From contig JALHOE010000055.1 of the NCBI GenBank assembly GCA_022843175.1, positions 1-42,771 on the forward strand: DNA of 42,771 nucleotides, read 5' to 3'. This DNA is from Deltaproteobacteria bacterium (GTDB lineage: Bacteria > Myxococcota_A > Polyangia > Polyangiales > JADJMO01). The position numbers were made by a program, and so were the translations under genes. A model generated the notes under the pieces. The model saw nothing but the letters and a program-made list of their open reading frames with translations. It searched no databases and was not told the origin of the DNA. This document shows positions 1 to 42,771 of this stretch, one piece after another (the stretch's first letter is position 1; each line of letters opens with the position of its first letter).

Positions 1-793
1 AGTGGCTCGTGGGATCGTAGGTGCTGCCGGCGAAGCGCTCGGCGGCGCGCGCGGGGTAGCCGACGTGCCCCGCGCCGCGCGGATCGGCCAGCGCCGTGAA
101 GCCGGCGAACCAGCCGGTGACGATCGGGCGCAGCGCGGCCGCGTGCGGCGGGACGCGGAGGAAGCAGTTGCCCTCGCCCCACTGAGCGTATTTGTAGCCG
201 CCGCCGACGACGAACGCCTCGGCCGGCGCGCGGAACGGCACGATCTGGAACGCGTGATACGCGTCGAGCAGCACCTCGGCGCCCCGCGCCCGCGCCGCTG
301 CCACGACCTCGTCGACGCGCGGGAGGATCGCGGCGCTCTGGAACAGGACCGTCGAGCACAGCACCGCCGCGGTGTCGTCGCGAACCGCGCCCGCGATGGC
401 GTCGGGCTCGGGCTCGACGAACGAGATGTCGACGCCCTCCTCGGCGAGGCGGTGGAGCTGGCGGTCGATGGTGTGGAACTCGCCCCGCGTGGTCACGAGG
501 TGGCGGCGCTTGCGGTAGTCGAGCGCCGAGAGGAAGCGGAGCAACAGGTCGTGGGTGTTCTGCCCGAGCGCGATCTCGCCCGGCTCGGCGCCGATCCGCG
601 CGGCGACGCCGCGACGGACGGCCTCGGCGGCCTCGAACGCCGCGCCCCATTTGTCGTCGACGTGCTCTGCCGCATCGTCGAACGCGCGGAGCATCGCGTC
701 GCGCGCGACGTCCGGCCAGGCCTGGTGCGAGTGCCCGGTGAGGAGCACCCGGCCCTCGCGAAGAAACGCGCGGTAGTGATCGCGCAGCGCCAC
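1..793 (-). CDS. Kynureninase-like PLP-dependent enzyme (3' part beyond window)
   Basis: Fold-type I (aminotransferase class V) PLP enzyme resembling kynureninase, which cleaves L-kynurenine to anthranilate and alanine. I see 264 codons from a GTG start; the gene runs off the left edge, and the family is usually about 400 residues. Visible motifs are the PLP-phosphate region [11 protein letters not shown] (about residues 77-87), LLDAYHAFQ with the likely pyridine-nitrogen Asp177, and the Schiff-base lysine in [13 protein letters not shown] (Lys201). The GTG at 793 is chosen because the frame is closed by a TAG at 836-838 and no ATG lies between; no clear ribosome site is seen. It is divergent from guaA with a 57-bp gap. 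The family is clear, but kynureninase as opposed to a related class V lyase is an inference. Confidence 0.7.
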
Positions 794-850
794 GGCCGCG
801 ACGCTAGCACGGCTCGACGCACGGCCGGGGCTTGGCTAGAGCCCTCCGCC

Positions 851-2419
<1,569 letters not shown>

Positions 2420-2428
2420 GTGGGAGTG

Positions 2429-2725
2429 ATGCGCGCGCTGGTCGTCGCCCTGCTGCTCACGGCGTGCGCGCCGAGCAAGCCGCCGACCACGTCGCTCCGG
2501 CTGGTCCCCACCGCCGGTGCGCCGGGGCGCGCGCGGGTCACGATCGACGACCAGCCGCTCGGCTCGCTCGACTTCATCGTCAAGCGCGGCGCGGCGCTGC
2601 CGCCGGGCAAACACCGGCTGACGATCGAGGCCGAGGGCTACCTCCCCTACGACACCGAGATCGATGCCGGCGAGAACGGCGGGCTGATCAAGCTCGACAT
2701 CCGCCTCGTCAAGAAGCCGGACTGA
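2429..2725 (+). CDS. Small lipoprotein with PEGA-like fold
   Basis: A 98-residue protein with a signal peptide and lipobox LLTAC (lipidated Cys13), so it is probably anchored to a membrane on the periplasmic side. The rest looks like a single beta-sandwich of the PEGA type: RARVTIDDQPLG, then LPPGKHRLTIEAEGYLPYDTEI, the common 'G.H.l.ve..Gy..y...v.v' pattern. PEGA domains are often linked to surface structures; no specific role can be given. The ATG at 2429 is preferred over the in-frame GTG at 2420 because it puts the signal peptide right at the N-terminus. It lies 9 bp after guaA, in a short tandem duplication of the bases GAGTGG. Confidence 0.75.
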   Translation: MRALVVALLLTACAPSKPPTTSLRLVPTAGAPGRARVTIDDQPLGSLDFIVKRGAALPPGKHRLTIEAEGYLPYDTEIDAGENGGLIKLDIRLVKKPD

Positions 2726-2731
2726 CACAAA

Positions 2732-2827
2732 TAGGCGCGCGCGTGAGCGAGCGCCTGAACCCAAATCCGCGTTCGGAAGGGTGGCGGAGCCCTGCGGCGG
2801 CCAGGCGCTCGCTGACGCGCGCGCCTA
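2732..2827. repeat. Hairpin repeat locus 1 (inverted pair of 26-nt arms)
   Basis: The left arm (2732-2757, starting TAGGCGCGCGCG) and right arm (2802-2827, ending GCGCGCCTA) are inverted copies differing at one central base, around a 44-nt loop. It sits between the convergent lipoprotein genes. The right arm supplies the TAG stop codon (2825-2827) of the minus-strand gene. The stem is very GC-rich but has no T-run, so it may stop transcription or protect 3' ends; which one is an inference. The same arm recurs at 5814-5965, 11446-11471 and 18544-18626. Confidence 0.85.
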
Positions 2828-4729
2828 CTTGCGGACGAGCCACATGTAGACGGCGGCGATGGCGTCGCGGGGGATGTGCGCGGTGAGCTCGGCCTGCGCC
2901 TTGGGCGGCTTGCTCGCCGAGACGCGCCACGCGAACGCGCTCTTGCCCTGATCGGGCAGCTTGGGGAGCGCCTCGTTGCTGAACTTGCCCTTCTTGTCGA
3001 ACGAACGCACCGTGCCGTCGACCGTCATGAGCATCGCGGTCACCGGGTTGCCCTCGGTGACGAACGGGTAGCCGGGCGCCGCGCTCATCGCGGTGCCGCT
3101 GCCGGTCATCGCGGTCTGCACCTTCTTCCACAGATCGCCGTCGCCGAGGTTCTGGCCGAAGCCGACGAACGAGCGGGTGCTGCCCTCGGGCACGATGATC
3201 GACTCGGTCGACAGCTTGTTGATCCAATCGACCTTGGGCTTGGCGCCCTTCTTGGGCTCGTCGGTCGGCAACACGCCGAGCTCGAGCTCGTAGCGCTGGG
3301 CGAAGGCGCCCTTCGGCAGGTCCTTGTTCGTGAGCGGCTTGACCGTGATCTTCGCGGTCATCCGGTCCTTGGTGAGCTTGCGGTAGGTCTCGACGACCGA
3401 CGGCCGGACGAGCCACGCGGCGAGCGACTTGGCGAGCGCGATGCTCGGCTTCGCGTCGCGCTCGACGACCGACACCGAGTAGGTCTTGCTGAGGAACGCC
3501 TCGGAGAACGAGCGCGCGAACCCGTAGGCCTTGGGCGCGTTGGCCGGGAGCTCGACCCGGCCCATGTTGCCGCTGACGAACGCCATGTCGGCGGCCGCGG
3601 GGAAGAGGTTCTTCACGATGTCGAGCGCGAGGTCGCGGTCCTTGGCCGGCCACTTGAACTCGGACGCCATCGCGTCGACGAGATCCTTGAGGGCGGTCTG
3701 GAACGGCGTGATCAACGCGTCGCTCTGCGGGGTGGCGCGCGACCACCCGGCGAGCCACGCGTTGTCGCTCGGCAGCTTGGCGAAGGTCTTCGACGGGCCG
3801 CCGGTGGAGTCGCCGCCCGCGAGCATCATGCGCGCGGTCCACGACTTGGTGCCGCTGAACGCGAACGACAGCGTCGGCTGCACGCCCTCGGTGGGCAGCG
3901 CCACGTCGAGGTTCAGGCGCTCGAGGTCCTCGACCAAGTCGAAGGCCTCGTCGATCGCGGTCTTGGCCCAGGTCTTGAGCACGCGGTCGATCTCGGTGAA
4001 GCCGGTCTTGATCTCCGAGGCCATCTCACCGCGCGCGATGGCCCGGCCCTTCTCGATCTCCGTGGCGTAGGTCTTGCGGATGCGCGCGACGTCGACCTCG
4101 ACGTGGAGCGGCGCCGTGGGCTCCGGGTTGCGGGTGACGCCGCGCGCGAGCCACGGGACGAGCGGCATCACGTCGCCCTCGACCGCGCAGATCAGGCGGT
4201 GCTTGGCCGGACCGATCGCCGGAGCGACCACGCACGAGCCCTTGGTCCCGCCGTTGGGGATGAGCTCCTGCACGCCGCCCGCGCGCACCTCGACGCGATA
4301 GCTGCCCTTCATCGCGCCGATGACGTCGGCGTTGTCCTCGACGCCGAAGGCGAAGCCGATGTTCGGCATCGGCGGCTTGCCCGGCTTGCCCTGCTCCGGC
4401 AGCACCATCGCGATGTCGGCCGGCTTGTCGACGTCGACGATGCGGTCGAGCGAGCCGTCGCCCATGCTCGAGACGATCTTCCGCGGATCGAGCGCGGGTG
4501 CGCTCGCCGGCAGGTACGCACGAGCGGAGCGGGCGAGCGACCGGAGCGCGATCGCGTGGCCCTGCATCACGAGGCCCGCGGGCGCCTCGGCCGGGCTGCG
4601 GTCCTCGACGATCTTCGGCGCGGGCGGCGGCGTGACGGGCTTGGCGGCGACGGGGGTGGACGGCGGGGGCCCCGCCGGACCGCAGGCAGACAGCGAGAGG
4701 AGCACGAAGAGGACGGAGGACGCGCGCAT
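2825..4729 (-). CDS. Large orphan lipoprotein (634 aa)
   Basis: I do not recognise the family. The N-terminus is a lipoprotein signal with lipobox LSAC (Cys16), then a Pro-rich stretch (about 18-40) and a long, mostly alpha/beta body without Cys-rich or transmembrane segments. It is probably a periplasmic or outer-membrane-anchored structural protein. The stop codon TAG is the first codon inside hairpin repeat locus 1. The start lies only 17 bp from the divergent oxidoreductase start, so any promoter must overlap coding sequence. In layout (lipobox, roughly 600 residues, no enzyme motif) it resembles the lipoprotein at 5967-7715, but I see no convincing residue-level similarity between the two. 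Confidence 0.8.
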   Translation of the reverse strand: MRASSVLFVLLSLSACGPAGPPPSTPVAAKPVTPPPAPKIVEDRSPAEAPAGLVMQGHAIALRSLARSARAYLPASAPALDPRKIVSSMGDGSLDRIVDVDKPADIAMVLPEQGKPGKPPMPNIGFAFGVEDNADVIGAMKGSYRVEVRAGGVQELIPNGGTKGSCVVAPAIGPAKHRLICAVEGDVMPLVPWLARGVTRNPEPTAPLHVEVDVARIRKTYATEIEKGRAIARGEMASEIKTGFTEIDRVLKTWAKTAIDEAFDLVEDLERLNLDVALPTEGVQPTLSFAFSGTKSWTARMMLAGGDSTGGPSKTFAKLPSDNAWLAGWSRATPQSDALITPFQTALKDLVDAMASEFKWPAKDRDLALDIVKNLFPAAADMAFVSGNMGRVELPANAPKAYGFARSFSEAFLSKTYSVSVVERDAKPSIALAKSLAAWLVRPSVVETYRKLTKDRMTAKITVKPLTNKDLPKGAFAQRYELELGVLPTDEPKKGAKPKVDWINKLSTESIIVPEGSTRSFVGFGQNLGDGDLWKKVQTAMTGSGTAMSAAPGYPFVTEGNPVTAMLMTVDGTVRSFDKKGKFSNEALPKLPDQGKSAFAWRVSASKPPKAQAELTAHIPRDAIAAVYMWLVRK

Positions 4730-4746
4730 GGGAGAGCGAAGCTACC

Positions 4747-5802
4747 ATGCCGCCCATGCGAATTCGCGCGATCGCGTTCCAGCGCAACGGCGGCCCCGAG
4801 GTCCTCGAGGAGCTCGCAGTGGACATCCCCGACGCACCGGGCCCCGGCATGGTGCGCGTGCGTCCGACCGCGGTCGCGCTCAATCACCTCGATCTCTGGA
4901 TTCGCCGCGGCCTCCCCAACCTGCGCCTCGAGCTGCCCCACCGCCTCGGCGCCGACATCGCCGCGACCGTCGAGGCCGCGGGACCGGGGGCCGAGGCTCC
5001 TCCGCACGGCACCCGGGTGCTCGTCGCGCCGGGCGTCTCGTGCGCCGCCTGCGAGGCCTGCCTCTCCGGCCACGACAACCTATGCCGACGTTATGGGATC
5101 CTCGGCGAGCACACCCACGGCGGCTACGGCGAGCTCCTCGACGTCCCCGCGGCCAACATCCTCCCCTGGCCCGGCCAGCTCTCCGCGCCCGAGGCGGCGG
5201 CGATCCCGCTCACCTTCCTCACCGCGTGGCAGATGGTCGTCGTGCACGGCGAGGTCGGCCGCGACCACACCGTGCTGGTGCACGCGGCCGGCGCCGGCGT
5301 CTCGGTCGCGGCGATCCAAATCGCGAAGTCGCGCGGCGCGCGGGTGATCGCCACCAGCACCTCGGCCGCGAAGCTCGTGCGCGCCCGCGAGCTCGGCGCC
5401 GACGAGACGATCGACACCACGACCCACGACTTCGTCGCCGAGACCAAGCGGCTGACCGGCAAGCGGGGCGCCGACGTGATCATCGAGCACGTCGGCGGCG
5501 AGGTATTCAGCAAGAGCGTCGTCGCGCTCCGCGCCGGCGGCCGACTCGTGACCTGCGGCGCCACCAGCGGCCCGACGCCGCCGATCGACCTCCGCCACGT
5601 GTTCTTCCGTCAGCTGCAGGTGGTCGGCAGCACGATGGGCAGCAAGGCGACGCTGTTCCCGATCCTCCGCGAGGTCGAGCGCGGCGCGTTCAAGCCGGTG
5701 GTCGATCGCGTGCTGCCGTTCACCGTCGAGGGCGCGCGCGAAGCCCACCGAGCCCTCGAAGCCCGCGAAGCCTTCGGCAAAGTGGTCCTCGCGAGCGCGT
5801 GA
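4747..5802 (+). CDS. Zinc-binding MDR-family alcohol dehydrogenase/quinone oxidoreductase-like protein
   Basis: Medium-chain dehydrogenase/reductase of 351 residues. The GroES-like N-terminal domain carries the structural-zinc lobe (CAACEACLSGHDNLC, four cysteines). A Rossmann domain follows with nucleotide-binding HAAGAGVS and a downstream cofactor region ATSTSAAKLVRARELGADE, so NAD(P)(H) is the likely cofactor. The substrate cannot be told. The ATG at 4747 has a GGAGAG ribosome site; a second in-frame ATG at 4756 is possible. The gene is followed by two tandem hairpin repeat units. Confidence 0.88.
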   Translation: MPPMRIRAIAFQRNGGPEVLEELAVDIPDAPGPGMVRVRPTAVALNHLDLWIRRGLPNLRLELPHRLGADIAATVEAAGPGAEAPPHGTRVLVAPGVSCAACEACLSGHDNLCRRYGILGEHTHGGYGELLDVPAANILPWPGQLSAPEAAAIPLTFLTAWQMVVVHGEVGRDHTVLVHAAGAGVSVAAIQIAKSRGARVIATSTSAAKLVRARELGADETIDTTTHDFVAETKRLTGKRGADVIIEHVGGEVFSKSVVALRAGGRLVTCGATSGPTPPIDLRHVFFRQLQVVGSTMGSKATLFPILREVERGAFKPVVDRVLPFTVEGAREAHRALEAREAFGKVVLASA

Positions 5803-5803
5803 C

Positions 5804-5967
5804 GACGAAGAAATAGGCGCGCGCGTAAGCGAGCGCCTGACGACGAAGAACGGGGACCAGGCGCTCGCTTACGCGCGCGCCTATCGACGAAGAAATGGGC
5901 GCGCGCGTAGGCGAGCGCCTGAGGACGAAGAACGGGGGCCAGGCGCTCGCGTACGCGCGCGCCCAAT
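5804..5967. repeat. Hairpin repeat locus 2: two tandem 82-bp units
   Basis: Each unit starts with GACGAAGAAA and holds an inverted pair of 26-nt arms around an 18-nt loop containing GACGAAGAACGGGG. Unit 1 arms (5814-5839 and 5858-5883) are perfectly complementary over 26 bp. Unit 2 arms (5896-5921 and 5940-5965) have one mismatch. Between units the arms differ at several places with matching changes: TAGG/CCTA in unit 1 becomes TGGG/CCCA in unit 2, and the AA/TT step of unit 1 is altered in unit 2. The pair separates the convergent oxidoreductase and lipoprotein genes; the stop of the latter (5967-5969) starts two bases after the last arm. Confidence 0.9.
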
Positions 5968-7715
5968 CAGAACGGAGGCGGGGGGCCGCCCATGCCGCCG
6001 CCGGCGCCCATCATGCCGATGGAGAGCAGCGTCTTGGCGAGGTCGCCGACGAGCGCCATCGGGATCGCGCCCTTGGCGACGATGCCGCTGGGCTCGATCG
6101 CCGACCAGCCCCACATCGGCGCGGTCGGCTTCTTCGCCGGAGCAGGCGCTCCGCCGCCGAGGAACGCGCCCATGCCGCCGAACGTGCCGGGCAGCGAGAG
6201 CGAGGTGCCGTAGGACGCGCTGATGAGGCCCTTGGTTGGCATCTCGCCGATCTTCGCCTTGGCCGCCGGGTCGTCGGCGAGGGTGGACTTGGACGCCGGA
6301 TCGAGCGCCGCATCGACCTGCACCGGCGCGCACCCGAGGCAGAGATCGACGAACAGCTGCGAGCCCTTCACGGCCCACGTCCAGTTGTCCTTGGTCGCCG
6401 TCGCCGCGCTCGTGCCGAACGACGGGATCATCGCCGGCGTGGCGAGCGACTCGCCCTCCGCGCCGTGCTTCTTGTAGGCGGCGGTGGTGGGCTTCTTTCC
6501 GCCCATCGCCTTGTCGAGCAGCTTGTGGAGCGCGCCGATCGCGGTCTTCGCGGCGGCCGCGTCGTCGAGATCGAAGCGCACGAAAATCTCGGTGTTCACC
6601 GCCGGCGCCGCGCCGGGCGCGGCCGCGGCCTTGCCGGAGTCGGTGGAGTAGGCGACCGCGTGGCCGAGCGACTTGCCGAGCGCCCGCAGCTGCTTCGACG
6701 CGTCGGCGCGGTCGGCCGTGGACAGCGGGGTGCCGTCGATGCCCCACTCCATGAGCGAATAGAGGAGCGGCCCGAGCCCGTCGCCGAAGCGATAGAGCGC
6801 GACCGACTCCGACTTCGGCATCGAGAGCAGCGGCGTCGCGTCGCCGGTGGGGACCTTCGCGAGCCACGCCGAGAGCGAGCCCTTGGTGGCGACCGTCTCG
6901 TCGACCTTGAGGTTGTCGCCGTCGATGTCGACGTAGAGGAGCGCCTCGCCCATCTCGGTGAGCGCGTTGGTGACCGGACCGACCAGCGGGTCGAGCTCGG
7001 CCTTGACCTTCGGCGGAATGTCGCCCGGCTTCATCTTCGCGTACTGCTCGTTGGCGACGCGCTTGAGCTCGGGGCCGACCCGCTCCATCGGGATGCGCGC
7101 CACCAGCTCGTGGTCGACCTTGCTCTTGGCCGAACGCCACGCGACGTACTTGCCGGCGGACTCGAGCGCTTCACGCGTGTCGGCGACGAGCACCACGTCG
7201 CCGAACACGGCGACCTCGGCGTCGGTGCCGATCTCGTAGACCTTGCCGTCGAGGACCTTGGAGTCCCACGCTTTGAGCTGGCCGCCGGTCTTGCCGGCGG
7301 CCTCGAGCGCCGCGGACGCGATGTCGGGATCCTTGAGGCGCGCCGCGACGACGCCGTGCGGCTTGTCGCCCGGGCCGAACTTGAGGAGCAGCACGCCGGC
7401 GATGGTGCCGTGCGGGTCGATCGCCTTGAGCGCCTTCTTCGCGTTCTCGTCGGCCACGCTGTCGAGCAGCTTCTGATAGGGCGAGGTTCCGACCATCGCC
7501 TCGAGGCCGGCGCCCTTGGCGAGGCGCGCGGTGAAGGACTCCGGGTCCTTGATCACGAGCTCGCCGACGGCGCCCTCGGGCATCGGCACCTCCAGGATGT
7601 CCTTCTTCTGGAGGATCTCCTTCTTCACTTCCTCGACCTTCTTCTTGCAAGAAAGGCCGCTCAGGGAGGCGAGCGAAGCAGCTACGAGGAGCGACGAGAG
7701 GGCAAGTCTGGCCAT
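5967..7715 (-). CDS. Large orphan lipoprotein (582 aa)
   Basis: Unrecognised family. It has a signal peptide and lipobox SGLSC (Cys23), then a charged Lys/Glu helix (KKKVEEVKKEILQKKD) that could reach from the membrane. A long alpha/beta body follows, with a short paired-cysteine segment CLGCAP near residue 475 and a low-complexity Gly/Pro tail ending GGPPPPF. Probably periplasmic. The ATG at 7715 is the only start that gives a signal peptide. Its 3' end abuts the tandem hairpin repeats. No enzymatic motif is visible. Confidence 0.8.
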   Translation of the reverse strand: MARLALSSLLVAASLASLSGLSCKKKVEEVKKEILQKKDILEVPMPEGAVGELVIKDPESFTARLAKGAGLEAMVGTSPYQKLLDSVADENAKKALKAIDPHGTIAGVLLLKFGPGDKPHGVVAARLKDPDIASAALEAAGKTGGQLKAWDSKVLDGKVYEIGTDAEVAVFGDVVLVADTREALESAGKYVAWRSAKSKVDHELVARIPMERVGPELKRVANEQYAKMKPGDIPPKVKAELDPLVGPVTNALTEMGEALLYVDIDGDNLKVDETVATKGSLSAWLAKVPTGDATPLLSMPKSESVALYRFGDGLGPLLYSLMEWGIDGTPLSTADRADASKQLRALGKSLGHAVAYSTDSGKAAAAPGAAPAVNTEIFVRFDLDDAAAAKTAIGALHKLLDKAMGGKKPTTAAYKKHGAEGESLATPAMIPSFGTSAATATKDNWTWAVKGSQLFVDLCLGCAPVQVDAALDPASKSTLADDPAAKAKIGEMPTKGLISASYGTSLSLPGTFGGMGAFLGGGAPAPAKKPTAPMWGWSAIEPSGIVAKGAIPMALVGDLAKTLLSIGMMGAGGGMGGPPPPF

Positions 7716-7785
7716 GGGGGCGGAGCATGACTAGCGTCCGCGGCCGGCGGCAAGCGGGAACGACGCCGGGATCAGCGCAAGCGGA

Positions 7786-8535
7786 TCACTCGATCTCGAC
7801 CAGGATCGCCGTGATGTTGTCCTTGCCACCGCGCGAGTTGGCGAGGTCGATGAAGGCCGTGACGGCCTCGTCGCCGCCTGCCTCGGCGATCGCCGGGATC
7901 TCGTGGAGGCGCAGGTAGCCGTGCAGGCCGTCGGAGCAGAGCAGGTATTTGTCGCCGACGGCGACCTGCACGAGGTTGGTGTCGACCTGCACGTACTCGC
8001 GGTTGCCGACCGCGCGGGTGATCACGTTCTTGTGCGGCGAGCGACGCGCCTCTTCCTGCGTGATGATCCCCTCGCGGAGCTGCCACGCGATCAGCGTGTG
8101 ATCCTCGGTGATCTGGCGGGCCTCGCCGTCGCGGATTTGGTAGATGCGCGAGTCGCCGACCTGCGCGGTGACCGCGTGGTCGCCGAGGAAGAGCATCCCG
8201 GTGATGGTCGTGCCCATGCCGCTCTTCTCGCGATCGAGCTCGGCGAGCGTGTAGACCATATAGGTCGCGGCCTGGATCGACGCCTCCATGAGGCGGAGCG
8301 CCGCGCGGACCTGCACGTCGTCCGGGTTGTCGAGCTTCTTGAGCGAGGGGTGGGCCTGCTTGACCATGCCGTACGCCGTCGACACGGCCTCTTCGCTGGC
8401 GACCTCGCCAGCGGCGTGACCGCCCATGCCGTCCGCGACGAGATAGAGCCCGAGCTCATCGTCCATCAGGAACGCGTCCTCATTCAGAGTTCGCTTCATG
8501 CCGACGTGGGTCTTGCCGGCTGAACGCGCGCGCAT
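7786..8535 (-). CDS. PP2C-family serine/threonine protein phosphatase
   Basis: Metal-dependent (Mn/Mg) phosphatase that reverses Ser/Thr kinase phosphorylation in the cytoplasm. The 249-residue protein is a bare PP2C catalytic domain of the bacterial Stp/PrpC type. Motifs in order: RTLNEDAF (Asp20), VADGMGGHAAGEVAS (Asp35, Gly36), GMGTTITGM, AQVGDSRIY, the SPHKNVITRAVG segment, LLCSDGLHGYL, and the final metal site GGKDNITAIL. The ATG at 8535 starts close to motif 1, as usual. It is divergent from the PilZ gene with a 146-bp gap in which I see no clear promoter. No partner kinase gene is in the window. Confidence 0.95.
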   Translation of the reverse strand: MRARSAGKTHVGMKRTLNEDAFLMDDELGLYLVADGMGGHAAGEVASEEAVSTAYGMVKQAHPSLKKLDNPDDVQVRAALRLMEASIQAATYMVYTLAELDREKSGMGTTITGMLFLGDHAVTAQVGDSRIYQIRDGEARQITEDHTLIAWQLREGIITQEEARRSPHKNVITRAVGNREYVQVDTNLVQVAVGDKYLLCSDGLHGYLRLHEIPAIAEAGGDEAVTAFIDLANSRGGKDNITAILVEIE

Positions 8536-8681
8536 TCAATCTCCATAGCGCGACGCTGGCGGCGTGCCCACCGTCCCGTGAAACTGCAAAGCTCCGCGCG
8601 GCCACGGATCGGCGAGGTTCGCGATTCGGGACGCTGGCGACGAGAGGGTAAGGGAGTTAGAACTCAAAAAAGAGCGGGCGG

Positions 8682-9383
8682 ATGCAGCCGAGGACCATCG
8701 AAATTCGCCTCCGCGACGCGGACGAGCTGCGGATGGCCTGGCTCGACGGCCTGCAGGACGGCGGCGTCTTCGTCCCCGGCGCCTTCGAGCTCGGCGCCGG
8801 CGCGCCGGTCATCCTTCGGGTGATGATCGAGCGCCCGGTCGCCACCACCACCGTCCTGATCGGCAGCGTCGTGTGGCGTCGCCTCCCGGCGCGCGAGCCG
8901 GCGGTCAGCTCGTCGAGCATCACGCTCCGCGCGGGCATTGGCGTGTCGTTCGCGTCCTCGATGCGCGCGCGGGCGCTGTTCCTCGAGCGGATCGCGCGCG
9001 GCGCCGCGAGCGAGGTCCGTGCGGCGCTGCGCTACCCCACCGAGATCGCCGGCGAGGTCGCGGCGCGAACGAGCGAACGGGCCGCTCCGGCGCGTCTGCT
9101 CGACGTCTCGGTGCACGGCGCACGGCTCTACCTCGGGGCCTCGGCGTTCCTCGAGACCGGCGCGGCCATCGAGCTGCGGATCGCGGCGCCCACCAGCGGC
9201 GAGCTCTCCCGCGCACCCCTCGGCGCCCGCGTGGCCTGGATCGATCGCTCGACGGGTCAGCACGTCGGCGTGCGACTCGATTTGGGCACCACCGACGAGC
9301 GGCTGATTTGGGCAAAAATCGTCACCCGTGCGCGAGAGGCCCTCGAGGAGCAACCCATTCGCGTCGACCGTCTGGTCTCGTGA
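8682..9383 (+). CDS. PilZ-domain protein
   Basis: A 233-residue cytoplasmic protein. The C-terminal half (about 112-205) is a PilZ domain: a basic entry R..LRYPTEIAGEV, the D.S..G motif DVSVHGARL (141-149), and the strand GARVAWIDRSTGQHVGVRL. The RxxxR half of the c-di-GMP motif is imperfect, so binding is uncertain. The N-terminal half (about 5-95) has the same strand logic (VLIGSVVWRRL, AGIGVSFAS) and may be a degenerate second PilZ-like domain. It lies 53 bp upstream of a receiver-domain gene on the same strand, which suggests joint work in surface or motility signalling (an inference). Confidence 0.8.
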   Translation: MQPRTIEIRLRDADELRMAWLDGLQDGGVFVPGAFELGAGAPVILRVMIERPVATTTVLIGSVVWRRLPAREPAVSSSSITLRAGIGVSFASSMRARALFLERIARGAASEVRAALRYPTEIAGEVAARTSERAAPARLLDVSVHGARLYLGASAFLETGAAIELRIAAPTSGELSRAPLGARVAWIDRSTGQHVGVRLDLGTTDERLIWAKIVTRAREALEEQPIRVDRLVS

Positions 9384-9436
9384 AGCACAGGCCGTCCTTG
9401 ACCTAACGAGCGCCGCGGGCCGAGAATCCTGGGCGA

Positions 9437-10384
9437 ATGGCCAAGACCCTGCTCGCCGTCGAGGACAGCGCCACCATGCGGCGAGTCATCGAGATGACCT
9501 TCGCCGGCGAGGACCTCCGTGTCCTCACGGTGCCGACGGCGCAGGACGCGCTCAACAGCTGCCGCATGGACCAACCCGACGTGGTCCTCGCCGACGTCGC
9601 GCTCGACGGCTACAGCGGCTACGACCTCTGTCGCGCGATCAAGGACCAGTTCGGCCGAATCCCGGTCGTGTTGCTCGCCTCCAAGCAGAACCCGTTCGAT
9701 CCGGCGCGCGCGCAGGCTGCCGGCGCCGACGCGCACATCGACAAGCCCTACGACACCGCCAAGGCGATCGAGCTGGTGAAGGGTGTGCTCACCCGCGGTC
9801 AGTCCACCGCCCCCGCGCCGATCGCCGCAGCGCCGATCGCGCACGCCCCCGCCGCGCCCCGCGCGCCGATGTTCTCGCCGGCCGGGGTCCCGGTCCCCGC
9901 GCCCACGGCGGCGGTGATCCAGAACGCGCCCCCGCCCTCTTCCCACGGGCCGGGGCACGCGACGATGCAGGGGCTCGCCGCGCAACGCCCGGGCACCCCC
10001 GCGCTCGGCAAGGTGCCGACGCCCGCGTTGCAGCGTCAGGTCACCGTCAAGATGCCGTCCGAGCCGCCGCAGCAGGAGCAGGAGCGTCCGGCCCTCATCC
10101 GCAAGGACACGCCCGCGCTTCGACAGCAGCACACGGTCCGCATGGCGTCCGACGCGCCGCCCGCGGCCAGCGTCGCGCAGCAGAGCACCGGCGCCGCGCC
10201 CGCGTCGTCGCCGCTCCCGCCAGAGATGTCGGGTCGGCTCCGCGAGCTCGGCCTCTCGTCGCAGCAGGTCGACGCGGTGATGGCCCTCTCGCGCGAGGTC
10301 GTCGAGCGCGTGGTGTGGGAGGTCGTCCCGGTGCTCGCCGAGGCGATGATCAAAGAAGAGATCGCGCGCCTCACCCGCGAATAG
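9437..10384 (+). CDS. Response regulator: receiver + Pro/Ala-rich linker + C-terminal helical module
   Basis: A 315-residue protein. Residues 1-120 form a CheY-like receiver with acidic pocket Glu9/Asp10, phosphoacceptor Asp53, switch Ser82 and Lys103 in DKPYD. A long Pro/Ala/Gln-rich disordered linker spans about 125-258. The last 45 residues form an amphipathic helical module (LSSQQVDAVMALSREVVERV, then VVPVLAEAMIKEEIARL). It has no DNA-binding or enzyme output, so output is probably protein interaction through the C-terminal module. Similar layouts (receiver, disordered linker, C-terminal targeting helix) occur in myxobacterial polarity and motility regulators; I do not assign a specific one. 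No kinase is adjacent. Confidence 0.88.
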   Translation: MAKTLLAVEDSATMRRVIEMTFAGEDLRVLTVPTAQDALNSCRMDQPDVVLADVALDGYSGYDLCRAIKDQFGRIPVVLLASKQNPFDPARAQAAGADAHIDKPYDTAKAIELVKGVLTRGQSTAPAPIAAAPIAHAPAAPRAPMFSPAGVPVPAPTAAVIQNAPPPSSHGPGHATMQGLAAQRPGTPALGKVPTPALQRQVTVKMPSEPPQQEQERPALIRKDTPALRQQHTVRMASDAPPAASVAQQSTGAAPASSPLPPEMSGRLRELGLSSQQVDAVMALSREVVERVVWEVVPVLAEAMIKEEIARLTRE

Positions 10385-10509
10385 CGCCCGCGCACTGCTG
10401 CGCCCGGCTCGGTGCAGCGGCCCCGCGGATCGTTACAACACCCGGCCGAGGCCCCCCCCGCCGCCATCACCGGCGAGCGCCCGGCGACCCCGGCTGTTAT
10501 GCTCCTGTC

Positions 10510-11439
10510 GTGCGTCACGCTGTCCTCGCGTTGGTGCTCCTCGGCTGCGCGGGCAGCGCCGAGCCCGCCGCCGCCACCGACGCGCGCCCGGCCGCAGACA
10601 GCGCCACAGTCGCGATCGAGACGAGCAGCCCTCCCGACAGCGACGGCGACAGCGAGGCTGCCATCGAGGACAGCGCGCCCGAGGACGTCGCCCCGAGCTG
10701 CATGAACGGCACCCGCGACGGCGACGAGACCGACGTCGATTGCGGTGGCGCGCTCTGCCCGAAGTGCGCCGCCGGCCGAACGTGCGGCGGGGCGGCCGAC
10801 TGCGCGAGCGCGAGCTGCAGCACCGAAGGCGTCTGCGCCTGCACGCAGCTCGATCACTGCCCGGACGGCACGAGCTGCGTCGCCAAGCTCTGCGTGGCGG
10901 CCGCGGCGTCGTGCGCCGCGACCAAGACCGCCCACCCGACCGCCCCAGACGGCGAGTACTGGATCAAGCCCGACATGGGCGCGCCCTACCGCGCTTACTG
11001 CGACATGGCGCAGGCCAAGGAGATCTGCACCGAAGCCGGCGGCCCGGTCTCCAGTAGGACCCGCGAGGGCAGCAACCTCGCCTGGTCCGCGGTCGCCAAG
11101 CTCGATCACAAGATGGGTCTCTGCGCGCTCCACGCGCTCAAGGGCGCCACCTACCCGTTCGCCGACCTCAAGGCGGTGGCCGGGCAGACCATGAAGACGT
11201 GCGCGGCCTTCGGCTTCAAGGGCGACGGGACGCTCGGCAGCTGCCCGTACGGCACCGCCACGGGCCGCACCAAGTGCGGCTTCACCGTCAGCGCGCTCAA
11301 CCGCTACGGCAACGCGTGCACCGGCTGCACGCTGAACGCCGGCAACTTCCGCAACTACCTCGTGCAGGGCCCGATCACGGCCGGCGCAGTCCTCACGGAC
11401 TTCACCGGCACGGTCAAGACCACCTGCCTCGTGCGTTAG
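10510..11439 (+). CDS. Cys-rich lipoprotein with fibrinogen-like C-terminal region
   Basis: A 309-residue secreted protein. The GTG at 10510 gives a short lipoprotein signal with lipobox LLGC (Cys13). An Asp/Ser/Thr/Ala-rich linker (about 15-65) follows. Then comes a Cys-rich module typical of myxobacteria (NGTRDGDETDVDCGGALC, with further paired cysteines to about residue 140). The C-terminal part starts like a fibrinogen-related domain: PDGEYWIKPDMGAPYRAYCD (the family's 'sG.Y.I.p...p..vyCDM' pattern). More cysteines appear towards the end. It is likely displayed on the cell surface with an adhesive role; that is an inference. A solo hairpin-repeat arm follows 7 bp after the stop. Confidence 0.8.
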   Translation: MRHAVLALVLLGCAGSAEPAAATDARPAADSATVAIETSSPPDSDGDSEAAIEDSAPEDVAPSCMNGTRDGDETDVDCGGALCPKCAAGRTCGGAADCASASCSTEGVCACTQLDHCPDGTSCVAKLCVAAAASCAATKTAHPTAPDGEYWIKPDMGAPYRAYCDMAQAKEICTEAGGPVSSRTREGSNLAWSAVAKLDHKMGLCALHALKGATYPFADLKAVAGQTMKTCAAFGFKGDGTLGSCPYGTATGRTKCGFTVSALNRYGNACTGCTLNAGNFRNYLVQGPITAGAVLTDFTGTVKTTCLVR

Positions 11440-11445
11440 AGCTGG

Positions 11446-11471
11446 TAGGCGCTCGCTGACGCGCGCGCCTA
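11446..11471. repeat. Hairpin repeat locus 3 (solo 26-nt arm)
   Basis: A single copy of the arm (TAGGCGCTCGCTGACG, ending in GCGCGCCTA), between the convergent ends of the Cys-rich lipoprotein gene and leuB. It is itself an imperfect palindrome: 9 of the 10 outer base pairs match. It is therefore the only hairpin visible at the 3' end of the long ilv-leu operon. No T-run follows on either strand. Confidence 0.75.
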
Positions 11472-11492
11472 TCAACCGACGTGAGCGCGGGG

Positions 11493-12533
11493 CTAGAGCG
11501 CTTCGCGGACGCGGCTCGCCATTTGTGATGTGGAGAGCTTGCCGCCGAGGTCCGCGGTGCGGGCGCCGTCGGTGATCACGCGCTCGACCGCGCGCTCGAT
11601 CCGCACCGCCGCCTCCTCGTTGCCGAGGGAGTGACGCGCGAGCATCGCGGCGCTGAGGATGGTGCCGATCGGGTTGGCGAGCCCCTTCCCTGCGATGTCC
11701 GGCGCCGAGCCGTGGATCGGCTCGTAGACGCCGTTCTTCCCCTCGCCGAGCGAGGCGCTCGGGAGCAGCCCGATCGAGCCCGCGAGCACCGCGGCCTCGT
11801 CGGTGAGGATGTCGCCGAACATGTTCTCCGCCACGACGACGTCGAACTGCTTGGCGTGCGTGATGAGGCGCATCGCGCACGAGTCGACGAGGTGATGCTC
11901 GAGCGCGACGTCGGGGAAGTCCTTGCTCACCTCGTTGGCGACGCTCCGCCACAGCCGCGACGACTCGAGGACGTTGGCCTTGTCGACCGAGGTGACCCTC
12001 TTGCGACGGCCGCGCGAGAGCCGGAACGCGAGCTGCACGACGCGGCGAATCTCGCCGTCGGTGTAGCTGAGGGTGTCGACCGCGCGGGTGACGCCGCCGT
12101 TGGTCTCGCGAAAGCGCGGCTCGCCGAAGTAGATGCCCGACGTGAGCTCGCGAACAAACAGGATGTCGACCCCCTCGATTCGTTCGAGGCGAAGCGGCGA
12201 CAGCTCGGCGAGCGCGGGGAACACCTTCACCGGCCGGAGGTTGGCGAACAGATCGAGCGCGCGCCGCAAGCCGAGCAGCCCCTGCTCCGGCCGCACCTTC
12301 GCGTTCGGGTCGTCCCACTTCGGCCCGCCGACCGCGCCGAGGAGCACCGCGTCGGCGCTCTTGCAGGCGTGGATCGTCGCGTCGGGGAGCGGCTTTCCCG
12401 TGGTGTCGATCGCGATGCCGCCGATGGCGTGCTCCTCGAACGACAGCCCGGGAATGACCGCCTCCAGCGTCTTGCGCGCCTCTTCGGTGACCTCGGGTCC
12501 GATGCCGTCCCCCGGCAAGAGCACGATCTTCAT
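11493..12533 (-). CDS. leuB: 3-isopropylmalate dehydrogenase
   Basis: Oxidises and decarboxylates 3-isopropylmalate (leucine) with NAD+; in the citramalate route the same enzyme acts on methylmalate to give 2-oxobutyrate for isoleucine. At 346 residues it has normal length. Motifs: [11 protein letters not shown] at the N-terminus, [23 protein letters not shown], the metal-binding [12 protein letters not shown], and [17 protein letters not shown] for NAD binding. The ATG (12531-12533) overlaps the cimA stop as ATGA and is preceded by a GGGAGG ribosome site, so it is translationally coupled. It is the last gene of the operon. Confidence 0.96.
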
Positions 12534-14089
12534 GCGACCTCCCGCTTCTCTTCGTTCATCATGACCAAACCGATCTCGTAGCCGTCGACGAGCGCTGCGA
12601 GCGACGCGTCGACGATGCTCGGCGCCGCGCCGACGGTGCTCCAGGTGCGCACGCCGTCGGTCGAGTCGACGAGCACGCGGGTGACCGCGGCGGTGCCGTC
12701 GCGGCCGTCGAGGATGCGGACCTTGTAGTCCGCGAGGTGGATCGCGCGCGCCGCCGGGTACGCGCTGGCGATCGCCTTGCGCAGCGCCGCGTCGAGCGCG
12801 GCCACCGGGCCGTTGCCCTCGGCGGCGGTGTGGACGATCGCGCCGTCGACCTCGAGCTTGATGGTGGCCTCCGCGGCGCTCACCCCGTCGCGCGCCGAGG
12901 TGATCACCTGAAACGCGTGCACGCGAAACGGCGCGCGATACCCCGGGGTGCGCCGGCGGAGCATGAGCGCGACCGAGCCCTCGGCGGCCTCGAACGACGC
13001 GCCGCCCGCTTCGCGCTCCTTGATCTCGCGGACGATTTCGCGATCGTGCTCGCTCGAGAGCCCGAGCTCCTCGGCCTTGCTCCGCACGTTGGCGCGACCG
13101 GACAGCTCGCTCACCACGACGCGGGTCGCGTTGCCGACGAGCTCCGGGTCGACGTGCTGGTAGGTGTCGGGGGCGAGCCGCACCGCCGCCACGTGCGTGC
13201 CGCCCTTGTGGGCGAACGCGCTCCGCCCGACGTACGGCTGCTGCGAGTCGTGCGCGAGGTTGGCGATCTCGGCGACGTAGCGCGACACCTCGGCGATCTC
13301 GGCCAGGCGCTCGACCGCGCGCATCCCGAGCTTGAGCTCGAGCGCCGGGATCACCGCGACGAGGTCGGCGTTGCCGCACCGCTCGCCGTAGCCGTTGATC
13401 GTCCCCTGCACGTGCCGCACGCCAGCGCGCACGGCGGTGAGGGTGTTGGCCACCGCCATCCCCGCGTCGTTGTGGGTGTGGATGCCGAGGGTGGCCCCGA
13501 CGTTGGACGCGGCGATCACCGCGCGCTCGACGTCCCACGGCATGGTGCCGCCGTTGGTGTCGCACAGCACGACCGTGTCGGCGCCGCCGCGCACCGCGGC
13601 GCGCAGCGTCTCGAGGGCGTAGCCCGGATCCCGAGCGAAGGCGTCGAAGAAGTGCTCGGCGTCGTAGATCACGCGCCGACCCGCGGCGCGCACGAACGCG
13701 ACCGACTCCTCGATCATGCGCAGGTTCTCCTCGAGCGACGTGCGGAGCACGACCTCGACCTGCTTGGCCGACGACTTGCCGAACAGCACGCAGACCGGCG
13801 TCTCGGCGTCGACGAGCGCGCGCAGGCCCTCGTCGCTCTCGACGTGGACGTCCGCGCGACGCGTGGCGCCGAACGCGGCGATCGCGCCGCGGAAGGTCAT
13901 GTCGCGCGCGCGACGGAACACCTCGGCGTCCTTGGGGTTCGAGCCGGGAAACCCGGCCTCGATGACGTGCACGCCGAACGCGTCGAGGCGCTGCGCGATC
14001 CGCAGCTTGTCCTCGACGGACAACGAGATCCCCTCGCGCTGCGTGCCGTCGCGCAGCGTGGTGTCGTGGATCTCAACCGCGGGCTTCAT
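12530..14089 (-). CDS. cimA: (R)-citramalate synthase
   Basis: Condenses pyruvate with acetyl-CoA to citramalate, the threonine-independent entry to isoleucine. The 519-residue protein matches the CimA branch of the isopropylmalate synthase superfamily rather than Leu[40 protein letters not shown], the HxH motif in [15 protein letters not shown], and a C-terminal regulatory LeuA-dimer domain (about 380-510). It sits between leuD and leuB, whose enzymes carry citramalate on to 2-oxobutyrate. The start has an AAGGAG ribosome site and lies inside leuD (17-bp overlap). A second LeuA-type function is unlikely because leuA is present upstream. Confidence 0.93.
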
Positions 14090-14627
14090 GCGCTTCGATC
14101 TCCTTGAGGTGCGCGAGCAGGTATCCGAGCTCGTCGACGCCGTCGCGCAGGCAACGTTTGGCGAACGGATCGATCGGGAACCGCGCCGCGACGCCGGGGG
14201 CGAGGAGCAGCTGCGCTTCGAGATCGATCGTCACGTCCATCTGCGGGTCGGAGGCGCGCACGGCGTGCAGCTTGGCGAGCGTCGCTTCGTCGACCTCGAC
14301 CGGGAGCAGCCCGTTCTTGAGCGCGTTCCCCTTGAAGATGTCGGCGAACGACGCGGCGATCACCGCGCGAAAGCCGGCCCCCACGAGCGCCCACGGCGCG
14401 TGCTCGCGCGACGAGCCGCACCCGAAGTTGCGCCCCGCGAGGAGCACCTCGCACCCCTTGGCCTCGTCGGTGTCGAGGATCGCGGCGGGCTTCCCCGGCG
14501 CGCGCCAGTCGGCGAACAGGATCAACCCCTCGCGGCTCGTGACCTTGAGGAAGCGAGCGGGGATGATCTGGTCGGTATCGACGTCATCGACCGGAAGCGG
14601 AACAACACGGGACGTGATCTTCTCCAT
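14073..14627 (-). CDS. leuD: 3-isopropylmalate dehydratase small subunit
   Basis: Small (swivel) subunit of isopropylmalate isomerase, which works with LeuC to convert 2- to 3-isopropylmalate; the pair can also isomerise citramalate. Features: DDVDTDQIIPARFLK near the N-terminus, GRNFGCGSSREHAPWAL, and a FADIFKGNALKNGLLP segment. The ATG at 14627 (184 residues) has a GGAG ribosome site 8 nt upstream and gives the usual MEK... beginning. An in-frame ATG at 14645 overlaps the leuC stop as ATGA and is the alternative start. The 3' end overlaps cimA by 17 bp. Confidence 0.94.
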   Translation of the reverse strand: MEKITSRVVPLPVDDVDTDQIIPARFLKVTSREGLILFADWRAPGKPAAILDTDEAKGCEVLLAGRNFGCGSSREHAPWALVGAGFRAVIAASFADIFKGNALKNGLLPVEVDEATLAKLHAVRASDPQMDVTIDLEAQLLLAPGVAARFPIDPFAKRCLRDGVDELGYLLAHLKEIEAHEARG

Positions 14628-14641
14628 GACTCGGCTCCAGC

Positions 14642-15990
14642 TCATACGAGCGTGCGGGGATCGGCCACTTTGCCGGCGACGGCCGAGGCGGCGGCGGTGA
14701 GGGGAGAGGCGAGCAACGTGCGGGCGCCCTTGCCCTGACGGCCCTCGAAGTTGCGGTTGCTCGTCGAGACCGCGAACTTGCCGGCGGGCACCTCGTCGCC
14801 GTTCATCGCGATGCACATCGAGCAGCCGGGCTCGCGCCACTCGGCACCCGCCGCGCGGAACACCTCGTCGAGCCCCTCGGCCTCGGCGTCCCGCTTGATC
14901 TTCATCGAGCCGGGCACGACGAGCATGCGGACGTTCTTGGCCACGTGCCGCCCGCGGAGGATGCCGGCGGCGGCGCGGAGATCCTCGATGCGCGAGTTGG
15001 TGCACGAGCCGACGAACACGACGTCGACGTCGCGCCCGAGGAGCGGCCGGCCGGCCTCGAGGCCCATGTACGCGAGCGCTTTGTCGTTGCCCGCCGGGAT
15101 CGGCGCGTCGATCGGGATGCCGGTGTCGGGCATCGTGCCGAACGTGATCATCGGCACCAGCTCGGACGCGTCGAGGGAGATCGAGCGGTCGAAGGTGGCG
15201 CCCTCGTCGGTGGGGAGCGCGCGCCATTTCGCGAGCTCGCGGTCGGTCGGCGGTACGCGGGTGCGCGCCAGGTAATCGATGGTGGTGTCGTCGGGCGCGA
15301 TCATGCCGGCGCGCGCGCCGGCCTCGATCGACATGTTGCAGACCGTCATGCGGCCGGCCATGTCGAGCGCGCGGATCGCCGAGCCGGTGTACTCGATGAC
15401 GAAACCGGTGCCGCCGCCGACGCCGAGCTTGGCGATGATCGCGAGGATCACGTCCTTGCCGGTGACGCCGGGGCCGAGGCGGCCGTCGACGCGGACCTCG
15501 AGGGTCTTCGGACGGTGCTGCAGCAGGCACTGGGTGGCGAGGACGTGCTCGACCTCGCTCGTGCCGATGCCGAAGGCGAGCGCGCCGAACGCGCCGTGCG
15601 TCGACGTGTGACTGTCGCCGCAGACGATCGTCATGCCGGGCCGGGTGAGGCCGCGCTCCGGCCCGAGCACGTGGACGATCCCGGTGGTGTCCGAGCCGTA
15701 GGCGTGGAGCTGGATCCCGTGCCGCTCGCAGTTCTGCGCGAGGGTCTCGAGCTGCTTGCGCGCCATCGGCTCGAGCATCGGGAGCGACGTCTTGATGGTG
15801 GGGGTGGAGTGGTCCATCGTCGCGACGGTGCGCTCGGGGCGGCGCACCTTCAGCCCGCGCTTCTCGAGCCCGGTGAACGCCTGCGGCGACGTGACCTCGT
15901 GGACGAGGTGGAGGTCGATCGACAGGATCGCCGGCGAGCCCGGCTCCTGCATCACGACGTGATCGGACCACACCTTTTCAAACAACGTCT

Positions 15991-15994
<4 letters not shown>
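14642..15994 (-). CDS. leuC: 3-isopropylmalate dehydratase large subunit
   Basis: Aconitase-family subunit holding the [4Fe-4S] cluster of isopropylmalate isomerase; 450 residues from a GTG start. Visible motifs: [52 protein letters not shown] reduced here to its core, the cluster cysteines in [10 protein letters not shown] and in [11 protein letters not shown], and the C-terminal [12 protein letters not shown]. The GTG (15992-15994) overlaps the leuA stop as GTGA, with an AAGGAGG ribosome site 5 nt upstream, which indicates translational coupling. Confidence 0.95.
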
Positions 15995-18524
<2,530 letters not shown>

Positions 18525-18543
18525 GATCTGAGTCTCCTGCGTT

Positions 18544-18626
18544 CAGGCGCTCGCTCACGCGCGCGCCTATTTTTTGGGCCCAGCGGGCGCCGTTCTCGGA
18601 CAGGCGCGCGCGTCAGCGAGCGCCTT
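18544..18626. repeat. Hairpin repeat locus 4, inside the ilv operon
   Basis: Arms at 18544-18569 (CAGGCGCTCGCTCACG...) and 18601-18626 (CAGGCGCGCGCGTCAG...) are inverted copies around a 31-nt loop. The arms face the opposite way to loci 1 and 2. The whole element lies between ilvN and ilvC. A T-run at 18570-18575 follows the first arm on the plus strand. As an intrinsic stop it would act on antisense transcripts, not on the operon mRNA. In the operon mRNA the hairpin could stall a nuclease or adjust the ilvC level (an inference). Confidence 0.85.
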
Positions 18627-18635
18627 ACCTGTCGT

Positions 18636-19142
18636 TCACGAAGCCTTGAGCATCTCCAACTGACTCTCGCCGCCGCGGCGCATCGCCACGATCCCGGTGC
18701 GCACCATCTCGACGATCCCGAACGGCCGCAGCACGTCGATGAGCCCGTCGATCTTGTCCGATGCGCCGCACATCTCGAGCACCATCGCGTCGGTCGTGAC
18801 GTCGACCGCACGCGCACGGAACACCTCCACCAACTGAAGGATCTGCGGGCGCGTATCGGCGCTGGCGCGAACCTTCAGGAGCGCGAGGTCGCGCGAGACC
18901 GTCGCCGCGTGGCTCAGGTCCTCGACGTAGAGAACGTTGACCAGCTTGTAGAGGTCGGCCTGGATCCGGCGGGCGGAGTCCTCGTCGGCCTCCATCACCA
19001 CGGTGAGGCGCGAGACGCCGGGTTTGTCCGTCGTGCCGACGGTGAGCGATCCGATGTTGTAGCCGCGGCGCCGGAACAGCGACACGACACGGTTGAGCAC
19101 GCCGGGACGGTCCTCGACGTGCGCGACAAAGGTACGAAGCAT
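18636..19142 (-). CDS. ilvN: Acetolactate synthase small (regulatory) subunit
   Basis: Regulatory partner of IlvB; binds valine and raises catalytic activity. At 168 residues it has the usual length. The N-terminal ACT domain (about 2-76) shows TFVAHVEDRPGVLNRVVSLFRRRGYNI and the LTVGTTDKPGVSRLTVV strands; the C-terminal ALS_ss_C domain starts near KVRASADTRPQILQLVEVF. The ATG follows the ilvB stop after one base and has a GGAGGA ribosome site. The gap to ilvC downstream holds hairpin repeat locus 4. Confidence 0.96.
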   Translation of the reverse strand: MLRTFVAHVEDRPGVLNRVVSLFRRRGYNIGSLTVGTTDKPGVSRLTVVMEADEDSARRIQADLYKLVNVLYVEDLSHAATVSRDLALLKVRASADTRPQILQLVEVFRARAVDVTTDAMVLEMCGASDKIDGLIDVLRPFGIVEMVRTGIVAMRRGGESQLEMLKAS

Positions 19143-19143
19143 T

Positions 19144-20880
19144 TTACGGGTCCTCCGCGGTTTCCACGATGGAAGAAGGGCGTCTGATCATGTCGTGCAG
19201 CGCGGCGCCGGCAGGCACCATCGGGTAGACGGCGTCCTCTTGCTCGACGCGGAAATCGATCACGCAGGTGCCGGGCGTCTTGCGAGCCCACGCCACCGCG
19301 TCCTCGATCTCCTCGCGCGAGGTCACCCGCCGCGAGCTCAGGCCGTGCGCGTCGGCGAGCTTCACGAAATCGGGGCTCTTCATCGGCGTCGCCGAGTAGC
19401 GGCCCTCGTAGAAGAACTCCTGCCACTGGCGGACCATTCCGAGATAGCCGTTGTTGATGATCGCGACGTTGACCTTGATCCCCTCCTGCGCGCAGGTGGA
19501 GAGCTCGCACGCCGTCATCTGAAAGCCGCCGTCGCCGACGACCACCCAGATCTCGTCCTTCTCGAGAGAGGGCCGCGCGAACCGCGCGCCGATCGCCGCC
19601 GGCAGCGCGAAGCCCATGGTGCCGAGGCCGCCGCTGGTGATCAGGCCGCGCGGGTGGTCGTGCTTGTAGTACTGCGCCTCCCACATCTGGTGCTGGCCGA
19701 CGTCGGTCACCACGAGCGCGCGGCCCTCGGTGAGCCGCCACAGATCGTGCATCACGTGCGCGGCGAACAGGCGGCCGTCGTGGGGCATCGAGACGATGTC
19801 GCGCACGGCGCTGTGGCCCTTGGACTCCTCGATCTTCGCGACCCAGCTCCCGCGGGTCTTCTGCTGCACGCGCGGCATCAGCGCGCGGAGCACCTCGCGG
19901 ACGTCGCCGACGATGGGGGCGTCGACCCGGACGTTCTTGTTGATCTCGCTCGGATCGATCTCGACGTGGATCTTGCGCGCTCGCGGGGCGAACGTGTCGA
20001 GCTTGCCGGTGACGCGGTCGTCGAACCGCATGCCGAGGGCGATCAACAGATCGGCCTCCTGCACCGCGTGGTTCACCCACGCCTCGCCGTGCATGCCGAG
20101 CATGCCGAGCGACAGCGGGTGCGTGGCCGGGAAGCCACCGAGGCCGAGCAGCGTGGAGGCGACGGGGATGCCCGTGCGCTCGACGAACGCGCGCAGATCG
20201 GCGCTGGCCTCGGCTTTGACGATGCCGTGGCCGGCGAGGATCACCGGCCGCTCGGCGGAGTCGATCAGCGCGACCGCGCGGGCCAGCGACTCGTCGTCGA
20301 CCGTGTACTTGGGTCGATAGCCGGGGAGCACCACCGGCGCGCCGTCGTCGACCCAGGAGGTGAGGGCCTGCTGCACGTCCTTGGTGATGTCGACCAGCAC
20401 CGGTCCCGGACGGCCGGAGCGCGCGACGTAGAACGCCTCGCGCAGCGTCGGCCCGAGCTCCTCGACGTCGGTCACCAGGTAGTTGTGCTTGGTGATCGGG
20501 AGGGTGACGCCGGTGATGTCCGTCTCCTGGAAGGCGTCGGTGCCGATGAATTTCGAGGAGACCTGGCCGGTGATGCACACGATCGGCGAGCTATCGAGCA
20601 TCGCGGTGGCGATGCCGGTGACGAGGTTGGTGGCGCCCGGTCCCGACGTCGCGACGCAGACGCCGACCTTGCCCGAGGCCCGCGCGTAGCCGTCGGCCAT
20701 GTGTGCGGCGCCCTGCTCGTGACGCACGAGCACGTGGCGAATGGGGTACCTCAACAGCGTGTCGTACGCCGGCATGATCGCTCCGCCGGGGTAGCCGAAC
20801 ACGACGTCGACGCCCTCGGAGAGGAGCACCTCCCAGAGGACGCACGCGCCGCTACGAGTCACGGGCCGGGTCGTTGTCAT
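19144..20880 (-). CDS. ilvB: Acetolactate synthase large (catalytic) subunit
   Basis: ThDP-dependent condensation of two pyruvates (valine/leucine) or pyruvate with 2-oxobutyrate (isoleucine). Full length at 578 residues. The ThDP-activating glutamate is Glu55 in VRHEQGAAHMADGYARASG. FAD-binding central domain segments include GMRFDDRVTGKL. The C-terminal ThDP motif is VVGDGGFQMTACELSTCAQE with IINNGYLGMVRQWQ. The ATG at 20880 overlaps the stop of the upstream 135-aa gene as ATGA. In this operon both substrates are supplied, the second through CimA-LeuCD-LeuB. Confidence 0.96.
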   Translation of the reverse strand: MTTTRPVTRSGACVLWEVLLSEGVDVVFGYPGGAIMPAYDTLLRYPIRHVLVRHEQGAAHMADGYARASGKVGVCVATSGPGATNLVTGIATAMLDSSPIVCITGQVSSKFIGTDAFQETDITGVTLPITKHNYLVTDVEELGPTLREAFYVARSGRPGPVLVDITKDVQQALTSWVDDGAPVVLPGYRPKYTVDDESLARAVALIDSAERPVILAGHGIVKAEASADLRAFVERTGIPVASTLLGLGGFPATHPLSLGMLGMHGEAWVNHAVQEADLLIALGMRFDDRVTGKLDTFAPRARKIHVEIDPSEINKNVRVDAPIVGDVREVLRALMPRVQQKTRGSWVAKIEESKGHSAVRDIVSMPHDGRLFAAHVMHDLWRLTEGRALVVTDVGQHQMWEAQYYKHDHPRGLITSGGLGTMGFALPAAIGARFARPSLEKDEIWVVVGDGGFQMTACELSTCAQEGIKVNVAIINNGYLGMVRQWQEFFYEGRYSATPMKSPDFVKLADAHGLSSRRVTSREEIEDAVAWARKTPGTCVIDFRVEQEDAVYPMVPAGAALHDMIRRPSSIVETAEDP

Positions 20881-21284
20881 GCGAGGGCTCGCTGCACGTC
20901 GTTGCGCACGGCGTCCTCCGCGCGGAGGTCCTCGATCACCTTCTTCGCCTGCTCGAGCGTCAGCGACGGACGCTCGCCCGAGCTGGCGACGAGATCGACG
21001 CGGATGCGGGTGACGGACTCGATGGTGCGCGCGACGGACAGGTCCTTGGCCCGATCGGCGAGCGTCCACTCCGTCTTGCGGTCGCCGGGCTGCGCGAGCT
21101 CCGACTCCCGCAGCACCTCGGCGAGCGTCTCGATGTCGGTGGCGACGCGCTCGTAGTCCTCGACCCGCGCACGCTCGTCGCGGGCGAGGGCGAAACACTC
21201 GGCCGACAGCGCGTCGAGCATCTCGGCGAGGCGATTGCGCACGACGGGGCTCGGCTTGTTCTGGGCAGCAGCGGTTTTCTTCAC
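20877..21284 (-). CDS. Unknown 135-aa protein embedded in the ilv operon
   Basis: I do not recognise a family. The product is soluble, predicted mostly helical, rich in Glu, Arg, Ala and Leu, with a basic N-terminus (MKKTAAAQNK) and a helical end (LTLEQAKKVIEDLRAEDAVR). There is no signal peptide, no membrane segment, and only one cysteine. It starts at a GTG with a strong AGGAGG ribosome site 7 nt upstream, 16 bp after ilvD. Its stop overlaps the ilvB ATG (ATGA), so it is translated within the operon and coupled to ilvB. The coupling suggests a role linked to acetolactate synthase or dihydroxyacid dehydratase, but nothing in the sequence proves that. Confidence 0.8.
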   Translation of the reverse strand: MKKTAAAQNKPSPVVRNRLAEMLDALSAECFALARDERARVEDYERVATDIETLAEVLRESELAQPGDRKTEWTLADRAKDLSVARTIESVTRIRVDLVASSGERPSLTLEQAKKVIEDLRAEDAVRNDVQRALA

Positions 21285-21300
21285 AGCGGGACCTCCTGAA

Positions 21301-22962
21301 TTACTTGTCGTCCGTCGTCAGGGTCACGGCCCCGAGCGACGCGGATGAAACGAGTGCGCGATATTTGGCGAGCGCGCCGCCGACGTGACGGGCGGGCGGC
21401 TCGGCGGGCTTGCGCTCGCTGAGATCGACGGTGTCGAGGCGGCGCGCTTCGACGTCGAGCGTGACGGTGTCGCCGTCGCGGAGCTTGGCGATCGGCCCGC
21501 CGTTGAACGCCTCGGGCGAGACGTGGCCGACCATCATGCCGTGGGTGGCGCCGGAGAAGCGGCCGTCGGTGACCAGCGCCACGTCGTTGCCTAGGCCGGC
21601 GCCCATCAGCGCGGCGGTGACGGAGAGCATCTCGCGCATGCCGGGGCCGCCGCGCGGACCCTCGAAGCGGATGACGATGACGTCGCCCTTCTTGATCTCG
21701 CCGCGCGACACGGCGGCGAACGCGGCCTCTTCGCCGTCGAACACCCGAGCCGGGCCCTCGAACCGCATGCGACCGTGGCCGGCGAGCTTCACGACGCAGC
21801 CCTCGGGGGCGAGCGAGCCGCGGAGGATCGCGAACCCGCCGCGCGCCTTCACCGGCTGCGCCACCGGGAGCAGGACCTTCTGCGGTTTGTCGTCCGCGCT
21901 CGCCGCCTCTTCGGCGAGCGAGCGCAGGCTGACCGTCGGCGAGTCCTGCACGAGCCCCGCGTCGAGCAGCGCGCGCGCGAGGCGACGGGTGCCGCCGGCG
22001 GCGTGCATGTCGACCGCGTTGTAGTGACCGCCGGGCTTGAGATCGGCGAGGGTCGGCGTGCGGGCGGCGATGGCGTCGAACTCGTCGATGGCGAGCGGCA
22101 CCCCGGCCTCGCGGGCGATGGCGAGGAGATGGAGCACGGCGTTCGTGGACCCGGCGGTGGCCGCGACGGCGGCGATCGCGTTCTCGAACGCGGTGCGGGT
22201 CATGATCGAGCGCGGCCGCACGTCGCGCTCGATGAGGTCCATCACCAGGCGCCCGCAGCGCCGCGCCTGGTCGTCCTTCTCGGGGCCGAGCGCGGGCACG
22301 TCGTTGGCGCCCATCGGCGAGATGCCGAGCATCGTGAGCGCGACGGCCATCGTGTTGGCGGTGAACTGGCCGCCGCACGCGCCGGCGCCGGGACACGCCA
22401 CGTTCTCGAGCTCGGTGAGCTCGGCCTCGCTCATTTTCCCGGCCGCGCACGCGCCGACCGCCTCGAACACGTCGAGGATGGTGACGTCGCGGTCGTGGAA
22501 GCGGCCGGGCGCGATCGCGCCGCCGTAGAAGACGAGGCCGGGGACGTTGAGGCGCGCGAGGGCCATCGCAGCGGCGGGGATCGTCTTGTCGCAGCCGGCG
22601 AGCGCGATCACCGCGTCGAAGGAGTGACCCATGGTCGCGAGCTCGATCGAGTCGGCGATGACCTCGCGCGAGACGAGCGAGGCGCGCATGCCGTCGGTGC
22701 CCATCGAGATGCCGTCGCTGACGACGATGCTGTTGAACTCGATCGGCGTGCCGCCGGCCGCGCGCACGCCCTCCTTCACCTTCTCGGCGAGCGCGCGCAG
22801 GTGCGAGTTGCACGGAGTGACCTCGCTCCACGTGTTGGCGATGGCCACCAGCGGCTTGTCGAGATCGGCGTCGGTGAGGCCCGTCGCCTTGAGCATTGCG
22901 CGCGCGGGCGCCCTCGCGGGGCCGCGCTTCATCTGATCACTGTTGAGAGACTTCGAACTCAT
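21301..22962 (-). CDS. ilvD: Dihydroxy-acid dehydratase
   Basis: Iron-sulfur dehydratase giving 2-oxoisovalerate or 2-oxo-3-methylvalerate; 553 residues, usual length. Cluster cysteines: Cys51 in [10 protein letters not shown], Cys124 in [11 protein letters not shown] (with Asp125 and the Lys126 normally carbamylated), and Cys196 in [13 protein letters not shown]. Further family segments are [25 protein letters not shown] and [22 protein letters not shown]. The ATG at 22962 has a GAGG ribosome site that lies directly after the attenuator terminator tail. It is the first structural gene of the BCAA operon. Confidence 0.96.
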
Positions 22963-22970
22963 GGGGCCTC

Positions 22971-23008
22971 AAAGCGAAAGCCCCCGGAACCTTCTGGTTC
23001 GCGGGGGC
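22971..23008 (-). terminator. Attenuator terminator of the ilv operon
   Basis: On the minus-strand RNA, GCCCCCGCGAACC (23008-22996) pairs with GGUUCCGGGGGC (22991-22980) around an AGAA tetraloop. This gives 12 bp with one bulged C, followed by the U-rich tail UUUCGCUUU. It ends nine bases before the ilvD ATG. Its 5' arm is the same stretch used by the antiterminator, so the two cannot coexist. The U-tract is interrupted, so terminator strength is uncertain. Confidence 0.85.
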
Positions 23009-23054
23009 CGGTCTGTCTTGCTTGCCTTATCGGCTCAGACGGGCGCCCCGCGAA
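22998..23054 (-). promoter_or_regulatory. Antiterminator hairpin of the ilv leader
   Basis: On the leader RNA, UUCGCGGGG (23054-23046) pairs perfectly with CCCCGCGAA (23006-22998). Just inside, GCCCGUCUG (23044-23036) pairs with CAGACCGGC (23015-23007) with one C-C mismatch. The stem is about 17 bp with one bulge and one mismatch, around a 20-nt loop. The 5' strand starts in leader codon 48 and runs to the first two bases of the stop codon. A ribosome at the stop would cover it, while one stalled on the Leu/Val/Ile run would leave it free. Confidence 0.82.
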
Positions 23055-23196
23055 TGGCGGGAATAATGATGACAAGAAGGACGAGCGCAAAAACGAAGAG
23101 GCCGCCGAGCGATACGCTGGCGGCCTTGTTTACCGATACCGAGACGCGCATCTGCGCGCGGTCGTCATGACTCGCGGCGGCGGGGGTCTCGAACAT
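23035..23196 (-). CDS. ilv leader peptide (attenuation)
   Basis: A 53-codon open frame upstream of ilvD, with codons 33-45 reading LFVFALVLLVIII and a further Ile at 48. Eight of the codons at 38-45 are Leu, Val or Ile, the three amino acids made by the operon. They include CTT twice and ATT twice, which are rare among the neighbouring GC-rich genes. The stop (23035-23037) is at the edge of the antiterminator 5' strand. Starts: ATG 23196, the adjacent in-frame GTG 23199, or internal ATG 23151 (38 residues). No Shine-Dalgarno is seen; the candidate promoter would start the mRNA at about 23200, so translation may be leaderless. A small membrane protein is the alternative reading, because the run also looks like a membrane segment. 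Confidence 0.82.
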   Translation of the reverse strand: MFETPAAASHDDRAQMRVSVSVNKAASVSLGGLFVFALVLLVIIIPAIRGAPV

Positions 23197-23206
23197 CACG
23201 AAGACA

Positions 23207-23236
23207 GTGGTAGCAGGAGCTGGCGCGTCGCGTCAA
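23207..23236 (-). promoter_or_regulatory. Candidate promoter of the ilv leader
   Basis: On the minus strand, TTGACG (23236-23231) is a good -35 element. An 18-bp spacer leads to TACCAC (23212-23207), a weak -10. Transcription would begin near 23200, at or next to the leader GTG/ATG. The -10 match is modest, so this is a suggestion. Between this site and the aro-side promoter (23237-23455) I see no open frame or repeat that I can support. Confidence 0.4.
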
Positions 23237-23455
23237 ACCGATTTCGCATCGCGCCTTGATTTCCCTGGATCGGTATGAGCTTACTGTGCGCCTTTTGTCG
23301 CAGGGTGTAGGATGCGCTGAGCTCGGGACCGCCCCGTCCGCCACTCACCCCGAGGATTCTGCGAGTTCTGCGGCTGCGAGACCTGGCGAACGCCGAGTGG
23401 GCCCGGCTCGTCCCTGGCGTTCATCAGCAGGTCGCCGGGATTTCTGCGCACGCAC

Positions 23456-23484
23456 TTGACCGAGCGCGTCATGGGGTTCATCGT
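23456..23484 (+). promoter_or_regulatory. Candidate promoter of the aro leader
   Basis: TTGACC (23456-23461) resembles a -35 element. With a 17-bp spacer the -10 would be CATCGT (23479-23484), which is poor. If used, the start would fall near 23491, just before the internal leader ATG at 23495, again giving an almost leaderless mRNA and a 23-residue peptide. Support is the -35 match and the parallel with the ilv side only. Confidence 0.3.
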
Positions 23485-23566
23485 GGTGCGCGTCATGAAC
23501 TTCGTGGCCCGCACCTCGGCGTACGCGTTTGCGTACTTTTATTTTGCCGATGGGCGGGCGCCTTGA
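23471..23566 (+). CDS. aro leader peptide (Tyr/Phe attenuation)
   Basis: A 31-codon open frame ending 89 bp before the DAHP synthase gene. Codons 18-25 read YAFAYFYF (TAC GCG TTT GCG TAC TTT TAT TTT), six aromatic residues in eight; Phe also occurs at 3 and 11. TTT and TAT are unusual here, where TTC and TAC dominate. The internal ATG at 23495 would give a 23-residue peptide with the same control run. The stop (23564-23566) lies inside the antiterminator 5' strand. No clear Shine-Dalgarno is seen. The aromatic run matches the pathway of the downstream gene, as expected for ribosome-mediated attenuation. Confidence 0.85.
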   Translation: MGFIVVRVMNFVARTSAYAFAYFYFADGRAP

Positions 23567-23606
23567 TCTGAGCTGACAGCGCAGATCGCGAAAGGAAGGC
23601 CCGCCC
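23552..23606 (+). promoter_or_regulatory. Antiterminator of the aro leader
   Basis: GGGCGGGC (23552-23559) pairs with GCCCGCCC (23599-23606), CTT (23562-23564) with AAG (23596-23598), and GATCTG (23565-23570) with CAGATC (23582-23587). Together these are 17 bp in three nested helices with small bulges. The 3' strand covers the 5' arm of the terminator, so the structures exclude each other. The 5' strand begins six bases after the last aromatic codon and spans the leader stop. This is the same geometry as in the ilv leader. Confidence 0.78.
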
Positions 23607-23635
23607 CCGAGAGGGAGCGGGCCTTCGAGCTTTTT
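23596..23635 (+). terminator. Attenuator terminator of the DAHP synthase gene
   Basis: AAGGCCCGC (23596-23604) pairs with GCGGGCCTT (23617-23625). After one C-A mismatch, CCC (23606-23608) pairs with GGG (23613-23615), closed by a GAGA (GNRA-type) tetraloop. The tail CGAGCTTTTT ends at 23635. The GGAGG ribosome site of the structural gene (23642-23646) follows directly. Confidence 0.9.
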
Positions 23636-23655
23636 GAGCCCGGAGGAACCCCGCC

Positions 23656-24942
23656 ATGTTGATCCGATGGAAAGCCGAGTCCGATGCAGCAGGTCGCGCG
23701 CACGTCATCGCCGCGCTCGTCGCGGTCGGTGCTCGCTATTTCGAGATCGTCGGCGGTCTCGTCGTGGTGTCCGGCCAGGGCGCCTGGATGGACTCACTCG
23801 CCACCGAGCACGCCGTTTCGTCGGTGAAGAAGCTCTCGACGCCGTACAAGCTCGCCGCGCGGGCGGTGCGCCCCGAGGGCACGCGCGTGCGTGTCGGCGA
23901 CCTCGTCGTCGGCGGCCGTGAGCTCGTGGTCGTGGGCGGTCCGTGCTCGGTCGAGACGGAGGCGCAGATGCACGAGATCGCGCACGCGGTCGCCCGCGCC
24001 GGAGCGCGCATGCTCCGCGCCGGCGCCTACAAGCCGCGCACGTCGCCGCACGTGTTCCGCGGTCACGGCGTACCGGGGCTCGTCATGCTGCGCGAGGCCG
24101 GCGCCTCGGCGCGCCTGCCGACGGTGACGGAGGTGATGGCGACCGAGGATGTCGCGGACGTCGCCGCGCACGCCGACGTCCTGCAAATCGGCGCGCGCAA
24201 CGCGCAGAACTACGCCCTGCTCGAGGCGGCCGGTCGCACCGGCAAGCCGATCCTCCTCAAGCGCGGCCCATCGATGACCGTCGAGGAGCTCCTGCTCGCC
24301 GCCGAGTACATCCTCGCTACCGGCAACTGGAACGTGATCCTCTGCGAGCGCGGCATCCGTACCTACGAGCGCGCCACCCGCAACACGCTCGATCTCGGCT
24401 CGGTCGCCGCGCTCAAGAGGGCGACGCACCTCCCGGTGCTCGTCGATCCGAGCCACGCGTGCGGCCGCCGCGAGCTGATCGCCCCGCTCTCGCGCGCCGC
24501 CGTGGCCGCGGGCGCGGACGGCCTGCTCATCGAGGTTCACCCCCGCCCCGACGAGTCATGGTCCGACGCGGAGCAGGCGATCTCGCCGGCCACGTTCGCG
24601 GAGCTCATGGGCGCGATCGCCACCGAGGCCCCGCTCCATGGCCGCTACGTCGCCGCGCCGCGCGGCGTGACCGACGAGGAGACCATCACCGCGAACCGCG
24701 ACCGCATCGACGCGATCGACGCCGCGCTGGTGAAGCTGCTCGACGAGCGGATCGCGATCGCCCTCGAGATCGGCCGCGCCAAGCGGGCGATCGGCCACGC
24801 GACCCACGCCCCCGAACGCGAGGCGGTCGTCCTCCAACGCGTCGCCGAGCTCTCGCGGGAGCCGTCGATCGTCCGCGCCTTCGCGGCGATCGTCGACGCG
24901 ACGCGCACGGCTCAGCAGCACGTGGACGACGCCGCGGAGTGA
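23656..24942 (+). CDS. 3-deoxy-7-phosphoheptulonate synthase fused to chorismate mutase
   Basis: First step of aromatic amino acid synthesis (PEP + erythrose 4-phosphate to DAHP), fused to chorismate mutase. The 428-residue protein has three parts. Residues 1-70 are a ferredoxin-like regulatory domain of the type seen in Thermotoga DAHP synthase. Residues 75-330 are a type I-beta barrel with GGPCSVE (94-100), [33 protein letters not shown], and metal-site motifs DPSH (264-267) and EVHP. Residues 340-428 are an AroQ-type chorismate mutase ([28 protein letters not shown]). Both extra domains can mediate feedback in relatives. Expression is preceded by the Tyr/Phe attenuator. A GGAGG ribosome site lies 9 nt before the ATG. 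Confidence 0.95.
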
Positions 24943-25044
24943 CTACCGCGCGCGCGACGCCGCCGTGTGGAGGATGGTCGCGATGCGGTCGTGCACCGGG
25001 AGGGTGACCCGCAGCTCACTTGCAGCCGTTCTTTGACGTGACCG
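24943..25044 (-). pseudogene. Remnant 3' end of the adjacent histidine kinase
   Basis: In the same frame as the kinase, 33 codons follow its TGA up to a TAG at 24943-24945, which directly abuts the stop of the DAHP synthase gene. The translation contains SELRVTLPVHD, very like the last strand of histidine-kinase ATPase domains. I read it as the old C-terminus left after loss of the central ATP-binding region. Confidence 0.55.
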
Positions 25045-26226
25045 TCACGAATCGGCCCTTCCCTCGGGGATCGCCTGGGCGGCGTTCAACAGGAGGTTGA
25101 GGACGACCTGGGCGATCCGTCCCTCGCTCGCGACGACGGCGGGGACCGCGGCGAGGTCCTGCACCACGCGCGCACGGTGCTTGAGGCGGTGGCTGGCCGT
25201 GCCCATCGCGATGCCGATCGCGCGGTGCACGTCGGTGGTCTGGCGCGCGTCCAGCTCGGGCCGCGCGAACACGCTGAGATCGCTCACGATGCGCGCGACC
25301 CGCTGCGCGCCCTCCGTCGCGCTCTCCGCGTGCTCGCCGACGCGCGTGTAGTCGCCATGGAGCGCCGCCGCGCGGATCGCCTCGAGGTGCAAGAGCACGT
25401 ACGTCAGGGGGTTGTTGATCTCGTGGGCGACGCCCGCGGCGAGGGTGCCGAGCGAGGTGAGCCGCTCGGCGTGCGCGAGCTGCTGCTCGACCCGACGCTG
25501 CTCGGTGACGTCGCGCGCCAGGACGACGATCGCCGGCTCGCCCTCGAACTCGACGTTCATCGCGCCGACCGACGCGGCGAAGTCGCTGCCGTCGGCGCGC
25601 CGCAGGCGCTCCTCGGTGAACGGCACCACCGCGTGGCCTGCCTGCAGCGCACGGATACGCTCGACGATGCGCGGTCGCTCCTCGGGGTGGGCCAGCTCGA
25701 GGACCGGTGTGCCGATGCCCGCCTGCGCATCGGGCCAACCGAGCGAACGGGCGCACTCGCTGTTCGCGTACACGATCTTCCCCTGGCGGTGGACGAGGAT
25801 CGCGAACGGCGAGCGCTCGATCAGCGCGCGGAAGCTGGCCTCCGAGCGGCGCAGGCGCTCCTCGGCGGCCAGCCGCTCGGTCGCGTCCCTCGCGATGCCG
25901 AGGAGCCTCCCGTCGCCGAGCAGCTTCGCGCTCACCTCGAGGGTCCGTGGAGTGTCCGCGGATGTACGGAACGTGCGGGTCGTGATCGTCGTCCGACCGG
26001 CGAGCAAGTCGTCGCGCCGCAGCGGCTCGCGGCGAAGATCGTCGGGGTCCCAGAGCAGCTCGGCGATCCGCCGGCCGGCGAGGTCGTCGAACGCGCGCCC
26101 GAGCAACGCGCACGCCGCGGCGTTCACCCACTCGATGCGGAACGACGAGTCCGTGATGAAGACGCCGTCCGACGCGCCCTCGACGATCGCTCGGAAGGTC
26201 TCTGCGCTCGGGGCGCTGTCCACCAT
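25045..26226 (-). CDS. PAS-PAS histidine kinase lacking most of its ATPase domain
   Basis: A soluble sensor kinase of 393 residues from the ATG at 26226 (an upstream TTG is unlikely). Two PAS domains (about 7-118 and 127-245) are followed by a HisKA helix pair with phosphoacceptor His268 in GTLAAGVAHEINNPLTYVLLH. The ATPase domain begins normally through the N-box (QVVLNLLLNAAQAIPEG), then hits a TGA within a few residues. The D-box (DxGxGI), F-box and G-box are all missing, so it should not bind ATP or autophosphorylate. It may be a pseudogene, or survive as a PAS-HisKA phosphotransfer or dimer partner. An apparent C-terminal remnant follows the stop. Confidence 0.75.
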   Translation of the reverse strand: MVDSAPSAETFRAIVEGASDGVFITDSSFRIEWVNAAACALLGRAFDDLAGRRIAELLWDPDDLRREPLRRDDLLAGRTTITTRTFRTSADTPRTLEVSAKLLGDGRLLGIARDATERLAAEERLRRSEASFRALIERSPFAILVHRQGKIVYANSECARSLGWPDAQAGIGTPVLELAHPEERPRIVERIRALQAGHAVVPFTEERLRRADGSDFAASVGAMNVEFEGEPAIVVLARDVTEQRRVEQQLAHAERLTSLGTLAAGVAHEINNPLTYVLLHLEAIRAAALHGDYTRVGEHAESATEGAQRVARIVSDLSVFARPELDARQTTDVHRAIGIAMGTASHRLKHRARVVQDLAAVPAVVASEGRIAQVVLNLLLNAAQAIPEGRADS

Positions 26227-26276
26227 CGGCCACGAGTCTCGCGCAACACCGCCCGATCGCAAGGCCCCTCTGGCGC

Positions 26277-26297
26277 AGGATCTGCGCAATAGATCCT
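26277..26297. repeat. Perfect 7-bp inverted repeat between divergent genes
   Basis: AGGATCT (26277-26283) and AGATCCT (26291-26297) around GCGCAAT, in the 129-bp gap between the histidine kinase and the DUF4139 gene. It could be a regulator site for either gene or a small hairpin. No other copy was noticed in the window. Confidence 0.4.
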
Positions 26298-26355
26298 TTC
26301 GGAAGCCCGGGCGTAAGAACGCGTACTCTCTCCGCGTTCTCGAGGGCGAGCTCCC

Positions 26356-27801
26356 ATGAAGCGACTCCTACTGTGCGTGTTCCTCGCTGCGTGTGGCGCC
26401 AAGCCGAAGCCGGTCACGCCGGGGTTCGACGGCCCCGCGGCCGACAAGGCGTCGACCCACGCCCAGCGCGAAAAGGTCGCGATCACGATCTACAACCAGG
26501 GCTTCGGCCTGGTGCGTGAGGTCCGCAACGTCGAGCTCGGCACCGGCAAGATCGCGCTCGAGTACCGCGACGTCGCCGCGCATATCCAGCCGGAGACCGT
26601 CTCGCTCAAGTCGCTCGACGACCCGAGCGCGCTCACCATCTTCGAGCAGAACTACCGCTACGACCTCCTCACGCCGGAGAAGCTCCTCGAGAAGTACGTC
26701 GGCAAGAAGGTGAAGCTCTACCGGTGGAACGAGGCCACCAACGCCGAGGACGCGTTCGAGGCGGAGGTGCTCTCGGTCGAGGGCGGCACGCCGGTCTATC
26801 GGATCGGCGGCGAGGTCACCTATGGATTCCGCGGGCGCGTCGCGTTCCCCGAGGTCCCCGCGAACCTGATCGCCAAGCCGTCGCTGGTGTGGTTGCTCGG
26901 CAGCACGGTCCCGAAGCAGAAGGTGGAGCTCACCTACCTCACGGGTCAGATGACCTGGCGGGCGGACTACGTGCTCAACATCGACGACAAGGACGCGACG
27001 GCCGATCTGACCGGCTGGGTCACCCTCGACAACCGCAGCGGCACCGCGTTCGAGAACGCCCAGCTGAAGCTCGTCGCCGGCGACGTCAACAAGGTCATCG
27101 ACGCCGTCGCCTACGACGGGGGCATGGACGGCGACGAGCTCGCCGCCGCCGAGAAGTCGAGCGAGGGCTTCAAGGAAGAGGGCTTCTTCGAGTACCACCT
27201 CTACACCCTCGGCCGCCCCACGACGCTGCTCCACAACGAGAAGAAGCAGGCGACGCTCCTCGAGGCGCGTGGGATCGGCGTCCACAAGAAGATGATCTTC
27301 TTCGGCGCCGCGCACTACTACCGCGGCCACTATGGGCAGGTCGTCTCGAACCAGAAGATCGGCGTCTACCTCGACATCGAGAACAAGGCCGCAAACAAGC
27401 TCGGGATGCCCCTCCCGAAGGGGATCGTCCGCGTCTACAAGGCCGACTCGTCCGGCGCGCGCCAGTTCATCGGCGAGGACAACATCGACCACACGCCGCG
27501 CGACGAGAAGCTCCGCATCAAGATGGGCGACGCGTTCGACGTGGTCGGCGATCGCCGGCAAATGAAGTGGACCACGCTCGGCACCTGCGCGTCGGAGAGC
27601 GACTGGGAGATCGAGCTCAGAAACCACAAGGACACCCCCGCCGAGGTCGAGGTCTTCGAGCCGATCGGCGGCGACTGGCAGATCCTCAGCTCGTCGCTCC
27701 CCTACACGAAGAAAGACGCGCACACCTTCACGTTCGACGCGAGGGTCCCCGCGAAGACGAACCTCAAGATCACGTATCGCGCGAGGGTCAAATGGTGCTG
27801 A
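26356..27801 (+). CDS. DUF4139-family lipoprotein
   Basis: A 481-residue protein with lipobox LAAC (Cys13) after a short signal. The body is of the DUF4139 type: ITIYNQGFGLVREVRNVELG, QPETVSLKSL, ANLIAKPSLVWLL, VELTYLTGQMTWRADYVLNI, LTGWVTLDNRSG, FEYHLYTLGRPTTL and, near the end, LPKGIVRVYKADSSGARQFIGED. It ends in VKWC, a terminal cysteine shared with the next gene. Members are mostly extracytoplasmic beta proteins of unknown role. It overlaps its paralogue by 10 bp, an arrangement typical of tandem duplication with coupled translation. Confidence 0.88.
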   Translation: MKRLLLCVFLAACGAKPKPVTPGFDGPAADKASTHAQREKVAITIYNQGFGLVREVRNVELGTGKIALEYRDVAAHIQPETVSLKSLDDPSALTIFEQNYRYDLLTPEKLLEKYVGKKVKLYRWNEATNAEDAFEAEVLSVEGGTPVYRIGGEVTYGFRGRVAFPEVPANLIAKPSLVWLLGSTVPKQKVELTYLTGQMTWRADYVLNIDDKDATADLTGWVTLDNRSGTAFENAQLKLVAGDVNKVIDAVAYDGGMDGDELAAAEKSSEGFKEEGFFEYHLYTLGRPTTLLHNEKKQATLLEARGIGVHKKMIFFGAAHYYRGHYGQVVSNQKIGVYLDIENKAANKLGMPLPKGIVRVYKADSSGARQFIGEDNIDHTPRDEKLRIKMGDAFDVVGDRRQMKWTTLGTCASESDWEIELRNHKDTPAEVEVFEPIGGDWQILSSSLPYTKKDAHTFTFDARVPAKTNLKITYRARVKWC

Positions 27802-29231
27802 AACGGGCCTCTGTCATCGGTTTTGTCGTCGCTCTCTCCCTGCCGGCCGTGGCGCAGCAGCAGCCCGCGCCGACGCTCAAGGCGTCGCCGGCCAAAGACC
27901 GCACCGAGGTCTCGATCACCGTCTACAACCAGAACTTCGGGCTGGTGCGCGAGGTCCGCGACATCGACATCGGCAAGGGCCGGGTGGCGCTCGAGTTCCG
28001 CGAGGTCGCGTCGCTCATCCAGCCGGAGACGGTGTCGATCAAGCCGATCGGCGTGGCCAACGGCATCAACGTCCTCGAGCAGAACTACCGCTACGACCTG
28101 CTCTCGCCCGCGACGCTGCTCGACAAGTACGTCGGCAAGAAGATCCGCGTCTATCGGTGGAACGAGAAGCTCGGCAAGGAGGACGGCTTCGACGCCGAGG
28201 TGCTCGCGGTCAACGGCGGCTCACCGGTGCTCAAGATCAACGGCGAGATCACCTACGGCTTCCCGGGTCGCCTCGCGTTCCCCGAGGTCCCGGCCAACCT
28301 CATCGCCAAGCCGACGCTGGTGTGGCTGCTCGACAGCAACGCGCCGAAGCAGAAGCTCGAGGTCACCTACCTCACCCGCGGCTTCAACTGGAAGGCCGAC
28401 TACGTCCTCACGATCGACGACAAGGATCAGAAGGGCGACCTCACCGGCTGGGTCACCCTCACCAACGGAACCGGCGCCTCGTACGAGAACGCGAAGCTCA
28501 AGCTCGTCGCCGGCGACGTCAACAAGGTCTCCACCGGCTACGACTACGCGCCGAAGTCCAAGGACGCCGTCACCGCCACCGGCAGCGCCGGCAAGCCGTT
28601 CAAGGAGGAGGGGCTGTTCGAGTACCACCTCTACACGCTCAACAAGCCGACCAACGTCCTCCAGAACGAGCAGAAGCAGGTGACGCTGCTCGAGGCCGAG
28701 GGGATCAACGTCACCAAGAAGCTCATCTTCTTCGGCAACTCCTACTACTACCGCAGCTCCTACGGTCAGGTGCTCGCGAACCAGAAGGTCTCGGTCTACC
28801 TCGACATCGAGAACCGCGCGCAGAACAAGCTCGGCATCCCGCTGCCCAAGGGCGTCGTCCGCGTTTACAAGTCCGACAAGTCCGGCGCCAAGCAGTTCAT
28901 CGGCGAGGACCGGATCGACCACACCCCGCTCGACGAGAAGCTGCGCGTGAAGATGGGCGAGGCGTTCGACATCGTCGCCGACCGCAAGCAGATGTCGTGG
29001 AAGCCGTTCGGCTCCTGCAACTCGGAGACCGAGTGGGAGATCCACGTCCGCAATCACAAGGACGTCGACGAGACCGTCGAGATCGTCGAGCCCATCAGCG
29101 GCGACTGGGAGATCGTCAGCTCCACCCACCCCTCGGTGAAGAAGGACGCGCACACCTTCGTGTTCAACCCGAAGATCCCGAAGAAGGGCGACGTGAAGGT
29201 AAAATATCGCGTGCGCGTGAAGTGGTGCTGA
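27792..29231 (+). CDS. DUF4139-family secreted protein (tandem paralogue)
   Basis: A 479-residue paralogue of the preceding lipoprotein, collinear over its whole length (ITVYNQNFGLVREVRDIDIG, QPETVSIKPI, YRYDLLSPATLLDKYVGKK, LTGWVTLTNGTG, GIPLPKGVVRVYKSDKSG). The difference is at the N-terminus: a type I signal peptide with an AVA-QQ cleavage site replaces the lipobox, so this copy is likely soluble in the periplasm or exported. It also ends VKWC. The ATG at 27792 lies inside the end of the upstream gene; no other start gives a signal peptide. Confidence 0.88.
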   Translation: MVLKRASVIGFVVALSLPAVAQQQPAPTLKASPAKDRTEVSITVYNQNFGLVREVRDIDIGKGRVALEFREVASLIQPETVSIKPIGVANGINVLEQNYRYDLLSPATLLDKYVGKKIRVYRWNEKLGKEDGFDAEVLAVNGGSPVLKINGEITYGFPGRLAFPEVPANLIAKPTLVWLLDSNAPKQKLEVTYLTRGFNWKADYVLTIDDKDQKGDLTGWVTLTNGTGASYENAKLKLVAGDVNKVSTGYDYAPKSKDAVTATGSAGKPFKEEGLFEYHLYTLNKPTNVLQNEQKQVTLLEAEGINVTKKLIFFGNSYYYRSSYGQVLANQKVSVYLDIENRAQNKLGIPLPKGVVRVYKSDKSGAKQFIGEDRIDHTPLDEKLRVKMGEAFDIVADRKQMSWKPFGSCNSETEWEIHVRNHKDVDETVEIVEPISGDWEIVSSTHPSVKKDAHTFVFNPKIPKKGDVKVKYRVRVKWC

Positions 29232-29282
29232 CCACGCGCCGCGGGGCCTTGCGCGGCTGACGGGGCGATACAGGTTCTCGGC

Positions 29283-29561
29283 GTGCCCGACCCCTACCGC
29301 GACGAGCTGCTGGCGCTGCGCGAGGAGAACTCGCGCCTTCGCCGCATCGTCCACCGCAGGCGGGCGCGCCGGACCATCCTCGTTCTGCCCGGCGCCGCGG
29401 CGCTCACCTTCGTCGCGTTGCAGGGGATCCTGCCGCTGCTCAACGCACCGAGCGACGGCCGGTTCTTTCTCGGGGTGTCGTGCGCAGCGCTCGTGGTCGC
29501 GGCCGACCTCGCGTTTCTGTTCGCGCTGCTCGGGCGTGACGAATCCGCCCCCGACGCGTAA
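29283..29561 (+). CDS. Small two-helix membrane protein
   Basis: A 92-residue protein of unknown role. The N-terminus has a short charged coiled-coil-like helix (LLALREENSRLRRIVHRRR), then two hydrophobic segments (about 33-53 and 62-84). It starts at a GTG and is followed 27 bp later by the SPFH gene on the same strand, so they may be co-transcribed. Confidence 0.6.
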   Translation: MPDPYRDELLALREENSRLRRIVHRRRARRTILVLPGAAALTFVALQGILPLLNAPSDGRFFLGVSCAALVVAADLAFLFALLGRDESAPDA

Positions 29562-29588
29562 CAAGGTGACTCAACCAAGGAGCGTCTC

Positions 29589-30665
29589 ATGGCGCAGCGC
29601 GTGGTCTTCTCGTCCGAGTCGGGCATCTCGTTTCTGAAGCGGGCGGTCGTGGTCCTGCTCACCGGCATCGTCATCCTCTGGATCGGGTGCGCGTCGATCA
29701 CGCGCGTCGACGCCGGACACGTCGGCGTGCGGGTCAAGCTCGCCGGCTCGGCCCGCGGCGTGCAAGACATGCCGACGGTGCAGGGCTGGGTGTTCTTCAA
29801 CCCGCTCACCGAACAGATCGTGCAGTTTCCCACGTCGGTGCAGAACGTCGTGTGGACCCAGACGCACACCGAGGGCAGCCCCCACGACGACTCGCTCACT
29901 TTCTCCTCGAAGGAGGGCGCCAGCGTCAACGCCGACGTCGGCATCGCGTTCCACATCGATCCTGCGATGGCGCCCAAGCTCTACGCGCGCTTCCGGCAGC
30001 CGAACCTGGCGATCCTCGCCAACACGTACATCCGCAACACCGTGCGCGAGGCGTTCAACGAGAACGCCTCCACCATGCCGGTGCAGGACGTGTACGGCTC
30101 GGGCAAGAACAAGCTCCTGCAGGACGTGACCAAGAAGGTGCGCGACACGCTCTTGCCCGAGGGCATCGTGATCGATCAGCTCACGATCAACGGCACGCTC
30201 CGCCTCCCCGAGAACGTCGTCGCCTCGATCAACCGCGCGCTCGAGGCCACCCAGAACGCGATCCAGGCCGAGAACCGCGTTCGTCAGATCAAGGCCGAGG
30301 CCGAGCAGGCGATCGCCAGCGCGACCGGCGCCGCGGAGGCTGCACGCCTTCGCGCAACGGGCGAGGGCGACGCGGTCCTCATCCGCGCACGCGCGGAGGC
30401 CAAGGCCAACGAGGTGCTGCGGCTGTCGATGTCGCCCACGGTCCTCGCATACCGCCAGCTCGAGAAGTGGGACGGGCGGTTGCCGCTCTACCACGGCGCC
30501 GGGCAGCTCCCGATGCTCACCATCGACGTGTCGAAGATCGCCGAGGTCCCCGAGGCCGAGCGCAAGAAGCGCCTCGAGGAGCTCCTCGCCGTCCCGGGCC
30601 CGGCGCTCGCGCCTCCGGCTGCGCCGCCGGCGTCCGTCAAGCCGCCCGCTCCTCCGAGCCCCTGA
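29589..30665 (+). CDS. SPFH/prohibitin-family membrane protein
   Basis: A 358-residue membrane-anchored scaffold of the band 7 superfamily. One N-terminal membrane segment (about 19-37) leads into an SPFH domain (about 38-225: VDAGHVGVRVKLAG, SSKEGASVNADVGIAFHID, YIRNTVREAFNE, LPEGIVIDQLTINGTLRLPENVVASIN). An Ala/Glu-rich coiled coil follows (AENRVRQIKAEAEQAIASATGAAE cut short here) and a Pro/Ala-rich tail. Such proteins form large rings that organise membrane microdomains or protect membrane proteins from proteases. A strong AAGGAG site precedes the ATG. No FtsH or NfeD partner is next to it. Confidence 0.9.
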   Translation: MAQRVVFSSESGISFLKRAVVVLLTGIVILWIGCASITRVDAGHVGVRVKLAGSARGVQDMPTVQGWVFFNPLTEQIVQFPTSVQNVVWTQTHTEGSPHDDSLTFSSKEGASVNADVGIAFHIDPAMAPKLYARFRQPNLAILANTYIRNTVREAFNENASTMPVQDVYGSGKNKLLQDVTKKVRDTLLPEGIVIDQLTINGTLRLPENVVASINRALEATQNAIQAENRVRQIKAEAEQAIASATGAAEAARLRATGEGDAVLIRARAEAKANEVLRLSMSPTVLAYRQLEKWDGRLPLYHGAGQLPMLTIDVSKIAEVPEAERKKRLEELLAVPGPALAPPAAPPASVKPPAPPSP

Positions 30666-30693
30666 TCCACGGCGCGACCCGATCGCGGCGCTG

Positions 30694-31443
30694 TCAGCGC
30701 GACTCCCACACGCGCAACGCGGGCAGCTCGATGGCCGTGAGGAAGCCGCCCTTGCCCGCGCCGGTGTCGATCGCGACGACGCACTCGCCGGCCCACATGT
30801 CCGTGGGATCGGCGGGCGTGTAGCTCGAGAGCTCGGGCGGCAGGCAGTCGGTCACGGTGTGCCCGACGATCACGCGCTTGCCGCGGTAGGTCTCGAAGAA
30901 GGCCTGGCTGCGCGTCCACAGCATCGCGTTCGCGGGCTCGATCTCGCGCGGGTGCAGGAAGCGATCGTCTCGCTCGATCAACCCCGCGTGCACGTAGATG
31001 CCGTGCTCGTCCTCGTAGTAGTAGGCGAGGCTCTTCAGCCACTCGACGACGTCTGGCGGCAAGAACGCGCCCTTGAACAGCGCGGCGAGCTCCTCGGGCT
31101 CCGGAAACGCGTCGGCGGCGGGGACGGCGCCGCCGGTGAAGCTCCGCATCGTCGCGAGGCAGCCGTTCGAGGGAGGGAACACGAACTCGTCCCAGCCGCG
31201 GTCGAGCACGCGAAGCCACGCGTCCTCGTGGTTGCCGCGGAGGCAGACGACCTTGAACCCGGCGTTGCGCTCGATGCCGCGCACGACCTCCACGACCTCG
31301 GCCGAGGACGGACCGCGGTCGAGGTAGTCGCCGAGGAACACCAGCGTGTCGGCGGCCTCGAGCGCAGGCAGCTTCGCCACCAGCGTGCGCAGCGCGACGA
31401 GGTCGCCGTGGATGTCGCCGATGACGAACGTGCGGCCAGCCAT
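30694..31443 (-). CDS. PPP-family metallophosphatase (serine/threonine phosphatase-like)
   Basis: A 249-residue calcineurin-like phosphoesterase. Dinuclear metal-site motifs in order: GDIHGD (9-14), GDYLDRG (38-44), GNHED (70-74), then VHAGL and VGHTV for the remaining histidines. The set matches bacterial PrpA-type phosphatases and relatives of diadenosine tetraphosphatase; the true substrate is open. It is cytoplasmic. It converges with the SPFH gene (28-bp gap). Upstream, 40 bp away, is the MurE-like gene in the same direction. Confidence 0.9.
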   Translation of the reverse strand: MAGRTFVIGDIHGDLVALRTLVAKLPALEAADTLVFLGDYLDRGPSSAEVVEVVRGIERNAGFKVVCLRGNHEDAWLRVLDRGWDEFVFPPSNGCLATMRSFTGGAVPAADAFPEPEELAALFKGAFLPPDVVEWLKSLAYYYEDEHGIYVHAGLIERDDRFLHPREIEPANAMLWTRSQAFFETYRGKRVIVGHTVTDCLPPELSSYTPADPTDMWAGECVVAIDTGAGKGGFLTAIELPALRVWESR

Positions 31444-31483
31444 GGGCGTAGAGTATCGCTGCGCCGCGGGCCCGCGGTCGGTT

Positions 31484-32638
31484 CTAGCGCGACTCGAACG
31501 CGGCGCGCGCGATCGACGCGTCGTCGAACGCGACCACGGCCGCCCCGACGGTCTGGGTGCGTTCGTGGCCCTTGCCCGCGATCAAGAGGACGTCCTCGGG
31601 CGCGGCGTCGCGCACCGCGCGTTCGATGGCGCGCGCGCGATCGAGCTCGACGTCGACCGCCACGTGCCCGCGGATACCGGCGCGGATGGCGGCGGCGATC
31701 GCGGCCGGATCCTCGCTGCGGGCGTTGTCGGTCGTGAGGGTGACGCGGTCGGCGAGGGACGCGGCCTCGCCCATCGGCGCGCGCTTGTCCCGGTCCCGAT
31801 CTCCGCCCGCGCCGAAGACCACGTGGAGACGGCCGGTGCAGAGCGCGCGCGCGGCCGCGAGCGTGCGCGAGAGCGCGTCGGGCGAGTGGGCGTAGTCGAC
31901 CACCACGAAGGGACGCGCGGAGACGACCTGGAACCGACCGGGCGGCGGCGCGGCCGCCGCGAGCGCCTCCGCGGCGTCCTCGGGGGGAACGCCCGCGGCG
32001 ATGGCGGCGCCGAGCGCGGCGAGCGCGTTCTCCGCGAAGACCTCGCCGATCGCACGCACCCTGAGCACCGCGGGCACGCCGGGGAGCGTGGAGGCGACAT
32101 CGACGCGTGTTCCCTCCCACGAGAGCGCGACGCGCGTCGCGCGGAGATCGGCGGCGGCCTCGCCGCGCGAGGGCACCGAATAGCGGAGCACGCGGACCCC
32201 GGCGGGGATCACCTCTTCGAGGAGCGCGCTCGACGGATCGCCCGAGTTCATGACCGCCGCGCCGCCGGCCGGCAGCTGCATGAACAGCTGCGCCTTGCTC
32301 GCGAGGTAGTGCTCGGGGCTCCCGTGCGCGTCGAGGTGATCGTGGGTGAGGTTGGTGAAGACGCCGATCTCGGCCGGCCACTTGCGCGCGTAGCCGTGGG
32401 CCAGCGCCTCGCTCGTGTACTCGACCGCCGCGAACAGCCCGCCGCGCTCCTCGCAGCGCCGCATCAGCCGCAGGAACCCCTCGTGGCTCGCCGGGAGATC
32501 GGTGACCCTCTCGTCGTCGAGGTGAAACCCGACCGTGGTCACGCGCGCGACCGGTCGCGCCAGCCGCGCGAGGGCGGCCGCGACCAGGGTGGTGGTGGTC
32601 GTCTTGCCGTTGGTGCCGGTGACGCCGACGGTGCGCAC
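31484..32638 (-). CDS. Short MurE-like Mur ligase
   Basis: An ATP-dependent amide ligase of the Mur family, 384 residues, closest in motifs to MurE. The ATP loop GTNGKTTT (8-15) is at the very start, so the N-terminal UDP-sugar binding domain (about 95 residues in MurE) is missing. Further motifs: FTNLTHDHLDAHGS, the carbamylated-lysine region SKAQLF (Lys115), FAENALAALGAA, VVDYAHSPDAL, FGAGGDRDRDKR and AGKGHE. The meso-diaminopimelate motif DNPR of MurE reads DNAR (304-307). The start is a GTG and no upstream in-frame start adds the missing domain. It is probably a Mur-type ligase with a non-standard substrate, not the main MurE; the dcw cluster is not here. Confidence 0.8.
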   Translation of the reverse strand: MRTVGVTGTNGKTTTTTLVAAALARLARPVARVTTVGFHLDDERVTDLPASHEGFLRLMRRCEERGGLFAAVEYTSEALAHGYARKWPAEIGVFTNLTHDHLDAHGSPEHYLASKAQLFMQLPAGGAAVMNSGDPSSALLEEVIPAGVRVLRYSVPSRGEAAADLRATRVALSWEGTRVDVASTLPGVPAVLRVRAIGEVFAENALAALGAAIAAGVPPEDAAEALAAAAPPPGRFQVVSARPFVVVDYAHSPDALSRTLAAARALCTGRLHVVFGAGGDRDRDKRAPMGEAASLADRVTLTTDNARSEDPAAIAAAIRAGIRGHVAVDVELDRARAIERAVRDAAPEDVLLIAGKGHERTQTVGAAVVAFDDASIARAAFESR

Positions 32639-32648
32639 GACCGAGACT

Positions 32649-33272
32649 CTACAGGCTCGGCAACAGATCGCGCAGCGGGGTGGTGCAGCCGCCCTCCGCG
32701 GTGACCAGCTCCTTGAGGCGCGTGCGACCGGCGTCGTTGAGGCCTCCCGCGACCAACAGGCACTTCGCCTTCAGATCGCCGGTGCCCGCGTCGGCCGGGC
32801 AAATGGCCGCGAGCGTGGTGCAGTAGGCGTCGGCCGTGGCGTCGGGGCAGCCGCCGCCGAGCGCGCTGTACGCGCAGTCCCACACCGGATCGGTGGTGGT
32901 GCCCTCGCAGGTCGGGAGCTTGACCACGCAATCGATGGCGAGCTTGGCCGAGCGCGGCTTGAAGTAGGTGGGGATCGCCGTACACGCAGGCAGCGTGTCG
33001 AGCGTGCACCCGCCGGGCGTGGTGCCGCTGCAGGGCGGGACGGTGATGCCCTCGTCGGTGCAGAGCGCGTCGGCCGCGTCGGCCGCGTCGCTCGTGCCGT
33101 CGACGCTGCCGCTGTCGGAGGGGGCGCTGTCGACCGCGGCGCCGGTGTCGGTGCTCTCGGTGTCGCTCTCGAGGGGCGCCGCGTCGGTCTTGCCGCGGTT
33201 GTCGATGATGGTGCAGGCGTTGGCCGACAGCGCGGCGGCGAGGAGAAGGAAGCGGCTGCGATCGACGTTCAT
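32649..33272 (-). CDS. Cys-containing lipoprotein (207 aa)
   Basis: Unknown family. Signal peptide with lipobox SANAC (Cys20), then a disordered Ser/Thr/Asp/Ala linker (about 30-68), followed by a compact domain with many cysteines (CTDEG, PPCSG, GGCTL, PACT, DCVV, PTCEG, DCAY, GGCPD, YCTT, ICPA), probably disulfide-linked outside the cytoplasm. It ends in a helical segment (GGLNDAGRTRLKELV) and TTPLRDLLPSL. It is divergent from pheA with 96 bp between; 10 bp before the MurE-like gene. Confidence 0.7.
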   Translation of the reverse strand: MNVDRSRFLLLAAALSANACTIIDNRGKTDAAPLESDTESTDTGAAVDSAPSDSGSVDGTSDAADAADALCTDEGITVPPCSGTTPGGCTLDTLPACTAIPTYFKPRSAKLAIDCVVKLPTCEGTTTDPVWDCAYSALGGGCPDATADAYCTTLAAICPADAGTGDLKAKCLLVAGGLNDAGRTRLKELVTAEGGCTTPLRDLLPSL

Positions 33273-33368
33273 AGGCGAATACCTACCAGGGTTGGTGCTG
33301 CAGTGTCGTTCGACGTTCGGGGAGCCCAGCCATTCAATCCGCGCCCGAGGAGGCTAGAGTGTCGCCCC

Positions 33369-34493
33369 ATGCAGCCCCCGGATCTCGCCGCGCTCCGCGA
33401 TCGCATCGAAGAGGTCGACCGTCAGATCATCAAGCTGATCGCCGAGCGACTGAAGATCGTCGAGGGCGTCATCGAGGCGAAGCTCGCCAACGCCAGCCCG
33501 TTCCGCGATCGGGAGCGAGAGGCGAGCCTGATCGGCCGCCTCCGCGCGATGGCGGCCGAGGCGGGCATCGATCCCCACGAGATCGAGCGAATGTATCGAG
33601 TCGTTATGGACATGTCCGTCGCCCACCAGGAGCAGACGGTGCGCGATCGAAAGGACGTGCCGCTGCGCGTGAGCTACCAGGGCGTCGAGGGCAGCTACAG
33701 CCACCTCGCGGCGCAGCGAAACTACGGGGGCCGCCCGGGCGGCGCGCTGCTCACCGGTCACGAGACGTTCCGCGAGGCCGCCGACGCGGTGATCGCCGGC
33801 GCGGCGGACCTCGCGCTGCTCCCGATCGAGGACACCACTGCCGGCAGCATCAACGAGACGTACGACCTGCTGGCGCGCGGGCCGCTCCACATCACCGGCG
33901 AGGTCGTGTCGGCGACCGAGCACTGTCTGCTCGCGCAGCCGGGCGTGGCGCTCGACGAGCTGCGGGTGGTGCTCGCCCATCCCCGGGCCCTCGCGCAGTG
34001 CCACGAGTTCTTCGCGCGGCGGCCGCACCTCACCACGCGGCACGAGCTCGACCCGGCGGGGAGCGCGCGGCGGGTCGCGACGGCGGGCGATCGCACGCTC
34101 GGCGCGATCGCGAGCAGCGCCGCGGCCAAGACCCACGGGCTCGCGATCGTGGCGCACGGGATCCAAACGAGCTCGGGGAACGCGACGCGGTTCGTCGAGA
34201 TCGCGCGAAGGCCGGCGCCGGTCGCCGAGGGCGTCTCGGCGAAGACCTCGCTGGTGCTCTCGCTCGCCGACCGGCCCGGCGCGCTCGGCGAGATCCTGAT
34301 GCGGTTCGCCGCCCGCGGCCTGTCGCTGACGAAGATCGAGTCCCGGCCGATCCCCGAGGCACCGTTCACCTACCGCTTCTACATCGACGTGCTCGGCCAC
34401 GCGGCGAGCGCGCCGTTCGTCGCCGCGCTCGACGACGTCCGCCCCCTCACCAGCGAGCTCCGCGTCCTCGGGACCTACGCGTCAGCGAGCTGA
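33369..34493 (+). CDS. pheA: Chorismate mutase-prephenate dehydratase (P-protein)
   Basis: Bifunctional phenylalanine enzyme, 374 residues. AroQ chorismate mutase at 1-88 (LAALRDRIEEVDRQIIKLIAER, then ASPFRDREREASLIGRL). Prephenate dehydratase at about 93-278 (VSYQGVEGSYSHLAAQ, LLPIEDTTAGSINETYDLL, and the TRFVEI signature). ACT domain at about 285-370 with the Phe-binding GAL and ESRP elements, so feedback by phenylalanine is likely. An AGGAGG sits 15 bp before the ATG, rather far. I found no leader peptide or terminator upstream, unlike the DAHP synthase gene. The 3' end overlaps the convergent hydrolase by 12 bp. Confidence 0.95.
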   Translation: MQPPDLAALRDRIEEVDRQIIKLIAERLKIVEGVIEAKLANASPFRDREREASLIGRLRAMAAEAGIDPHEIERMYRVVMDMSVAHQEQTVRDRKDVPLRVSYQGVEGSYSHLAAQRNYGGRPGGALLTGHETFREAADAVIAGAADLALLPIEDTTAGSINETYDLLARGPLHITGEVVSATEHCLLAQPGVALDELRVVLAHPRALAQCHEFFARRPHLTTRHELDPAGSARRVATAGDRTLGAIASSAAAKTHGLAIVAHGIQTSSGNATRFVEIARRPAPVAEGVSAKTSLVLSLADRPGALGEILMRFAARGLSLTKIESRPIPEAPFTYRFYIDVLGHAASAPFVAALDDVRPLTSELRVLGTYASAS

Positions 34494-35360
34494 GCGGTCG
34501 CGCAGGCGCTCGACTTCGCCGCCGATCAGCGGCCAGGTGCTGGAGGGCATGTCGTGTCCCATGCCGCGCACCGGGACGAACGAGGCTCCGCGGATCGCGG
34601 CCGCGGTGGCCGCGCCGCCGTGCGGGAGGATGAGCGGGTCGTCGGTGCCGTGGATCACCGTCGTCGGCACGCGCACGGCGCGGAGCGCTTCGCGACGGCT
34701 GCCGCTCGCGAGGATCGCGGCGAGCTGGCGCACGAACCCGGCGGGGTTGAACGAGCGATCGAACGCGCGACCCGCGGTGTCGCGCACCCATTCCTCGTCG
34801 AAGGCGTGGGTGGTGCCCCCGCACGCGCGAAAGAACGCGACCGCGTTCTCGACGGCCTCTTGCCGCCGGCGCGGGCGTTCGCGGAGGAGCGCCCGGAGCG
34901 CGCGCGGCTTCGAGAGCAGATGCCGGCGCGAGCCCGTGCTCGACATGATCGAGACCAGCGATTGCACGCGCTCGGGGTGGTGGATGGCCATGGTCTGCGC
35001 GATCATCCCGCCCATCGAGGCGCCGACGACGTGGGCGCGCTCGATCCCCAGGTGGTCGAGGAGACCGATCGCGTCGTCGGCCATGTCGCGGAGCGTGTAG
35101 GGCGCGGGGACCGACAGCCCGAGCACGCGCCGCGCGATCAACTTGCGCGGGTCGCCCGGCCGCGCGGAGATCTTGCTGCTGAGCCCCGTGTCGCGGTTGT
35201 CGAAGCGGACGACGCGGAAGCCGCGGCGCACCAACGACGCGACGAAGTCGTCGGGCCAGAGGATCATCTGGGCGCCGAGCCCCATGATCAGGAGCAGCGG
35301 CGCGCCCTCGCCGAAGGTCTCGTACTCGAGGTCGATGCCCCGTATCGCTGCGTGCGGCAC
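34482..35360 (-). CDS. Alpha/beta hydrolase
   Basis: A 292-residue alpha/beta-hydrolase-fold enzyme. Oxyanion region LLLIMGLGAQ, strand-4 FDNRDTGLSS, nucleophile elbow GASMGG (Ser115), acid Asp240 in HGTDDPL and His269 in GMGHDMP. The FDNRDTG motif places it near esterase/peptidase members; the substrate is unknown. The start is GTG. The last 12 bases overlap pheA tail to tail: TCAGCGAGCTGA carries both stop codons, one per strand. It follows the Cys-rich lipoprotein by 21 bp. Confidence 0.9.
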   Translation of the reverse strand: MPHAAIRGIDLEYETFGEGAPLLLIMGLGAQMILWPDDFVASLVRRGFRVVRFDNRDTGLSSKISARPGDPRKLIARRVLGLSVPAPYTLRDMADDAIGLLDHLGIERAHVVGASMGGMIAQTMAIHHPERVQSLVSIMSSTGSRRHLLSKPRALRALLRERPRRRQEAVENAVAFFRACGGTTHAFDEEWVRDTAGRAFDRSFNPAGFVRQLAAILASGSRREALRAVRVPTTVIHGTDDPLILPHGGAATAAAIRGASFVPVRGMGHDMPSSTWPLIGGEVERLRDRSAR

Positions 35361-35381
35361 TCGGGCAGTGTAGCCGCTAGC

Positions 35382-36287
35382 TCACTTGTCCGCGCACGCG
35401 TAGGTGTTCGGACGGGTGAACTCGCAGTCCTTCTTGCAGGTCTTGGCGACGACGTACTTGGTGCCGTTGCACTGGACGAGCTTCGAGGGCTGCTTCTCGT
35501 AGGCCTTCTGGCAGCCGAACGTGTCCTTCTGGGTGCAGGGCATGCCCTCGCTGGGCAGGAGCGTGTCGCACTGGATGCCCTTCTCGTTCTTCTTGCAGTG
35601 ATCGGGGCCGGGGCACAGCTTCTCGAACATCTGCTTGCCGTCGCAGAGGACGACCGCGGCGCCGTCGGGCGAACACACCTCGTCCTCGGGCGGGGTGCAC
35701 GGATCGCCGGCCTTGTGCACCGAGCGATCGCACACCGCGACGCCGCCCTTCGACGTGCAGCCGAGGGGGCCGCGGCAGTGCTTGGTCGCCTCGAACTTCC
35801 CCTCCTTCGAGCACTCGAGCAGCTGCTTGCCGTCCTCGGCGCACGCCGGCTTCGTGACGAAGGCGCGGTCGCACGGGTCTCCCTCCTTGGCGACGGACGT
35901 GTCGCAGACCTTGACCAGCGCGCCGACCTCGTCGCTCTGCGAGGTGCAGCCCCCCGGCCCCTTGCACTGGCCGACGATGATCTTGCCGTTGCCGCAGCCG
36001 ACGACCGACTTGCCGTCGCGACAGATCTGCTTGCCGAGGAACGAGTCGTCGCAGTCGGTGCCCAGCTTGTTTCCGGAGTAGTCGCACAGCGCGACGTCCT
36101 TGACGACCTTGCAGCCCTTCGGACCGTCGCAGCGCACCGTGGCGAAGCGGTCGTGGCGGCAGACGAGCTTGGTGTTGCCGTCGGCGCACGTCTCGACGGT
36201 GCCGCTGCAGGTGTCGCCGGGCTTGTCCTTGCAGGAGGCAAACGAGAGGACCGCGAACAGCAGGGGCGCCGTGAGGAGGGATCGCAT
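35382..36287 (-). CDS. Cys-rich repeat lipoprotein
   Basis: A 301-residue exported protein. The ATG at 36287 gives a lipoprotein signal with lipobox SFASC (Cys19). The remainder is built from about six repeats of some 45 residues with the pattern C..dG..l..C...f......C.GP.GC......CD.s...GdpC (for example CKGPGGCTS, CRGPLGCTS and CPGPDHCKK). The regular cysteine spacing implies disulfide-bonded modules outside the cytoplasm. I do not know the function; such proteins are frequent in predatory and gliding bacteria. It lies 46 bp downstream of the M20 peptidase gene in the same direction. Confidence 0.85.
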   Translation of the reverse strand: MRSLLTAPLLFAVLSFASCKDKPGDTCSGTVETCADGNTKLVCRHDRFATVRCDGPKGCKVVKDVALCDYSGNKLGTDCDDSFLGKQICRDGKSVVGCGNGKIIVGQCKGPGGCTSQSDEVGALVKVCDTSVAKEGDPCDRAFVTKPACAEDGKQLLECSKEGKFEATKHCRGPLGCTSKGGVAVCDRSVHKAGDPCTPPEDEVCSPDGAAVVLCDGKQMFEKLCPGPDHCKKNEKGIQCDTLLPSEGMPCTQKDTFGCQKAYEKQPSKLVQCNGTKYVVAKTCKKDCEFTRPNTYACADK

Positions 36288-36333
36288 GGGGCCGAAGTGT
36301 CGCCCGGAACGACCCGAACTGTCGCCATAATGT

Positions 36334-37647
36334 TCAGCGAACGGGCGAACAGAACTCCGCGACGAGGTCGCGCAAAACCTCGGTTCCCCAGACGAAGCCG
36401 TCGACCGGGATGCGCTCGTCGTGTCCATGGAACATTTTTGCGAAGTCGAGCTCGCGCGGGAGCCGAACCGGGGCGAATCCGTAGCAGGTCGCGCCGATGC
36501 GGGCGTAGGCGAAGGCGTCGGTGAAGCCGGGGACCATGTACGGCACGACCGTCGCCTCGGGCGCGTGGCGCGCGACCATGCCCGCGATGGCGGCGTAGAG
36601 CGGGGTATCGCTCGAGAAGACGACGCCCTCGTGCTGCTCGTGCACGGTGATCTCGAGGTCGGGCCCGACGACCGCGCGGATCTCGTCGAGGAACTGCGCG
36701 ATGGTCTGGCCGGGGATCACCCGACCGTCGACGTGCGCGCTCGCGCTGGACGGGATGACGTTCACCTTGCTCCCGGCCGAGAGCATCGTCGGGGAGACGG
36801 TGTTGCGGATCATCGCGGAGACCGGCCGCGCGCGCGCCGGATCGACCCGCTCGAGGACTCCGAGCAGGTGATTGGCGAGACGCGGGTGGAGCAGCGCCGG
36901 AATGGCGCGCGAGGCACCGCCCGCGAGCTCCTGCAGGAACCCCTCGACCACCGGCAACACGTGGGGGGGCAGCCGCACCTCGCCGAGCTTCTCGATCGCG
37001 CGCGCGAGCGTGACGACGGCGTTGTCCCCGTGGGGCATCGAGCCGTGCCCGGGCTCGCCGTGCGCGGTGAGCTCGAACCAGCAGATGCCCTTCTCGGCCA
37101 CCTGAATCGGGCAGATCTGGCGCGGGCCCACGTGGAGCGTGTGCCCACCGCCCTCGCCGAGGACGTACTCGGCCGAGACGAGGTCCGGGCGGTTCTGGAC
37201 GAGGTAGAGCGCGCCGTGGTTCGAGCCGGCCTCCTCGTCGGCGACGGCGGCGAAGATCAGGTCGCGATCGAGCCGCTGGTTCTTCAGCGAGACGATCGTC
37301 GCGAGGCTCATCGCGGCCATGTTCTTCATGTCGATCGCGCCGCGACCCCAGATGCAGCCGTCGGCCTCGACCGCGCCGAACGGATCGTGCGTCCACTTGT
37401 CGCGGTCCACGGGCACCACGTCGAGGTGCGCGTTGAGCAGGAGCGGCTTCTTCGCGCCGCTGCCCCGCACCCGACCGACGACGTTCGGGCGCCCGCCGTG
37501 GCTCTCCACGACCGTGTGCTCGATGCCGTGCTCGGAGAGGACTCGGGCGACGTAGTCGACGCACGGCCCCTCGCCGCCCGGAGGGTTGACGGAGGGGATC
37601 CGAAGGAGCGCCTTCAGATGCTCGAGAGCGGCCGTGGCAAGGGACAT
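36334..37647 (-). CDS. M20-family metallopeptidase (ArgE/DapE/carboxypeptidase type)
   Basis: A 437-residue di-zinc peptidase or deacylase. Zinc ligands and catalytic residues are visible: His74 and Asp76 in LNAHLDVVP, bridging Asp106 in WGRGAIDMKNM, catalytic Glu138 and ligand Glu139 in ADEEAGSNHGA, and the dimerisation-lid HGEPGHGSMP. The substrate (acyl-amino acid or peptide) cannot be read from this. No signal peptide is present, so it is likely cytoplasmic. ATG at 37647 chosen; a GTG three codons upstream is possible. It is 40 bp downstream of the membrane gluzincin and probably in the same transcript. Confidence 0.9.
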   Translation of the reverse strand: MSLATAALEHLKALLRIPSVNPPGGEGPCVDYVARVLSEHGIEHTVVESHGGRPNVVGRVRGSGAKKPLLLNAHLDVVPVDRDKWTHDPFGAVEADGCIWGRGAIDMKNMAAMSLATIVSLKNQRLDRDLIFAAVADEEAGSNHGALYLVQNRPDLVSAEYVLGEGGGHTLHVGPRQICPIQVAEKGICWFELTAHGEPGHGSMPHGDNAVVTLARAIEKLGEVRLPPHVLPVVEGFLQELAGGASRAIPALLHPRLANHLLGVLERVDPARARPVSAMIRNTVSPTMLSAGSKVNVIPSSASAHVDGRVIPGQTIAQFLDEIRAVVGPDLEITVHEQHEGVVFSSDTPLYAAIAGMVARHAPEATVVPYMVPGFTDAFAYARIGATCYGFAPVRLPRELDFAKMFHGHDERIPVDGFVWGTEVLRDLVAEFCSPVR

Positions 37648-37687
37648 GCGCGCCACGATATCAGGACCGCTCGCGCGTCCGCCGCTC

Positions 37688-39949
37688 CTACTGCAGGCAC
37701 CGGCGCGCGAGGCGCTCCACGCCCTCGCGCCGCCCCGCGTTCGCCGGCGGCGCGGCCAGGTAGCGCGCGAGCGCCACCTCCACCCGTGGCCGGTCCACCA
37801 TGCACGCGATCACGATCGATAGTCGCGCCGACTCTCGCACGGCGCGCGGCGTGACTCGGCCGAGCGCCTCGTGGTCGATCGTCGCGAGCATCGCGTCGGC
37901 CTCCTCGTAGGCGTGGGCGTCGATCAGGCGGCGCGCCACGAGGTAGCGCGCGAGCGCGAGATCCTCGCCCGCGGAGGTCTGCTTCTCCAGGTAGCGGGCG
38001 AGCGCGATCGTCGCCGCCATCGCGTCGTCCTTGTTGTCCGGCTTGCCGACCAGGAGGCGGCCGAACAGCGTCGCGCGCTCGGCGGAGGTGGTGACGAACG
38101 ACTTGACGTCGAGCGTGCGCGACCAGTCCTCGTCGAGGACCTCTTTGCGTGCCGCGTCGTAGAAGCCGCGCGCCGATTCGAGGCGGCCGTGACGAACGTC
38201 GTCGTCGCCGAGCGCCTCGCGGATGCGGGCGCGCCAGGTGGCCGAGACGCGCGCGTCGCCGAGCATCTCGAGCAGCATGGCGCGCATCGCCGGCTCGTCC
38301 CCGCGCTTGCCGGCGAGCTTCGCGCGCTCGACACGCGCCGAGGGGTCGGCCTCGTCGAGCGTGAGGAGCTGCTTGAGCTTCTCGTCCGCCCGCGCGTAGT
38401 CGCCGTCGTCGCGGCACTCCTCGGCCTCGTCCCTCAGCTTCTCGACGACGTGCGGGCACCTTCGACCCCAGATCGCCGGGCGGTCGAAGCGCGCCCTCGC
38501 CACTGCGAACGCCTCGGGGGGGAGCGGCGCGCCGTCGAGCGACTTGAGCCACGCGTCCTCGGCCTCGGCGAACGTCACGCCGAACGCCGACTCGAAGGAC
38601 TGGCCGCCGTACCACGCGCGGACCGCGTCGGCGCGGCCGCTCAGGAGCTGATGGGCGACGAAGGAGCCCGCGACGGTGTACGCGGTCGACGAGTTCTGCG
38701 CGAGGAAGCCGCCGCCGAAGATCCGCGACAACTTGGGGAGCAACCCGAGCTCCTTCATCGCGCGCGCCCACTGCTGCGGGGTCAGCTCGTCCCTGTCGGG
38801 CGACGCGGCGACCGCGATGCCCTCGATCAGCCCGGGGTTGGGGAACAACCCGAAGAAGCTCCCCGCCACCCGGAACGGGCCGCGCGCGACCTGCCCGGCC
38901 ACCACGTGCGCGAGCTCGTGGCCGAGCACCGGGTGCGGGTACGCAGCGACCTGCAGGTAGACCTCGCGCCGCCACGGCTTGGCCACGTAGGTGTCGGCCG
39001 CGCCCATCAGCGCGCGCTTCTGCTCGGAGTCCTTGAAGAAGAACGCGGTGATCCGCTCCGGACCGCGGAAGCCGATCCGCTTCTCGACCGCGACGAGCGC
39101 CTCCTCGCAGTCGCGCAGCAGGAGCTCGGCCTCGCGCTCGGGCGTCGCGCGCGGGTAGACGATCTCGCAGCGCGGCCCGCTGCGCACGCCGCCGAGCGCC
39201 CGGCGGATCGAGCTCGCGGTGCTGCGATGTCCGAGCTCTCCGCCGTAGAAGACCAGCGTGGCGCTCGCGAGCGCGAAGAGCAGACCGCCGAGCGCGGTGC
39301 GCCGCTGCAGCGCGAGCCGCCCTCGTTCGTCGCGGGTCGCGCCCCTGCTCGCGAGGACGATCGCCACGATGGTGCAGAGCGTGCCCGCGCGGTAGGTGAG
39401 GAGCGGCCGCCACGCCTCGACGACCTCGTCGTAGAGCGTGCCGCTGAAGAACCCGACGAACGGATCGAACGCGAAGACCGCGGGCGTGAAGTAGAAGTAC
39501 GCCCCGGCCACGAGCGCGGTGAGCAGCGGCGCGAGCCCGGCGAACGTCGCGGCCCAGCGGCGACGAACGCCGAGGTGACCGCACGCGAGCGCCGACGCCG
39601 CGCCGACCGTCCCCGCGAGCGCCGCGCCCATCCCCGCCGTGAGCGCGAAGGTGGCGATGCCGCCGAGCGGATCGCAGAAGCCGACGCGCACGCCGTGGAG
39701 GAGCGCCGTCCCGATCGCGAGCACCGAGTAGAGCGCGGCCGTCGACAGCGCGCGCACGACGACGGCGAACGGCGCGGCGAACGGCGGCGCGAGCCCCTCG
39801 TTGGCGGCGACGATCGCCGTCACCCCGGGGACGATCAGACCGCAGGCGATCGCGTGCTCGTATCCGGGGCCCGCGAAGAGCGGGAGAAAACCGACCGCGA
39901 GGGTCAGCACGACGACGATGACCGCCCCGATGCGCCGCGGCGATCTCAC
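37688..39949 (-). CDS. Membrane-anchored gluzincin-type metallopeptidase with helical C-terminus
   Basis: A 753-residue protein. The first 270 residues hold about five membrane segments (AVIVVVLTLAVGFLPLFA and others). A peptidase domain follows with zinc motif HELAH (LGHELAHVVAG) and a likely third ligand Glu 28 residues later in LIEGIAVAAS, as in MA-clan peptidases. The last 300 residues are helical, Ala/Arg/Glu-rich and TPR-like. The GTG start overlaps the upstream gene stop (GTGA) with a GAGAGG site. The active site probably faces the periplasm or extracytoplasmic side. The substrate is unknown. Confidence 0.8.
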   Translation of the reverse strand: MRSPRRIGAVIVVVLTLAVGFLPLFAGPGYEHAIACGLIVPGVTAIVAANEGLAPPFAAPFAVVVRALSTAALYSVLAIGTALLHGVRVGFCDPLGGIATFALTAGMGAALAGTVGAASALACGHLGVRRRWAATFAGLAPLLTALVAGAYFYFTPAVFAFDPFVGFFSGTLYDEVVEAWRPLLTYRAGTLCTIVAIVLASRGATRDERGRLALQRRTALGGLLFALASATLVFYGGELGHRSTASSIRRALGGVRSGPRCEIVYPRATPEREAELLLRDCEEALVAVEKRIGFRGPERITAFFFKDSEQKRALMGAADTYVAKPWRREVYLQVAAYPHPVLGHELAHVVAGQVARGPFRVAGSFFGLFPNPGLIEGIAVAASPDRDELTPQQWARAMKELGLLPKLSRIFGGGFLAQNSSTAYTVAGSFVAHQLLSGRADAVRAWYGGQSFESAFGVTFAEAEDAWLKSLDGAPLPPEAFAVARARFDRPAIWGRRCPHVVEKLRDEAEECRDDGDYARADEKLKQLLTLDEADPSARVERAKLAGKRGDEPAMRAMLLEMLGDARVSATWRARIREALGDDDVRHGRLESARGFYDAARKEVLDEDWSRTLDVKSFVTTSAERATLFGRLLVGKPDNKDDAMAATIALARYLEKQTSAGEDLALARYLVARRLIDAHAYEEADAMLATIDHEALGRVTPRAVRESARLSIVIACMVDRPRVEVALARYLAAPPANAGRREGVERLARRCLQ

Positions 39950-40740
39950 GCCTCTCCCACATGCCGGAGCGCGCGGGCGAGGATACTCGCGCGGAGAGCG
40001 ACGCGGAGCACGGCGACGAGCTGGTGGACGAGGAAGATCACGAAGACCGAGCTCGCGAGCGTGGTCAGGGCGGCGGCGTAGCCGAGCAGCCCGAGCGAGG
40101 CGAGGGCGCGCGGGAGCGAGTCGACGACCTGCGCGGTGAGCGCGCGGCGATCGCGCACGCTCGCGACGAGCGAGGCGAACGCGGGCGTGTCGTGGGCCAC
40201 GACGCGGGCGCGCGCGAGATCCGCGGCGGCAGCGAGCACCAACACCACCGCGCCGACGAGCACGAGGGGCAGGAGCGCAACAAGGAGCGCGGTGCGGGGG
40301 TGAGCGACGCGGGCGGAGAGCGCGTACGACGGGATCACGCCGACGAGCACGACGATGACGGCGCTCGCGAACACGGTGATCGCCCCCACGACAAGCAGCC
40401 GGAAGTAGGTCTCGGCCCCGCGCCCGAGCGCGCGTCGCAGGGGATCGCCCCGGAGCGCCGCGAGGAGCGCGCCCGAGAGCAGCACCGACAACACGGCGTA
40501 GACCGCGAGCCCGATCGCCGAGGCGGCGAACAACGCCGCGAACACTTTGCCGAGCCGGGCCGACAGATCGGCGAGCATGGGCATGCCGGGATCCCAGAAG
40601 ATCGCGCGATCGCCGTCCGGGTGACCGCCCACGGTGCGCGCGATCGTCTCGGCCCACGGCGCGGCGAGCATCCACGCGAAGATGGCCTCGGCGGCGTAGA
40701 CCGCGAGGACCGCCCCCGGGCTCTTGCGCGCGGCGATCAC
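39946..40740 (-). CDS. Polytopic membrane protein (about six segments)
   Basis: A 264-residue protein of unknown family. Hydrophobic segments fall at about 9-27, 67-95, 112-135, 147-165, 205-220 and 222-245. After the first segment a loop contains RTVGGHPDGDRAIFWDPGMP. The GTG start overlaps the stop of the M1 peptidase gene (GTGA), and its own stop overlaps the next start the same way. The protein is thus translated between two metallopeptidases and may help place them in the membrane (an inference). Confidence 0.75.
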   Translation of the reverse strand: MIAARKSPGAVLAVYAAEAIFAWMLAAPWAETIARTVGGHPDGDRAIFWDPGMPMLADLSARLGKVFAALFAASAIGLAVYAVLSVLLSGALLAALRGDPLRRALGRGAETYFRLLVVGAITVFASAVIVVLVGVIPSYALSARVAHPRTALLVALLPLVLVGAVVLVLAAAADLARARVVAHDTPAFASLVASVRDRRALTAQVVDSLPRALASLGLLGYAAALTTLASSVFVIFLVHQLVAVLRVALRASILARALRHVGEA

Positions 40741-42771
40741 GGCCCCACCGCCCGCGCGAGGATCCCGAGCCACGCGTGCGCGCGCTCGCGCGCGACCGGC
40801 GCCCCGCCCCGCCCTGCGCGCGACGACGCGAAGTTGTTGAGCCGGTTGCGATCGAACATCAGCTTGAAGTCCGGGTCGACGACGACCGCGACGAGCTCGC
40901 TCTTGCCGTCGGCGTCGATGCGATACCAGTTTCCGTTGCTCGGGGTGGCGGGCTCGGGCTGCTCGCCCTCGGCGAGCGGATTGACCGCGAGCTCGGCGGG
41001 GGTAGCCGCGAACGCGGGGGTGCCGAAGCGGATCATCCGGCGCACCCGCGAGCCGTCGGCGAAGCGCAGCTCGACGTCGACCGGGATGTCGACGGCGCCG
41101 CGGCGACCGATCCACGCCGTGTTCAGCCAGCCGTCGCCCTCCCCCGGCTCCTTCTTCTGCCGGCCGCCCTTGGGATCGAACCAGCCGCTCGGGCCCTTGT
41201 TCTTCTCGGCGGCGATCGTGTCGACGTAGACGTCGTAGCTGAACGACGTCGTCAGCGCGACGCGCGCCGCCTGCGCGCACTCGGGGCCGACCTGCTCGCG
41301 GAGGACCGCGAAGAAGTCCTCGGGGCCGGGGTGCTGGAACCGATAGCGGCGCGCCCATACGCCCATCGCGGTGTCGAAGCGCGGCCCGTAGGTACGGCGC
41401 AGCGTCTGGAGCACCATCGCCGTCGCGCCGTAGACGCGGCCGCCGTACGATCGGCCGTTCGCGAACCGATAGGACGGCTGGAAGATCGGCTCGTCGAACG
41501 GCGCGTCGACGCCGCGACGCATGAACACCGAGCTCGCGATCTTCAGCGGGCCGAGCGAGACCGCGCCGCCCGGACCGAACAGGGTCTCGAACGCCACCTC
41601 GTCGCCGAACGAGTTGAAGCCCTCGTCGCCCGCGGGCCACTCGACCTCGTGGGTGCCGACGAGGCCGTAGAACCACTGGTGGCCGAACTCGTGGATGGTG
41701 ACGCCCTCGATCTCGTGCGCGCCGTGGTTCGGCCACCACGGACCGCCGGTGGTGATCAGCGTCGGGTACTCCATGCCGCCGGCCTCGTCGGCGCCCGGCG
41801 GCGGGTGCACCACGGTGAGCACCGGGTAGGGATAGGCGCCGAAGCGCGCGTTCTTGTCGCGGAGCGCGTGGGCGAGCGAGGCCACCTCGCGGTCGACCGC
41901 GAGCTCGAAGCCCACCGGGGCGAGGAAGCGCGCGGCGACGCCGTCGATCTTCTCCTCGCGGACGACGAACTTGTCCCACGCGGTCCACGCGAAGTCGTGC
42001 ACGTCCTCGAGAACGTGGCGCTCGATGCGGCGGCCGCCCTCGACCTTCTGCGAGGTGAGCGGCCCACTCGCCCCGATGGTGAACGCCTCGGGCACGTCGA
42101 TCGTGACGTCGAAGGTGCCGTAGTCGGCGTAGAACTCGGCGAGGTGATGGAACGGGAACGACGCCCACTTGCCGCTCTTCTCGAGCTTCGCGAGCTTCGG
42201 GAACCACTGACCCGCCATGTGGAACGAGCCGTGGTAGCCGGTGCGCTCGGACACCTCGGGGAGCTGGTCGTTGAACTCCACCTCGAGGGTGATCGAGGCC
42301 CCCGCAGCGAGCGGCGCCGGCAGGGGAACGCGCACGTCGGTCTCGTCGTCGGGCGCGTCCGCGAGCGGAGAGGGTGACGTCGGCGAGAGCGGGTCCTGCG
42401 GGGTCTCGCCCTGGTGACCGACCAGCTGGTGCTTCGGCCAGAGATCCTCCCCACCCTTGATCGCGAGCCGGCGCACGTCGATGTATCCGGGGCTGCCGGT
42501 GACATCGCCGCGAAAGCCGCCGACGCGCGCGCGCCGGAAGATGGTGTGGTTGTTCTTGAACGCGTTGAGATAGAGATGGAATCGAAGATCGTTGAGCGCG
42601 ACCGAGGCGGTGTTCTTCAGCGTGATCGTGCCCTTGCCGGCGATCTGGTGGGTGACCGGATCGAGCTTGACCTCGAGCACGTAGCTCACCACGCCGTCGG
42701 CGTGCTGCGGCACGGCGGGCCAGCCGCCCGCGGGCTCCTCGATGCGCGGCGGCGGCGCGGGCACGACCGGC
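40737..42771 (-). CDS. M1-family metallopeptidase (N-terminus beyond window)
   Basis: A zinc aminopeptidase-like protein; the frame stays open to the right edge, so the start and any signal peptide are outside (a GTG at 42764 is probably not the start). The beta-saddle N-terminal domain is visible, then the substrate-binding GGMEYPTLI (in place of GxMEN) and the zinc site HEFGHQWFYG with the third ligand Glu after 18 residues (WPAGDEGFNSF), which is the M1 spacing. The C-terminus ends with VDPDFKLMFDRNRLNN, common in exported M1 proteins. It is the first gene seen of the three-gene coupled cluster. Confidence 0.88.
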   Translation of the reverse strand, partial: PVVPAPPPRIEEPAGGWPAVPQHADGVVSYVLEVKLDPVTHQIAGKGTITLKNTASVALNDLRFHLYLNAFKNNHTIFRRARVGGFRGDVTGSPGYIDVRRLAIKGGEDLWPKHQLVGHQGETPQDPLSPTSPSPLADAPDDETDVRVPLPAPLAAGASITLEVEFNDQLPEVSERTGYHGSFHMAGQWFPKLAKLEKSGKWASFPFHHLAEFYADYGTFDVTIDVPEAFTIGASGPLTSQKVEGGRRIERHVLEDVHDFAWTAWDKFVVREEKIDGVAARFLAPVGFELAVDREVASLAHALRDKNARFGAYPYPVLTVVHPPPGADEAGGMEYPTLITTGGPWWPNHGAHEIEGVTIHEFGHQWFYGLVGTHEVEWPAGDEGFNSFGDEVAFETLFGPGGAVSLGPLKIASSVFMRRGVDAPFDEPIFQPSYRFANGRSYGGRVYGATAMVLQTLRRTYGPRFDTAMGVWARRYRFQHPGPEDFFAVLREQVGPECAQAARVALTTSFSYDVYVDTIAAEKNKGPSGWFDPKGGRQKKEPGEGDGWLNTAWIGRRGAVDIPVDVELRFADGSRVRRMIRFGTPAFAATPAELAVNPLAEGEQPEPATPSNGNWYRIDADGKSELVAVVVDPDFKLMFDRNRLNNFASSRAGRGGAPVARERAHAWLGILARAVGP

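Follow-up and report, generated by a model that had tools for sequence, protein, structure and literature searches.

What controls the DAHP synthase-chorismate mutase gene in this stretch of DNA (the window, 42,771 nucleotides, analysed as a whole), and what is the role of the short reading frame, dense in tyrosine and phenylalanine codons, that stands just upstream of it? The structural gene joins DAHP synthase to chorismate mutase and thus matches the pathway of the control amino acids, and we are highly confident that it is controlled by a ribosome-mediated transcription attenuator, as the initial annotation had proposed. The coordinates of the elements involved are collected in Table 1.

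Table 1. Elements of the proposed attenuator and of the structural gene, in window coordinates.
Feature	Position	Strand	Detail or basis
Putative -35 element TTGACC	23456..23461	+	by consensus only
Longer alternative leader ORF, 31 codons	23471..23566	+	MGFIVVRVMNFVARTSAYAFAYFYFADGRAP; ATG 23471; stop 23564-23566
Putative weak -10 element CATCGT	23479..23484	+	3/6 consensus matches
Leader peptide ORF, favoured start, 23 codons	23495..23566	+	MNFVARTSAYAFAYFYFADGRAP; ATG 23495
Control codons TAC GCG TTT GCG TAC TTT TAT TTT (YAFAYFYF)	23522..23545	+	Y18..F25 in 31-codon numbering
Antiterminator 5' arm GGGCGGGC	23552..23559	+	folding
Inner antiterminator stem GATCTG/CAGATC, flanked by CCTT/AAGG	23565..23587	+	23565-23570 with 23582-23587
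Terminator hairpin GAAGGCCCGCCCCCGAGAGGGAGCGGGCCTTC, GAGA loop	23595..23626	+	folding
Antiterminator 3' arm GCCCGCCC	23599..23606	+	inside terminator 5' arm
T5 tract	23631..23635	+	4 nt 3' of stem
Shine-Dalgarno GGAGGAA of structural gene	23642..23648	+	sequence
DAHP synthase (type I) with C-terminal chorismate mutase, 428 aa	23656..24942	+	DAHP_synth_1 PF00793 3.1e-73; CM_2 PF01817 5.5e-15

The leader frame can be read in a longer and a shorter form, both of which contain the complete aromatic run and share the C-terminal end ...SAYAFAYFYFADGRAP (last base 23566; here and below each peptide is given up to its stop codon). No Shine-Dalgarno sequence was seen upstream of either ATG (23471, 23495). 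The putative promoter elements are separated by a 17-nt spacer and lie 10 nt upstream of ATG 23495, and we infer a transcription start near 23491-23495, although promoter prediction at a stricter threshold found none in the leader region. In the orthologue from a sister genus (locus L003 of genome G003; the two proteins are 54% identical along almost their whole length) the hexamer TATCCT stands 9 nt before the leader ATG. The lack of a Shine-Dalgarno sequence and these two short distances together favour the 23-codon leader, so that translation probably starts at 23495 and the transcript is probably leaderless or nearly so, while the 31-codon form is disfavoured because its start would precede that of transcription. 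All three Phe codons of the control run are TTT; the five neighbouring genes use 2 TTT to 46 TTC. Such rare codons at control positions are what sensitive attenuation would favour, the relation of rare control codons to sensitivity being the subject of a theoretical study (PMC1183508). The control codons also form a perfect 6-bp hairpin (GTACGC GTTT GCGTAC), followed by TTTTATTTT (23521-23545), which is a terminator- or pause-like element inside the leader ORF.

Six bases after the last control codon (23546-23551) the antiterminator begins, in which the segment 23552-23587 pairs with 23592-23606 in stems of 8, 3 or 4, and 6 bp. Its minimum free energy is -32.1 kcal/mol (z -3.66), a value equalled by none of 200 shuffled sequences, and the region as a whole also stands out against shuffles (z -3.44). 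The antiterminator and the terminator exclude each other, as the 3' arm of the former lies within the 5' arm of the latter. The initial annotation had described the frame in its two lengths, the six-base spacing, an antiterminator of 8+3+6 bp, an exclusive terminator with a GAGA loop and T5, and the agreement of the control amino acids with the pathway of the gene. All of these are recovered here; what it had not mentioned is the tetranucleotide GAGC, which separates the terminator stem from the T tract. This offset could mean a weak terminator, or a transcript end that in fact lies elsewhere. In G003 the offset has the identical length (GTGC, then TTTT), so the feature is common to both sequences as if conserved.

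How would the position of a ribosome decide between these structures? We folded the leader with the ribosome footprint removed, codon by codon. With the A site at codons 9-24 of 31 the antiterminator forms with a probability of at least 0.87, at codon 25, the last Phe codon of the run, the probability is 0.06, and beyond it is zero. In G003 the corresponding values are 0.84 at codon 21, 0.50 at codon 22 and 0.00 at codon 23, so that in the folding of both leaders the switch point coincides with the end of the control run. A ribosome awaiting Tyr- or Phe-tRNA thus leaves the antiterminator free, and one at the stop codon covers it. In equilibrium folding the terminator wins in every ribosome state, and antitermination must therefore be kinetic, dependent on the order of synthesis, presumably as in the classical attenuators.

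We propose the following sequence of events. RNA polymerase would begin near the start site given above and a ribosome would translate the short leader. A shortage of charged tRNA-Phe or tRNA-Tyr would make the ribosome stall within YAFAYFYF, leaving 23552-23587 free to pair with its partner before the 3' arm of the terminator is made, and the polymerase would read through into the structural gene. With an ample supply of both Phe and Tyr, translation would proceed to the stop codon, where the ribosome would cover the 5' arm of the antiterminator, the terminator hairpin would form, and transcription would end near 23631-23636. The outcome would be end-product control by Phe and Tyr, both made from prephenate, of a DAHP synthase isozyme of the Phe/Tyr branch, and either of the two amino acids may dominate the response.

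Further evidence for this attenuator comes from the sister genus. The G003 leader, MDRKPLLAASARRAVFFAFYYFPCEGVGPI, differs from that of the window as a peptide but has an aromatic run, FFAFYYF, at the same place. Its antiterminator arms differ in sequence and, in this comparison of two sequences, are shifted in register, and yet they form the same two exclusive structures (z -3.30 for the antiterminator and -4.82 for the terminator region). The initial annotation had set comparison with relatives in advance as the test of its reading, to be abandoned if the Tyr/Phe run or the stems were not conserved or if the short frame had an unrelated coding role. The run and both stems are kept in G003 despite the changed peptide and arms, and no other coding role for the frame was found, which supports a Tyr/Phe attenuator. 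The comparison covers two close orthologues among the family genomes examined, the gene being present in a single close relative, and it is absent from G001, the only other genome examined from the window's own genus. Among all loci surveyed these were also the only two DAHP synthase-chorismate mutase genes of this type, and both have F/Y leaders.

The same comparison bears on the possibility that the hairpins are a protein- or metabolite-responsive switch, akin to a riboswitch or a T-box, to which the leader peptide is incidental. In its favour, the inner GATC stem and the TGA are partly conserved between the window and G003. The control run, though, is kept while both the peptide and the RNA sequence change, and the geometry agrees with masking by a ribosome. 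Rfam gave no match at the gathering threshold anywhere in the window, and in the leader, searched up to an E-value of 10, only sub-threshold matches were obtained, with neither Phe_leader nor Trp_leader among them. We consider a switch of this kind very improbable.

Could the arrangement be accidental, with a terminator that merely closes some upstream transcript standing next to a frame that is aromatic-rich by chance? In favour of this, the genome is GC-rich (0.69-0.71), hairpins are common in it, and the T tract is offset by 4 nt. The null sample, taken from the genome of the window, comprised 442,771 bases, or 885,542 strand-bases counting both strands; just one frame in it had at least six F/Y among eight residues, and this was the window leader. 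Scanning the same sample (~886 kb of strand) for an aromatic run in a short ORF combined with a terminator within 160 nt of the stop codon again returned a single match, at the window site. On the upstream side the closest gene found is ilvD, which is encoded on the opposite strand, and hence no + strand gene is seen there that such a terminator could serve. Together with the shuffling result for the antiterminator, and with the same arrangement in a different sequence in the sister genus, which in effect already refutes chance, this makes coincidence an even fainter prospect than an unrelated switch. Equally faint is the prospect that the hairpin within the control run (GTACGCGTTTGCGTAC with TTTTATTTT), of which 23521-23536 is flagged as terminator-like by prediction, halts or pauses the polymerase on untranslated leaders independently of stalling at aromatic codons, as it is a by-product of the palindromic TAC GCG / GCG TAC codons, is not seen in G003 or in the Planctomycete leaders read (see below), and the ribosome site of the structural gene lies outside the switch.

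The genomic context is consistent with a dedicated role of the attenuated gene. In the window it appears to stand alone, since its downstream neighbour, a PAS histidine kinase gene (25045-26289), is on the - strand. In G003 a prephenate dehydratase-ACT gene begins within it, and that operon therefore feeds directly into Phe. A class II DAHP synthase is present in all five family genomes, and the leader and terminator scan found no aromatic leader belonging to the class II DAHP synthase, trpE or prephenate dehydratase genes of the family. As every one of these genomes thus also has a DAHP synthase lacking an aromatic leader, the attenuated one seems to be an additional isozyme for the Phe/Tyr branch. 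About 9 kb downstream in the window there is a pheA-type chorismate mutase-prephenate dehydratase-ACT gene (32538-34490, + strand), with no aromatic leader detected upstream.

Among known systems, the pheL-pheA attenuator of enterobacteria combines a leader with Phe codons and exclusive antiterminator and terminator hairpins to control a chorismate mutase activity (Rfam Phe_leader), and in these three respects the window resembles it. The target of pheL is a chorismate mutase-prephenate dehydratase and only Phe is sensed, in contrast to the window, which has no Rfam match, although the G003 operon does include a prephenate dehydratase. The trpL-trpE attenuator shares the mechanism, but with Trp codons only and another end product. 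Closer in target is aroR-aroF of Corynebacterium glutamicum, an experimentally studied system in which a Phe-Tyr-Phe leader peptide upstream of a DAHP synthase gene controls transcription through ribosome stalling and responds to Phe, not Tyr (Neshat et al., 2014, as described in a review, PMC11802643; PMC4046766). Likened by that description, the two differ in phylum and in extent, with three aromatic residues named for aroR and seven of the 23 leader codons coding for F or Y in the window, where the gene is moreover fused to chorismate mutase. Similarity or common descent of the two leader sequences is not to be expected, given how fast leaders evolve. In Acholeplasma, a uORF with one or more Phe codons, followed by a terminator, is predicted to act as an attenuator upstream of aroF (motif uORFC-13-1; PMC8632094); the motif is confined to Acholeplasma and environmental sequences and has a U-run, not a long mixed F/Y run. 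Attenuation of E. coli aroF has long been hypothesised (cited in PMC8632094 and PMC2659441). A 2010 survey placed leader-peptide systems in Proteobacteria, Actinobacteria and, newly, Firmicutes only (PMC2965389), and we found no paper in the open-access literature on leaders of this sort in myxobacteria or Planctomycetes. The initial annotation had called leader control of DAHP synthases rare and had known of none in this lineage. The second statement stands as far as that literature goes, while the first has to be softened in view of aroR-aroF, Acholeplasma aroF and the candidates in several further phyla described next. The mechanism is ordinary ribosome-mediated attenuation; the instance and the lineage, as far as can be seen, are new. 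They add the first committed step of the shikimate pathway to the genes under leader-peptide control, in a large-genome lineage, probably the Polyangiales of the Myxococcota, in which amino-acid regulation is little described.

Do other DAHP synthase genes have such leaders? In a small comparison sample of loci fetched by similarity to the DAHP synthase of the window, four Planctomycete loci (L032, L033, L036 and L040) have leaders with terminators, e.g. MNARHATYWFWFYFTPMGRGAGGRI and MTSAHNTYRFWFYFTPMGRGAGGDI, with a common Y..FWF..TP..RGAG-like pattern and a stand-alone DAHP synthase. Three of them have a -10 candidate, CAGAAT, 6-7 nt upstream of the ATG, which suggests that these leader transcripts are leaderless. 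Taken alone, the L040 antiterminator is no better than shuffles (z -1.06); L040 and L036 have one outer antiterminator pair in opposite orientation (A-U vs U-A). A Dehalococcoidia MAG (L044) has the leader MKVYDLKEYFIYYRRESVGVVIV, with the F/Y run YFIYY and a terminator, and its operon (L044 2700-6250) continues from DAHP synthase to a tyrosyl/tryptophanyl-type tRNA synthetase and prephenate dehydratase. In a Clostridiales MAG, YFSFFSWGYYY is followed by a hairpin with T6. No chorismate mutase, prephenate dehydratase or trp neighbours were detected at the Planctomycete and Clostridiales DAHP synthases. In the window's own phylum, WWW leaders with terminators precede DAHP synthase in G128 and G310, where the operon is DAHP synthase-trpE-trpG-trpD, and a WWW frame precedes it in G182, with trpE and trpG, probably as a further case although no terminator passed the filter (L173-L175 are the loci of G128, G182 and G310). 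These three are candidate tryptophan attenuators at DAHP synthase, of the trpL-trpE kind; about a dozen other trp-linked DAHP synthases in the set have no convincing leader.

Leader codons therefore vary with the operon in this sample: leaders with only F/Y codons accompany chorismate mutase or prephenate dehydratase, those with only W accompany trpEGD, and W, F and Y occur together where DAHP synthase stands alone. On balance we favour the view, with reservations, that ribosome-mediated attenuators have been gained repeatedly, in at least four phyla, by DAHP synthase genes of this one type, that what becomes of chorismate in the operon determines the codons (fusion or linkage to chorismate mutase or prephenate dehydratase, trpEGD, or neither), and that many of the leaders are on leaderless transcripts. 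If true, this would give a testable rule, by which the codon content of a leader reports the end products that the operon feeds, and such leaders could be used to assign physiological roles to DAHP synthase isozymes.

Attenuation in the window does not appear to be limited to aromatic amino acids. The divergent ilvD gene (21301-22962, - strand) has its own leader, ...GGLFVFALVLLVIIIPAIRGAPV (23199-22970, - strand), with a terminator-like hairpin from 23009 to 22980, so that the two attenuators stand back to back. The ilvD orthologue of G003 (72% identity) is likewise preceded by a leader, ...GALLVVVVVLIALIALGCGPPF, and a terminator with T6. The branched-chain attenuator at ilvD thus seems conserved, and its occurrence in both genomes suggests use of the attenuation mechanism in this family.
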